Shown piece after piece: positions 1-64,000 of a stretch of DNA of 64,000 nucleotides. The stretch comes from Macrophomina tecta. Taxonomy: Eukaryota > Ascomycota > Dothideomycetes > Botryosphaeriales > Botryosphaeriaceae. Both the position numbers and the translations under genes were made by a program. A model generated the notes under the pieces. That model was given only the letters and a program-made list of their open reading frames with translations, was not told the DNA's origin and ran no database searches. Where the stretch lies: the NCBI GenBank assembly GCA_024180945.1, contig JAKSGN010000020.1, positions 124,001-188,000 of the forward strand, read 5' to 3'. Numbering within the stretch: position 1 is the first letter of the stretch; each line of letters begins with the position of its first letter.

Positions 1-1520
1 TCCAAGCTGCGGGCGTGCCTCGTCGGATGAGCTGCTGCAGGCTATTATTCCACAGACTGGATCATAGCGAAGATTTTCCCAATGCGTGCTTGTCGAGAAG
101 GATTTCTGCACCACGAGCTTATTTTCCGGCGTTATTTCATAGACCTCCAGGATTCCGTAGCCAGCCACGACAAAAGTCGAGTCGCTCATCCATTCAGCCG
201 CGAACACCGGATGCTCGGTCTGGGCGCTGTAAAGGGGCTCCTGCTTGACTTCTCTCCACACACAAATCCGCGAATTGACGTCTGTGCTGCAGACGCTGAG
301 GAGGAGATTCGCGGACGCGTTGTAGCGTAATGCAAAAACGCTTCCAAGCACCGCCGTGACCAGTCGAGTCTGCAACCCGCCCCCATCAAGATGGTAAAGC
401 TTGCCTTTGGTCATTTTCTCCCCACTATCGGCGGTCATATCTTCCAGGGTCCCGATGACAGCTTCGCCAGGTAATGTCCAAGCCACGGCGGTGACGGTGG
501 GGTGGTTCAGTCCGATATCCAGGTCTCGGGAAACAGGCTGCACGGGCGCATCCGGTTGGACCTGCGTCGAGTTCGGGATGTGATAAATGCGTAGCAGTGA
601 CTCGCCGGCGGTTAGAAGGAGTTGGGGCTCTGTTGGACTCCACTCGGTGTGGACGACTGTTGTTCCTGGTTCGTCAATTCGTAAAAAGGTGGTCTGCGGA
701 CCCAGGTCGGTGAGTTTTTCGGTCTGAAGGACACTGCTTTCTCCAAGACTCAGTGTGGTGGCCAGCGGGGCGACTTCCTCCTCCATAGCTGATTCAACGT
801 CCGAAACAACAGCCTCCGACTCGGCAGGAGCACCATTTGTTTCCATGTCAACATCGCCGTTCACGCGTGAATGCGCCTCATTACTGCCTTTTTTCCTCTT
901 CCGCACGGGCGCGTCTCCATCAGCACTGGCTCCGTTGACTTCGTCTCTTCGCACGCGACGGTTCGACAAGGTTTTCCGACGGCGCGCATCCCCGTTGTAG
1001 CGGGCGAATGGACGGCCATGATCGTGGCCGAACTGGTAGCGGCGCTCCTCGGTGCCCTGGTCGCGTTAGCACGATGGCATGGTGAAAGGGGATGGCGGAG
1101 ACATACATTGGACGCAGCGGCGCGCATGTCGTCTAGCCACAAGCCATCCTGCAGCATGCGCAACAAGGTGTGTGTCTGGACCTTGTCGGCAAAGGGCAGC
1201 GAGTCGGGCTCATCGTTCCAATCGTGCGCCAGCGCCAGCGCTGCTTTGGCGTACCCTTTTGAAGATTAGAGTCTGTTGAAGTTGAAATGCTCCCAGATGC
1301 CGCCCGAGCCTCGGCGCGCGTGGCGGCGGGCAGGACAAGCTCAGGCTCGACGCCTCGACGTCGGGCGCGAGCTCGGGGGCGTCCAGACCAGGCAGATTGG
1401 AGCGGGAGCAGCTGGATGGAGAGAAAACGCGTGAATCCGGGGGCAGGGTGACGTACCAGCCTCTTGCAGATACCTCCAGACCAGGTAGTTGACGACGTTG
1501 GAGGAAAGGTGCTCGGTCAT
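1..1520 (-). CDS. LisH/WD40-repeat protein, SIF2/TBL1 type (3' end cut by window)
   Basis: Exons 1457-1520, 1107-1255 and 1-1056, minus strand; the start is the ATG at 1520-1518 and the gene runs off the window start. Residues 1-35 form a LisH dimerisation motif (VVNYLVWRYLQEAG, then KAALALAHDW). An acidic and basic linker follows (KRKKGSNE at forward 880-900), then WD40 blades such as TTVVHTEWSP, RICVWREV and VVAGYGILEVYEI. The introns at 1456-1256 and 1106-1057 both keep the frame (phases 1 and 0); the second has a GTATGT donor and a GCTAAC branch site. In yeast and animals this architecture (Sif2, TBL1) is the scaffold of a histone deacetylase corepressor complex (Set3C or NCoR/SMRT), so a nuclear repressor role is inferred. 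It is divergent from the TMEM115-like gene. The family call is firm; the exact orthologue is less so. Confidence 0.8.
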
Positions 1521-2039
1521 GGCGCATGGTGTCGCGCGCGCGCAGCGGGCTTCCGGGCGGGTGTTCCTAGATCAGGGTGGGTGGAGGGAGACAATCACCT
1601 GGGCGAATAATGGGACTGCGGTGTGGAGTGGAGAGAGAGGCTCGCCGGGCTCGATGCGGCGCTGGATGGGCCCGCAGGTGCTGGTGCTTGGCGCGCAGGC
1701 TTAGGCACGCCCGCTCGGGCTGGGGGAAGGGTGATCGGCGGGTGCCCTGCGCACGAAACCACGTCTCGTCTTGCAAGGGACCAGCACGCCAAACAATCCC
1801 GCCCATCTTGCTCTCCCATCCCGCCGCCACTACCACCGCCCTCCCACCGCGTCCATCCTGCGTGCGCCCGTCGAGGCGCCACCGCCGCCACCTCCGCGAG
1901 CCTCGCCGTCCCTGCACGCGTGCCCCAGTGCGCCCCGTCTGCCCTGCCCGCCCCGCAATCCAGGGACCTCGAAGAAAGCTGCCAGCTCCCCGAGCTCCCC
2001 GTGTCACTGTCTGCCGCACGCATCCCTCACCACGCTGCC
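1521..2039. promoter_or_regulatory. Divergent intergenic region
   Basis: This is the shared upstream region of the LisH/WD40 gene (minus) and the TMEM115-like gene (plus). It is C-rich on the plus strand towards 1800-2030, as is usual for fungal 5' leaders. Long open frames cross it on both strands, but none shows a recognisable domain and several overlap each other, so none was called. Confidence 0.5.
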
Positions 2040-3196
2040 ATGCGCGTCAACGTCCCGCCTCTTACGCGCGGCCTGCTGGTCTGCCTGTTTGTCTTCACCC
2101 TGCTCAATTGGATCCTGCGGCCGGGCTACAACGACTGGGTGCAGGGTGTCGGCAAGCCGCTCGTGAGCGTCGGAGACGGCGCGCCATACCTGGCCATTAT
2201 CCCCTCTACTGCCATCGTCTATCCCTGGGTATTCTTGGTGGCCACAGTTGTGGAGGAGAACATTTTCGGCTTGTTGATCACCGGCCTGACCATCTTTTAT
2301 GGCGGCCGCTACCTGGAGCGCGCTTGGAGCTCCGCTGAATTCGCCAAGTTCATTCTCTTCATTTCTATGATACCCAACATCTTGACTTACCTCCTTTATG
2401 TTATTGGCTATGCCCTCTCCAAGAACGAGGAGGCAATGTTAGTCCCCTGGCAAACCACCTTCCACACATCGCAGGACTAATGATGATCAGGACGGCAACT
2501 ATCTCCGGCGGCATTGCCATCCAAGCCGGCTTCCTCGTCTCCTTCAAGCAGCTCGTCCCCGAGCACACTGTCTCCATCGCCAAAGGCACCATCCGCATGC
2601 GAGTGAAACACTTCCCCGCCATATTCCTCGTCGCCAATACCATTTCCGGCATTGTGCTGGGCACCGAGACCGCGACCTTCCTTTCCTGGTTCGGCTTCTT
2701 CACCTCATGGATCTACCTCCGCTTCTACCGCCTGTCGCCCGCACTCTCGTCCGCCTCGACCGGCGAAGATGCCTTCGTCCGCGGCGACGCGTCCGACACC
2801 TTCTCCTTCGCCCACTTCTTCCCCGAGCCGCTGCAAACCCCGGTTGGCTTGTTCGCCGACCAGGTTTACAACGCCCTAGTGGCCATCAAAGTGTGCACAC
2901 CCTTCTCGAACGAGGACATCGATGCCGGCAACGAGCAGGCAATGGCACGCGCCGAGGGTGGTTTGCCCAGTCTCATGAACCCAGGAAGGGGTGCCAGGGG
3001 CGGAGGTCGCAGAGAGGAGGCGGAGCGGAGGAGAGCGTTGGCGCTGAAGGTCCTGGATCAGCGGTTGCAAGCGGCGGCCAGCAAGCCCCAGCAGCCAACC
3101 GTGTCCGCGGCGTCATCCGGCCCGTCGATACTAGGAGAAACGACATACGAGCCGGAGCGCCACGATGAGCAGCCGCCAGCGAAGGCAGCTGCTTAG
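2040..3196 (+). CDS. TMEM115/rhomboid-like Golgi membrane protein (DUF1751)
   Basis: Exons 2040-2437 and 2491-3196 (donor GTTAGT, acceptor ATCAG, phase 2) encode 367 residues. The N-terminal half is strongly hydrophobic with several membrane segments (GLLVCLFVFTLLNWIL, YPWVFLVATVVEENIFGLLI, FILFISMIPNILTYLLYVIG, and FPAIFLVANTISGIVLG after the intron). The motif FYGGRYLERAWSSAEF is typical of the rhomboid-derived TMEM115/DUF1751 family. No rhomboid catalytic serine motif (GxSG) is seen, so it should be a pseudoprotease-type scaffold; animal TMEM115 acts in Golgi-to-ER retrograde transport. The C-terminal tail is polar and Gly/Arg rich (GRGARGGGRR) and probably cytosolic. The upstream frame is open past the ATG; 2040 was chosen because it begins just before the first hydrophobic segment. 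Confidence 0.85.
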
Positions 3197-3713
3197 GTGT
3201 GACTTAGGCAAGTTGGAAGGCGTTTTTATTTTTTTGCAAAGAAAATAAAAACACAAGAAACTTTCTCTATCGCTGTATAATCGGCTGTTCGAACACCACT
3301 CGTGTAGTCTTTTTCTTTTTTTTTTTTTTGTTGATCTTTGGTCCTGGCATAGAAGCGCATTCATGACTCCTGGGCATTGTTATGGAACTCTCAGATCACA
3401 CGGGGTTTGTACCATCTCTCCTTTTTCGTATTGTTTGAAGCATGGAGTATGGGAAAAGATACCATTGCTCTTTGGTGGTATTTCGTCTCCAGGGCTGGCT
3501 AGCCGGTCGGTAGATGGTAATTTCGTATTGATACCAATCCAGAACCACTTGCACTTTGCCTGCTACATACCTGTGATCAACACAGAACTCATAACGTTGA
3601 AATGCTTATGCTACCTAACAGATGCAATGCTTTACAGACGCAAATCTCCCAACACGCCCGTCCAATATTGCTCCATTAATGTTTTTTTTTTTTTTTTTTT
3701 TTTGATAAATCGA
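3197..3713. other. Convergent 3' intergenic region with T tracts
   Basis: This lies between the ends of the TMEM115-like and HMG-CoA lyase genes. It is AT-richer than its surroundings, with T tracts near 3315-3329 and a 22-nt T run at 3682-3703 that ends about ten bases from the lyase stop codon. It is probably 3' UTR of both genes. An open plus-strand frame running from here through the lyase is an antisense shadow. Confidence 0.5.
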
Positions 3714-4899
3714 TCAACACCCCTCCCCCTTCTCCCTCGCGATCCGCGCCAGCGTCGCCTTCCCTGCCCTGCTCTCATTCGGCCGCCCGATTTCCTCGGA
3801 GATCCACCTCCCCACGCCCGCCAGGGCCTCGATATCCACGCCCGTCCTCAGCCCCAAGCTCTCAAACAGGTGCACGACATCCTCCGTCGCCACATTCCCG
3901 GTCGCGCCAGGGCTATACGGACACCCACCCAAGCCCGCCACCGCGGCATCGAACTCGCGCACGCCGTGCTCCAACCCGACCAACGAATTCACCAGCGCCT
4001 GGCCGTACGTGTCGTGGAAGTGCAGGGCGAGGTCGTGCTTGTCGACGCCGGCGGCAGCGAGGGTTTTGAGGAGCTCGCGCGTGCGCGGCGCGGTGCCCAT
4101 GCCGGTGGTGTCGGCGACGGAGATGACGTCGGCGCCCATTTCGAGCAGCGAGACGGCCAGCTCGGCGACGCGGTGCGGGTCCACGGCTGGGCCCTCGTAG
4201 GGACAGCCCAGCGCGACGGAGATGTAGGCGCGCACGCGCAGGTTGGCAGCGCGGGCGCGCGAGAGGAGTGGGGCGAAGCGGGCGAGGGACTCGGCGATGC
4301 TGCAGTTGGTGTTTTTGCGCGTGAAAGATTCAGTGGCGGCGGTGAAGATGGAGATTTCGATGGGCGGTGCGGCTGTGGGGGTGCCCGTGGGAAGGGCGTT
4401 GGGGTCTTCGGGCGAGGTGTTTGGGGCGGCGTCGGTGGGTTGGGCGGCGTGGGCGTTGTAGACGTTGAGGAAGTTGTCGAGCCCCTTTTCATTGGGCATG
4501 AGGAATTGGTAGGTTATGGGTACGGGGGATTGGGGTGGTGTTTCAAGGATGTGCTTGAGGATCTCGGACGAATTGGCCATCTGGAGTGATCGGTGGTTAG
4601 CTGGCGCGGCGGGTGCTGGCGAGTGGGCTGGTGGTGGGTTAGCTTACTTGGGGAGTCCATTTGGGGCTGACGAAGCTGCCGGCTTCTATTACTCCTAGAC
4701 CGGTGGTTGCTAGGCGGTTGACAAAGTCGATCTTGGTGTTTACGGGGATGCTCGTCTTCTCGTTCTGGAGACCATCGCGGGGGCCCACTTCGACAATGCG
4801 GACGAAGTCCGAGGCCGGTGTGGAAAGGCAACGGTGCTTGCCGTGGGCTACTGCAGGACGGGCCAGCTTCTGGCAAGCTCTTCGCGCGAACAGCGACAT
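3714..4899 (-). CDS. HMGCL: Hydroxymethylglutaryl-CoA lyase, mitochondrial
   Basis: Exons 4648-4899 and 3714-4580 (intron 4581-4647, GTAAGC donor, phase 0) encode 372 residues. The enzyme cleaves HMG-CoA to acetyl-CoA and acetoacetate, the last step of leucine breakdown. The N-terminus ([16 protein letters not shown]) looks like a mitochondrial presequence. [13 protein letters not shown] is the canonical TIM-barrel start with the metal-binding Asp; HFHDTYGQA (about residues 271-279) supplies the metal-binding histidines; AGLGGCPY (Cys about 304) is the lyase active-site signature. A Pro/Thr-rich insertion of about 30 residues (near residues 127-157) is longer than in typical family members. 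The assignment is secure. Confidence 0.95.
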
Positions 4900-5238
4900 G
4901 GCGGCGGGATCAAAGTGCAGAGTTGGGATGGAAGCCGACAGAGCTCTGGGGGCGTCGGGTGGAATGACATGGTGTGGGGTAGCATTAAGCCGAGCCGATA
5001 GGGCTGAACTAATCGCCCTCGCTTTGACTCGCCTTTCGCCGCCTGATCGCCGCCGCCCGAACAAAACACTGAATCTGCAACATCCTCGCTCTCTGCGCAT
5101 GAAACAGTCTGTCTCAGCAGCTCACCCTGCGATCCTACCTCCTAAGCACGCGCACCCGTCCCCAGTCAACCGCGGGAAAGACGCAACCCGGCTTCCCCTC
5201 ACCCCGCCGCTTGAAAAAATCACCGCCGCGCCATCGAC
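4900..5238. promoter_or_regulatory. Divergent promoter of HMG-CoA lyase and DPH1
   Basis: This is 339 bp between two divergent start codons. It is C/T-rich just before the DPH1 ATG. No specific operator was recognised. Confidence 0.5.
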
Positions 5239-6828
5239 ATGGAGGGAGACCGCGCTGCGACAAACCTGGGTCCAATGCCCGACGAAGACCTGAATGGGGA
5301 ACCCAATGTTGCTCTGAAACACCCAAAGAAGAGATTTGTTGGCCGGAGAGCAGCAGAGACAGCCGCAGCGGCAAAGGCAAAGGCAGACCCGAACGCGAAC
5401 ATTGAGGATAGCGGTGCGATACAAGGTACGCAATGGACTGGCACTCTTCTACGGACACACAGAGGATCAATCTGCAGACACATCCTAGTTACACTGTCGA
5501 GCCGGTACTAATCTTACGCAGTTGCACAACCACGGAGAACTGCGCGCGCCCTGAACAATATCCCCGCCTCCATACTAGAAGATCCAGACATCAACGCGGC
5601 GATCTCGCTCCTACCACCCAACTACAACTTCGAAATTCACAAAACAATCCACCGAATCCGCCAGAATGGCCATAAATCCGTCGCGCTTCAGTTTCCGGAG
5701 GGCTTGCTCCTCTTTGCAACCACAATATCCGACATCCTTGTGCAGTTCTGCCCGGGTATAACAACCACGATCATGGGAGATGTAACGTACGGCGCATGTT
5801 GCATTGACGACTTTACTGCTCGCGCCCTTGGTTGTGATCTTTTGGTCCACTACGCTCACAGTTGCTTGATACCCGTTGCGGTCACCAAGATCGCAACACT
5901 ATACGTCTTCGTCAGCATTGGCATTGATACCCAGCATTTGACTGACACCATTGTCAGCAATTTCAAGCCTGGCCAGACCATCGCTATGGTTGGAACCATT
6001 CAGTTCAACGCAACAATACACGGAATAGCACCACAGCTCCGCCGGGAAGGCTACAACATCATAGTGCCCCAAATCATGCCTCTTTCCAAGGGCGAAATCT
6101 TGGGTTGCACCTCTCCGCGCTTCTCCACCCCGAAGCAGAAGTCCGAGTCCCTTCTCTCCTCCGTCACCGCAAACGCAACAAAAGATGGCGCCATCGAAGC
6201 CGACTGCTTGCTCTATCTCGGAGACGGCCGCTTCCACCTTGAGTCCGCACAAATTCACAACCCCCACCTGCCTTCCTACCGGTACGACCCCTATTCGAGA
6301 CGCCTGACCCACGAAACCTACGCCCATACCGAGATGTACTCCCTTCGCGCATCCGCAATTGACTCCGCACGGAAAGCCCGTAAGTGGGGTCTGATTCTTG
6401 GTGCTCTGGGTCGACAAGGCAACCCGCATACTCTCACATTGATAGAGAACCATCTAAAAAGCAGGGGCATTCCATGCTTGAAGATCCTGCTCAGCGAGAT
6501 CTTCCCTGGAAAGCTGCAGCTCATGAGCGCCACAAAAGAAGAAAAGAAGAAGGCCGGAATTGAGGAAGCTGCAAGTCATGCCGACAACGGAGGCGTCGAG
6601 GCTTGGGTTCAGATTGCATGCCCCCGTCTGAGTATCGATTGGGGCTATGCTTTCCCCCGACCGCTGCTGAGTCCGTACGAGGCATTGGTGGCGCTGGGTG
6701 TCCGGGAAGGCAAGTGGATGGAGAGTGCTGGGAAGGGAGAGATTGGTGAAGAGGTGTATCCGATGGACTTCTATGCCAAGGAGGGACTGGGAAGGACGAC
6801 GGTTAGTGATGTGAAGGTTCAGGCATAG
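5239..6828 (+). CDS. DPH1: Diphthamide biosynthesis protein 1 (2-(3-amino-3-carboxypropyl)histidine synthase subunit 1)
   Basis: Exons 5239-5425 and 5522-6828 (GTACGC donor, ACGCAG acceptor, phase 1) encode 497 residues. With Dph2 the protein forms a radical-SAM-like [4Fe-4S] enzyme that starts diphthamide synthesis on elongation factor 2. The three cluster cysteines sit in expected contexts: [23 protein letters not shown] and [19 protein letters not shown], the usual start of the first Dph1/2 domain, and FIGDGRFH-like [12 protein letters not shown] are also present. The N-terminal 60 residues are polar and Ala/Lys rich ([19 protein letters not shown]), as in fungal orthologues. The assignment is secure. 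Confidence 0.95.
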
Positions 6829-7167
6829 TCTTAAGTCTATGCCCCATGAAGTGGAACATGTTCGAGAAGAGAGTCTGCGATAACAAGTCAAGCCGATATC
6901 ACGTAGGTTCGTGCTGTGATGACTCCAGCTCTTTCTCACTACCCAGACAGGGGAGAAACGATTTCTTCCAGAATCTTTCTTGGTGACTACCGTTTCCCCG
7001 GAAGATGAGTGAACACTCTGAGGCCTACATATCATCCTGTATCCGACTGACGAGGTCAAGCTATTCTCACTACAGTTGAAAACACTGTATAGTAACGGTA
7101 TTTACAGGTAGCCACTGAGAGCGAAGGATAGGATGATTTTGTGCGCATTTTAATCCCACGTGAGGAC
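6829..7167. other. Intergenic, no gene seen
   Basis: This holds the DPH1 3' flank and AT-rich spacer. Only short antisense frames are present. Confidence 0.4.
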
Positions 7168-7603
7168 TTATATCTCTGCGATCCTCTGGTCTCCCGTAAG
7201 CAAGCGGTATTCGCCTGGTCCATCAAAAGGTTTTTGCCAGATTGAGTCATAGCCATCCTCCCAGATCGTAACCCAGAAGAATTGGGTGGATTCCCCAGGC
7301 TTCCGCCGCCAATCGAAAGCTATGTGGACTTGCTCGGGCTCCAATTCGGTTCTTTTCCACATAGCAACAGAGACCCTCCCGATATCGCCTTCGATGACAT
7401 TCCTCCACAGGGCGCTCGATCGGTCTTTGACGATGGGCACCGTGTAGGTCTCAGTTCCGGACGTCGCTTTGACGTCCTGCTCAGTTGGTGATGAGAAGCA
7501 GCCACCCTGTGGGCGAGCGAGCTGGGAGGGTGGAGCTGGAGTTGCGACTACTGAGAAATGTTGCCAGAAAATCCACTAGAGGGTTTGTGAGTCCAAATTT
7601 CAT
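7168..7603 (-). CDS. Hypothetical small protein, possibly secreted; start or frame uncertain
   Basis: A minus-strand frame is open from 7575 to the stop at 7168. It encodes a hydrophilic, Trp-rich domain (SVAMWKRTELEPEQVHIAF, TQFFWVTIWEDGYDSIW, GPGEYRLLTGDQRIAEI) that looks like real protein but has no ATG at its front. In the next frame an ATG at 7603 starts a short hydrophobic stretch (MKFGLTNPLVDFLATFL) resembling a signal peptide. Joining the two needs a one-base frame change around 7550, so the locus is either a recent frameshifted gene or a gene with an unseen intron. I do not recognise the family. Confidence 0.3.
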
Positions 7604-8738
7604 ATAGCTCAAGTCGCTGGGTGACAATCGAAAGTGAACTATGGTGCAGGGTGGGCAAAAATTGGAAATGCAACGGCAATCAATCACCTGGACTGCTTAT
7701 TCGCAACAATTCTCAACCACAAGACAGATTAAACGTAGTTTCATTTAAACAAGTGTCCCTAAGCTTTGCGATATCAAAGATGGTTTCCAGAAGAGTTTCC
7801 ACAACGACATGTTTTATATCAATCGCAAGTAGGCCCGGAAAGAACAGTCTGACAGCGACAGAACTTAAGAAGTTTTAGTCCAATGCCAGATAGATCAGCC
7901 ATCCCAAGCGCGAACCCAGTCATTACGGCGATTATATTATGCCAGAAGACCCCCGGGCGCTCAAAGCGAGATGACCACCAGTCCAGCACACCTAATAAAG
8001 CCTTTGTGCAACGAGAGGAGAAAAAGGAAGGAAAGGGCAAGGAGGTAAATTGCCAATGGGCATTGACAAACGTAGCTCAGCAGCGGGCATTGTAGGATCA
8101 CCGCCGACGCAGTGGCCTCAATTAGTCTCGGCCGTAATGCCCGCAACTGTGGTGGCGATTATCGTGAAGCTCCATAAAACGGGGGAGAGAACGGCCTCCC
8201 GGACATCTGAAAATTTGATGCTTATGGTTAGTCCTGGGGTTTCAACAGCGCCTCTCGACTTCGAGCTTCACTACAGGCGATGTAGGATGAAGTGGTAAGG
8301 GCCGGCTTGATGTGTTGATGGAAGGGATTGTGAAGGGAGGTCTTCTTGCTCTATAGTAGAGTGAATCCCGGTTGTCGTATGGTAGAACGAATGCTGGGCA
8401 TCTTGTAGGGAAGAACTGCCATAAGCGGATACGATTGCGAAACGAAATGTTTTGCAAATTGGCTTGAGCAGTGGTCAAATCTCGCGGGTGGGAGTAGGAG
8501 ACGACTGCGCCTCTGATATAGCGAACATCATGAGCCATCTTTTGAAAGGCTAGATTGCGGCATCGCCATAGCAGAAACTGCAGAGATTTCCTCGTGAATC
8601 CACAATCAGAAGTATGGTATTCCACAATTCTATTCCGGTTGCATAATCGTCCTGCCGCCACTAACTCTCTACTATTGACAGGAAATACGATAGTGTTATG
8701 TAATCAGAACACAGAGCAGCACATCACCTCTATCGCTC
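7604..8738. other. Intergenic, no supported gene
   Basis: Several short overlapping frames on both strands show no recognisable motif. Base composition is AT-richer than in the neighbouring genes. Confidence 0.4.
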
Positions 8739-9070
8739 TTAGCCCGAGCTGTCCGCATAACCACAAATGTGTCCATAATATGCAATGAGGAAGATTACAA
8801 CATGCACAACGAGCCACAGGACGCAGGCAGTGCTCTGCTGCCAGTGGAAGGCGACCTTCACCGTCAAGAATGCGACGAATACAGCCGAAGCCCACAGTAT
8901 CCACGAGTACTTACATATTCTTTCAATACGGTACTGAACGTGTTGTCGCTTCCTGATGTAACGACCGAGGTGAGGAGCATGGTGACGATCATGATGCAAA
9001 AGGGAGCCCAGAAGATGAGGACGGGACGGGCGTCTGTAGAAATTCTGCTTTGTACCCTCATTACCTGCAT
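8739..9070 (-). pseudogene. Frameshifted membrane-protein remnant (unrecognised)
   Basis: Two hydrophobic segments lie in different minus-strand frames that meet near 8905-8925. Upstream is VLIFWAPFCIMIVTMLLTSV followed by SGSDNTFSTVLKE. Downstream is YSWILWASAVFVAFLTVKVA, then CVLWLVVHVVIFLIAYYGH and a stop at 8739. A GTAAGT lies at the junction, but no acceptor restores the second hydrophobic frame, so a one-base frameshift in a small multi-pass membrane protein is the simplest reading. The family is unknown and it could still be a real gene with a missed intron. Confidence 0.25.
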
Positions 9071-9633
9071 CCTCCCCTCGTTCCCTCGAGTTGCGGCCTG
9101 CAGGCCTTGTGCGGGCGTGAGTGGCTGAATTGTAACATTGCAGTCGGCAGTCTGAGTGGCTGGAGAGTAGGCATAGTCCGGAACCCGTTGGGAGAGGTTT
9201 CATCAGTTGTGCGATATGATTGAGACTTGCCAGGCTGATTGAATGAGTGGATTTATGCGGTGAAGACAGTGAATTCTGATTTAGTGATGTTGCCCAACGA
9301 ATTTTTTCCAGGTGTATAGTTGGTGAAATTTTGTGGAGCGTCATTGTACGTTATGTATACTTTCTATGAAACAAGTATGGGGTTTTGAATATCATACAGC
9401 CGTGATGAAGACCCTGGAAACGTGGTACACTTACAAGGAATTCCGGTGTTGAAATATGTGGGCGGTACACGTGTCTCACAACCAGACAATGGGCATATCC
9501 CGTTGGTGCAGGGAACGTGCCTCTAAGAAGACTCATTCGAATATATATATTCTTTTGACAATATTTTCGTTTGCAAGCTATCCTCCCGATTCATGGTATC
9601 ATCCAACCAGGGCGCCACTGATCCGAACATTTC
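9071..9633. other. Intergenic, no gene seen
   Basis: This is the 3' flank of the mannose-6-phosphate isomerase gene plus AT-rich spacer. No recognisable coding motif was found. Confidence 0.4.
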
Positions 9634-11010
9634 TTACACAACGTAAGCATTGAAAAGCTGGAGCGCCTCTTTGGCGCTGAATTCCAGCTCCACGCCTTGG
9701 CCAATAAAGAAGACATAGCCCTCTTTGATCTCGTAGGTCTTTCCGTCGGCCTTAAGTTCACCCCAGCCTTGGGAGCATAACAGAGAGCTCGGACCACTAA
9801 CGGCGGGGAGAGTTTCGGTCGCACCGCTAGGGATGTCCGAAGCCAGCATGTTGAATTCGCTCATAGGCGGAGCGTAGATCTTGGTATGGCCGTTCTTGCT
9901 ACCCTCGTATGGCTTGCTCGGAAGAATGGCTTCTTTGGCGTCATGTGGAGAGAAGGTCAGGCTCTGAATAAAAGTCTCGACGTTGTTACGATCGGCCTTG
10001 GGGCAGAAACCCGTGTTCAGAACATTGTTGGATCTGGCCATGCATTCGATGATATCACCGGCAAGATAGGCGTGGATGCCATCGGCAGGGATATAGATGC
10101 TCTCGCCAGGCTGCAAGACCAAGTAATTCATGGTTATCAAGGCGACCAGGCTACCGGGATCCTGAGAGCGAGGTTAGCCGTATCTTGGCGACATAAGAGG
10201 CCGAAATTATACTCACTGTCTTGCCGTATTGGTCTTGCAGGCGTGGGAGGAGCTCAGGAATGTTGGTGTGCTTTCCGAAGGCCTCCTTGGGAACTTTCCC
10301 TAGCGCCTCTTCCACCTCCTTCACATCAGACTCGGAAGCCGAAAGCATACTCTGAACGACATATTTGAGGGACTGGTCATCAAAAGCAGTCTTCTTGACT
10401 TGTGGCAGAAACCTTTGCAAGGGCTCCAGCAGCATGAGCTGCTCAATATCGTTGAGAGGCTTGAAGCCACAGAATGCCTCAAATTTGGTGAGAGCGACGG
10501 CAATCTCGGGCTTGTGGTTGGGGTCGGTGAAGTTATCGGGATATTTTTTGTGCAGCTCAGAGGCCATGTCCTTGTTCTGCAATGCTGTTAGAGACTGCGA
10601 TGCGAAAGGAATGGAGGTAGGAATACACACGGGGTGTAATTGAAGCGGAAGAGCCTTGGCTATGGAAAGGACCTTGGGAAGATAGGGTAGGTCATGGCCG
10701 AACTTTTGGATGACGCGCTTGCCCAAAAGCTCGTCGGGGTTCTTATTGATGTAGTCCTGCAGGTTCTCTCCCGATTCCAGCACATAGGCGGGCAGCTCTG
10801 GATACGTGCCGTACCACCTGAAAGCGTCAGTATGGAAAGCTAAAGCAGGGTGAGACGAACACACATCTCAGCATAAGGCTTGCTCTCGTCAATCTTGAAG
10901 TCGGTACCGGGGGTCTTGGAGGCTACGCGGGCGGCAGCGGACTGCGAGCCTTGTTTGCCCCAAGGGTATTCATTGCAGTAACACTTCAGCTGAACAACTT
11001 TCTGGACCAT
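9634..11010 (-). CDS. PMI40: Mannose-6-phosphate isomerase (type I)
   Basis: Exons 10865-11010, 10631-10817, 10217-10576 and 9634-10161 (introns 47, 54, 55 nt; donors GTGTGT, GTGTGT, GTGAGT) encode 406 residues. The enzyme interconverts fructose-6-phosphate and mannose-6-phosphate in the cytosol and feeds GDP-mannose for cell wall and glycosylation. Zinc ligands fit type I PMI: PLQLHPNKDMA (Gln and His), NHKPEIAVAL (Glu) and PADGIHAYLAGDIIECMARS (His), followed by SNNVLNTGFCPK. The start MVQKVVQLKC leads into the EYPWGKQGSQS motif found in all members, and KPYAEMWYGTYPELP spans the first splice junction and supports it. The assignment is secure. Confidence 0.95.
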
Positions 11011-12119
11011 GGTGATGACGGCGAAAATGACAACGGGGTCAATTAGGACAGAGAAGAGAAGACCTATCTGGCAGAAGAGCAAGAGAAAAGACCGGTGCTG
11101 TTCTGATTGTTGGGCTGGCGGAGCAGAGGGGCGCTGGTTATGAAGGCAGAGCTGCGGCGCTCAACGTCATAGTCGCGTCGGCCTTTCGGCAGGGTCTCCG
11201 GCGCGTCGGTGGAAGCTGCAACCCCAAGCGCCAGTGGGATTAATAATGACTGACGGACACAATCGTGCCCGGTGGAGAACTGGGGCTGGATGCTGTCACT
11301 CTCCGCGATCTGGGCGCGATCACGATGCTATCATACACGCGCTTCACGTGCGGGACTGGAGAGCGGAGCGGACTGGGAAGAGAGACAGGCCACTCGGAAC
11401 TCGCCGCCAGGATGTATGGCAGTGTCTGATTGCTCCATCTCTCGCACATTTCGCTTCCCAGCCCATTGCCTTCCCCGGCCAGATGCGCTATCGCCTGTTG
11501 TTTGCGGCTCCCAGCGGCAGGGTCGTCAAATGCGCGTCAGCTGCGGCAAAATCATGAAGGCAAACATGACCGCTGTTGGCAAGAGCTGGAATATTGCACT
11601 GCGGCCGTCAAGTTCGATGCGCGGATCAGAACGGTGGTGTGAGGCTGAATTGTTGTCCGCAAAACGGAAGACGGGCAAGAGGATACGATGCGAAAGAGAG
11701 CGCGAGGCTCTGACGCAAGCCCGGCGGCGTGACGACAGGGATTGAGTGCGGAAGGCGGCGAGGCAGCGGAACGAGGTGATGGGCGAATCACAGGCCATTT
11801 CACCGCTCACCGCCCGGCGCCTTTCAGGGTCCGCGGTGCTGGCGAGGGAGATTGCGCCCTCTTGGCTCTCACGCCTGCGCCGCCGTCTCTCGTATGCCAC
11901 CGTGGTAATCCGCCTTGCTGACCCTCTCCCCGCCGCTCGTTCGACCACAGCGCCCGCCGTGGCCTTTGCTATCGCCGCTCCTTCTCACACGACAATGTCG
12001 CCTTGATAGGTGTCTTCCAGTCTGCCGTCCGCCCTCCTTGCCTGCGCGCCCTCCCTCCGCCCGTTCGCCAGCTCGGCCGTTCCTCCCGTCTCAATCTCCG
12101 TCAAGACTCGACCTCCACC
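11011..12119. promoter_or_regulatory. Divergent intergenic region (PMI40 / Mnn11-type gene)
   Basis: This is 1.1 kb between divergent start codons. GC-rich open frames cover it on both strands but have arginine- and serine-rich, domain-free translations, so they are taken as chance frames. The last 120 bases before 12120 are C/T-rich, as in a fungal leader. Confidence 0.45.
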
Positions 12120-13191
12120 ATGCATTTCGCGTTCCCTCCGCGCAAGACCTCGCGGCCGCCGCCCTACGTCGCGGCTGCCAATGTCCGCAGCCAAGGCTCC
12201 TTCCTTACCCGCCGCATGGCGAGACAGCTGGCCGTCTACGCCCTCGTTGCCCTGGCCTTCCTCTATATGTTGAAGCACTGGGTCTCCGCCGGTCCTGCTG
12301 CCGAGGTCATTCCCGCAGGCACCCCGCCGGTTGTGCTCGTGACCACCTTTGACGACGATCTAGAAGAGTCGTTCATGGAGAAGATTAGATTGAATCGGGA
12401 GACCTATGCCGAGAAGCATGGTGCGTCCAGCTGTTGTAGCATCATTTGCGCGAAGTGACCCTAATCAGGTTGTAGGATATGCGACTTTCTTTCCTAACTC
12501 GTCGGACTACAAGATTGGCGATTATCCCATTAGCTGGGCCAAAGTCCCCTCGATGCGCCACGCCATGACCGTCTATCCGCATAGCTCCTACTTCTTCTAC
12601 CTCGACATCAATAGCCTAATTGTGAACCCCGATATCTCGGTTGAAGAGCACATCATGAAGAAGTCTCGCCTAGAAGATCTTATGATTGTTGGCCTTCCGG
12701 TTGTACCTCCGGACAGCGTCATCAAAACCTTTGCTCACCTGTCTGGGGATAACATCGACCTGGTCTTGACCCAGGATTCCGAGAACCTGTGTCAGAACAG
12801 CTTCATCATCCGTCGTGGTGACTGGGCCAAATTCTTCTTGGATGCTTGGTTTGACCCGCTCTATCGCTCATATAACTTCCAGAAGGCGGAAGGCCATGCT
12901 CTGGAGCACATTGTCCAGTAAGTCATCAGCGTCGCGGCATACAGCTTGAACAGATGATTGACGAAGAGGATCAGATGGCATGGCACCATCCTCGCTAAGC
13001 TTGCACTCGTTCCGCAGCGTACCATGAACGCTTATACCCGTAGCGAGAACATGGATAACAAGGAAAGCATGTATCAGGAAGGCGATTTTGTCATTGCATT
13101 TCCCGATTGCATCGATGATAAAAAGAACACTTGTGAAGATGACATGGCGCCTTGGTTTGGTAAGGTGCTAGGGAAGTCCAGTTCTTCATAG
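12120..13191 (+). CDS. MNN11: GT34 alpha-1,6-mannosyltransferase, Mnn10/Mnn11 type
   Basis: Exons 12120-12420, 12476-12917 and 12975-13191 (donors GTGCGT, GTAAGT; phases 1 and 2) encode 319 residues. It is a type II Golgi membrane protein: short basic cytosolic tail, a signal-anchor (LAVYALVALAFLYMLKHWV, about residues 38-56), then a lumenal GT34 domain. Family motifs include KIGDYPISWAKVPSMRHAM, the SYFFYLDINSLIVNPD block, ENLCQNSFIIRRGDWAKFF and the HIVQWHGTILAKLALVPQRT ending that spans intron 2. In yeast, Mnn10 and Mnn11 extend the N-glycan mannan backbone in one complex. The usual acidic DxD block reads LDIN here, so metal binding may be altered. The Mnn11 rather than Mnn10 choice is tentative. 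Confidence 0.8.
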
Positions 13192-13643
13192 TGTAGGTTT
13201 TGGTTAGGTGGCGTTCTGTGGATATATCCGTGTGTATGGAGACATGATATCAGCGCATGGCGTTTGGTTTCGTCTTTGCATTTCCGCCCCTGGATACCAG
13301 CTTGATTCGAGTACAGTGCAATATATTACATCTTAGAACGGACTTGAGTAGTGTATGTTTCAATCCTTGGTGTCGCAGGCCATGGCAGACAGGGCAAGAA
13401 TTTGGCCACTGCCGTGGTTACTTCGGTGGTCTTGTTTGAGCACCACGATACTGGCCGCGGCGTATGGCAAGGCGGCCACTAGTTTGGCCACCCTCAAGTT
13501 AGCCGGCGATTTTCGTTCCAGCCCAACGCGTCCGAGCGCGCTGCTCTTGAACCAAACATCTACACAGCCCTGACAACACCCAGTGCTGTCTGTACCTCAG
13601 CCACTCCCTTCGCTTGTGCAAAAGCGGCGTCCACACGATAAAT
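13192..13643. other. Intergenic, no gene seen
   Basis: This contains the 3' flank of the mannosyltransferase gene and the promoter of the coiled-coil gene. Nothing specific was recognised. Confidence 0.4.
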
Positions 13644-14870
13644 ATGCTGCCTCCCATCGATCAAGTCGCACTTGAGCGAAACCCGAAGTTCAAGTTGCTT
13701 TATGAAGACATTGCCCAAAACAAGCTCAATTCTGATGCATCTACCAAGGATGCAAAGGGGCAGCGTCTCATGGAAGAGGCCAGAAAAGTGAGTCCGATGA
13801 ATTCACTTCTGAGTTTCAAATCGTATGATCTCAACTGTGAGGTCTTGTAATCTTAGCTTCCTCCCCTTTCTTTCATATCCCGCACACCTGCTAATGCCAT
13901 CAGGACTTGGACATTAAACGAACCGAGATTGCAAAGACTCAGATTTTAAAGTCATCGCTTGATACCATTAGTGCAAGAGCAGCTGATCTTCCGGATGAAG
14001 TCTGTTTCCTTCTACGGCATCTGACTTCAAAATTCTGTGTATACTGATGCTGCTCAGTTGCACGAAGTCATCACTATAGTCGCCGCTCAGCTCAACGGCC
14101 GCATCCCGTCTTCTGAACGAGAAATCCTACAAGAAGATGTGGCCTACTTTACAGCAAGCCTTCATTCCTCTCGGCCTCGCTTCCGCCCACCCAGCTAACA
14201 TCCGCCAGGAACACATCAACCCCATCTCCCGCGCCCTCTCCACCTACCTCAAATCCATCGCCATCCAGCTTTGCCGCATCGCCGCTCCCGAGCGTATGTG
14301 CTCCATCACCAATCAACCCAAATCCACCCAACCCTAACCCGCATACCTACAGACGACCCCTCCCCCTCCCTTATCCCCGATCTCCCAACCATCGCCCAAG
14401 ATCACATCGATGACCTGGTTGCCGCCACCACCGCCCTTGCCGCCCACCGCACCCGCCTCGCTGACCTCGCCGCCGCCGTCCTCGACGCCCAGACCCACCT
14501 CATGCAGACCGTCGTCCGCATCCTCGAGCAGACAGTTCACGGCAGCGTCGCACGCGCCGTTCGCGCCAAGGCAGAGCACCTGGCCGCCGTGGCGAAAGGC
14601 TTGGAGCTGAAGTTGGGGATCGTGTTGCTGACGAGCGGGCCGTCGAAGGAGTTGGGCGCCGCGTTAGAAAGGTATGGAGGATTTTTGGGGCAGGAGAGAG
14701 AGGAATTGGTGCACAGGCGGGAGATTGCGGAGGAGAGGTTGAGGGCCTTGGAGGGGGCGGGTGGACCGGGGAGGGAGGGGTTGATGAGAGAGATTGCAAG
14801 GAGGTATGCGCGGGTAGAGGAGGAGATTAAGAGGGTGGAGGGGGAGGTTGGGAGGTTGCAGGAGAGTTAA
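13644..14870 (+). CDS. Conserved-looking coiled-coil protein of unknown function
   Basis: Exons 13644-13787, 13904-13999, 14058-14138, 14209-14293 and 14353-14870 give 307 residues. Every junction keeps the frame (phases 0, 0, 0, 1) with GT-AG ends and branch-like sites (GCTAATG, AGCTAACA). The N-terminus (MLPPIDQVALERNPKFKLLY) and the following Lys/Glu-rich exons look like a structured helical protein. Exon 5 is helical and charged: LVAATTALAAHRTRLADLAA, then VARAVRAKAEHLAAVAKGLE, ending in a Glu/Arg coiled coil (REIARRYARVEEEIKRVEGE). There is no signal peptide or membrane segment. I do not recognise the family. The exon 3 donor at 14139 (GTGGCC) is weak and that junction is the least certain. 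Confidence 0.6.
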
Positions 14871-14987
14871 AGAGTCCTTGTTGGGGTTTTCGCAGAGATT
14901 TTGGACGGGCGAAGATGCAGATGTCAAGATGACTCGAGTTGTCGTTATATTGAGGATCGATAAAGGGAAAAAAAAAAAAAAAAAAAA

Positions 14988-15721
14988 CTACCACGGCAGC
15001 TCTTGTCCCTCTCTGTGCCAAAACTTGCCCGTGTCTTCGATTCCCTTGCTCACGAGCACTTTGTACAGCTTTCCTGCCGCCTCATCGGGGTTGACTGCGC
15101 CCGGAGGTTCCGGCAATCCTGCTGTCAGCGCCGTCCTGACGATGCCTGGATGGAGGATCACGACCACTACGCCCTTATCCTTCAATTCGACCGCCAGGTT
15201 CTTGCAGATCATATTCAACGCCGTCTTAGAGGAGCGGTACGCATAACTCCCGCCAGTGCTGTTATCCGCAATGCTTCCCACGCGGCTGGACACATATCCC
15301 AGTCGCGGTGAAGGAGACTTCAGAATATTTGGGAGCAGGGCTTGGGTCAGCAGCAGCGGGCCGAAGGTGTTGACTGCGAAGACCTTCCCCAGGGAGTCGG
15401 ACGTGAGCTTGTCGAGGGAGTCATTCTTCATGTCAGCGATGCCGGCCACGTTGAGGAGGAGGTCGAGCGACTTGTCGCCGTAGCGCTGCTTGAAGGCGTT
15501 GATGGAGTCGGGGGATGTCACGTCGAGTTGCGAGGTCGGGCAGCCGAGGCTCTTCAGGGCGGCGCCGTCGTTGATGTCGACCGCGTGGACGTCGTAGCCC
15601 TCCATCTGCGTTAGCACGTGAGGTCTTGGCATGGTGGAGCAGAGATTACCTCGTTAATGAGGATTTTGGCGAATTCGTGGCCAATGCCAGAATTGGCGCC
15701 TGTGATCACAGCTGTCGGCAT
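14988..15721 (-). CDS. Short-chain dehydrogenase/reductase
   Basis: Exons 15650-15721 and 14988-15605 (intron 44 nt, phase 0) encode 229 residues. The Rossmann NAD(P)-binding motif TGANSGIGHEF is at residues 7-17. LLNVAGIAD corresponds to the NNAG block, YVSSRVGSIAD carries the catalytic serine region, and YRSSK is the catalytic YxxxK. It is short for an SDR and has no transmembrane segment. It most resembles the small C-factor/sniffer-type carbonyl reductases, but the substrate cannot be read from sequence. The stop codon abuts a 20-nt A run on the plus strand (14968-14987). Confidence 0.85.
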
Positions 15722-16565
15722 GTTTTGTGTTCGATTGAGGTGACGATGCAATTGCTGTTTTACTGCTCGTTTCAGCTCGATACAGCCTTGTATAAATACA
15801 CTTGAAGCTTGTGAACAGTGACGTTGGGATGAGGGGGGCTGACAAATGCGGTATGCAGGGATGACGTTCTGCTCCGCCAGTCGTCAGCATTGCAGCAATC
15901 TACTTCGTAGGGGATATGTCGAGGCACGATGTCGGTCTGGTGTGTTAGAGGCCTGACTCACAAAACTCTTACGTGATGACTGGCATTTACTGTTTCTGGA
16001 AGGAGGATGGCCTGCTCGCTTGCGGTTGCGGTTGCGGCTGCTCGAGCTTCCGTCTCTGGGGTTGCATGGCCACTTCAAATAGAAATAGTTGCCAGTATGC
16101 TTAGCTGCGCGGAGTCATGCCTGCATCCTTGTACTGAAGTAGCATTGGCAATTAAGCATGTCGCATGGAGGAGATTGCTGAGTATGGGGATTGAAAGCAA
16201 CGTATAGCTCGTGATGCATGCAACAGGCAAATTACTTTGACCCGTCCCATTCCAGACCCTCAGAGCGATACCCTACTGTTGAAATAGAACATGCCGGAAT
16301 GGATTCAGTCCGTAGGGGTGGTTTGAACGAATAAACAGACCAAAGTATAGAATCTATTTTTATCCTCACATGAAGAAAAAGCGTACCTGGAAACCGTTGG
16401 AAATGCCGCGGCGTTGCTAGTGCAAGAGCAGCTATGACGCTAAGTCGCGCCGAGGCAGACAGGGTTCTTGGTGGGGAGAGCCCAGGCACAAGCTATCTGC
16501 CTGCAGCCGCTGCTCGACTCTTCATCCTCCAACACAGTTTACCGCAGCCTCTTCCGTGCTCAACC
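15722..16565. promoter_or_regulatory. Divergent promoter of two SDR genes
   Basis: This is 844 bp between the minus-strand SDR and the plus-strand AYR1-like SDR. It contains no supported gene and no recognised operator. Confidence 0.45.
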
Positions 16566-17693
16566 ATGGCTGATACACGCAAAACAGTGCTGATAACGGG
16601 GTTCGTCTTCCACAAAGTCCATTCGCTTCTGTAATTTGCGCTGACCCGACCAGCTGCTCGTCCGGCATAGGGCACAGCCTTGCCAAAGAATTCCACTCCA
16701 AAGGTTCTCCTCCGCGATCTGCCGCTTTCCCCTAGTTCCGGACTGACTCGCATTCGCATTCCCCCTCCAAAGGCCTGCGTGTCTTCGCCTCCGCCCGCCG
16801 CACCGAGTCCATCGCTGACCTCGCCGAGCTCGGTATCGAGACCGTCGCGCTCGAGGTCGACAAGCCCGAGAGGGTGCGCGAGCTGCGTCGCGAGATTGAA
16901 GAGCTCACTGGTGGGAAGCTCGACTACCTGGTCAACAACGCCGGCCGCAATTACACTGTGCCCGCCCTCGATGTCGATTTCGACGAGATACAGCAGACGT
17001 TCGAAGTCAATGTGTTTTCGGTCATGCGCATGTGCAAGGAGTTTGCGCCGCTGTTAATTGAGGCTAAGGGCACTATCGTGCAGATTGGCAGCTTGGCTGG
17101 CGAGATGTAAGTGCGCGGAATATTGGGATAATGTTTGGAAATGCTGACAGGACGTTTAGGCCCTATGTTTTCGGAAGTAAGTTCTGCGAATCTGGCGCGA
17201 TTGAGCGTTGAGCTGATACGCGACAAGGTGTCTACAATGCGTCCAAGGCTGCGCTGCACCAATACAGCAATACCCTACGCGTCGAGCTCTCTCCTTTTGG
17301 CGTCAGAGTCGTTACCATCGTGACCGGCGGTATCAAATCTAACATCGCACGAACCGAGCGCCAGCTTCCGGAAGATTCGTACTATATCCCAGTCTCTGAG
17401 GAATATCAGAGGCGCTTGAAGCATAGTCAAGAGGGAGCTATGCCTAGCGAGGATTATGCGAAAAGCGTCGTTTCGAAGGTCATGAAGTCCAACCCGCCCA
17501 AATGGGTGTGGGAGGGAAACAAGGCTTGGCTCGTTTGGTTCGTCACCAACTACCTCCCGAAGGGAATCATGGTACGTATTGTTGTGCATATGAACAAGGA
17601 GTTATACTAACAGCTAGACAGGATGCTGTGTTCTTCCGCATGTTCCACCTGTGGAAGCTCATCGGAACCACAAGAGCCAAGAAGACCGAGTAA
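16566..17693 (+). CDS. AYR1: NADPH-dependent 1-acyldihydroxyacetone-phosphate reductase-like SDR
   Basis: Exons 16566-16600, 16654-16703, 16773-17106, 17160-17176 (17 nt), 17228-17571 and 17622-17693 encode 283 residues; all junctions keep the frame. The nucleotide-binding motif ITGCSSGIGHSLAKEF spans intron 1. LDYLVNNAGRNY and the catalytic VYNASKAALHQYSNTLRVEL (YxxxK) follow. TIVQIGSLAGEM-PYVFG is rejoined through the 17-nt exon, which shows that very small exons occur here. The overall pattern, with a C-terminal hydrophobic/amphipathic tail (AWLVWFVTNYLPKGIM), matches Ayr1, a lipid-droplet and ER reductase of the phosphatidic acid pathway. The SDR call is secure; the exact substrate is inferred. 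Confidence 0.85.
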
Positions 17694-17908
17694 ACTGGCA
17701 ACGGGGGGATTTTTTTTTTTTTCTTCTTCTTCCTTTACTGTTTCATATCCCGGAAGTTCCAAGCACTGTCGCGCTTTGATAATTTGGAGCTGGTATACAA
17801 AAGAAGCACGCAATCTGAAGGAAATAAACGTGTTAATCTAAGCATGCCCACTCGCAATCCGGTGAGGAGGATACACGGCAGGTATCTTGCTCGTCCCACA
17901 ATGTCAAA

Positions 17909-18814
17909 TTACTTGCTGTTGCTGGCGTATATCTGCTGATACCAGGTCTTGATTTCTCCGCTTTCTTCAAAATTAATATATGGCCTCCCGACTACTTTTC
18001 CGCCGCTGTCGAATTTCACACCCTCCTCGGCCAAGAGTCTTCTCTTTTCGGCCGAGTGCTTGCCTTGCTCTCCCCAATCGCCGCCGAACCCGCCTATACG
18101 TCCGTCATGCGCCAGGACTCTATGACATGGAACAGCCGGAGCGAAAGGATTGTTGCGCATGGCGTTTCCGATGGCTCTTGCACTGGACTTGTGGTAGTGG
18201 GCTGTGATGTAATTGCTCATCGCACCGTACGTGCTGTAGCGTCCGAGTGGTATGAAAGTTAAAAGGATGAGAGCGAACCGCCGGAAGGGAGTGAGGTCCT
18301 TTGATGAGGCTATTGTCCGCCTCGCCTCGCGCAGCTCGGGTGCCGGGGCTTCGGCTTTGGCTTGTGGCAGGTCACCAAAGAAGTGGCTGCGTATGTCACC
18401 ATCGCCCGGCTTGCTCTTCCATTTTCTTGGCGACCCCTGGCCATGGCTGTCATCAGATACCTCGCGCTTCCTCTTCGGACCTTCTTTGCCCCGTAGCCGG
18501 AGGCTGCGCTGATTCAGATCGTCCAGGTCTGCTTCGCCCGTTGCGATCTGGCGTCCCATCTCCACCGCTGCCTTCAATTGCTCCTCGGACATGTGCTTGA
18601 CGGCTGGTGCACGGATGCGCTCCATCCAGGGCCTGTCCTTCCCGACAGCGTTGTCGAGTATGATGCGGGCAAAGCAGTGGTCCAGGTAGACAGGCCATTT
18701 GGGCTGGGCTCTGTCGCGCGCGTTGGCCAGTCGCGGGAGCTCCTCCTTATAAAGGGCAGTCCATCGCTCCGGAAGGGACTCTGAGCGGTCTTCGGAGATT
18801 GCAGCTTTCGGCAT
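17909..18814 (-). CDS. MGT1: O6-alkylguanine-DNA alkyltransferase with long N-terminal extension
   Basis: From the ATG at 18814 this is an intronless 301-residue protein. The C-terminal third is the Ada/MGMT DNA-binding and methyl-acceptor domain: IPLGRYSTYGAMSNYI (helix-turn-helix region), NAMRNNPFAPAVPCHRVLAH with acceptor Cys230, then GRIGGFGGDWGEQGKH. The protein would repair O6-methylguanine by suicidal alkyl transfer in the nucleus. Residues 1-110 are an additional helical domain (PERWTALYKEELPRLANA, WPVYLDHCFARIILDNAVG) and residues 110-150 a basic linker with a possible nuclear signal (KEGPKRKREVS). The frame stays open upstream to 19108; 18814 was chosen because the upstream part has low-complexity character and no domain. 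Confidence 0.88.
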   Translation of the reverse strand: MPKAAISEDRSESLPERWTALYKEELPRLANARDRAQPKWPVYLDHCFARIILDNAVGKDRPWMERIRAPAVKHMSEEQLKAAVEMGRQIATGEADLDDLNQRSLRLRGKEGPKRKREVSDDSHGQGSPRKWKSKPGDGDIRSHFFGDLPQAKAEAPAPELREARRTIASSKDLTPFRRFALILLTFIPLGRYSTYGAMSNYITAHYHKSSARAIGNAMRNNPFAPAVPCHRVLAHDGRIGGFGGDWGEQGKHSAEKRRLLAEEGVKFDSGGKVVGRPYINFEESGEIKTWYQQIYASNSK

Positions 18815-21264
18815 TGGCCAGTGTTGTTCACTGGCGATCTGGGGTGATGAGGTGCAGAGGGGAGGGGGGACGCGCATGCACATGCAGACGCGCCAGTGGT
18901 CCGGGTCGATGACGCGCACCGTTCCTGCATGCATGACTCGCCCGCGCTTCACTTTTCTGGCATCGGCAGCCTTTCTTGGTTCAACGGCGCCCATTGATCC
19001 CAACATATGCATCACAACATCTTCGGTTCTAAATGCTACGTGCTGCGGCCGCCTAATCTGTCCAGCAGATGGTAAATCGCGGCCGTAAATCATCCAAGTC
19101 CCGGGCATTACGCCTGCGCCTCCTTGCAGACGCAGATACTGCCACTCCCCCGGACTCCTTCAGTTCACGGACTACGCCCAGTGTCTTGAGGCCAGTGGTC
19201 AGCAGTGCAGCATCGTCTTCTGGCGCCGCCGTCTTGAGGACGTTTCTAAGCATCTGGTGGCAGGGAGGGCGAGCGATGGGGACGGAGTTGTCGGCCTATT
19301 ATTTGGGATTGCGGTTTATGTTGCTGATCTTTCTTCTCTGCCTGCTGGCCGAGGGCGAGGGGGCGGGTGTTTAGCACGTTGCGCGCACCGTATACGAAGA
19401 CTGCGCGGAGGCATTTGAACATCAGAGGGGTGGGTTAGTGGGGAGAGTCGGCGGAGAGTTTTCATTAACTTGCAGTTTTTGGGCCCACTGCTGGGAGGGA
19501 GGGAGAGCGATAGGGGGGTGAGAGAGGCAAGAAGATGAGGTCATGTTTGAGTACGTTGGTGACATGGATCGATTGGTGGTGAATTTCATCGTGGCTTTTC
19601 AATATTCTTTTTTTTGTATGTGTGATTCTGTGGCTTTGCGCTCCCCTCTGAGATAACATTTTTGCTGACTTGAGTATAAAGTGCGATGGTGCTTTGTGCG
19701 TTAACATAACTGTGGAAGCAATGCGGGTAACGGTTGATAGTTGGGACGGGAGAGTCAGTAGGAGGGTATTGATTCAGCAGTGGACAGCTTTGTGCGAGTG
19801 TTGAGGGCTGGTGTTGGCGAGCTCGAAGGGAGAAATTTTTCGTAAATTGTTGCGTACCGTTAGGTCTTCTTCACGATTGGACTTTTTCTGAAGTCGAAGA
19901 GGGTGATGTGGTGATGGGCATGTCCAAACAAAGCTTAGCCGCTTTAATTTTCCGAGTTTAACCAGACATTTGGAGCACCCTGTATGCTTTACGCGTCTCG
20001 GTCCGTTTTGAATGTAGCAGAACCGGCTTTTTCATGGTTTATGTTTGGCATTTCAGTGGTCTCGTTCTCTTGCACTGCCTTTGCTGACCCAGAAATTCTG
20101 GTATGGGGATTTTGGCGATTGGTAAGTCGATAATGCATGAGCATGCTCCAACACATCGGGACTTGCCGCAGATCACATGAAGTGGAACAGTTGAATTCTC
20201 CGAAAGTGGAGACTCGTAGCGTTTACGTACCTCAAAAAATACTGCAATCTAGGCACCTTCCAGGAATATGGCCAGCATCCACGACCTGGACGCTCTTCTC
20301 CGCTGCTTTCCTGCTCTGCAAGGCTCCGGTGGACGAAGATGAATCAGAGGTACTGTCACGGCGTAACAAGTGCACGGCCAAGAGATTATGCGGCAGGTGT
20401 TTAAGGCGGGCGCGGAAGGTTTTCCCCGTAGAAGTGATCGCGAAGAGCATGGATTCCGAAAGGTCTTGCAGGATTCAGGGGCAGCGGTGTATGTGGGTTG
20501 CGCAAGGTGCGGTGTGTGTGAGGTGCAGTGGGACGTAGGCACCGGGGACATGACTCGACGGGGCTTCTTTAAGTGGCTTCCCCGGGCGCTCGTCCAAACA
20601 CCAAGCAAGAGCTACTCATGGACGGACCCGTTCCGGGCCAGAAATCATACCATATGGCTTGCGTTTGCGATGATGTGCGCCGGAACAGCCCGCGGCTACC
20701 AATACCCGCCCGCATGATAGTCGCTTCGGCTGCTTATCGTACGTGCCGTTTGTCAGGGCATCCTGGAGGGCGTGTGTGCTGCCGCTGCACGCGCAAAGCC
20801 GCCGCGCGGAGAGCAGTGAGACAATGGCGCGTTGGCGGGAGCGGCGCCCCCAGCCCCTGTCTGCAACTCGTGGCCGCGTCGCACAAGAGAGCCAGGGATG
20901 GAAACCGCCAGCGTGCTAGAATTTTTCCCTTTGCTAGTTCTGCCCCTCGACGGGCAATTTCTACACTGCTTTGCTTGTCCGGGAGATCACCGCTTATCAT
21001 GGACCCTAGCTTACTCTGACCACCGCCCGTCCTAGGCCTCCCAAGCCCAGGATACAGCAGGCCCTGCTTCGCTAAGAGCGACGCCCACGCCGCATCTCTT
21101 GAGCCGATCGAGTCAATTCACCGCAGCTGTTGCTGTTTCCCGATCCGGCTTTCCCCTGCATCCTGCGGCCTCCTACATAAACTTTGAAGACTCAACCCTT
21201 TTTCCGCTTCCGTTTGCCTCCCAACCTCCCCCCGCCCCCGACTGCAAGCACCTCTTAGCCAATC
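18815..21264. promoter_or_regulatory. Long divergent intergenic region (MGT1 / ammonia-lyase)
   Basis: 2.45 kb. A minus-strand frame at 19053-19253 (LLTTGLKTLGVVRELKES) and another near 19254-19430 have protein-like stretches but no recognisable family, and they may be leaders or chance frames. 19500-20100 is AT-richer and empty. 20900-21260 is C/T-rich and is probably the ammonia-lyase promoter and leader. Confidence 0.4.
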
Positions 21265-23426
21265 ATGGGCGAATACACATCTTCGAGGCAGGTGCCTACC
21301 GCTGCCCATGCCAGCTCTACGTACAGCACCTGGGCCAAGGTGCAGAAGCACGCCAGCCATGCTGAAGTTGCCCTCGACGGCGAGTCGCTTGAGATTGCCC
21401 ATGTCGTCGCTGTGGCCAGGTACGGCTCGAAGCCCATGCTGCAGAAGACGCCACAGCTGGTCGAGCGGGTCGAGAAGAGCGTCGAAATGCTGCAGCGTCA
21501 TCTTGCCCGCGGTGATATGATCTACGGTCAGCTTGAAGCAACCCTTCAGTCCAAGCACATACTCAAGTCGAAGCAGGAGTCAATACTGGCTACGGTGGCA
21601 GCGCTGACACTCGGACCAACGACGTCTACTCCCTTCAGCTTGCACTCATTCAACACCAGCAGTCCGGCATTCTCTCCACTCAAGAAACCTTCTTTCCCCA
21701 ACAGCGCGGCAACACGGATGACTTCGGCCATCTTTCGATGCCTACTTCTTGGGTCAAGGGGTTGATGCTCTCGCGGGTCAACAGCATCGTCCGCGGCCAC
21801 TCGGCCGTCTCATTTCCAGTCATCGAGGCCATTATGGCATTACTGGAAAACGACATCACCCCAGTCATCCCCCTCCGGGGCAGTATCTCCGCATCTGGTG
21901 ATTTGCAGCCTCTCTCATACGTCGCCGGCGCCATTCAAGGCAGCCCCGACATATACGTACGCGTTGGATCGTCTGCCTCAACAGTGCCCGCCAGCCAGGC
22001 GCTGGCGTCGCACAATCTGAAGCCAGTTGTACTTGCTGCCAAAGAAGGTCTCGGCCTGCTCAATGGCACGGCCGCTTCCAGCTCGGCCGCATCGCTGGCT
22101 ATCTACGAGGCAAACCATATGGCCATTCTCACACAAGCTCTCACAGCGATGGCAGTAGAGGCTCTCAAGGGTACGGCCGAGTCTTTCAGCCCCTTCATTG
22201 CCAATGTGAGGCCGCACCCTGGTCAAATTGAGGTCGCCTCCAACATCTTCGGTTTCCTCCAAGGCTCGAAGCTCTCCTCCGGTCTCGATGAATCGAAGGA
22301 TATGCACGTTGCCGGACTTTGCCAAGACCGCTATCCCCTCCGCACATCATCCCAATGGATCGGGCCTCAGCTCGAAGACCTGGACCTCGCCACAAGGCAA
22401 ATCTCCGTCGAGCTCAACTCAACCACCGACAACCCGCTGATCGATAGCGCCAACGATCTGGTCCACCATGGCGGCAACTTCCAGGCCGCCTCCATCACCT
22501 CCGCCATGGAGAAGACGCGCCTCTCGGTCCAAATGCTCGGCAAGCTCCTCTTTGCGCAGGGCGTCGAGCTCCTCAACTCCGGCCTCAACAAGGGCCTCCC
22601 GCCGAACCTCGCCGCCGACGACCCGAGCCTGAGCTTTACCGGCAAGGGCATCGACATCAACCTCGCGGCCTACATGTCGGAGCTCGCGTACCTCGCCAAC
22701 CCGGTCAGCAGCCACGTGCAGAGCGCGGAGCTGCACAACCAGGCCGTCAACTCGCTCGCTCTCATCTCGGCACGCTACACGCTGCAGAGCATCGAGGTGC
22801 TCGCCCAGATGGCCGCCGGCTACATCTTCGCCCTGTGCCAGGCCCTTGACCTGCGCGTGCTCCAGACCCTCTTCTTCGAATCCGTCTACCCCCTGCTCAA
22901 GCCGCTCTTTGCCGACGCCGTCAAGAGCGCCAGCCCGCCGGTCGGCGACGCTGACAAGCTGTTCAAGGAGCTCTGGCAGGTCCTGTACGATAAGTGGAAC
23001 GCGTCGACGAATGAGGACCTCGTCCCCCGCGCGCAGAACGTCGCTCGCGCCGTCGCCATGGCGCTACTGTACCAGATGCCCGGCTCAGCGCAGGATGTGC
23101 GCGCGTTTGAGGCGCAGGTGGCGGAGCTTCTGCGCGCACAGTATGCGCAGCTGCGCGATGGCTTGTTTGTCGATTACTTGAACATCACGCCCAAGTACCT
23201 TGGCAGGGCGGCCGGCAAGATTTATTCGTTTGTGAGGGGCGAGCTGGGTGTGGCGTTCTTTAGGGGCCTGGTGGATTCGCCGGAGTTCAAGGGCAAGGAT
23301 GAGGGCGCGGGGAGTGGTAGGGAGAAGAGGACGGTGGGCAGCTGGGTTAGCGTGATTTATGAGGCGTTGAGGTCCGGGGCGCTGTATAAGCCAGTTATGG
23401 ATGCGCTTGTTGAGGGCGGGCTTTGA
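21265..23426 (+). CDS. PAL: Phenylalanine (tyrosine) ammonia-lyase
   Basis: Exons 21265-21526 and 21577-23426 (intron 50 nt, phase 1) encode 703 residues, a typical fungal PAL length. The enzyme deaminates L-Phe, and possibly L-Tyr, to trans-cinnamate or p-coumarate. The prosthetic MIO group forms from Ala193-Ser194-Gly195 in ISASGDLQPLSY. The catalytic Tyr87 precedes GVNTGYGGSADTRTND, rejoined across the intron. LNGTAASSSAASLA and ELNSTTDNPLI are further family motifs. The selectivity pair is His114-Gln115 (LIQHQQSGIL), as in bifunctional fungal enzymes, rather than the Phe-Leu of plant PAL. The C-terminal shielding domain is present. There is no signal peptide, so it is cytosolic. Confidence 0.93.
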
Positions 23427-26400
23427 GGAAGGCGGCGGTTGAAAAGGTGGAGCCAGTGACGATGATGACGATGATGATATGCGGAATGGGGGGTTTTTGA
23501 GAGAAAAGAAAAGTTTGGATGCCGCGGTCTGTTAATGGCGCAGGGAGGTATTACTGGTGGTCATCATATTAAGTGACGAAAACGAATAAGAAAGCGCACA
23601 AGGGACGACGATTCGGAGAGACAGCGGAGACACAGCTTTTTCAACTTTCGTACCTCAATCTTGACACTTTCCTTTCTTCATAGAGCAATCCGATCTGGCG
23701 ATAGAAGCTGGCGCTGTATCCAGGGCCAATCAGAAATGGATGTGAGACGCTAGTGTCTGTCCACAGAGTAATACGAGGAACGCATTGGACGCTTACACCC
23801 CGCGGACCACGGGAAGGCGTATAACGTCAAGTCACTGAGCAACTACGACCGGTATCAAGAAGGCAGCAGCACAGTCAAAGCGATCAAGAATGCCCGGCCG
23901 CCCCAAACAAAGTGCAGGGGCCGACTGCCGTGCGAGGAAGGTTGACACTGACGGATTACAGCCGCGCCTGGCTTACTGCTTACTAACCATCTAACCACTC
24001 TCGAAGGTCCACGTACTCGCACTCTGGCTCCATGCACACGGGCAACGTCGAATGCACGAACGCACACGCTGTTTTGGGCGGGCGCATGCGGGCTGGCCGC
24101 GGTGCTGGCGGGCGCTGGAGAGGATCGCTGCCGTGCCGCGGCCCTCGTCTGTCAGGCCACGCATCTGTCCATCAAAGAGGACCAGCGACGGTACGCGCGG
24201 ACAAGTCTACGAGTCTCCCTCGTCGACAGCTGCTATAGCGTGCTTTCGCTATCATCATTCCTGACTGCCCCAGACCAAGGAATTCGGCACGTTCGGTTTG
24301 CTGCTTCATCGTCTGTGCAACACCGAACCAATGAGGCTCTGGCCGGCCATATGTCGCCAGGTGACAAAAGGTATGCAGTGCATTCGGGCAGCGTTCCCCA
24401 GCCCGGGCGACCGGAGCATCCACTCTGTCGCGTCCAACTGGGCAGCTCGCGGGCAAGAGACACAGGAGCACGCTGCACAACCTGATGATTCCGCCGGCAG
24501 GCACGCGCCGCTCGGCCTAGAGCGAGTTACTCTGCCCAGTTGGTGGGGATGGATGGGGACTGAGGAAAAGGTGAGTGCTGAATGAGGAGGTGCACTGGTC
24601 GCCTCGCTGTGTGCGCACTCGCCTTGCACACTCGCAGGGCGCTGACTGGCTAACGGTGCCCCAGCGTCATGCACGAACCGTGGGATGCTTTATACACGTC
24701 GTTGTAGACGTCTAATGCTTTGTTTTTTTTTCATTTCATCTTTTGACGCTCTGCAGAAGATGCCCGGCACAATGACTTATAAAGGTCCACGATCAGAAAG
24801 AGACCTCGCTTTCTCGTGTGTTCCAATTGCTCACACCCATCTTTTCTCCAGACATCTCCATCAGCCTTATAGCCCACACTCCGGGCAACGCAAGAGCCTT
24901 GACTCCGTCCAGTACCGGCCAGACACACGATTGTACAAGGTACGTTGGCCCCAATGGGTGATATCCGGCGCATTCGTTCTCTGATATTCCGTCCTCACTC
25001 CTCCAGACACTGTCCCAGATGAAGGCACTCAGGGCGACTGCGATACACTGGTGCTTTTTCTGCGAGCCACCAGCCAACCAGAGTCCAGGGAACGTGGCAA
25101 ACCACATAGAGAGATCACATACCCCTCAGAAGTGCTACAGTTATCTTGATTGTGGCGGGCCGTGGAACCTACCCTTCGGACGGGCCCGCCATCAGCGCAA
25201 ACCGAACTGCTCGGGTCAGCGCTTTCAAACGTCCCATCACAGAGATAAGAGAGCGCTTTACGCTTGTGGAATCTGTCGAGGTAGGCGAGCGTTGTGGGGA
25301 GGAGGATCGGCGCTGGCTGGTCCAACCACGCGGATATGGAGAAGGGGATTCCGTTGGCGCAAGTCCCTGTTTGGTGGACGTGGATGCGGTTTAAGATAAG
25401 GGCGTAGGGGGTGGGGTATGTTCTAGGGACGGCTGATGTGAACGCAGAGTCTTGGTAATCGGGGCGCTAGGGGCCATACGGTGTTGCTGAGCCAATTTCT
25501 TCAACTGTCCCGTATACAGCGTCAACTGCTGAGATTTAATATGGTCCTGCAGGCTGCACTTCTGCCGAGGGGATGAGGGCTGGTGTAGCTCTGCATGTTC
25601 AGGCCTGTCGCTGTATTCATGATAGTCCGTGTAGCTGTAGTGCTAACAGTCGATTCGTATTGCACGACGTCGCCCTGAACTGTTTCTCGGTAGAAAGGTG
25701 GCCGTTCTGTCAACCAGTAGATCACCCTGACTTCGATTTCACTTGCATGTTCTTTCGGACCGGGTGCGCCGCATGATACGGAGGCGGTTGGCTGTCCATT
25801 GCAGATATCGAGGAATTAGTTAATGACAGATTTCGAGGACGAATTTTTACCCGTGGAAGGCGTTGCCGAGATGGCGGCTTAACTTTTGTGAACTATCTGA
25901 CAATAATCGAACACTTGTCGATTGATATTCGCTGTCTTGAGGAGCGGCGAGAACGACATTTATGCCGCATATTAGGACTCTGAATTAGTGTCGTATCGCA
26001 TAAACTAAGTAGGGGAGCAAAGAGGGGTAATAAATTTCAGTGAAGGGTATGAATCTTAGCAGGCATTTGCTTGTCGCTCTTGAGAGAGTAGGGACGGTTG
26101 ATATAGTCGCAGCAGATGCAAGAACGTCGGTCAAGACCTAGCTATTACGCATGCCTGCTCAGCCTTTTGGATTGTCGATCATTTGCCAGCATCCACGCAA
26201 GCGGCTGACAATGCGTTTGGGGGGGTTGCACGGTCTGAGTGGCTTCTTCTTCTGACGTCGGGGCCGGGGTTTCGGACCCCGCAAGAGCTGATAGGACGTT
26301 TAACTCTCCATAGCATGCAGAAGATAGCAAATTAAGTGAGTTAGTAATCGCGAACACGTGCGCTGACATTGTGCTACACTTTGTGGCTTCAGAGAGGCCG

Positions 26401-27009
26401 CGTATGCAAAGTTAAAGCAAAAGACTTCGCCCTGCCCTCCAGCCAAGGAATTATCTGGAAATCTTGTCAAAACTTGGCCAATTATCAAAAACTATGACGT
26501 GGACCGTCCCACGTCATGCAAATGAAGAGCTTCGAAATAGAAGCGGGCCAAAAGCAAGTTAATGTTCAAGAGTGGGCTTCTGGTAAGAGAGACTTAGTAC
26601 GATTGAAGAGGGTATAGTAAGGCATCCTGGGCTCAAAGCTGCGCAAGCTTCTTTTTGATTTTCGTCAACGAGAGAAAGCATCTTTCCGAAAGAGTGAGCG
26701 AACCATCCATCACTTGATACGTGATTTTCATGTTGAACCATCCTCGTTTGCAATGCATACGGAGTCCCAACCGTGCGCAACCAAACCAGATGTGACGCTG
26801 AATGGTGAGAGTCAGAATATGCCGGCGCCGATAGTAGTAAAGCCAGGCCAAGAGTGGTATGTTCAGTCCGCAGACTGTTGCTTTTTTCTGCCTTCATGGA
26901 AACTAAAATTGTCATACCTCAACACGTTTCACCTTTCAGAAGTCCTTCACTAAAAAAAAAAAAAAAAAAAAAGCTTTAGGGATGGTAATGATGGGCAATA
27001 GTAAAGCTT
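23427..27009. other. Gene-poor stretch at the edge of the accessory island
   Basis: 3.6 kb. Many short overlapping frames occur on both strands, but none has a recognisable motif or consistent codon usage. From about 25.5 kb the DNA becomes AT-richer, leading into the decayed region. A perfect 9-bp inverted repeat lies at 26494-26517 and a 21-nt A run at 26952-26972. Confidence 0.4.
26494..26517. repeat. Perfect 9-bp inverted repeat with ACGT cores
   Basis: ATGACGTGG at 26494-26502 and its exact complement CCACGTCAT at 26509-26517 flank a 6-nt loop. Each arm contains TGACGTGG, a bZIP-type ACGT core. It may be a regulatory site or a short transposon hairpin; no gene nearby is clearly served by it. 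Confidence 0.4.
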
Positions 27010-27597
27010 TGTGTTGCAAGTGAGCACACCAGCCCAACAAGTTCGTGTCGACATATCCATCGGAGGAACTGAAACGTGGGTAGTGGACTTAAGAGGATGT
27101 GCTTCATCAAGCCTTATCGAACGGAATAATTGTTCAGATGAAAGAGGAGGATATTTCGACACCCACAAATCGTCCACTTGGGAATCTACAACTGCTACCT
27201 GGAACAACAGCGGCATCTACCAGTTGTCAGGGCTGGTTACTGAAAGCCAGGGCCTTAATGGGGTCAGCATTACTCTCGGGCACCGCTTCACATGTTGACT
27301 TCGGATAGAACGGTCAATACGGTTTCGAATCTGTTGGGCTGTCTTTTAATGGAGCCACTGGCCCCGTCATGAATGACACCATCGTTGCCACGTATAATAC
27401 GACAGACTTCTATATCGGGCAATTTGGAGTCAGCCCGAACGCCACATACTTCACCGTGGAAAAACAACAACTCATCCGCACTAAATGAGCCCGTACGTAT
27501 TCAGCGTCATACAAAACAGCCAAACTGATAACTGTCTAGCAAGAGAGTTTTCTAAATTTACTGTACAAAGCCGGAAGTGTCTCGAGTACATTAGGCA
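27005..27597 (+). pseudogene. N-terminal half of an aspartic-protease-like (A1 family) gene, decayed
   Basis: Reading from about 27010, LQVSTPAQQVRVDISIGGTE and TWVVDLRGC match the start of fungal A1-like proteases, with the first catalytic DTG-type segment altered to VVDLRG. RGGYFDTHKSSTWE follows. Then the frame breaks: a frameshift near 27280, a TAG just after GTASHVDFG (about 27306), and a clean family block YGFESVGLSFNGATG and DFYIGQFGVSPNATYF. A further one-base slip lies in an A run (about 27463). A GTACGT donor and TGATAAC branch look like an old intron (27491-27539), and the exon QESFLNLLYKAGSVSSTLGRH then stops near 27597. The matching C-terminal half is at about 33001-33863. Confidence 0.65.
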
Positions 27598-27930
27598 GGC
27601 ACTAAATCCCTGCGCGGTCCTTGTATTCAACTTAGCTGGTGGGGGGTGGGGTTGTGTTCGTGTTGATGCGTTTAGTGGCGGGTAATATTTCTGTGGTTTG
27701 CACCCAAACTGACATGCCATTATTACGACCAAAAAGACGCTGCGCGCCATCGCAGCATTGACTTTGAATGCATCTTGCAATCGCCTTTGACAGAGGATAG
27801 GTTTCGCAGTGCTGGAGTGCTTGTCCGGGTGGTGACGGATTGGAGATGTTGAAGAGCTTCCTGGCTAGCGTTGGTGGTGTTTGCTAGCAGTGAAGAATGG
27901 GCTTAGAGAGGTGCCATGTTCCGCTCAAGG
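27598..27930. other. Decayed spacer inside the accessory island
   Basis: No coding motif is visible. It includes a G-rich run at about 27640-27660. It lies just downstream of the point where protease homology stops. Confidence 0.35.
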
Positions 27931-27973
27931 TGTCACGAACTGAATCTACACCAAGTAGATTCCAGGGCCATAC
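27931..27973 (+). repeat. Possible LTR 5'-end fragment
   Basis: This begins TGTCACGAACTGAATCTAC and shares about 30 bases, with a few mismatches, with the first bases of the solo LTR at 28179. The similarity ends after the GTAGATT block and no matching LTR end is seen before 28179, so it is either a truncated relative or a shared terminal motif. Confidence 0.35.
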
Positions 27974-27999
27974 ACACTACGGCAATGCAAAGGCCTCGG

Positions 28000-28456
28000 C
28001 GCCGACAGCCCAGCTACCGTCATCCAATACCGAACTCACCATAGCCTCCTCCGGGAATACCCCTTCCAACTAGGCTTCGTGCTTGGGCAATAGAGGTGGC
28101 GAGCAACATAACTGTTACTGGCTATATCCTCTGGGTGGAAGATCTCAGCACAGTGACCTACAAGCAAACAACTCTCAGTGTCACGAACTGAACCTACGAC
28201 GGGTAGATTGGCTGGGAACTAGGCGAGTGGATGGGTAGGCAGGACGTAGCTGACTCGGCAGACCGAGTGGTAGAAGGCGGTCACATGACAACCCTACATT
28301 GCCCTTCCTTACTATTTAAACCATCCTCCCTTCACCCTCCCTCCAAACCGTTTCCTCTCCTTCCTCAGCTTAGAAACTTCGTCAAATCATACCCACTTTG
28401 AATTCAACTCAGTGCAGGTCGTGACACTCAGTATAGAGCAGGATGTTGAGTAGCTA
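28000..28456 (+). pseudogene. Coding-like remnant interrupted by the solo LTR
   Basis: Before the LTR, a frame reads VASNITVTGYILWVEDLSTV then TYKQTTLS. If the 248-bp LTR and one copy of its 5-bp duplication are removed, the frame continues SIEQDVE and stops at about 28454. Further upstream, coding-like sequence (GADSPATVIQYRTHHSLL) lies in another frame, with a break near 28088. The LTR therefore probably landed in a protein-coding tail. The parent protein is not recognised. Confidence 0.45.
28179..28426. mobile_element. Solo LTR of a retrotransposon, 248 bp, with 5-bp target-site duplication
   Basis: The element starts TGTCACGA and ends with the exact inverted repeat TCGTGACA, giving the canonical TG...CA ends. 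It is flanked by CTCAG at 28174-28178 and CTCAG at 28427-28431, a perfect 5-bp target-site duplication as made by retroviral-type integrases. Inside are a TATTTAAA-type box (about 28311-28319) and a C/T-rich stretch after it, as expected for an LTR promoter. There is no internal retroelement sequence, so it is a solo LTR left by LTR-LTR recombination. The intact ends and duplication suggest a fairly recent insertion. Confidence 0.85.
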
Positions 28457-28666
28457 CTGCGTCTGATTGGTGTGCGGCAGCATTGAACAGGCCGCTAACA
28501 GCCGGAACAATTGTAAGACCGACGCATTTAGGCAGCAGGCAACAGAGTTACCCCGCATTTGCAAAGAGAGCTGAGAAGCATCCTTCTACTTTAATATAGG
28601 TTATGCCCAGACACAAGCTGCAAAGATAAGAGTTCTCCTCTTTTTCTTCTCTTCGTGCGTGAAGAC
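28432..28666 (+). promoter_or_regulatory. Probable promoter and leader of the microexon HET gene
   Basis: This is 235 bp between the LTR target duplication and the ATG at 28667. A TTTAATATAGG motif lies at about 28592 and a C/T-rich leader follows (28630-28655). The context around the ATG (GAAGACATGG) is good. Confidence 0.4.
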
Positions 28667-31600
28667 ATGGGGTCTCGCTGGAAGTTTACGGTACGTCTCA
28701 GCTCTTACCAAACATAATCTGACCATAGCTGACAGTAGGAACAGAAAGTAGGTGTTTTCTACGGCATTACTAACATCACACTAACAAAATCGGTTCAAGG
28801 AAGTAAGTAGGCCTGCGAACACTAATACGCGAGGCTGCCACTAATGCTAGCATATCTACTGGTGTAGTGGGTAAGTATACTTGCGAACACTGCCATGCTA
28901 GGCTACTACTAATATGTCTGGTGGCGTAGGACGTAAGTTGACCTGCGAATATTAATATACGAGGCTACTACTAATACTAGTAAATTTAATGGCGTAGGGC
29001 GTAAGTAGACCTATAAACATTAACATACGAGGCTGCTAAAAAATACTAATATACCTAATGGCGTAGAGCGTAAGTAGACCTGCGAACTCTAATATTCGAG
29101 GCTACTACTAATGCTGGTATATCTTATGATATAGGACGTAAGTAGACCTGCGAAAACTAATATATAAGGCTACTACTAATATTAGTATATCTACTGGTAT
29201 AGAATGTAAGTATACTTACGAATTCTAATATATAAGGCGGCTACTAATACTAGTACATCTGGTGGCGTAGCGCGTAAGCAGATCTATAAAGCCTAATATA
29301 TAAGACTACTGTTAATGCTTATATATTTGGTGGCGTAGGACGTAAGCAGACCTATAAACCCTAATATACTAGGCTACTACTAATACTAGTGTATCTGGTG
29401 GTATAGATTGTAAGTAGACTTCTAAAACTAATATACGAGGTTACTACTAATGCTAGTGTATCTACTTATATAGCGTGTAAGTAGATCTACAAATACTAAT
29501 ATGCGAGGCTACTACTAATAATAGTTTATCTGGTGGCGTAGGTTGTAAGTAGACCTATAAATACTAATACGCGAGGCTACTACTAATATTAGTACGTTTA
29601 TTATTATAGCTTGTAAGTAGATCTACGAACTCTAATATATAAGGCTACTACTAATGCTAGTATATCTGGTGGCTTAGGACGTAAGTAAACCTATAAAATC
29701 TAGTATGCGAGCCTATTATTAATACTAGTATATCTGGTGGTGTAGGACGTGAGTAGATCTATAAATCCTAATATATTAGGCTATTACTAATACTAGTGTA
29801 TCTGGTGGTATAGCGTGTAAGTAGGCCTATAAATACTAATATACGAGGCTGCTACTAATACTAGTATATCTGGCAATATAGGAGGTAAGTAGACCTATAA
29901 AAAACTAGTAAACGAGGCGACTACTAAAACTAGTATATTAATATATATAGTACGTAAGTAGACCTGTGAATACTTATATACGAAGCGGCTACTAATTCTA
30001 GTATATCTACTGGTGTAGTGGGTAAGTAGATCTACGAATACTATACTAATACTAATACTAATGTGTCTGGTGGCGTAGGACGTAAGTAGCCCTATAAACC
30101 TAAATACGCTAGGCTACTACTAATACTATTATATTTAATGGTATAGAGTGTAAGTAGACTTACGAACTTTAATATACGAGGCTACTAATACTAGTGTATC
30201 TGCTGGTATAGTTGGTAAGTAGGCCTATAAACCCTAATACGCTAGTCTGCTGCTAATACTGGTGTCTGGTGGAGTAGATTGTAAGTAAACCTACGAACCT
30301 TAATATACGAGGCTGCTAATACTAGTATACCTGTTGGTATAGTTGGTAAGTAGACCTATAAACCCTAATACGCTAGGCTGCTGCTAATACTGGTCTCTGG
30401 TGGTGTAGACTGTAAGTAGACTTGCGAAAACTAACATGCGAGGCTGCTGCTAATACTGGTGTTTCTGATGGCGTAGGGCGTAAGTAGACCTGCGTACACT
30501 ACTACGCTATGCTACTAATGCTAGTGTCGGCTGGTGTAGGAGGCAAGTAGACCTGAGAACACTAGCATGTGAGACTGCTGTTAATGCTGGTGTGTCTGCT
30601 GGTGCAGCTTGTGAGTAGGCCTGTGAACACTGATATGCGAGGCTGCTGCTAATACTACTATGTCTCGTGGTATAGAGGGTAAGCGAACTACGGATTGCGT
30701 CTACATGTGACCGCTGCAACCGATGACAATTGGAAGTGGTACAACGGCTGGCATCTCTGTTTCAATGACGCCTTTGCAAGAAACCTCTATGTTGATTTCC
30801 CATCGCATGCGCTACCTGCCACGGTCCACTGTTGCCCCTGCTGCAGCGCCATCGTAGACGATGCTGTTACAGCTGCTACTTACAATACCAGCCTTTCCGA
30901 TATACGTACTTCTGCGGAAAGCTGTTTGGTCTGCAAAATGCTTCTCCGAGCATTTGGGCGCTGCTGCAATGATGATGACGGAAATATCGACATAGTGCGA
31001 GAAGGCGCATCACTAAAAAGAGGACCACGGGGCCCACGTCTTCTGCGGTTTTGTGCAGATCCAGGTCAGTGTCCTCAGCCTCACTTATACACCGGACAGA
31101 AACGGTACTTATAACATATCCTTACCACAGAATACGTGGATCGTACTGACTACGGCATCCCGATTGGCCTTCCAATTCCACCTGAACCTGACGATCCTGC
31201 ACGATTTGCACTGCTTCGCGCATGGCTCTCCTGGTGTGACGGTTCCCACGGTTGCAACAAGCACGGAGGTGAATCCAAGACAGCATTGCCGACGAGAGTC
31301 CTCTACGTTGGTGACCCAAAGGGCTCAGGTTACGATCTGGACTCTGTGCGTCTAGTTTGCGCTTCGGAAACAAGCAGTCATAAATACATCGCATTATCTC
31401 ACTGCTGGGGCAAGCTCTCGGATGAAGAGAAGAAAGGGTTCTGTACAACGCGAGCTAACATTGGCCAACGGCTGAGAGGATTCAGTCTCTCTGAACTACC
31501 AAAGACTTTCCGGGATGCTGTCAAAGTGACTCGAGAACTTGGCATCCTGTACCTCTGGATCGACTCACTCTGTATAATCCAGTACGGGGACAATGGCGAG

Positions 31601-32703
31601 GACTGGAAAAGCGAATCTGGCCGAATGGAAACCGTCTTTTCGGCGGCTTATTGCACAATCGCTGCAGCTTCGGCTGACAACTCCAACGCAGGGTTCCTGG
31701 AGCGGGGCGTAAGCACTGGCTATGTCTCTGTTCAAGGTGCCTCAGGGAAGCGATTCTATATCAGCGACGATATAGATGATTTCGACAATGACGTGGGAAA
31801 GGCTCTGCTCAGCACAAGAGCATGGGTTATGCAAGAAAGGGTTTTGGCACAGCGGACTATTCACTTCACTGCCAATCAGACCTATTGGGAATGTGGCGAA
31901 GGGATCTACTGCGAAAACCTTACTAGGCTGGAAAGGTAAGATCCCTACAACGCCTAAACCCAACATATTCTTGACTAAAGATCGTTTTGCGCAGCTCATC
32001 CGAGAAAACGTACTTTACGCTTGATCCAAACTTCCCGAGCCGGCTCCTTAAATCGGGCAGGCAACGTACCATCGACTTCATTCAATATCTCTCCGAGAAT
32101 TACTCGAAGATGGAACTTACATTCGAGACCGACAGATGCGTTGCTATATCTGGGCTAGAAAACCTTATTGCAAGTGCTTTAAGTTGTCAAAGCAGATACG
32201 GCATCTTCCAGCGGTACATTCACAGGGGCCTGCTATGGCAGGCGTCTGACAACAAGACGGAGCGGATTGCGTACAACAACCGGCATGTGCCATCGTGGTC
32301 ATGGATGGCATATAGTGGAGGCATTCAGTTCATAAACATCCCTTTTGGCAGCGTCGACTGGATCAATTACCTCCGATTCGATGAGGAGCGCGACTATGCA
32401 ATAATAGCCGACGTAGCAGCATTTACAAATTGTACAATGGAACTACATGGGAAACAGTATACGGTCTCGGATTCCAGTGGAACGGAGAGAGGGTGGATAC
32501 GGTATGATGTTGAGGATGGTGAAGAACTTTGTCAAGAACGATGTGTTGTCGTAGGAATGGTGAGAAACGGCAGATTTAAGGACTGCTGCTACATAATGAT
32601 TGTCAGGCCGACTGGGGTGGATGGTGAGTATGGGAGGGTTGGAGTGGGGTTAATTCATAGTGGCCGCGTAGTGAGATGGAAAATTAACGTGCGAGTCGTA
32701 TAA
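28667..32703 (+). CDS. HET-domain protein whose N-terminus is encoded by an array of 3-nt microexons
   Basis: The predicted gene has 34 exons and encodes 653 residues. Exon 1 is 28667-28690 (MGSRWKFT), exon 2 is 28739-28747 (EQK), exons 3-31 are 29 microexons of 3 nt each (positions in the three array entries), exon 32 is 30737-31064, exon 33 is 31131-31935, exon 34 is 31995-32703. Every exon before 32 is a multiple of three, so all junctions are phase 0 until intron 32 (phase 1) and intron 33 (phase 2). Exons 32-34 encode a clear HET domain (PF06985): a CCPCCSAIV/CLVCKMLL cysteine region, YIALSHCWG at about 235-243, ILYLWIDSLCIIQ at about 287-299, AAYCTIAAASADNSNAGF, and a C-terminal RHVPSWSWMAYSGG block. 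HET proteins trigger cell death after non-self recognition. If the array is not spliced as modelled, exon 32 has no usable start codon nearby. The HET part is certain; the splicing model is inferred. Confidence 0.72.
28800..29409 (+). repeat. Microexon array, part 1 (microexons 3-12)
   Basis: Three-base exons lie at 28800 (GAA), 28868 (TGG), 28930 (GAC), 28998 (GGC), 29067 (AGC), 29135 (GAC), 29203 (AAT), 29271 (CGC), 29339 (GAC) and 29407 (ATT), giving E W D G S D N R D I. Each is preceded by AG (AAG once, TAG nine times) and followed by GTAAGT (eight times) or GTAAGC (twice). The introns between are 59-66 nt, mostly 65, so the period is 68 bp. A branch-like CTAAT (GTTAAT in one unit) lies about 20-30 nt before each acceptor. 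The unit typically starts GTAAGTAGACCTGCGAAC and its middle is GAGGCTACTACTAATACTAG. Confidence 0.75.
29474..30081 (+). repeat. Microexon array, part 2 (microexons 13-22)
   Basis: Three-base exons lie at 29474 (CGT), 29542 (GTT), 29610 (CTT), 29678 (GAC), 29746 (GAC), 29814 (CGT), 29882 (GAG), 29951 (TAC), 30019 (TGG) and 30079 (GAC), giving R V L D D R E Y W D. All acceptors are TAG. Donors are GTAAGT except GTGAGT at 29749. Introns are 57-66 nt. The intron before 29951 has the most altered branch (ACTAAA), and the one before 30079 is shortened and holds a run of three ACTAAT motifs. Confidence 0.75.
30147..30678 (+). repeat. Microexon array, part 3 (microexons 23-31)
   Basis: Three-base exons lie at 30147 (AGT), 30212 (TTG), 30278 (ATT), 30343 (TTG), 30409 (ACT), 30477 (GGC), 30540 (GAG), 30608 (CTT) and 30676 (AGG), giving S L I L T G E L R. 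Acceptors are TAG except CAG before 30608. Donors are GTAAGT, with one GCAAGT (30543), one GTGAGT (30611) and one GTAAGC (30679), all accepted donor variants. Introns are 60-65 nt and GC-richer than in part 1, with GCTGCTAAT branch regions, so the array is graded along its length. The last intron (30679-30736, AAG acceptor) joins the array to the HET exons in frame. Confidence 0.75.
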
Positions 32704-32719
32704 ACAATATAGCGCTAGA

Positions 32720-32898
32720 TGTGACGACGGGCCTTCTTCTACCTAGTGTAACGGCGGGCCTCTGCCTCTTAAGGATACAAACACCAAAGAGGGGTGGTAA
32801 GCCGTATAGGGTTTGCCTTGAGTGGGTACAAGAAGATAGACGAGGACGGGTAGGGCGAGTAACGTGACTAAGCACTGCGTGCAAAGGCCGTGTTACCA
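32720..32898. mobile_element. Possible decayed LTR remnant
   Basis: Two adjacent similar 27-bp copies start TGTGACGACGGGCC (32720) and TGTAACGGCGGGCC (32747). Some 120 bases on, GGCCGTGTTACCA (32886-32898) is a rough inverted match to TGTAACGGC. This resembles a diverged LTR with TG...CA ends, sitting between the HET gene and the protease C-terminal half. No target duplication was identified. Confidence 0.3.
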
Positions 32899-33000
32899 AT
32901 AGAGTCCAAATTCTATTGTTAAAGTTGACTACGAAGGTCAAAGCTATCTAAGGAGTGTGGTTTATATACAAGTAGGAAAGTGTATATATACTTATACTGG

Positions 33001-33863
33001 TAAACGATAGCGGGACTGCTGATTTGCTACCGAATCCTATTTTCGCAGCCCTTAACTCCTCCCAACCGAACATCTGGCTTCCCCTGTCAGCCTGCCAGAG
33101 ATTTGAAGACGCTTTCAGCCTCGACTGGGATGCTACCGCTGAACAGTATTTGGTGGACTCAACACTACATGGCCGTCTGATCGAAGATAGTCCAAGCGTC
33201 ACCTTCCGTCTCGGCAATGGAGGCTCTGGCGGTGCTACTACAGAGATCGTCTTGCCCTACGGCGCCTTCGATCTCCACATGGGGCAGCGGGGTGTTTCTT
33301 CTCAGCCTTATTTCCCTTTGAAGAGGGCGAACAACGAGTCACAGGTAAGCCATAATACCGTGGAAAAATCGGCGCTCAACATCCTGTAGTACACTCTCGG
33401 ACGCGCATTCTTCCAAGGGGCATATCTCATTGCCGATTACGAACGGCGCAACTTCTCATTGTCGCAACGCACATGGAATGACAGTACCACTCGCAACATT
33501 GTGGCAATTCACACTGCTGAGGAAGATAAACCTTCACCTGTGGACAGCTCGCTTGGGCCGGGCGCCGTCGCAGGAATCGTGTTGAGCATACTTCTGGCAA
33601 CTTTGGGGGCTGCCCTGTTGTTCTGGTGGCGGCCGCGGCGTTGTCGGCGTTCTGCCGTGCCTGACATTCATGATGGCGAAGCTACCGAGCCGGAGGCCTT
33701 TGAGATCGAAGCGTCTGTACAAAATGCAAAAAACTACCCAAAGCCTACGTTGCATAGGGAAGGCTCAACGAGGCATGAACTTCCACCTGAACCGATCAAT
33801 CAAGAGATGGGGACTGAACCTGAATGTTATGAGTTGGAAGGTGAGACAGAAAGGACGAAGTAG
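33001..33863 (+). pseudogene. C-terminal half of the split aspartic-protease-like gene, with membrane anchor
   Basis: Segments to 33344 and 33390-33863 flank an intron with GTAAGC donor and TGTAG acceptor (phase 0). ADLLPNPIFAALNSSQPNIW, LPLSACQRFEDAF and YLVDSTLHGRL are the second-lobe pattern of fungal A1-like membrane proteases. FPLKRANNESQ joins YTLGRAFFQGAYLIADYER, then RNFSLSQRTW. A transmembrane helix (VAGIVLSILLATLGAALLFWW) and a cytosolic tail follow. The open frame is intact here but has no start, and the DTG/active-site lobe is missing. The N-terminal half lies 5.4 kb upstream on the same strand, and the segment between STLGRH and TADLLP is lost. Confidence 0.65.
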
Positions 33864-34246
33864 TTTGCGGTTTATTAAGTGCGAGGAAGTCTCATTGTCG
33901 TATCTGCATTCGGCCTTATTATATTGAGTTGCACGCACAGTGAGCACTGATCTCGGATGAAACGACTCCCGAAAGACTTTCATCGGTTGCGAGAACCTTA
34001 CTCTGTAGATCCCCGTCGTTTTACGACGGTACAATCAACCTTAGCAGCTCAGGCCCGCCGGTGCCGTACAATCAGAAAGCTTGGCCACTCGTATATCAAA
34101 CAACGACGTTCCTCCCAGGCAGCGCTCTGCACTATTTTAAACACAGAATCCTCTCTTTCCAACAAATACGACGACGCCCACACCTGGCTCTCTTTTCCCC
34201 AGCCTGACGCTCACGAAAACCAAAGATCTGACCATCAACCGCCACA
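33864..34246. other. Intergenic, no gene seen
   Basis: This holds the 3' flank of the protease remnant and the upstream region of the small secreted protein. Nothing specific was recognised. Confidence 0.4.
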
Positions 34247-34522
34247 ATGTGCTTCGCTACAACCCTCCTCACCGTCCTCCTTGGCCTGGGCGTCTCCGCC
34301 CCGTCACCGAACTGCGTTGTAAGATAACTTTCCACACAACACGTGCTCTTCCCGCTGGCTCATCAACCAACCTTTCTCCAGCCCTGCTGTAACAACTGCA
34401 AAGAGCTGTTCGCCGATGGCACCGAGTAGGGGACCAACTGCCACGAGCTGTGTGACTCGTACCAGTGCGGTGGCTACCCTGGCAACTGCGAGGCACTCGA
34501 GTTGGAGGGCAAGTTGAACTAG
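34247..34522 (+). pseudogene. Small cysteine-rich secreted protein with an in-frame stop
   Basis: Exon 1 (34247-34318) encodes a signal peptide, MCFATTLLTVLLGLGVSA, then PSPNCV. The intron (34319-34381, GTAAGA donor, TCCAG acceptor) is phase 0. Exon 2 reads PCCNNCKELFADGTE, meets TAG at 34427-34429, then continues in the same frame GTNCHELCDSYQCGGYPGNC to a stop at 34520-34522. Eight to ten cysteines, small size and a signal peptide fit effector-like or antimicrobial-type secreted proteins; the family is not recognised. The single TAG makes it a truncated gene, a recent pseudogene or a read-through product. Confidence 0.5.
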
Positions 34523-35168
34523 GCTGTGAAGAGGCTGAATGCCGTGTCAATGTGCCATACAGACGGATCATGTAGATACGGGAGTCGCAGGAATGAACTT
34601 TATGGATTGAGAGATCTGACATATTGGGGCCTGTTCTTCGAGCGCGTCGGTATGACTTGTCTCATGCTTGCTAATTGGAAGGTCCCAGACGTGGAAAGTA
34701 GGATCAGCGTTCACAAATGGGAGTAGAAGTTCCCGCCTGGACAAGTAACAAATGATACAGCTCGACTCAAGTCGGGAGACCTAACGTTCCATCTCTTGGC
34801 CTCGACAAAGCAGGAAAATAATCACGTTGGAGGTCATCGACTGGCGGGAAATATAGCGTCTTGTAGGCTCAAACCGAACACATTTTACCGGATAAAAGAG
34901 ATGCCACGATGTCAAAACAATACTGCAAGTCAGTTCACACAAAAGCGGTCGTGGATAGTCAGAAGTAGAATACGAAGCGTGCGGGTGACGTACCACAAAA
35001 GTGACCACTGTGGGGCCGCACTCCAAGTCTAAATATATTGGTTTAACGTGCATCCATTTACAAACAGAGTAGTACATACTAACCTTTCAAGAACGCCGAG
35101 ATCTCTTCAGACCCAATAACTATGCCGGAAATAAATCCTGTACGTAAGTGAGTGCAAAACAGGTCCAC
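34523..35168. other. Intergenic, no gene seen
   Basis: AT-rich spacer and the SNU66 3' flank. Only short domain-free frames are present. Confidence 0.4.
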
Positions 35169-37175
35169 CTACTGCAGACGCACGCCGGCCTGTCTGTTCT
35201 TCTTCGCTGTTCCCTCCATCGCCGTGTTCATCGCGGTATGTTGGCTGGAGTCCAAGCTGCTCATGGCCTCCCTCTTCTTCTCTTCTTCAATCTTCTTGAG
35301 ACGCTTCTCAGTCTTCTGCTTGCCAGAGCCCTTGCCATGAAACTGGTGGCTGAGATGCTTGAAGGCCTCCTTTTGGTTCATGCGGCGGCCGAACTCGTCA
35401 ATGTAGTTGAGCTCAACGTTAGGCTTGTATTCCTTATTGAAGATTTCAGCCATCTTGCGTGACTCAAGGCGGTCGCGTTCCTGATTGGCCTTTTGGGCCA
35501 TTGCCTCACGCTCGCGCGCAGACATGTGCTCGAGACGGCCGGAACGACGGTCGCGCTCGCGCTGCAACTTGGCGCGCATTTCAGCCTCAGCCTCCATCTT
35601 CTGCTTCTCAGCCAGGAAACGCTGGTGCTCAATGTGCCTTTTGTTGAGCTCGGCACCGTTCTGATCTCCAATTTGGCCACGCTGCCTAAGGAGGTTGAGG
35701 GTAGCTGCAACACCACGGTCGATGGTTTCCTCCTCGTCAAGCCCGGTAGTCGTGACTGCTGGAATCGATGTACTGCGTCCTTCCCGTTCTTCACGAGCTT
35801 TCCGTTCCTCAGCTTCCCCGGCCTCGGCGTATGACTGTTCCATGTTGACATCACCCTCGTCATCTACTGCGTTGGCAGCCTCCGAGACTGCACGGCTGCG
35901 AGGTTGGGAGGACTTGGCCCGCTGACGCTCCGGCCGCTCCGCAGGTCCCTGCAAATTGGCCACAAACTCGGTAGTCTCGTCGATGACAAGGCCTGGTTCC
36001 TCCTCGTCCTCGACAGTGTTCATGATGTCGGGAGTCGCAGATGCCTCCTCCCGAAGCTGTCTTGCAAGGTCTTCAGGCTTAACCTTCTTCCTCTTTTTGA
36101 GGGCGGCTCTTCTTTGCATGGCCAGGTTTGCCTGCAAATCCTCGTCATCGATTACGTCCTCCACAATTCTCTTCTTCGGGGCCGCTTGCGGCTGGTCAAT
36201 TTCCATACCACCGTTATCTTGTAGAACAGCAGGGTCAGGTGTGGGGAGGATATCGTCATCGTCGACAGCCTTCTTCCTCGACTTCTTTTCCTTCTTCTTC
36301 TTGGGCTTCTTGATCTTGACTTCTGAGGGGTCGACGTAGTCTGAAATCGGGGTGTCCTCCTGCAGGAAGTCGAGGCTAATCTTGACCTTTGATTTTCCAA
36401 GGGTGCCGTCCTTGCTGATCTTCTGTGTTTCCTCGACCGTTCTTCCCTGACCGTCGAGGGTAAAAACCTTGCGCTTCTTTCCGTCGATCTCTTCATCGTA
36501 TTGGGCGAGGATGGATTTCTGGCCAGATTCGTCCATATCGTTGGGGTCGTATGCGCGCTTCCTCTTCTTTGACTCCAGACGTTCGTTCAACCTCTCACGT
36601 TCCGCCAGTCCAACATCTTCCAGCTCATCTCCAGCCTCGTCATCATCGACCGCGGCATCCTTGAGCGTGAGAATGTGCTCTTCGCCCTCGCCAAGCTGAT
36701 CGAACTCATGAGCGACCTTCACGCCAGCCAAGTCCTTAGCAGTGTACTCCTGCTGTAGCGCGGCCTCGCGCTCAGCAAGCTCCTGTTCCAGACGCCTGGC
36801 CTTTTCAATTTTCTTCTGACGCTTCTTTTGTCCCGCCAACCAAGTCCTCGCATCAACATCTTCGCCCTCACCCAAGCCCTGACCCTCAAGTTTGGCAAAC
36901 CGCTGCGCCTGTTCGCGGGCCTTTTTGATGGCGTCCTTCTTGGCCTGGAGCTTCGCCTTCGCCGCTCTCTCCTCCTCCATCTTGTGCCAATTATCGTAGG
37001 CAGCGGCGGAGCGAGATTCAAGAGTGCTGGCGGGTTCTTCGTCTGAGTTGTCCCCATCGCCACTGGGTTCCTTGAAGACGGGGCCAGCGTCGTTCTCTTT
37101 TCCGGGGACTGGAAGGGGCTTCATGCCCATGGCCACCCGGATCTTGTTGGCCTCCTCGATCGAGATGGCATCCAT
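35169..37175 (-). CDS. SNU66: U4/U6.U5 tri-snRNP protein Snu66/SART1
   Basis: Intronless, 668 residues from the ATG at 37175. The family is a component of the spliceosomal tri-snRNP in the nucleus. The N-terminus starts MDAISIEEANKIRVAMGMKP, the SART1 opening. Highly charged helices follow (AREQAQRFAKLEGQGLGEGE, TWLAGQKKRQKKIEKARRLE), then YTAKDLAGVKVAHEFDQLGE, a SART1 signature. Basic Lys-rich stretches (KIKKPKKKKEKKSRKKA) look like nuclear signals. The conserved C-terminus contains RGVAATLNLLRQRG, ELNYIDEFGRRMNQKEAFKH and LSHQFHGKGSGKQKTEKR. The assignment is secure. Confidence 0.95.
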   Translation of the reverse strand: MDAISIEEANKIRVAMGMKPLPVPGKENDAGPVFKEPSGDGDNSDEEPASTLESRSAAAYDNWHKMEEERAAKAKLQAKKDAIKKAREQAQRFAKLEGQGLGEGEDVDARTWLAGQKKRQKKIEKARRLEQELAEREAALQQEYTAKDLAGVKVAHEFDQLGEGEEHILTLKDAAVDDDEAGDELEDVGLAERERLNERLESKKRKRAYDPNDMDESGQKSILAQYDEEIDGKKRKVFTLDGQGRTVEETQKISKDGTLGKSKVKISLDFLQEDTPISDYVDPSEVKIKKPKKKKEKKSRKKAVDDDDILPTPDPAVLQDNGGMEIDQPQAAPKKRIVEDVIDDEDLQANLAMQRRAALKKRKKVKPEDLARQLREEASATPDIMNTVEDEEEPGLVIDETTEFVANLQGPAERPERQRAKSSQPRSRAVSEAANAVDDEGDVNMEQSYAEAGEAEERKAREEREGRSTSIPAVTTTGLDEEETIDRGVAATLNLLRQRGQIGDQNGAELNKRHIEHQRFLAEKQKMEAEAEMRAKLQRERDRRSGRLEHMSAREREAMAQKANQERDRLESRKMAEIFNKEYKPNVELNYIDEFGRRMNQKEAFKHLSHQFHGKGSGKQKTEKRLKKIEEEKKREAMSSLDSSQHTAMNTAMEGTAKKNRQAGVRLQ

Positions 37176-38141
37176 CTTGGTGGTATTACTGTTGCGGTTT
37201 GTTGGATGGAGATGATGCCGTACAGTGCGACGGAGGATGGAGCGTGTCGTTGGTTACGCGCGGAGTCGCGACGTGCGGTCGGTGACGGCGGCGATGGAAC
37301 TTATCCTGGCTTGAGCCGCTTTCACCGCCCGCCTCCATCGGGTTAGCAGCCAGCGCACGGACTTTGAGCTTCATACAAAATTCTCAGCGCGAAAGCAACT
37401 TTCTTCCTCACCAAACACAAACCTGTGTCCAGCGCTCCCGGACGCCTCACGGTATGAATCGCCTCCATTTTTGCCTATTAATCTCAGCTAACAGTCTCGC
37501 AGGTGTTTCCGGTCGAGTGCTGTGACAGTTCGGCCGGCTATGCACAGGGGAGACAACACGCTTCGGCGTACGTGCCTCTGTGCGGCCGACAGGTATTTCA
37601 GATCCACAGCGGGTCGTCCAGAACGGTTCCTTGGGCTCTGCTCAGGTTGAGCCGGGATGGCGGCTTTGCGGCGCGCCACATTCCTAGTTTCCACAGAATT
37701 ACTCCATTGGAGGCTGAAGATAGGAGACACAACCGTGGCAGCGTACATACATTTTAGATAGTGTTTGGTTTACGTGAAGATGCAAGATGTCCTGCAAGAA
37801 CTGCAATTGTTCTTGCGGGCGTTCTCCGCGAGTATTTCGGCGCTTCGCTCAGAATCAATCTGCTCTGCTGCGCCAACCTCGCGGCCTTGCATTTGATGAG
37901 CTCTTGCTCCATGTGTTCTGGGCTTTGGTATCACCAATGTATTGGTACCGGCCCCGACAAGCCGAAGAAAGGTTGTGCAGCGGCATTGCAGCCTCTGCTC
38001 AATGTTAAGCAGGCGCAGATGCTTTTCAGAGGCGTAGATTCAGATCTAGCATCTCCACCTGTGTCAAATGCAATCCATAATTTTACAATGCTCATCCGTT
38101 GAACCCATGATATCGACAATTCCCACACTCTGCTTTCCCTT
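37176..38141. other. Intergenic: SNU66 promoter and bL28m 3' flank
   Basis: 966 bp with no supported gene. Short frames on both strands are domain-free. Confidence 0.45.
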
Positions 38142-38852
38142 CTATACCGTGACCTTAACAGCAGCGCCCTCCTGCTTCAAGCTGTCCTTGCCCGCCCCCT
38201 CCTGCATGATAGCATCCTGATCCGCCTCGCTCAAAGGCACTGTGCTGCCCGGCGTGTCCAGCTGCGCGTCAAACGACCTGACCTGCTCCGCCAATTCCGC
38301 TTCGGAGACGACCTCCCCATCCATACCCCTCGCCGCGGCCTCTTCGAATAGCGTCTCAGGCGGCAGACCCAGCTCCTCGCGCTGCTTCGCGAAGCGCTTG
38401 CGCACGACGTCGGTCTGCATGATTCTCCACCTCAACAACCATCCCCCCATGCCGAGCTCCTTGATGCGCGCGCTCTTCTCGCCCAGCAGGTATTCATCCA
38501 GTCCGCCCACCTTGTCGATCGTCCGCAGCACGCGCGTCGACACGCGCACGCGGACGGGCCGGTTGAGCGCCCGCGAGAACAGGTTCTTGTACTGGATGTT
38601 GGGCCGCCACTGGCGGCGCGTCTTGAGTTCGGTCTTTTTAGAGACGTTGTTGCCGAATTGGATGCGAGCCCCGCCGTACAGGCCGTGGTTCGATTGCTTG
38701 TACCATTGGTTGGGACCGTACGGATAAGCGGGCACGCCTGCGTGGTCGTCGCGGAGTTTGGCTTTGGTCGATTTGGCGCAGAGCGGCGCGCTGAGGCTGA
38801 AGTGCCGCGCTTGCTGGATGAGGAAAGAGGGGGTGGGCGCGCGGAGAGGCAT
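38142..38852 (-). CDS. MRPL24: Mitochondrial ribosomal protein bL28m
   Basis: Intronless, 236 residues. The N-terminus (PLRAPTPSFLIQQARHFSLS) is a mitochondrial presequence. The L28 core is YGGARIQFGNNVSKKTELKT, then RRQWRPNIQYKNLFSRALNR and VRVRVSTRVLRTIDKVGGLD. The extended C-terminus after DEYLLG is typical of fungal mitoribosomal L28. The protein is a large-subunit component in the mitochondrial matrix. The assignment is secure. Confidence 0.92.
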   Translation of the reverse strand: MPLRAPTPSFLIQQARHFSLSAPLCAKSTKAKLRDDHAGVPAYPYGPNQWYKQSNHGLYGGARIQFGNNVSKKTELKTRRQWRPNIQYKNLFSRALNRPVRVRVSTRVLRTIDKVGGLDEYLLGEKSARIKELGMGGWLLRWRIMQTDVVRKRFAKQREELGLPPETLFEEAAARGMDGEVVSEAELAEQVRSFDAQLDTPGSTVPLSEADQDAIMQEGAGKDSLKQEGAAVKVTV

Positions 38853-39437
38853 TGTGGTGATGGTGCGTGGGCGCGGCGCCCGGGTGCGTGTGTGGAGGGC
38901 GTGGAGGTGTGGTGTGGTGTTGCTGGGTGTCTGTGTCTGCTGCTGATCGGAAAGCCGGCCGGAGGTGATTTTAGCCGCGCGCTTGACCCCGGCTACTCTC
39001 CGCGTCTGATCAATGTGTATATCTTAAAGATCTACAACATACGAAAGCGAAAATTCCTGTTTGCGGGGACGGATCGCAAGTAGTAATTGGTGCTTATATT
39101 GTCCTTAGCTTTCAAGAAAATGGTATGCGATGTGCAAAATTGTAGCTCAGGACAATGGAGGCTTGTCTGGAGCAATTATCCGCCCATCATCCACAACATT
39201 TCAATTGTCTCCAGAAAGACTAACTGTGTACTGACGGCGATAAAAATCTGCACGGAATGCTTCAATTGCAACATTACAGCAATTACACCTCGTCGGGTAG
39301 CAGTTGCGTGCTTTACCTCCGCGAGGCAGCTCCGCAGGGCTGACGTCGACAGTCGAGAGCTCTGACTCTGCGCGCTGATCAAACAAAACCACTCCTCGCA
39401 GCACACTCCGCTCTCACCGTCCTCCCACGCACCGAAA
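38853..39437. promoter_or_regulatory. Divergent promoter of bL28m and PTH2
   Basis: 585 bp, GC-rich near 38853-39010 and AT-richer afterwards. No operator was recognised. Confidence 0.45.
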
Positions 39438-40144
39438 ATGTCGTTCATGCGCCAAAGTATAGCAATACCGCTCCCCTGGCTTGTCTCCGCCTTCGTCGGC
39501 ACCCTTGGCGGCGTCATCGCTGGCGGCGTGTGGTTCGGGCGCCGCCTATCTGAAGAATGGTACATGCAGGGTCTTATGGCCGGCCGCGCAGAAGCGCAGA
39601 AGAAAAAAGAGAAGCGCGCAGGAAAGGAAAAAGAAGAGGAGAAGCCAGACAGCTCGGAGGAGGAGAGCGACTCGGACGACGAGGGAATTCCTGTCGAGCA
39701 GCAAGAGCTCGCGCCGTTCGCGGACCGCAACGAGGAGTGCAAGCTGGTCCTGGTTGTGCGTACGGACTTGAAGATGGGACAAGGTGCGTCCTTCACATAA
39801 AACCTCCACGGCAATGGGTTCTGACGTTTTTCGCAGGCAAAGTTGCGGCGCAATGCGGCCACGCTACTCTCGCTTGCTACAAGGCCTTCCTCCGCCAGGC
39901 CCCCGACTCGCCCATCCTCCGTCGCTGGGAAAGATACGGTCAGATGAAGGTGGCGCTCAAGTGCACGAGCGAGGATGAAATGGAAGTCTTGCAGGCTCAG
40001 GCCCTCAGCCTGGGTCTTTGCGCCCAGGTTATCCATGATGCCGGGCGCACACAGATCGCTGCTGGTAGCGCTACTGTGCTGGGGATTGGACCTGCTCCAG
40101 TGAGCGTCGTCAACCAAGTCACTGGTCACTTGAAGCTTTTGTAG
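39438..40144 (+). CDS. PTH2: Peptidyl-tRNA hydrolase 2, membrane-anchored
   Basis: Exons 39438-39783 and 39837-40144 (GTGCGT donor, CGCAG acceptor, phase 1) encode 217 residues. An N-terminal membrane segment (LPWLVSAFVGTLGGVIAGGV) is followed by a charged linker (EEEKPDSSEEESDSDDEG) and the Pth2 domain. The domain starts CKLVLVVRTDLKMGQGKVAA (across the intron) and continues QCGHATLACYKAFL, then VIHDAGRTQIAAGSATVLGI. It hydrolyses peptidyl-tRNA released from stalled ribosomes; membrane-anchored Pth2 is usually on the mitochondrial outer membrane. The assignment is secure. Confidence 0.95.
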
Positions 40145-41100
40145 TGTGGAGTCGTTCCATTCTCGCACCTCCCGCTCCTGGACTGGGTTAAAGTTGGTCA
40201 GGATTCTGTTCGCTGGAAAAGCGTACTTGCATGCACATGGCGTTGGGAAAAGGGCATGTCCAGCGGTAACAGGGGACATCAAATCATATAATCGATGCAA
40301 ATAGCCTGCAGAACAAAGTCGCTTTTATTTTCAAAAGCTTGAAAGCTTCCTCAAGCTTTACGGCGAGCTATATTATTCATGGTATTATAGCATGCAGAGC
40401 CTCTAAAATTCCGTGATGAACTGCGTCATCACGGGTAAGCGGCCTGGAGGCAACAGAACAAGGCATCATACGAACTTGTCCATCGGGTTGGCAAACTGGC
40501 ATGTCCCTCGGTCATTTAGAATCAGTGAATAGGTGCCAGAAAATCAGAGCTACACTCATGTTGAGCATTACCACAATCAAAATCAACCGGTAACATGTAT
40601 GCGCGCTCCTGCTGTGCGAAAGGATGGCAACTCCAAGCTTTTTGGGAAACCGAACCAAATACATGTGTTAGGTCTTTCTACAACATAGTAGTGATATATA
40701 TAGTAGTAGTATACGTCCACACGACTGATTCAGTCTTTACGTACCATCACGTCTGTTACTCGACGCTCGTCGAGTGCCTGAATATACGAGAAGGGATCGA
40801 GGAAGCCATAGGGCCCGGAGCGGGATCCGAAGCAGTTACCGGCGCGAAGGTGCGGAAGAAAACCCGAGGCATTCAGGAGGAGCACAATGGGCTCAAATGT
40901 TTTCGCGAGCCGTGCCGGCAAGAGGCAAGTCTTCACGAAAGTATCGATCATCACGATAAGGGAGATGGCAAGCCGCAGAAAGCGATGGGGTTAAACCCGT
41001 GTAGGCTACGTTCACAGGTAGACGTGGTTATGGGATCTTGATTCGTGTGTGCGTTGCCGTATATCTTACATGGGCATTTAGGACGGAATAAGTGAGTTTC
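40145..41100. other. Convergent intergenic region
   Basis: 956 bp with no supported gene. A perfect 9-bp inverted repeat (CCGTGATGA / TCATCACGG, 6-nt loop) lies at 40411-40434, about 270 bp after the PTH2 stop. AAGCTT-rich short repeats occur at 40335-40360. Confidence 0.4.
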
Positions 41101-42378
41101 TCATCTTCGCTGATCCCCTTTGTTCCTCTCGTTTTCTTCCTTGTGCGCGCTTTCGTTTTCCTCAATTGGCGCCGGCACGAGGTGCTCCAAGCTATCCATG
41201 CTTGGTGAATTCCGTGCTGCAGGAGGTGCGTGGTCAGTATAATCTTCCATCCGCAAAAGCTCCCGTTCTTGCAACGTGATTTCGTCTTCTTTCGACCTCC
41301 CGCGGCGTCCCAAGCGCTGCCAACGAGATTTGCGAATACCGTAGCCTCTGCTCCAGCCCTTGCGATTGCTTTTCCGTTTGCGTATGCCGTAGAACAAACC
41401 GACCGCGATAATAGCCAAGCCTCCCAAACAGACGGGAACGCCAATCTTCACTCCGGGCTCCTCTTTGGCGCTCGCCGGTGTAGGTGGATCGTAACGGAAC
41501 GAAGGCTTCGCTTTAAGCTGAACAACTGGGCCATCGTACATAGCAAGCGAGATGCCAGTAGCAGTATCGAATTGCTGCGCGAAGAAGGTAAGATTGTATG
41601 CCGTGTCTTCCAGTGGCAGATCTTGCTTGAGAGCGACGGATGTGGCGCCGATTCCGCTACTGATAGGACCACTGGACCACACGTTCCTGCTCGTGTCATT
41701 GGACAAGTTCAACATGATGTTGAGGGTCGAGTTGGGTCCGAAATAGCTGGGGTTCCAGGTCACGTAGTAGGATTCGCCGGGATAGACGGCCGTGTTATTG
41801 ACCGGGAGGCAGAATGGCTTTGCAGTAACATCGTTACAGACCGGGGAGACTTGTTCATGGGCTAATACATAGCCGGAACTGTTAGAGCTAACCGATAAAT
41901 TTGCGTTGTTCGGGTCAGGGGCCCCAAGCAGTGCGTTCGTCGCGGCTGGAAGGCCGAAATCGATAGTCGTGGTCAAACTGTCCAAGATTATCTCCACTGG
42001 AGCAGTTGTGGAGAGAGTGGATGCAGCCGAAGAGGTGGGGTCTGGCGATTATCAGTCTGGGCTTATCGAGGGCGCTTGGACTTCGATGACGCTCCCACGC
42101 AAAATGATTGAGTCTGAAAGGTACATAAAACGGGCGCACAGGGAGTTGAAGCAGCCATTCAGACAGGAATGGTCCGAAATACTCATGACACTTATATCCG
42201 GACAGCTGCTCGAACTCCCTACAAATGATGATGAGATACCTGTACAGGGCAGAACTCGAGAACAATAGGATGGGGATCGCAGCTTACCAGCCTTCTTCTC
42301 AATGGGCCCAGCGGCTACGTCGAGGGAACGAGCGGCGAGGGCCACCAGGACGGTGAGATTGAAACGCGTCAGATGCAT
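41101..42378 (-). CDS. Single-pass secretory-pathway membrane protein, unknown function
   Basis: Exons 42288-42378 and 41101-42041 (intron 246 nt, GTAAGC donor, CTGATAAT branch, phase 1) encode 343 residues. A signal peptide (MHLTRFNLTVLVALAARSLD, VAAGP) is followed by a Ser/Thr-rich start, an extracellular or lumenal domain with many N-glycosylation sequons (NLSVSSNSS, NNT, NST, NLSNDTS) and the motif AVYPGESYYVTWNPSYFGPN. One transmembrane helix (IGVPVCLGGLAIIAVGLFYG) and a strongly basic then acidic cytosolic tail end the protein. This is the layout of fungal surface proteins of the wall-sensor type, but no specific family was recognised. Confidence 0.75.
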
Positions 42379-42996
42379 TGTATCGCCCAGGATGATAAAT
42401 GAAGGATATGGACAGTGCGCCTATGCGAGTCTTCAGAGCGGAGAGGAAAGAAAAGGCGCGGGACAGGCGCAAGACGTGCTTGATAACTTCGAGACGCGCC
42501 AACGTCGAACGACGCGCCTCCTCCTGAGCAAAGAGTAGCCATCGTTGCACTCCCTGGGCAGTGGCGCGCCACGGTCAATTCCAGGGTGTGCCTGGATATG
42601 CAAGAACAGAGGTGTGTGGAGAAGCTGTGGCCAGCGGTTGCAGGCCGGGGAGCTCTGGCACTAGGCCATTTCAGGAGTAGACTGCCGTCAGCTTAATTCG
42701 ACGCGTCGTTTCGAGGGTTTCCCCTGCCCTTGCTGCGCTTTCTGTGACCTGGCATCTTTCTCGTCGCTCGCGCCTCGCCGTTTTACGATTTCTGCCTATC
42801 CTTAGCCTTGCATATCCAGACCGGCCAACGAGGTTCCGTTGCCGTCCTGCTGCCTGCTCCTGCCGCCACATTCCTCGGGCCTTATTATCTGCACGATTAC
42901 CGCATCGTCGCACACCATCGCGCCGCGCCGTCCCTTCGCCCTCGCTCTCTCCCTTCACACCCGCTCAACGCAACCTTTCCACGCGCTACCACCACA
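42379..42996. promoter_or_regulatory. Divergent intergenic region
   Basis: 618 bp between the two secretory-pathway genes. The last 200 bases before 42997 are strongly C/T-rich, a fungal leader. No operator was recognised. Confidence 0.45.
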
Positions 42997-43908
42997 ATGC
43001 GCTTCTCCAAGGCCCTACTCCTCGCTCTCCCTGCGCTTGCTGTTGCTGAGGAACAAGTCCCTCTGGCAGAGAAGGTCAAGGGCTGGTTCAACAAGGCCCA
43101 GGACTATGTCTCTACTGCCATCCCCGCCGTGCAGTCGCCCGTTGATGCCGGCGCGTCCAAGGTTGTTGAGAAAAAGGTTGCCAACCTGACTCTGGAGAAC
43201 TGGCGCGACATTGTTACTCCCAGCGCGTCCGCCGCCAACCAGGGCCCGGAGGAGTGGCTGATTTACCTTACCGGCGGCAACAAGACCTGCTTCGGCTTGT
43301 GCGGAAATACCACTGAGGCCTGGAATGTACGTCGCGACTCCTGTTCCACCTTACTGGTGGCGTGATACTAACAGCCCGGTGCCTTGCAGAAGTCTGTCCC
43401 TCTCCTCGCTGCCAGCCCCAAGTCGCCCCACCTCGGCCAGGTCGACTGCGAGGCTGAGCCCATTCTCTGCAACAGCTGGGCCGCTGGCCCTCCATCGATC
43501 ATGCACGTGCTGGTTCCTGCTCCTCTGCCTGACCAGTCCAAGCCTGCCACCACTGTTCGCTTCATCAATCTGAACAGGGCCAACACCACTGCCGCCGACA
43601 TCGCCAAGATCCACATTGAGGAGACTTACAAGAACACGGAGCCGTACGAGGGCTTCTTCCACCCTTTCGATGGCCAGCTCCAGCAATACGGCCTTGCCGT
43701 TCCCGTCGCCTACGTTATCTGGGGTTTCTCCAAGATGCCCAGTTGGTTGCCCATGATCGCCATTTCCATGCTGAGCAGGACTTTCGTGTAAGTTTTCGCG
43801 GCCCAATCGCGTCGTACATGCTTTTGATCAATCAATCTAACTTCTAGTAGCCGCAGAGCTGCTCCCACTCCCGGCGGCAACCGCCCTGCTCCGGCTGCTG
43901 CTCAATAG
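42997..43908 (+). CDS. ER protein with thioredoxin-like fold and C-terminal membrane segment, unknown function
   Basis: Exons 42997-43326, 43390-43787 and 43848-43908 (donors GTACGT, GTAAGT; phases 0 and 2) encode 262 residues. A clear signal peptide (MRFSKALLLALPALAVAEEQ) is followed by AEKVKGWFNKAQDYVSTAIP and a thioredoxin-like strand pattern (PEEWLIYLTGGNKTCFGLCG, VDCEAEPILCNSWAAGPPSI) with paired cysteines but no CxxC. A hydrophobic segment (YGLAVPVAYVIWGFSKMPSW) near the end and a Pro/Ala-rich tail follow. It is probably an ER membrane protein. The family is conserved-looking but I cannot name it. Confidence 0.75.
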
Positions 43909-44495
43909 ATGCACAGCGCATCTGAGCAAACAAAAAAAAAGGATGAGCTGCACGACATTGATACTCATGCTGCGGTGAATTGGTCTTGAGGGTCCCTGCA
44001 GGTCACTTGGGTATTAGATCACTTGGATGAGATTGGCATGTAAATACTTGTCATGAGCACTCTTATGAGTACAGAAGCGCACGGCGAAACGTATGGGTCT
44101 AGTTTAGGAATTAGGTAGTAGGACTACGGGGCGTTCGGTCTCACGGCCAATTGAGTTTTTTTTTTTTTTTTTTTTTTTTCAATGAGCTGAGCCTGTTCTG
44201 GTATTCAATGTGCGTGCGGTCAAGCCAACTTAACGTCTAGTTTCGCACGTAATGGAAGCCGGTAGAATGCCTCATTGGGCGTGTGCGCAGGCGACGCGAG
44301 CGCGTTGTGTGCCTGCTGTAACGCGTCCCGCCGATGAATCAGCGAGACTTCCGATAAGATACCGGCGTTCCAAAATTCCGACGGAGAGCAAGACCTCATG
44401 GGAAATCTGATCGGCTCCGAACCACTAGAGCTCTCGACTTGCTCACCTAAAGTTGTGAAGATACCCCCGCTCAATTCCCTCGCACAACCGTCAAG
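43909..44495. other. Intergenic with 24-nt T run
   Basis: The T run at 44156-44179 lies about 250 bases after the preceding stop. No gene was recognised. The last 60 bases are the mL61 leader. Confidence 0.45.
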
Positions 44496-45277
44496 ATGCC
44501 GACATTAGGGCAGCGCATGTTCAAAATGAAGGAAGTAAGGACACCATCCCCTCAACATGCACCAGCATTTGCTAACTCGCGCGCGCGACTCCACAGAAGG
44601 TAACTCGCGCACTCCCGCTTCCACCTCCGCAGCAACTGAGACCGCTCTTCTCCCAATTTTAGCTTCTCGCAGTCAGACTCGGCCCAGGTGCAGCCGTGCT
44701 ACCGAAGGATGTCAAGCGGATATCCATGCGCTTCGCACCCAAGATCGACGACGGCCACCGCGGCCCCAAGTACGTTCGGACACCGCACCACCACGCAAAC
44801 TGCGCTCCGCACGCAAAGGCTATCCTGACATGAGTCTCTTCGTGACCACGCAGGAAGTTCTTCAGGCACATGCTTCCGCGCCTAAAATACCGCAACCCCG
44901 CACTCCCTATCACCGTCGACCGCACCGCCGCACAGTCCGACCCGGCCGTTCTGAACGTCGTCTTCGATGGCAGCAGCAACGGCACCGCCGCCACACCTGC
45001 CGCCACCCAGCCGTCCGGCGCCACCGCCGACCGCGTCGTCACCATCCAGATGAAGCACAAGTCCGAGAGCGAGATCCTCCAGCAGCTGTACGAGGTCACG
45101 GGCGCACAGGAGGTCGAGCCGACGGATCTCGAGAAGGAAGAACTGAGGCAGCTGGCGGAGCGCAAGGAGAGGAGCCGGAGGGATAGCGAGCGCATGGCCG
45201 AGGTGAATCGGCAGCGGAAGAGGGAGGCGGAGATGCTTGCTGTGGCGAGGGGTGAGGCCGGCATTGGTGCGGCGTAG
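44496..45277 (+). CDS. MRP49: Mitochondrial ribosomal protein mL61 (Mrp49), with a 3-nt microexon
   Basis: Exons 44496-44534, 44597-44599 (AAG), 44663-44769 and 44854-45277 encode 190 residues. The protein is a fungal large-subunit mitoribosomal component with an L51/S25/CI-B8 thioredoxin-like fold. Family motifs are LLAVRLGPGAAVLPKDVKRI, then RFAPKIDDGHRGPKKFFRHM and LPRLKYRNPALPITVDRTA. Exon 2 is only three bases: acceptor CCACAG, exon AAG, donor GTAACT. Intron 1 is 62 nt with a GCTAAC branch and intron 2 is 63 nt, both normal here. Skipping the microexon would also keep the frame but lose one Lys in MKEKLLAVRLG. The C-terminus is charged and helical (KERSRRDSERMAEVNRQRKR). Confidence 0.85.
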
Positions 45278-45851
45278 AGAGCGGTTTAACGAGGGAGGAT
45301 TGCTTGAGGAATGTTGGGGGAGGTGTGTCGGGGAAGGGAGGGGCATTTTGCGCAGGCACGTGTCTGCCGCGCTACGTTGTATCATATTGTGGGTTTACGG
45401 ATATATGTCAAAAGCGGATCACAGATCAGTATGTGGTGGCATGTGCGTGGAATAGCTGCACAGCTCGAGAATTTTTTCTTTTTCTTTTTTTGGTGGGGGA
45501 TGTCTTTTTGGGGTTTCAGGGTGTCTTCCTATTCTGCCAGTCGTGCCAGCTGCAAGCAGGAATTAATTGGAGAGCTGTTCTCAAGAGCTGAGCATCTGAT
45601 GGAATATGTTGAGTATGTCTAGCATGGACAGCTGGGTGCTGTAATCATTGCGTGGACTGACTAGCTGTTTCCCGAATTCGGCCGTTGAGAATACTGTAGC
45701 TTCAGCGGAGCCTCCATGCAGTCGATGATATCCTTTGCCAGCTGCACACCATAACATGAATGGCTGTAATGTCAGCCTGTACGATGCAGTTTATCTCCCA
45801 TAATGATATGAAAAATCTTTGTTTTCTTCTCTTCTCCAGTTCATGGCTTTC
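45278..45851. other. Convergent intergenic region (mL61 / GET2)
   Basis: 574 bp, T-rich near 45470-45500. No gene was recognised; it is probably the 3' UTRs of both genes. Confidence 0.45.
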
Positions 45852-46826
45852 TCAACTCACCACCAAACCTTTCCACCAAGCCATTACCCCAAGCACAAAC
45901 ACTACCGCCATCGCATCCGCAACCACCGTTGTATATATCACACTATACCTCCCCGCCAGCCTCACATAACCCGCAAACGGCTCCGGTAGCACCGTCCCCA
46001 GTGTTCCCATAATGCCGCCCTGCTGCAGCCTTCCCTTCTCCAAAAAGAACCGCGACGTCTGCAGTACCACCTCCGCCGTCGCGAAGATGTAGAACAGCTG
46101 CTTGCCCACGCCTCCTCCTTCCTCCAACACCGACTGGCTCCGGCTCAGCTTCGACCCGTTGAACGTCGACGTCGCTGCGATGTACGCCGCCAGTCCGAAC
46201 GAGAAGATGGCGTGCACGATTCGCCAGACGTACGCTGAGCTGCTTGCAGTCTGTTGCTGCTGCTGTTGCTGCGCGTCGCCTGGGGCGCCCGGCATCCCCA
46301 TCATTGCTTGCATCATCTTGAGCATCGGGTCATCGCCCGCTTGGGCGCCTCCCGCGCCGGGTGCGCCACCGGCCCCTCCGCCGCCGCCCTGCAGCATTTG
46401 CTGCATCATCCGCATCATCGGGTCGTCCGCGGGGCTGTCGGTGCCGCCGCTAAGCGCGCGACCAAAGGGCGTGGAGGTGCCGGAGCTGCCCGTCGACGGG
46501 GGCAGGCGTCGCGGGGCTGGCTCGTAGTAGTGTTCGCTGATATCGACTTCAGGCGGGTCGGCGGTGTCGTTTGCAGTCGGCGCCGTGGCGGCGGCGGAGG
46601 CGGGCTTGTTGGGGGCGGGACCAGCTGGGGGAGGAAGTCAGAAGCTGTGTAGGGCTTGGATCCAAGGGAGAGGGGACGTACCGTCCTCGACTGCAGGAGC
46701 GGGGCGGCCGCTCAGCGAGGTGATAGCCTCGAGGCGCGAGGCGCCTTGGGCGGCGATTTTGGCTTGGCGGCGCTCGCGGCGTTCGCGAGCGCGGCGTTGG
46801 GCGTCGGACTCTTCGGGTGCATCCAT
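45852..46826 (-). CDS. GET2: GET complex subunit Get2 (CAML-like)
   Basis: Exons 46682-46826 and 45852-46624 (GTACGT donor, CCCAG acceptor, phase 1) encode 305 residues. Get1/Get2 is the ER receptor that inserts tail-anchored proteins delivered by Get3. The N-terminus carries the basic Get3-binding motif (RARERRERRQAKIAAQGASR, then LEAITSLSGR). A Gly/Met-rich low-complexity linker (QQMLQGGGGGAGGAPGAGGA, MMQAMMGMPG, Q7) follows, then three membrane segments (AYVWRIVHAIFSFGLAAYIA, LFYIFATAEVVLQTSRFF, VVADAMAVVFVLGVMAWW). The layout and motif are characteristic. Confidence 0.9.
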
Positions 46827-47529
46827 GTTGACTGGGTGATGGGATGCTTGGTGAAGGGCAGAGGAGGTCGTGGGCGCCGTGGAGCTGGTGTTGACACTGT
46901 GGTTGAAAGCGTTGAATCGGCCGGCGCGCTACGTCAGAAATTCACGGTGAGCTGCCGCAGAGCTACCCGGCGGACGGCTTTCCTAATACGGTCAGCGCTG
47001 GAGACAGGCGCTTCGTAGCAGGATTTCATCACCCTTCAGCCCTTTCAACAACTGCGGCATGGGACAGCTATGAGGGAATTTTATACTCCATGAAGCACTG
47101 CTGTCCGGACGAGGCTGATGCACAAATATCATCACGGTCTTACCAGGTAACTTCCCAGCGCTGCGCCCAGCTGGATATAACAAAAGCGTAAAATGCGGCA
47201 GCAATGCTGGTACGACCTATGACAGTTCAAAATTAGTGAGGCTGCAAAGGCTTTGGAATAGGTATGTTCGATGTCCTCAAGCCCACCCACAGTCATCTCT
47301 ATGCCTAGCACCAGCCCTTCTCTCCACTGATCATCCGCCATTCGAAGCTGGTCTTAAGGGATCGCAATATCGAAGCCCTCGCTGCCCGCCGCTCCCGCCC
47401 AATATTAGAACAGCTTCAATAATACTGCCAGCAGCATGACAGATCTTGCAATGCGGACTTTCTCCTGCCTGGTGAGGATCGGCTGAAAATCAATCTCATC
47501 GATGTGTAGAGAGTGTGCTTGGTTGAAGG
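46827..47529. other. Intergenic, no gene seen
   Basis: GET2 promoter and spacer leading into the decayed HET-like locus. No coding motif was recognised. Confidence 0.4.
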
Positions 47530-49070
47530 AAAGACGGCAGAGTTTGGCTACTTCACTTTGAGCTATGTCTGGGGAGTGTAGACATGTATCGTTCATCCGA
47601 GGATGACCTCCTTTACTTACGAGAGGCTGGATCCCTCACAGCCATCATTGACCAGTTTCTCCAAGTTATCAAAGCCGCGATCGCACTTGTGCGAGGGCTT
47701 GGGAGCATATCTCTAGGCTGATACTCTTTGCATAATCCAGGAGACCATTGTCAGAGAATGCACAGATCAGTCACATGGCACACATCTACAACCGGCCCTT
47801 CCTCAACATTGTAGCAGCCGAGGCTACAGCCGCAAATAGCGGCCTTCCATACGTTAATGATGTCGACTTCGCCGCCAATAAATACCCTGGCCACGATTCA
47901 TCCGTGCGTGACGGAGATTTGGAACGAACAATGCTCTATTCCACATTGAAAGCTATGGCTGGACCTTCCAAGAAATACTTGTTTCCCGAAGACGCCTTTT
48001 CACGTTCACAAACAGAATAGTGCTGCATTTCGGCCCAGCGAGTTGGTATAGAGGGTTATCCGATAACTGGGAAACGCTGAAATCAAGTCCTTCCTTCTCT
48101 ACCATGCTGCCAGTGTCGCTTCCACGGCTGGCTATACCAGTGGGATCATCTATAGGGGTCGTTGCATTTCATCAGCTGTTCTACAAGAACACTGGCGAAG
48201 CATACTCCTGGAAGCAACTCACCTTGGATCCGACGTGTCTGCGGCTTTTTTAGGGATCCATTCTGCTATCGAAACCATGGTCGGGTCCTCTTTCCGACAT
48301 GACTTCCAGTAATGTTTAAGGAGCAAATACTACTATAGATCCTCGAGCTAGAAAGCACTACCGAGGCTACTCCCAATGCCGGAAAAGATCTCTGATCTGG
48401 TGCTGGATGTGCCAACTCAAGGGGATAATATTCCCGTCTCTAGCAGGCCTTGGACAAAAGGACCAAGGCCGATGGCTCGGAATCGACTCAGAGGTCTTTT
48501 CTCCGCCTGCGCCCTAGGATAGGGAATCATTCTACTCCCGCCATCGTTCGGTATGCTCAAATTTCAATTTCTGTACCGCACTCCGTCAAAGATCGAACTC
48601 AAATTCATCTGAAAACTTTGTAATTTCTTCAATGGACCCACAGCTTGGGAACGTCGTCCAATTTTCCGTATTAGCATTGCCTTGTTCAATGTGTCGGGCA
48701 CGAAACCGAACAACGGGCCACAAGTCCGATGCGGTTCCACTGCGCCCACACAATGCCAATGGTTCTCAGGCCATGATATCAGAACCCCAGTGTAAGGGCT
48801 TCGGTTTTCTCGATCGAATTTGCTATGCTACCTTAGAGCAAAGCTTCTCCACCGGGTAATAGAGATTATTGCGATAGCACTTTCAAAGGAGGCCTGGCTC
48901 CATCATTACGAACTACTATTCGTGGATGAGGCGCCGCTTCGGACTTTCACCACTATTATGAATGCCGTGTTAGTCCAATGGCGTGTTGCGTATGCGGACA
49001 GACTGCGCGTTGGACAAATGGATGCTACAGCTTGGTTGGAATCGCGGCCTCTACCGAAGCGCACCAGGCT
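47530..49070 (+). pseudogene. Decayed HET-domain gene
   Basis: HET signatures appear in order but in different frames with stops between. FGYFTLSYVWG (about 47548-47580) matches the YxALSYxWG block, ADTLCIIQETIV (about 47719-47754) the WVDxLCIIQ block, and QISHMAHIYNRPFLNIVAAE (47763-47822) then NSGLPY the following segment. Weaker matches are VLHFGPASWYRGLSDNW near 48020 and a C-terminal-like VLVQWRVAYADRLRVGQMDA near 48970-49030. At least one TAG follows the first block and another precedes ADTLC. No array like that of the 28.7-kb gene is seen upstream. Confidence 0.6.
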
Positions 49071-49811
49071 TGTTCGATCACTGAAAATATATTGCGATGT
49101 ATGTTGCATATCTATATACAACGCGGATTTCTCTCGGGGCCTGTTTCGCCTTGCTGATGGTGGCAAAAAAGCATATGCATTGAAGCGTGGAGATCATTAT
49201 GACTCCGGTGCTTCTCCAGAAGCCAGTGTTCCAACTTCTCATAGCCTGATAGTACCAAAGCCTTAAGCTGATGGAGGATACACTGGCTTTTGTGCATTTG
49301 ACTTGCGGGGTGCCTTTGGTGAAGAAAGAAGCGAACGGATGTGTTTGTGGGCTTTTTGTTTTGATTATATTTGCCATGAAAGATCAAAGTAAAAAATTTT
49401 ACACGATATGAAACCTCGCCATGGAACTCATGACCAATATCACACCCTGTTCTCCTCAACCCACTTCCAATGTCCAGCCTAGTCACGCTTCGTCGCGCTC
49501 GAACGTGGTGTTTGTGCGGGTTTCGGCGGCGGCCAATCGCACAAAAGCCGCATCTTTTCCGCAGCCTTTTCTTGCCACGGGGGCATTTCATCGCGTTATA
49601 GTTTCCTCTCCATCAACATGACCCTTGCCTTCTTCAATACATTCATAGCTTACGCCTATCTTTCGCACAAAGCGCTCCCTGTTGGTTTAAGCTCACCACA
49701 CAGGCGAGCACTCAATAATCCAGCATGAGCCTTTGTATTCGGACAACGGATTTACAGGGATGCAGACTAAGAAGATCATCAGCTCCATTACGGAACTTCA
49801 TCAACATAAAT
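49071..49811. other. Intergenic, no gene seen
   Basis: Short frames only. An in-frame upstream ATG at 49725 could extend the next gene by 29 residues. Confidence 0.4.
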
Positions 49812-50454
49812 ATGCGTCCCAGGCTGGCCTGCGTTCTTTTCAAAGTCCCGCGACCGCAGCTCAGTGATTTCTCAACAACGCAACACACGCTCGCATGCCT
49901 AAACACCAAACCGTGCAGCAAAACGCCAGCCATCCCCTCGCCAACCACGACTGTTTTCTGGGCATCACGCCCAACCTGGAAGCGCTCCTCAATCAACACC
50001 CTCCGCTGCCTCATCGGCTGCACCCTCGGCGACTTCTCCGCACTCTGGTTCCTGCAGTCTTTCTATTCCGACCTCGGCATCGGAACCATCATGGCAGCAT
50101 CCAGTAAGTTACCCCTTCCCCCACCCTGGCGACCCGTCCTCTGCTAACCCATTAACAAAAGTGGCCGCAGGCGTCACATCCTCCATGCTGCTGGAAACAG
50201 TCCTGCTGCGCATCGGCCGTGACGGGTTGTCGTGGCCCGCGGCGGCCAAGACGGCGGCCGGCATGAGCCTGATCTCCATGCTTACTATGGAAACGGCGCA
50301 GAATGCGGTCGACTACCACCTCACCGGCGGGGCGGTCGACCTCGCTGATCCTTGGTTTTGGACTGCGGCAGCAGTGTCGGTCGGCGTGGGGTTTCTGGCG
50401 CCGTTGCCGTACAACTACGTGCGATTAAGGCGGTACGGGAAGAGTTGTCATTGA
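49812..50454 (+). CDS. DUF4396 family membrane protein, probably mitochondrial
   Basis: Exons 49812-50103 and 50162-50454 (GTAAGT donor, AAAAG acceptor, phase 1) encode 194 residues. The N-terminal 60 residues are basic and Ser/Thr-rich (PRLACVLFKVPRPQLSDFST), like a mitochondrial presequence. The family core is RCLIGCTLGDFSALWFLQSF, then AAGVTSSMLLETVLLR, a MSLISMLTMETAQNAVDYHL motif, and a last membrane segment (WFWTAAAVSVGVGFLAPLPY). The bacterial and fungal family is of unknown function. A start at 49725 is possible but would put a poor sequence ahead of the presequence. Confidence 0.8.
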
Positions 50455-50742
50455 CGGGGGCACGAGCTTTTAAGAGGAGATCGAGGCCAGTCCGGTGTTT
50501 TTGGTGGGGTGTGCTTTCCATGCCCGGCGACTTTTTCTTTTTCTTTTTTTTTTTTTTTTTTCCAAGTGGATCATTTGGTGTGCTCATGCGAATGCAGCTG
50601 AAGCGAGCTGTGCTTGAGATAAGGTTAAATTTGTATCCCGTTTCATGCTTGTCTGCCCCCGACATCATCCATCAGAGCAACTCGTGTGGCGACGGCAATA
50701 TGGATGCCGTGTTCATAAGCTTCAGTCGGGCGATTAAGCCCG

Positions 50743-53277
50743 TCAGCTTACTTGAGACAGCACAAGGCCCTGTTGGCAGCCCGTCATCAGCTTACATTCT
50801 TTTAAGTTTGAAGACGGGATAATCTTACACTTCCACACTGAACCTTCGCCAACCAGGTCTGCACATGCAGCCAGCGGTAACGCTGCATGGTGGTCCTCGG
50901 ATGACATTCGCACACCATCCATCTCCGCGACGCCTTCACTGAGAAGCCTCTCCAACACCTCTTGGGACTCAGGGTTCATGAGCAACGAGTTTTTGGTTTG
51001 GAGATACCAGCATAGGAGGAGACCTTGGAAGCTAAGTTAGATTCATGGTTATGTCAAACGTAGACGGGGCGCAGATGCACTATTTGGGAGACATACTTCC
51101 CTCGCAGCAAGAAGTTGCACTCAAAGGTGCAAATCGATGAGGTGCAACTTTCTTCATATACTTCAGCCCGAGCCGGGAGTCAGCTCGTAAGGCTTCCGCA
51201 GCACGCAGCAAGGCTTTTTCCAACCACGGCGAGTAGTCGTGTGAGAAAATACTATCGCCCTCTCCATAATCGTCCAATATTGAAGGCCGAAGCAGCAGTT
51301 TCTTCATATTCCCAAGCTGCGGGCTGGCGTAGAGGTGGTAGAAGCTCGAATTGAGCAGAGTCACCGCGCAGTGTATAAGCGGAGTTGGTGTGGAGCCAAG
51401 GACTAAAGTTTTGATGTAGTCTCTCAACATCCTATCAGCCACCTGCAACGATTTGTCCATTTTCCGAACGAAACTGCTATAGAGGTCTTCGTGGTGAGAG
51501 CCTGCCAGGGCTTCGAAAGAACAGATGCGGCAGAGAATTGCAGATATGATCGTGACAAAACTGAACTCAGTGAGCTTCATGGCCGGTTGCCTACCAGCAA
51601 GAATACTAGCAAGGCATTCAGAGCTGTAATGCGTCTCAGGGGGACCTCCCCAGCCCTGCTTGTCCTTGAGCCATTCTGTGTTGTTTGAAGGAAGCGGGAA
51701 TTTCGCCTCAAGGATAGGAGGGGAGAAGCTCTGCTCTTTGGAAACAGAACCTAGAGCGGCGGCGATGATGATTATGCCGGCGATGCAGCTTCACATTTGT
51801 CAGTTTCAGTATTTAAGTAAATTGAATCCAGCTTTTCCTCACCGACTAATGGTCTCTTGGTGAACCCAATTCTCATATGTTGTTACGGGGCTCTGCTGTA
51901 AATCTCGAAGGCTCTCCTGTGCAAGCTAAATCATAGGAAGTGTCACCTTGAGTATTAAACCAAGAGGCACTTTAACCAGCTTACCATGGCTGTGAACGGA
52001 AATGTATGGACCGCACGATGCTCCATTTGAGAGCTACCACCATAAAGCCCGAAGTATGTCAATAGCAAGTAGGTCTGGAGCAGCCACAGCTTAGATGTGC
52101 AATCGTGTTCGCCTGATAAAATCAGTCGTTCATTCTGCGCGTGACGTCAGTGATATCATGAATTGAGAAGTATCTAACGGCGGAACTAAGATGCTTCTAT
52201 GCTTTCATTTTTTTTTGTCGGGATAGTACATGCCTGGGAAACTAAGTGCAAAGATGCAGCGTGCAATGCCGCGGCAGTGTCGTGTTCACTGAGATAGATT
52301 GCACCACAAGCCATGACTATCAATAGTAGTGGTGCTAAACGAATAATCAATTAGGATTTGTTTGGTATTCATAGCGCCAGACTTACATGGTGTCGTGCCA
52401 ATACGAAACGTTGGACGATGTATGATGGGTAAATGCGGCGCCATATGGTTGAAGAATGCTTTTACAAACCGGGTCATGGCGTATTTTGACGGAATTTGGA
52501 AGCTTCTGACAAGATGAGCAGACCCATAACGTGATAAGCTTTCTTGAGCTAGTAAGTATTCCTCTTCCTCGAAGGAAAAGAGACTTCGAGCATGGGCGAC
52601 CTCGCTTTGGCAATCTTCCCGGAAAGAGCTTGGGCTCCATGAATCATGCTCAGAGTCTGAAGAGGAGCGTGGCTCGCTCACCCACTCGTCTGATTGGATC
52701 ATTCCAGAAGGACTTAAGGTTATGTTGAAATCCGGTAATGTCGGGAAGCCGGTGCCGCCGAGCAGATCGTACGAGTATGCAGCTTCATCTTGTAATTCAA
52801 GAGCTGGGTCGAGAAAGTGGTCTTGTGCCACCTCAGGCTGTGCAAACTGTAAGAAATACTCTTGAGGCAGTGGTCCACCTGTTGAATAATGTGCAGTGCT
52901 TTGGCGGTGCTCGGTACTACGAGCTAATGTGAGGGCATCGGGCTGTGAAAAACTACGGCTTTTACTACAATGGCTCACGCTGGTAGGATTGACCCCTGGA
53001 TGGAAGTTCCGTACGTGTCGGATTATTACATCCTTTCGGGACGACGCCACTGGACACAGCGGACATACATGCGGCTTCTCTCCACGATCTATGATTTCAT
53101 TATCAGCAGTAGCAACCCTTCCAGGACGGTGAACATACGTTTCTTCTCATGGCGTCGCAAATGCGCAGCTCGGTTGAAGGTTGCCTTACAATTTGAGCAG
53201 GAGAACGAATTCCTCGATTTGGCGTCGGAATGGTTGGAGGCTTCCCGATTCAATGAGTCGCTATATCTCTCCGCCAT
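50743..53277 (-). CDS. C2H2 zinc-finger transcription factor with fungal-specific domain
   Basis: Exons 53139-53277, 52387-53088, 52234-52334, 51985-52134, 51843-51925, 51097-51788 and 50743-51023 encode 715 residues. Two C2H2 fingers span intron 1: FSCSNCKATFNRAAHLRRHE, then the linker HRGEKPHVCPLC and VASSRKDVIIRHVRNFHPG. The middle is acidic and Ser-rich (SEPRSSSDSEHDSWSPSSF). The fungal-specific domain (PF04082 type) includes FFNHMAPHLPIIHRPTF, PLLLIVMACGAIYLSEHDTA and KLWLLQTYLLLTYFGLYGG. Intron 3 has only a GC donor (GCATGT at 52233) if the frame is to hold; the others are GT-AG. It is nuclear by inference. It lies next to three oxidoreductase-type genes and could regulate them. Confidence 0.78.
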
Positions 53278-53917
53278 GACTGACTCGTCTCCAGCCGTCG
53301 GAAGATAAGGACGAAACCAGAATACCCCAGACAGATGAGTCCACGGTGCAAGTAAGCTTCCAGGGAAAAAGCAACAAGTGGTGATTGCGGGGAAGGTTCA
53401 AGGGTGGAAAGGAGCGGGACGGGAACAGGCGGTGCCCTTTCCGACCCGCTCTCTTACAAAAACTGCACATCATATACATACCTACGCACTACAGGCATAC
53501 TAAGCCGTATTTTGAGCCACATGATTGATCTGTAAGCGGGGCAACCCTTATTATGCCGCAGTTTAGGACCTCTTGTGTCTCGGCCGGCTCGGTCTTTTCG
53601 GTCCCACCCTTTCCGGACCGATTTTAGGGGGAAGCAATGTTCAGGGGTCGCTTTGAAGTGTTTAAGCATTGGAGTCCCTAGATATTTTTCCCTTGATTCT
53701 CTACACCTGGAGAGAGTGTTTACGCTCTGTAAATCGTCTTCCAAGCGGACACCGTTCCACGTCCGCTTTCCCAACTATCCCCGTTGTGCATTCCACTGGC
53801 ATTTGCGGGTGATGGCAAATTGAATTCGAATCAGGAAGAAGTAAACGGTTGCTTAGATCTCTTTTTATAACATGATACTGAAGTTTGAAGGTGGGAAAAC
53901 TAATCCCCATCCACGCT
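53278..53917. other. Intergenic, no gene seen
   Basis: Promoter of the transcription factor and 3' flank of the FAD oxidoreductase gene. No supported gene. Confidence 0.45.
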
Positions 53918-55378
53918 TCAAAGTCTTGCTTCGTCACCGAGTGTTTTGCTGAAGCCTCTGTAACCCACAAACATCTCCGCTGGGTCCCACTTCTTCCTGA
54001 TCTGGAGCCACTTCTTCAGCGCAGAGTCCGTCATAACCTTTGCAAGTTTTTGGTTCTCATTGAAATCCGCTACGTAGACACCACGGCTCACTTTGTCGGC
54101 CTTCTGAAAGACCTTGCGGCGGTGGTCATCGATGGAAGCATCGCGCGATGCATCTTTCCAGCAGCCCATAAAAGAGATATAGTATTTCTGAGGCAGGCTC
54201 AATGCTTGGTCGGCTTCATCTGGATAGTAGTCCTGCGGAGCAATCGTCCCGGTCGACAAGCGGGTGGGAAGATCGCGCATCACGGGGGTAATGGCATCGA
54301 TGAGCTGTTTGATGGTCAGCACCATAATAATTTCCCACATTCAACTCTTCGAACTCACCTCATCAGTTGAGATCTTGGGGTCCGGCAAGATGCTGTCAAC
54401 AGTCCAACGCTCTCCGTTGCCGTTCGGCTGGAACTTCTCCTGCAAATTCCAGAGGTCTGGCCAAGTTCTCTCCAGCAAAGGAACCCTCTCTACCACGTAC
54501 GGTTGGAACTCCTGTGGTAGCACGTCCCAAGGGCTGACAAGGGTCTTTGCTTCCGCCATCGAGTCCACATATACGGTCTGGTTGATGACGAACATGATCC
54601 TCGGTTTGTCGGATGCTTCTCCGTCTCCGGGCGTCTCCATGTCCGAGCGGAACGTCAGGTAAAACAGATCCACACCATACTTCGGCACCTTCTCCGTCTG
54701 CTCCAGCACCCACTTCAACAGCGGCTTGAATATGTCTGTTGAGTCGACAATTACAGTGGTGTCAAAAGGCGTCTTGGATGGAATAGTCTTGGCCCAGATC
54801 CGGGTGATAACTCCAAAGAATCCCTGGCCGCTGCCTGGGAACGCCCAAAAGAGGTCGGGATTCTGTGTCTTGCTGGCAATCACTACTTCTCCGCTCGGAG
54901 TGACGACTTCAATCTGTGTGATCCAGGAGCCGCTAGTGTAACCCCACCCCCGCCCAAAGCAGCCTTGACCACCGGCTAGCAAGAAGCCTCCGATGCCGAC
55001 GGTCCGAGAGTGGCCCCAAGGAAGGAATCGTCCGAGAGCAAGGAGTTCAGTGGCCAGCTCCTCGACAACATGTCCGGGGCTGAAGGAGACAATCTTGGTC
55101 CTGGTGTCAAAGTCGATCTCCTTGTTAAGTTGCTTGGTGTCGATCAAAATGCCTTTCTCTACAAGCGAGAAGCAGAAGAAAAGGTGGCCGCCGGAACGGA
55201 CGCCGACTTTCAGACCGCGGCTCTTCGCTCGGGCAATTATGGACGCAACTTCGGCCGTGGTTTTCGGAGTGTATATTTCTGCAGGCGTCGTATCTGGGAC
55301 ACGGGCATTGAAGAACCTGCGACGTGCCTTGTCATAGCCTTCCGAAGCGGGGGTCAGGCTCTGAGGATGTGTCGACAT
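53918..55378 (-). CDS. FAD-linked oxidoreductase (BBE/VAO type)
   Basis: Exons 54359-55378 and 53918-54304 (GTGAGT donor, AACAG acceptor, phase 0) encode 468 residues. The FAD-binding PP-loop is KVGVRSGGHLFFCF, with the His usual for covalent flavin attachment. TVGIGGFLLAGGQGCFGRGW, then GYTSGSWITQIEVVTPSGEV are the pyrophosphate and substrate-side motifs. NPDLFWAFPGSGQGFFGVIT follows, and the C-terminal BBE-like region is SRGVYVADFNENQKLAKV. No signal peptide is seen, unlike many secreted members. Such enzymes oxidise alcohols or close rings in fungal secondary metabolism; the substrate is unknown. Confidence 0.88.
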
Positions 55379-56304
55379 TTTGAGGTGTTTGGAATGAAGA
55401 GGAAGGGGATGTCTAGTCTAACGGATGGAGCAATGTGCATGCACATTTCTACATATAGTGATCATAGAAAGCAGGAGCCTCCTATGGCTCTCAGCAATCC
55501 AGGTGCCACCGAACTGCCCACCCATTCTATAGGTGGCGTCGGGTGGCTGCTGTGCGTAGCCACCCTGCTCCCCACCCGCACTAGACGCATTCGGCACAAT
55601 GAGACGCGCCACATTCTGACTCGACGGCGCGCCGCCCCTCGACGACACCGCTTTCACGGCTTTTGCATAATTTTCTCGTCCGAACCAGTATGGGCATGTT
55701 GTCTCGTTTCTCTCTACTACACAAAAATCCTGCCTGGCTGCTGTACAAGCCACACCACCGGCCACTGAAATACCACGCCATCATCATCATGAAAGTGAGC
55801 CAATGGCAGTCTGTTTCGTTTATCAGTCTCTCATACTATTCAATGTCGCAACGATTCCCACCATAAGCTCACGTTTTACTCAAAAAAAAAAAAAAAAAAA
55901 AAAAAAGATGAACAATGAAAGATCTTCGAAGATTCTGGCAAATGCCCCGAATAGTCTCATGCAAACGGACGAGTCGAGACCCGGCTGGGTCTTTAAAATT
56001 GACTGACGCTTTTATCTGTGGTGAGTGAACATACTCATTACCCGCGGGGAGGGAAAACGCGAGGCTCCATATCTGCATTCAAAGCTAAGTGCTGGAATAT
56101 TCTACAGTGCTAACACGTCATTGCCGCCGTTATGGAGTAATCAATTCAGAAGAAGAAAAGCAAAGAGCTCAGTCACCTCGTCGCGAACATATTTCTAAAC
56201 AGTACCGCAACAGGAAACGCCCGATAAAATTCCAAAGCCAACGCTAAGGGGTGAATACCATTCCACGGTGCACTCGCTACATCCTCAGAAGCAACATCCC
56301 TTGC
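55379..56304. other. Intergenic with 25-nt A run
   Basis: An A run lies at 55882-55906. No supported gene; frames on both strands lack motifs. Confidence 0.4.
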
Positions 56305-56806
56305 TCACAACTTGGACGCGATCCTCGGTCTCGTCACCTGAGCCGGCTTGATCCTCCCAGCATTCAAAGTCGTGAAGCGGCCCTGTTCGTCCAAATCGTA
56401 GAAGACGACGAAGGGTGCCTTGTATGTTCCACCCTTCAGGACTGGCGGGCCGACATCGTGGAAAGGCTGCCGTCCGAAAGGTTAGTGGTCAAAGACACTT
56501 GAGCTTGGTGCCCTGGGGATGTCTGCTTACCTGGTCCAAGTCAACCAAGGCCGTGAAGGTGATGTCGGCAGTAAGGGCAACCGCTTTCTCGCTGATGAAG
56601 AGATGGCCCACTTCCAGATATTCGAGAATCTGTTTGCGAGCCTCCTTGAACCACGCAACGATCTCGTCCTTGCCCTTGATAACGATAGAGCCCAAGCTCA
56701 TCTCGACGTCTGGAGCATAGAAAGAGGAGAATGTGTCGTAATCGTTGCTGTTGAATGCTACCAAATAGCGTTCAAAGTCCTCTCTGGTACGGACGCTGGA
56801 GGTCAT
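56305..56806 (-). CDS. SnoaL/NTF2-like domain protein
   Basis: Exons 56531-56806 and 56305-56466 (intron 64 nt, GTAAGC donor, GGCAG acceptor, phase 0) encode 145 residues. The cone-shaped NTF2-like fold is indicated by REDFERYLVAFNSNDYDTFS, SFYAPDVEMSLGS, GKDEIVAWFKEARKQILEYL and a final strand pair (YKAPFVVFYDLDEQGRFTTL, NAGRIKP). Members act as small cyclases, isomerases or hydrolases, often in polyketide pathways. The frame is open upstream of the ATG at 56806, which is chosen from the family start (TSSVRTREDFERYL). Confidence 0.82.
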
Positions 56807-57582
56807 TGTGTGGAATGCGGAGGCTCGTATATCTCGTATATCTAAGTTTGCGGTCGCTAGGATACGGATGAGAGGTTTTGGCGGAAGGATAGGGTACAAG
56901 ACCGCTAAGAAAGCTAGAATCAGCTGCTTTATTTATACTATCTCACATATTCATGGATGGTGAGAATTTCCTACTTGATTTAGACACATTAAGCAAAGTG
57001 GCTATCGTGTGGATGGCACGGAGGTGGCACGGGTGGCTACCGTCGATCCTCCCCACCTAATCCAGCCTGAAGAGGCACCCAGGCCCACCACATCCTGCAC
57101 GGTTATCGTGCCGATGCGAGAGAGTGCTTGGTGTCTGCAATGCTCTGTCAGCTTACGCGAAGGATTGATGACAGATTCACAAGATGGTTGCGCAGCGTCC
57201 CCTTAATCACAGGTGGGGCTTCTCGCGATAGCCACCTTCTCCGCCGAAATCTGGGAGGCTAGCCTTCTGTGGGGTGGATTGCTCACAATCTTGATTCAGG
57301 ATTAAATAGAACGGTTCCACACTAATGGCGTAAACCACGAGGAGTCCGCCTACACGCACCTTGTTCTCCTCCTTCGTATTACGGATTAATCCCTTTGTAA
57401 CCCCTCCGCTGGCTTATGCAAGCCAGCTCTCCTACATCTACGCCTCCAGATCCTTTCGACTCTTAAAAATCTTGAACTGTTATTATTACCCGTTCAGGAA
57501 GGCGAGTGCTGGCCATACTATTCTGATCCGCTCTCAAGCTTTCCAGGCGTTAAGTGTATCGTGACACAAAGCGCCATACCCA
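56807..57582. promoter_or_regulatory. Divergent intergenic region (SnoaL-like / SDR)
   Basis: 776 bp, no supported gene. Divergent placement would allow shared regulation of the two genes. Confidence 0.4.
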
Positions 57583-58371
57583 ATGACTGCCATCGGAACT
57601 AGCCTGGCCGGCAAGGTTGCCCTGATCAGCGGGTCCTCCGCTGGCCTAGGGGCCGCCATTGCCCGCGAGCTGTTCTGGCGCGGAGCATCTGTCGTTATCA
57701 ACTACCCCTACCCGAGCGAGAAAGCCAACGCAGAAAACGTCCTCAAGAGCCTCGGCGGCACATCCAAATCCATCGCTGTCGAGGCAGATCTTTCAACCAA
57801 GGAAGGGCCTCAAATCTTGGCTGATGCGGCAGCGAAGGCGTTCGGCAAGATCGATATTCTGGTGAACAGCGCGGGCATCAACCGCATAGTGAGCTTGGAT
57901 GATCCGGACGATGAGAAGGTGGCTGGCACCTGGGATGATATTGTGAAGTTGAACGGGAGGGGGACGTTCTTTCTCACGAGGGCGGTGTTGAAGTATCTCA
58001 GTCGGGAGAACTCGCGGATCGTCAATATCGGCAGCAGTGCTTCTTTCACGCCTAACGCGGAGCACAGCATATATGCGGGCTCGAAGGGGATGGTCGACTC
58101 TTACACGCAGTGCTGGGCGAAGGAGCTGCCCCGGAAGTACGGATGTACTGTGAATGCGGTATCTCCGGGAGCTGTTGGGACGGATGCATGGAATACCGCA
58201 CCACAAGCGATCAAGGATTCTTTGAAGCCGATGATCGATTCCACGCCTGTTGCTCCCCGTGTTGGTACGCCGGAGGAAGTTGCTTGGGCGGTCGCGACCC
58301 TGTGCGAGGAGAGAGGAGGGTGGTTAAACGGCGTCATTATTCCCGTATCAGGCGGGTCTTCCATGCTCTAG
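57583..58371 (+). CDS. SDR, 3-oxoacyl-ACP-reductase-like
   Basis: Intronless, 262 residues. The cofactor motif is ALISGSSAGLGAAIARELFW, with an Arg/Pro-type second strand (VVINYPYPSEKANAENV) suggesting NADP. IDILVNSAGINRI is the NNAG block. The catalytic Ser region (IVNIGSSASFTPNAEHS) and YAGSKGMVDSY (YxxxK) are intact. NAVSPGAVGTDAW and the C-terminal GGWLNGVIIPVSGGSSML fit the classical FabG-like group. The substrate is unknown. It sits divergent from the SnoaL-like gene. Confidence 0.9.
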   Translation: MTAIGTSLAGKVALISGSSAGLGAAIARELFWRGASVVINYPYPSEKANAENVLKSLGGTSKSIAVEADLSTKEGPQILADAAAKAFGKIDILVNSAGINRIVSLDDPDDEKVAGTWDDIVKLNGRGTFFLTRAVLKYLSRENSRIVNIGSSASFTPNAEHSIYAGSKGMVDSYTQCWAKELPRKYGCTVNAVSPGAVGTDAWNTAPQAIKDSLKPMIDSTPVAPRVGTPEEVAWAVATLCEERGGWLNGVIIPVSGGSSML

Positions 58372-58634
58372 AAGGCACTCTATCCGGCTTATTCTCCTTT
58401 TGCGGGCAATGCACTTGATTCAAATAAATCGCGGATATGGAAAAATAGAGACCGTCCAATCTTCGATCGTGCTCGTATGAATAAACTGTTGATTCGAGAT
58501 CTCTTTCTAAACGTACGATGAAGGGTTGAGGTATCGTATCCCTTAGCCATCCCTAGTATCCTGAACGCCATCATATGCTTTTCGACCTCCGAGGCGCCAC
58601 AAATTAATATCCTGTTCTTAAATCCGCCAACACA

Positions 58635-60332
58635 TCATGCACCCTTCCTGGCGAACCTTGCTAGAGCAGGACCATACTTCTCCTTCTCCCTTTGAAGACC
58701 AGCTTGCTCTCTCTTGTTTTGTTCCTTCAATGTTTGCTGCAGCCTCATCCTCTTCTCATCAATGATGTTCTTCTGTCCCCTCTTCCGCAAGTATTTCCTC
58801 AAAGCGCTATTCTTGCCTCTCCCCCTATTCTTCAGCTTTTCCACGATATCCTCCGGCTTGGCATCGAGATCCCTCTCCTTACGACGGGTCTCAGCCGAGG
58901 CCAGGTCGACGTCACCAATAAAGTTGGGATTGAGCGAGATCATCTCAGGCTGCAGCTTATTGAGCAGCTGCTTGACTTCAGCCTCCTGGCGCTGCTTGGT
59001 GGTCTCATAGGGGTTGGCCTCGAGGGCATCGAAGTTGGGCTCGCCGGCGCCAGGGACAAGGATGCTGCTGAAGCCCTTGTTGTGGGAGACTCCGAGAACA
59101 TCCTCGAACGGACACCACCTTACGCGCTCGATAGAGTTTCCTTCGCCACCCCACGACATGTACGGCGACTGCACCTTTTGCTGGTCCTCCACAGCCTTGT
59201 CGAACAAGCCACGCCAGATCGATACTTGCGTTCCCCAGCCCACTGCCGTCAGATTCCTGTCGGAGATAGCAACGGAGGATCCAGGCTGGCGAACGAAGTA
59301 GTTGTTGACCTCTTTGAACATGCGAATATCCCAGACAGCCATCTTCATATCCTGACCAGTCGAAACCATGTATCTTCCTTCTCTGTCCATGGCAATACTT
59401 CGCACCGGGCCTCGGTGGGCGAGCAACTTGACTAGCGGATCTGTCGAGTTGGGTGACCACAGTGACACCTGTCCGTTCTGGTGCCCGACGTGTAATATCG
59501 CATTGTAAGGGTTCTGAGCGAAGGCAGTGGGCGAGCCTTGTCTGGTGGGCAGTTCGATAACCATCTGGCCGGTCGAGGTGTCGGTGTACTTCAGGTAGCC
59601 AGCGTTGCCGATGCTTGCAAGTAGGAAGTGGTAGGGGAGAAATTCGAGGTGGGTGACGTCGATGTGCTTCTGGAGTTTGTGGATCTCAACACCCTGGTGG
59701 TCGTAGATGTAGACGTACTTCTTCTGGGCGACAGCGAAGCTCTGGTTGTTATGCAGCCACTTGGCGTCCCTGACGGTCTCGCCCAGCTGCAGTTCGCAGC
59801 CCAGTTTGCCGTCGCGCCAATCCATGGTCGCGACATGACCTTTTCTTCCCGCCAACAATAGCTCTCGCCCATTGCGCGTGTAATCGGTCACGTAGGGCCC
59901 CAGGTCTGTAAGCTTCAGCTCGAAGCCCTTCTTGGCCGTCTCGATGGCGACATCGCTCTGGATGTCCTCTTGGCGGACCTTGTAGGTGCGTTCCAGCTCC
60001 GTTTCTGGCTCGAGGAAGCCGCTCTGGTTCTCCAGCAGGATTTCCGCGTCGTGGGCTTTGAGGGCAGCATCGCGGCGTTTTTGCTCCTGGCGTCTGATCT
60101 CGGAGCGCAACTTCTTGTCCCTGATTTCCTTGACATTTATCTTTCCGCTGTTGCGGCCATATCTGCTCTCGGCGATCTGCAGGCGCGCTTTCTCTTCAGC
60201 TTGTTCGCGATCGTGCGTCGAGGTGGGCGCCTTCGCCGAGTTTCGGGCAACTTCCTTCCCCTTGGATGGCTCGGGGCGGGGGAGAGGGCTATCGACCTCC
60301 ATTGTGTCGAATTTCGACGTAGTTGGAGCCAT
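58635..60332 (-). CDS. UTP7: U3 snoRNP protein Utp7 (WDR46)
   Basis: Intronless, 565 residues. The protein is part of the small-subunit processome in the nucleolus, needed for 18S rRNA maturation. A charged N-terminus (EEKARLQIAESRYGRNSGKI, NVKEIRDKKLRSEIRRQEQK) is followed by WD40 blades: NGRELLLAGRKGHVATMDWR, IDVTHLEFLPYHFLLASIGN, GQVSLWSPNS and YMVSTGQDMKMAVWD. The BING4CT C-terminal domain is clear (SWGGEGNSIERVRWCPFEDV, GVSHNKGFSSILVPGAGEPN, FDALEANPYET), and a basic tail (KNRGRGKNSALRKYLRKRGQ) ends the protein. The assignment is secure. Confidence 0.95.
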   Translation of the reverse strand: MAPTTSKFDTMEVDSPLPRPEPSKGKEVARNSAKAPTSTHDREQAEEKARLQIAESRYGRNSGKINVKEIRDKKLRSEIRRQEQKRRDAALKAHDAEILLENQSGFLEPETELERTYKVRQEDIQSDVAIETAKKGFELKLTDLGPYVTDYTRNGRELLLAGRKGHVATMDWRDGKLGCELQLGETVRDAKWLHNNQSFAVAQKKYVYIYDHQGVEIHKLQKHIDVTHLEFLPYHFLLASIGNAGYLKYTDTSTGQMVIELPTRQGSPTAFAQNPYNAILHVGHQNGQVSLWSPNSTDPLVKLLAHRGPVRSIAMDREGRYMVSTGQDMKMAVWDIRMFKEVNNYFVRQPGSSVAISDRNLTAVGWGTQVSIWRGLFDKAVEDQQKVQSPYMSWGGEGNSIERVRWCPFEDVLGVSHNKGFSSILVPGAGEPNFDALEANPYETTKQRQEAEVKQLLNKLQPEMISLNPNFIGDVDLASAETRRKERDLDAKPEDIVEKLKNRGRGKNSALRKYLRKRGQKNIIDEKRMRLQQTLKEQNKREQAGLQREKEKYGPALARFARKGA

Positions 60333-60602
60333 GGCGGAAAAGGACGGGCGCAGAAGAGCAGCTTGCGGCGGGCAGGATCGAAAAAGTTGGGCCGGTCGGA
60401 GTTTGCAGGCGCCGACAGGGCTGAGTGTTTGACGCGTTTGCTTGCCTCAGTCGCCGCCACCGCGCTCTCCGATCCAACATTAATTCCGCAGACCTCTCCG
60501 CCGCTCCGCCTCTCCACTCGAACACGTCGCGTCTCCCCCCTCCCCACCGATTTCCACGAGTCTCGCCCGCCCGCGAGCTCGTCCGCGCCTCTCCAATCCC
60601 GG
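60333..60602. promoter_or_regulatory. Short divergent promoter (UTP7 / AAA ATPase)
   Basis: 270 bp between divergent starts, C/T-rich towards the ATPase gene. No operator was recognised. Confidence 0.45.
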
Positions 60603-63600
60603 ATGCATGCCGTGGCATGGCAGTCCGCGCGCGCTGCCCGTAGAATTCCCGCCCAGTTCATCGCCGGCCGACGATTCCCGCCGCGTCTGAGGCCCTTCCA
60701 CCGTGCCGCCCGCCTCCAGAACTCGAACGGGTCCCCGAGCGAACCGCGCGATCCCGCTGCCCCCTCTTCTTCCGAACAAAACGATGAAAGGGACAGGCAG
60801 CCTGCCCATGGCACGCGGCCTGCCGGCGACAGCGACCCGCACGATCCCAGCCCGGAGATAGCAGCCGAAGTTGCTGAGGACTCGCCTGCCGTAATAGCGG
60901 AGAAGCTGCGCAAGAACCGGGAGCGAACTCGCTTGTATCAGGCCGCCCTAAAGCGCTCTTCCAGGAATAAGCAGAGCGAAGACTTCCCGCCGATCCACAT
61001 CCCGTTGCCCTTCCTACTCGGGAATGTCACGATCCGGGAGGATCGAGCCGCCAGAGCTGAGGCTTTGGATGCGACCAGCTTACGTCCGAATAGTGGTCCG
61101 CCGAAGCCAGAGGTGAAGGGAAGCCTCCATCTCTCCTACGTCTGGGAAGACGATCCACGCAAAAGACAGCCGAAGGAGGTGGCGAAGCTCTCATTACCTC
61201 TGCCGGAAAGGCTCTATGAACTGCTGGAGAAGACCGCCGCAGAGACTGATAAGACGACAAGAGCAGCCCTGTATGAAGACATTCTGGAATATGTAAACGA
61301 GGTCTATTCAGAAGCTGCGCCGAGCTCGAATTCAGGGAAGACTGATGCTACCACTTCGACCCCGCGGAATGCCACTTTCGACAAGAGCCTCCATTTTTCC
61401 ATATACCTTGAAGTCTTCACTGCCATTGCGGGTGGGCTGGGTACCGCCAGTCCTGATCTGGCTTCATCTTTCCCGTCCGCAAAATCTAACCTCATCCTCC
61501 ATTCCCCTCAAGAAGGCGGCATCACCCGTCTGGATCAATTGGTAGAGCATGTGGCTGCCGATCTCGACGCAGACCTCATCAAAATTGACTCTCAGGATAT
61601 CGCCGAGCTGGTTGGCGATTATCTTGGCGAGGGAACCGATCCCAGTACATCTTCACTTCGCTCTCTCGGCTACGACACACATCGCTCTAGATCGGATGGA
61701 TTCGAGGTTGAAGACGAAGAGTACGACGAGCTTGAGGCTGAAGATGACGGAGAGGATGAATCAGCTCTCCCTGTCGCGAATCCCCGTTCAACACATCCGC
61801 CCAAAGGAAGTAAAAAGCACCCGTCATTCATAATACAAGGCGTACAGGCTATGGAAGCTGGCGATCTTTTCAAGATGCTGAGTGGAGCTGCACGTGGGCC
61901 CTCAGGCCGGAATGCTGCTATGGGGGCAGCAGACTTCGTCTCGGCTCCCTTTGGGAGAGATCAATCTCCGGAGACTGCGCGGTGGAACGAGATGAAGCTA
62001 GGTGCTTATCTTGATGCACTTCTCGACTCAGCATCAACTAAGCGCAAGAATGGGCATGCGTCTCCAGAAGCCGAGGGCAGTGAGGAGACGCATGCTTTGG
62101 GTGCAGGAGAGTCTAGCCCATCTTTGGAACCACTGGTCATCGGGCGAAGAGCGCATTGGCGGTTAGCCCTTAGCAAGCAGAATGTGGGCATCCCCCAGAG
62201 CTCCTCTCCACCACAACGCACAATTGTCCTTATCAAGGACTACAAGGAGCTAAGCGTCACCCGCCAAGGCGCACGCGTCCTGGATAAGATCACTGAGCTT
62301 GTTCATAACCGGAGAAAAGATGGTGCACAGATTATCATTGTAGGAACTACCTCATCCGCAGAATTGGTCCCGGAAATCTCGCGTTCTGCCGTCAGGAGTC
62401 TGCAAGCGGAGAATGAGGACAGCTTTTTCAGGACTATCGTTGTTCCTCTAGGCGCGACATCCCTGAAGCCCTCCATTGATGGTTGGAGAAGCATGACACC
62501 CGATCAGAGGTGGAATGCAGTCAAAGGCTTAGCTGGCGACCCTTCTGACCTTGCTGTTGCCGAGCGGAGGCGAAATTTTGAGATTAACACAAGACATATT
62601 CGGGACATGGTCCGGAGACTTGACCCAGCGGCGAACCTGATCAGTGACACTTCGCTATTCCAGTCCCGCTTGATGTTACCAGGTGTCGATTGGACATCAC
62701 GAGTGCTCGCCTTTCACGAAGTCCATCGCCTCGTGCAGACTGCTATTGGCTTGCATCGCGCTGCAAGTGAAAGCCCTCACCTGCATGTGCAGTTGATTCA
62801 TATAGCAGGACTAATGTTGCGCCTCAGCGATGATGTCAAGTTCTCCTGGGTAGCTCACGAGCGGCAGAAAGAACGCGAGTCGAAAGACGTCGTCGCAGAT
62901 GCCAGCAAAGCTGCGCCACCTTCAAAATCGCCATTGGAAAAGCTACCATGGGACCTCAAACTGGAGAAGATACAGAAGTCGGCAAATAAACATGAAAAAA
63001 GGCTACTGGGCGGCGTCGTCAACCCCTCCAATATCAAAACCACTTTCTCCGATGTCCACGCACCGCAAGAAACCATCGACGCTCTCAAGACCATGACCTC
63101 ACTTTCTCTTCTTCGCCCCGACGCATTTAGCTATGGTGTCCTCGCAACAGACAAGATCCCTGGTCTGCTTCTGTACGGTCCTCCTGGTACTGGCAAGACT
63201 CTCCTCGCCAAAGCCGTAGCTAAGGAGAGCGGTGCCACCGTGCTGGACGTCAGCGGTAGCGAAGTCTATGACATGTATGTTGGCGAGGGAGAGAAGAACG
63301 TCCGTGCGATCTTCTCTCTTGCACGCAAGTTGTCTCCGTGTGTTGTCTTCATCGACGAAGCCGACGCCATATTCGGCAGCAGAACTGGCTCTCGCCACCG
63401 CACCTCCCACCGTGAAGTTCTTAACCAGTTCCTCAAAGAATGGGACGGCATGAATGATCTCAGCGTCTTCATCATGGTTGCGACAAACCGGCCTTTCGAT
63501 ATGGACGACGCTGTCCTCAGACGGCTGCCGAGGAGATTGCTAGTCGACCTGCCCACGCAGAAAGATCGAGAGCAAATCCTAAAGATCCATCTCAAGGACG

Positions 63601-64000
63601 AGCAGCTCGATGCAGGTGTCAAGTTGGACGAGCTCGCCGCGAAGACACCGTACTACTCAGGTTCGGACCTGAAGAACCTCTGCGTCGCGGCAGCCTTGGC
63701 CTGCGTGCGCGAGGAGAACGAGATCGCCGCCGCCATCAGCGCTGGCCAGGACGCCGGCGCCGGCGAAGGCAAAGAAGCGGGAGCGCAAAACGACGCATCT
63801 GCCTCCATGTCTGCCACTCTGTCGGCTGCCGCTAAGCTTGAAGAGGCCCTCGATCAAGAGTACATCCTCGCTGAGCAAGCAGCCACCGACGCTGCGACGC
63901 CGTCCGCTGCTTTGTCACTCTATCCTGCTAAGCGCACGCTCTTGCCACATCACTTCGAGAAGGCCATGCAGGAGATTAGCGCTAGTATTAGCGAGGACAT
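60603..64000 (+). CDS. Large AAA ATPase of the Msp1/ATAD1 type, predicted mitochondrial (3' end cut)
   Basis: One uninterrupted frame runs from the ATG at 60603 to the window end, at least 1132 residues. The N-terminus (VAWQSARAARRIPAQFIAGR, RFPPRLRPFHRAARL) is a mitochondrial presequence candidate. A long regulatory region follows, with an acidic stretch (EVEDEEYDELEAEDDGEDE). The AAA module starts after LLGGVVNPSNIKTTFSDVHA. Walker A is LLYGPPGTGKT, Walker B is CVVFIDEADAIFG, sensor 1 is FIMVATNRPF, and the arginine-finger region is VLRRLPRRLLVDLP, a pattern of the Msp1/katanin (meiotic) clade. Unlike Msp1 itself it is very long. It probably remodels or extracts mitochondrial proteins; this is inferred. 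Confidence 0.88.
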   Translation, partial: MHAVAWQSARAARRIPAQFIAGRRFPPRLRPFHRAARLQNSNGSPSEPRDPAAPSSSEQNDERDRQPAHGTRPAGDSDPHDPSPEIAAEVAEDSPAVIAEKLRKNRERTRLYQAALKRSSRNKQSEDFPPIHIPLPFLLGNVTIREDRAARAEALDATSLRPNSGPPKPEVKGSLHLSYVWEDDPRKRQPKEVAKLSLPLPERLYELLEKTAAETDKTTRAALYEDILEYVNEVYSEAAPSSNSGKTDATTSTPRNATFDKSLHFSIYLEVFTAIAGGLGTASPDLASSFPSAKSNLILHSPQEGGITRLDQLVEHVAADLDADLIKIDSQDIAELVGDYLGEGTDPSTSSLRSLGYDTHRSRSDGFEVEDEEYDELEAEDDGEDESALPVANPRSTHPPKGSKKHPSFIIQGVQAMEAGDLFKMLSGAARGPSGRNAAMGAADFVSAPFGRDQSPETARWNEMKLGAYLDALLDSASTKRKNGHASPEAEGSEETHALGAGESSPSLEPLVIGRRAHWRLALSKQNVGIPQSSSPPQRTIVLIKDYKELSVTRQGARVLDKITELVHNRRKDGAQIIIVGTTSSAELVPEISRSAVRSLQAENEDSFFRTIVVPLGATSLKPSIDGWRSMTPDQRWNAVKGLAGDPSDLAVAERRRNFEINTRHIRDMVRRLDPAANLISDTSLFQSRLMLPGVDWTSRVLAFHEVHRLVQTAIGLHRAASESPHLHVQLIHIAGLMLRLSDDVKFSWVAHERQKERESKDVVADASKAAPPSKSPLEKLPWDLKLEKIQKSANKHEKRLLGGVVNPSNIKTTFSDVHAPQETIDALKTMTSLSLLRPDAFSYGVLATDKIPGLLLYGPPGTGKTLLAKAVAKESGATVLDVSGSEVYDMYVGEGEKNVRAIFSLARKLSPCVVFIDEADAIFGSRTGSRHRTSHREVLNQFLKEWDGMNDLSVFIMVATNRPFDMDDAVLRRLPRRLLVDLPTQKDREQILKIHLKDEQLDAGVKLDELAAKTPYYSGSDLKNLCVAAALACVREENEIAAAISAGQDAGAGEGKEAGAQNDASASMSATLSAAAKLEEALDQEYILAEQAATDAATPSAALSLYPAKRTLLPHHFEKAMQEISASISED

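Follow-up and report, generated by a model that had tools for sequence, protein, structure and literature searches.

Codon-sized microexons in fungal genes are already known from the truffle. The NACHT-ANK (nank) genes of Tuber melanosporum contain dozens of 3-bp exons and undergo alternative splicing (Iotti et al. 2012, as cited in PMC4986451, PMC3689799, PMC10197012 and PMC9815663), and the citing papers present this alternative splicing as a means to diversify the recognition region. Still smaller exons are reported to be spliced accurately; 1-nt exons are found in Arabidopsis APC11 (PMC4674806) and, with a fungal spliceosome, in Fusarium CYP621A (PMC12940212), so that splicing of single codons is feasible. 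HET domains have a role in incompatibility, although only few of the HET genes are reported to act in it (5 of 125 in Podospora; PMC10197012). A close parallel to the codons described below is found in the hypervariable positions reported within conserved repeats of fungal NLR proteins (PMC4986451).

The window analyzed here is a 64,000-nucleotide stretch of the Macrophomina tecta genome, in which a HET-domain gene is preceded by a row of short related introns. The initial annotation stated that no fungal gene of such build had been described; in view of the truffle genes, this can hold at most for HET genes. Among the titles and abstract openings covered, there was no report of such arrays in HET-only genes or in Dothideomycetes. 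What is apparently new is that Dothideomycete HET genes use this architecture, in the form of tandem intron arrays that hold hypervariable codons and precede the HET domain. The predicted features are given below in window positions; single-codon exons inside the array are listed by their first base.

28667..28690, plus strand: exon 1, MGSRWKFT, with start codon ATG and GTACGT donor
28691..28738, plus strand: intron 1, 48 nt, GTACGT ... CTGAC ... TAG
28739..28747, plus strand: exon 2, 9 nt, EQK, in a frame matching exon 1 and the array codons
28748..28799, plus strand: intron 2, 52 nt, with TACTAAC branch-like site and AAG acceptor; not an array unit
28800..28802, plus strand: single-codon exon 1, GAA
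28803..30675, plus strand: intron array, 28 related introns and 27 internal single-codon exons
28868 TGG, 28930 GAC, 28998 GGC, 29067 AGC, 29135 GAC, 29203 AAT, 29271 CGC, plus strand: single-codon exons
29339 GAC, 29407 ATT, 29474 CGT, 29542 GTT, 29610 CTT, 29678 GAC, 29746 GAC, plus strand: single-codon exons
29814 CGT, 29882 GAG, 29951 TAC, 30019 TGG, 30079 GAC, 30147 AGT, 30212 TTG, plus strand: single-codon exons
30278 ATT, 30343 TTG, 30409 ACT, 30477 GGC, 30540 GAG, 30608 CTT, plus strand: single-codon exons
30676..30678, plus strand: single-codon exon 29, AGG
30679..30736, plus strand: last intron, 58 nt; its donor is GTAAGC, its acceptor AAG, and a good branch site was not seen; the unit model does not match it and it is not an array unit
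30737..31064, plus strand: exon WYNGWHLCFNDAFA...CCPCC..., encoding the N-terminal module of the HET protein; its homology to P0003, P0004 and others extends as far as the WYN residues
31131..31935, plus strand: exon with the HET domain (PF06985, E 6.6e-28)
31995..32703, plus strand: last exon, C-terminal part of the HET protein, in which frame and homology continue

The 28 intron-like units span 28803-30675 of the plus strand and are 57-66 nt long, 18 of them exactly 65 nt; Tandem Repeats Finder assigns the array a period of 68 bp with 72% matches. GTAAGT is the donor in 23 of the 28, GTAAGC in two, GTGAGT in two and GCAAGT in one, and the acceptor is TAG in 27 and CAG in one. Each unit had been annotated as an intron with donor, branch site and acceptor. 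This holds for the splice sites, since all 28 units have a GT or GC donor and an AG acceptor, but a CTRAY branch-like site (12-45 nt from the acceptor) is found in only 25 of them. At all 27 internal junctions exactly 3 bases separate the acceptor from the next donor, and together with GAA (28800-28802) and AGG (30676-30678) at the array ends there are 29 codons, with no stop among them. The claimed row of 29 three-base exons amid related introns is thus present, with the 3-nt gap at every junction. The introns of 52 and 58 nt that flank it are likewise there, although both have AAG acceptors and do not belong to the array. Splicing exon 1, exon 2, the 29 codons and the HET exons in silico gives 1962 nt and 653 residues with one terminal stop, which reproduces the single frame of phase-0 exons proposed earlier; the unspliced frame, as also proposed, runs into a TAA stop in the branch site of the first unit. 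GC content is 33-40% in the array (28800-30399) compared to about 46-52% in the adjoining bins.

The gene encodes a HET-domain protein: the PF06985 profile scores 98.3 bits against a cut-off of 22.5 and is matched over positions 1-146 of 146, and the HET exons are open across 613 codons. There is no in-frame ATG in the exon at 30737-31064 ahead of the methionine of KMLLRA, so a start codon must be spliced on from upstream. No acceptor other than that at 30736 was found to lead into the HET frame in phase 0 with no stop following. About 2.5 kb downstream, at 35172-37253 on the minus strand, lies a gene of the SART-1 family (PF03343), which we take to be a tri-snRNP splicing protein; this proximity is probably coincidence.

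Homologs were compared using the best 120 of 2073 matches, among which the full-length protein of the window gene does not appear. P0001, a record of 546 aa from M. phaseolina, is 99% identical over 89% of the query and starts at the internal Met of KMLLRA; by eye, about 8 of its 546 residues differ from window 30935-32703, possibly as allelic diversity. Exon 1, MGSRWKFT, resembles by eye the N-termini of P0002 (MENKWSFT), P0011 (MGAEKWKDS) and P0014 (MDQETWKDS). In P0002, a Phaeosphaeriaceae homolog (PMI808) with 70% identity, the predicted N-terminus abounds in peptides like EAAANASVLGGV. When P0002 was used in a translated search of the array, with the low-complexity filter and composition correction off, there were 14 plus-strand matches and no minus-strand match (best E 1.7e-4). 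At window 30393-30458 a stretch of P0002, VLGGIGGKLTCEYWDARLLLIL, aligns gapless over a TAG-NNN-GTAAG junction (E 0.002); this suggests that the P0002 gene has the 3-nt spacing too. As the HET identity, exon 1 and the position of the array all agree, the arrays of the two genes likely have a shared origin, by descent or transfer. The array matches of P0043 (E 0.19) and P0014 (E 0.71) are weak and do not stand out from chance level: elsewhere in the window, all 120 proteins together gave 62 matches at E up to 1. In five Pleosporales HET proteins (P0002, P0014, P0024, P0043 and P0067), peptides of the AAAN..GGV type look by eye like translated array introns. These may reflect misannotation, and perhaps arrays in more genes, the match being significant for P0002 only. 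P0002 residues 9-290, used as a query for translated arrays in further proteins, retrieved only P0002 itself, and P0003 residues 1-90 retrieved only P0003 and P0002; no relatives were found in viral and prokaryote contigs. Compared with shuffles, the 29-residue array peptide showed no convincing similarity to the first 300 residues of the 120 homologs: its best z scores, 2.9 for P0002 (within its translated array) and 2.5 for P0014, come from short matches that are probably chance. The Logan-derived P0008 carries VQDRDRVVRYEER directly ahead of YNNW, with a make-up that by eye resembles array peptides; it may come from a transcript, since its 619 residues fit a 2106-base contig.

An alignment of the 28 codon-plus-intron units, from which a false junction at 29701 was left out, shows how differently the two parts of the unit vary. 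Mean pairwise identity is 0.751 for the introns and 0.289 for the codons, the latter near the 0.315 expected from column composition alone. Of the four most variable columns in the alignment, three are codon columns, and transversions make up 25 of 84 cells in the codons compared to 77 of 1790 in the introns; non-codon columns 21, 22, 32 and 61 are also very variable, so that variability is not codon-confined. Codon likeness stays flat as intron likeness rises up to 85% identity, and reaches 0.48 in the nine pairs above this level. Of the 24 intron columns with a G or C majority, just three are unchanged, namely G1 and G5 of the donor and the G of the acceptor. No cell is changed out of 84 in these three columns, against 139 of 580 in the other 21, and for a G preceded by A only, as are G5 and the acceptor G, the counts are 0 of 56 against 12 of 83; Fisher p-values on such counts overstate the difference and are indicative only, because alignment cells share ancestry and are not independent. 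Most intron changes are C-to-T and G-to-A, as RIP-like mutation would give, and conserved A and T columns for this reason carry little information. The two intron halves share no tree signal (Mantel r 0.03), which rules out a tree-based selection test; the divergence of the introns is star-like. Block duplications are visible in the array, for example of units 21-22 and 23-24. The third bases of the 29 codons are 11 C, 10 T, 7 G and 1 A, the A occurring only in GAA.

The rest of the genome was searched for similar genes with the junction pattern [ACT]AG-NNN-GT[AG]NG[CT], chained at 40-150 nt spacing. There were 125 HET matches; with the window's own match and two second fragments (C6:262199 and C5:3801717) set aside, 122 of the 124 others remained. 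In the chain test with different spacers and shuffles, 30 of these loci were represented by their first 1500 bases and 92 by the stretch from 2000 to 400 bases upstream of the match; for the 30 loci, the 3-nt pattern was also run over the whole locus. Chains with 3-nt spacers were found in three of the 122 upstream stretches, all on the sense strand: six junctions in L032, five in L059 and four in L061. In the remaining HET loci the chain is at most one on either strand, and in the window, once 28601-31000 is excluded, not even two such junctions form a chain on either strand. Among Markov-1 shuffles of the upstream stretches, 13 of 4880 reach a chain of two and none a longer one. With the other 15 spacer lengths between 0 and 15 nt, the longest chain in the 122 stretches is three, seen once, at spacer 6. 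This chain, in L104, was taken as chance; one of its spacers, TAAAGC, contains a stop in phase 0.

L032 has six consecutive 3-nt exons, ACG ACT TAT GCG CAT GAT (449-866), amid seven introns of 50-85 nt that all contain a loosely branch-like site. The exon ahead of the chain and the exon LSDTWTFSVDNKF after it are both phase 0; there is no Pfam match in the N-terminal exon. Its introns are not repeats, having a likeness score of 0.57 compared to 0.51 when shuffled and 0.74 for seven window introns; the single-codon architecture is therefore present here without a repeat. Two points of the predicted chain are ambiguous: one exon can also be read as the 6-nt CAGCAT, and the donor after GAT has a GTAAGC competitor 4 nt further on. 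L059 and L061 are paralogs; from their last codon onward, 1346 aligned bases of these HET genes are 97.9% identical. The unit in their arrays, about 70 bp long, is a second one that shares mainly its ends (GTAAGTAG and TGGTGGYGTAG) with the window unit. L059 has eight codons, CGG AAG GGG GTC CAG GTC CGG TGG, and L061 has four, CGG TTC GAG TGG. Some L059 units are damaged, with one donor reading CTAAGT and one GTAATT, and the start-codon exon was not identified in either gene. The ten introns of the two genes have a mean identity of 0.90, against 0.36 for the codons. In the 23 pairs with no more than six intron differences, the codons differ at 42 of 69 bases and the introns at 112 of 1541; extreme pairs combine 2 of 67 intron differences with 3 of 3 in the codon, or 3 of 67 with 0 of 3. 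All 12 codons of these paralogs end in G or C, and the six of L032 in G (two) or T (four). The sequences of L059/L101 (C21) and L061/L102 (C10) part just upstream of TATACGAAATG at the array start, and the L059 and L061 copies look as if each had been joined to a new 5' region.

The exon after the array in L059 and L061 reads TSIPDERFASQFF, beginning TSIPDERFA, and the last 3-nt exon, TGG, therefore completes the motif W-x4-D-x2-FA. This is a family motif, seen in homologs such as P0027 (WTYTPDNDFA) and P0008 (WTLSFDNDFA). At the protein level, the TGG exon thus appears to be the best indication of a coding 3-nt exon, one given by a single residue. A scan for the motif in 90 of the 122 loci and part of the window found it intact in the window gene and L032, and one further match, in L040, is probably chance; such a scan passes over L059 and L061 because their W sits in a separate exon.

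We consider it probable that the window gene is a HET-domain gene in which ordinary splicing joins up to 29 one-codon exons between the start exon and the HET module, and that the result is a hypervariable stretch, most likely with a specificity or regulatory role, of an allorecognition or immune-type protein. The ordinary spliceosome would remove the small introns one by one, and the one-codon exons would be joined or skipped; either way the frame is kept, because every exon is phase 0. Shared descent and turnover of the tandem array would keep the introns alike and selection would keep their splice signals, while the hypervariable codons would place a variable segment immediately before the HET module, on its N-terminal side. 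We infer the splicing as drawn, isoforms from codon skipping and a recognition role of the peptide; a variable specificity stretch is suggested by the saturated codons together with the action of HET domains in incompatibility, and an allorecognition role of this gene by its HET domain. The spared splice Gs, the saturated codons, the three other HET genes and the family-conserved W give good indirect support to the earlier claim of an N-terminus spliced from microexons.

Alternatively, the array could be a minisatellite inside one intron of about 1.9 kb, with exon 1 or 2 joined straight to 30737 and the splice-like signals being relics of an intron that was duplicated with a 3-bp flank. Such a direct join would also be in frame, all exons being phase 0 (likewise in L032); among the homologs, P0011 (MGAEKWKDSSFQYDGWEHTFDNNFA) has hardly any sequence separating its start from the HET module, and the first residues of P0003 are MPWYNDW. 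Relics, however, should not be spared, and the splice Gs are spared in every unit as the other G/C columns change (139 of 580). L032 also retains six 3-nt exons among introns that are not repeats, the TGG exon of L059 and L061 gives a family-conserved residue, and on general grounds a 1.9-kb intron packed with good 65-nt introns would be unexpected in a filamentous fungus; we therefore judge this explanation unlikely. An origin by serial insertion of mobile, introner-like introns, which would make the codons the remains of one continuous ancestral exon, has the merit of accounting in a single step for differing codons and for introns that are alike and diverged in a star-like manner, and introner-like elements are reported from Dothideomycetes (PMC4457414). 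But the window unit occurs in one place only in the 54-Mb genome, within the reach of the search, and the second unit in two paralogous places; outside the arrays the shared end motif has 5 matches compared to 6 for the reversed control. The strict 3-nt, phase-0 spacing and the block duplications point to tandem duplication, the codon series has no sign of target-site duplication, and the joined peptide lacks convincing similarity to homologs. This origin is accordingly highly improbable.

It is more improbable still that the gene is a decaying copy, with an array mutated by RIP-like C-to-T and G-to-A changes and upstream exons that are not used. The AT-richness of the array, the mostly transitional variation of its introns and the start of the public record P0001 at an internal Met would fit such decay, yet the HET exons are open over 613 codons, with the 99% identity to P0001 over 89% of the query, and the splice Gs are spared. 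Other candidates were rejected. For a structured RNA or regulatory element, no consensus pairs were seen in the 28 units and no Rfam match at E 0.1 in 28000-31200. Reading the unit through as coding, in the manner of the EAAANASVLGGV-type peptides of P0002, meets stops in the window array. A dispersed introner family, with near-identical copies in many unrelated genes, does not agree with copies that, as far as the search reached, are confined to array loci. The units are not stwintrons either, since they are not nested: neighbouring units are separated by 3 nt, and every unit has a complete donor and acceptor of its own.

A broader extension of the reading in which one-codon exons are spliced is that a subfamily of Dothideomycete HET genes holds codon libraries in its introns. 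The intron, 75-97% alike, would be the conserved carrier and the codon its saturated payload, and array recombination together with skipping of one-codon exons could yield a very large set of N-terminal peptides per gene; this may need a targeted diversifying process beyond point mutation and selection. We regard this extension as speculative and rather doubtful. If exons are indeed joined codon by codon, such exon series are a recurring diversification route of fungal self/nonself genes and no truffle oddity, and the route reaches plain HET-domain genes, whose diversifying forces are described as an open question (PMC10197012). For the spliceosome, a long succession of introns only 3 nt apart would be a limit case as well, and the database N-termini of such genes would be wrong, with P0001 cut short and P0002 carrying a translated intron array.

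Compared with the known systems, the window gene (29 predicted exons of exactly 3 bp), L032 (6), L059 (8) and L061 (4) resemble Tuber nank in having many such exons. The nank genes encode NLR proteins (NACHT plus ankyrin) with a C-terminal recognition domain and belong to a truffle, whereas here the exons lie N-terminal to the HET module in HET genes of a Dothideomycete. A Pfam scan of the three HET-gene exons, taken singly, gives HET only, with NACHT and ankyrin domains absent. The window gene would thus work like the nank genes without belonging to their family. Set beside nank as known through the citing papers, three of the four genes here have a tandem intron array and L032 does not; the codons are saturated and the array introns 75-90% alike. 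The micro-exon genes of Schistosoma also have many small exons, mostly multiples of three, and alternative splicing (PMC10526429), but these exons are mostly 15 bp (with a range of 3-81 bp in the abstract of that source and 6-81 bp in its text), the introns reach about 5 kb, and the account in that source does not present them as an array of like units; Schistosoma is an animal parasite and its proteins are unrelated to HET genes. APC11 and CYP621A, as reported, each have one tiny conserved exon, in contrast to the hypervariable series seen here. Introner-like elements (PMC4457414) and stwintrons (PMC8469720, PMC9024468, PMC12403724) are likewise reported as short introns that are alike and multiplied in fungal genomes; they are dispersed over many genes or nested, whereas the window array is confined to its gene with a separation of one codon. 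The WD, ANK and TPR repeats of high internal conservation in fungal NLR genes (the HNWD family and others; PMC4986451) share with the array a conserved-frame tandem repeat, differences in repeat number, a few hypervariable codons and an association with incompatibility-type genes. In the NLR genes, as described in that source, the repeats themselves are translated; here the repeat is an intron, and one codon per unit is the exon.
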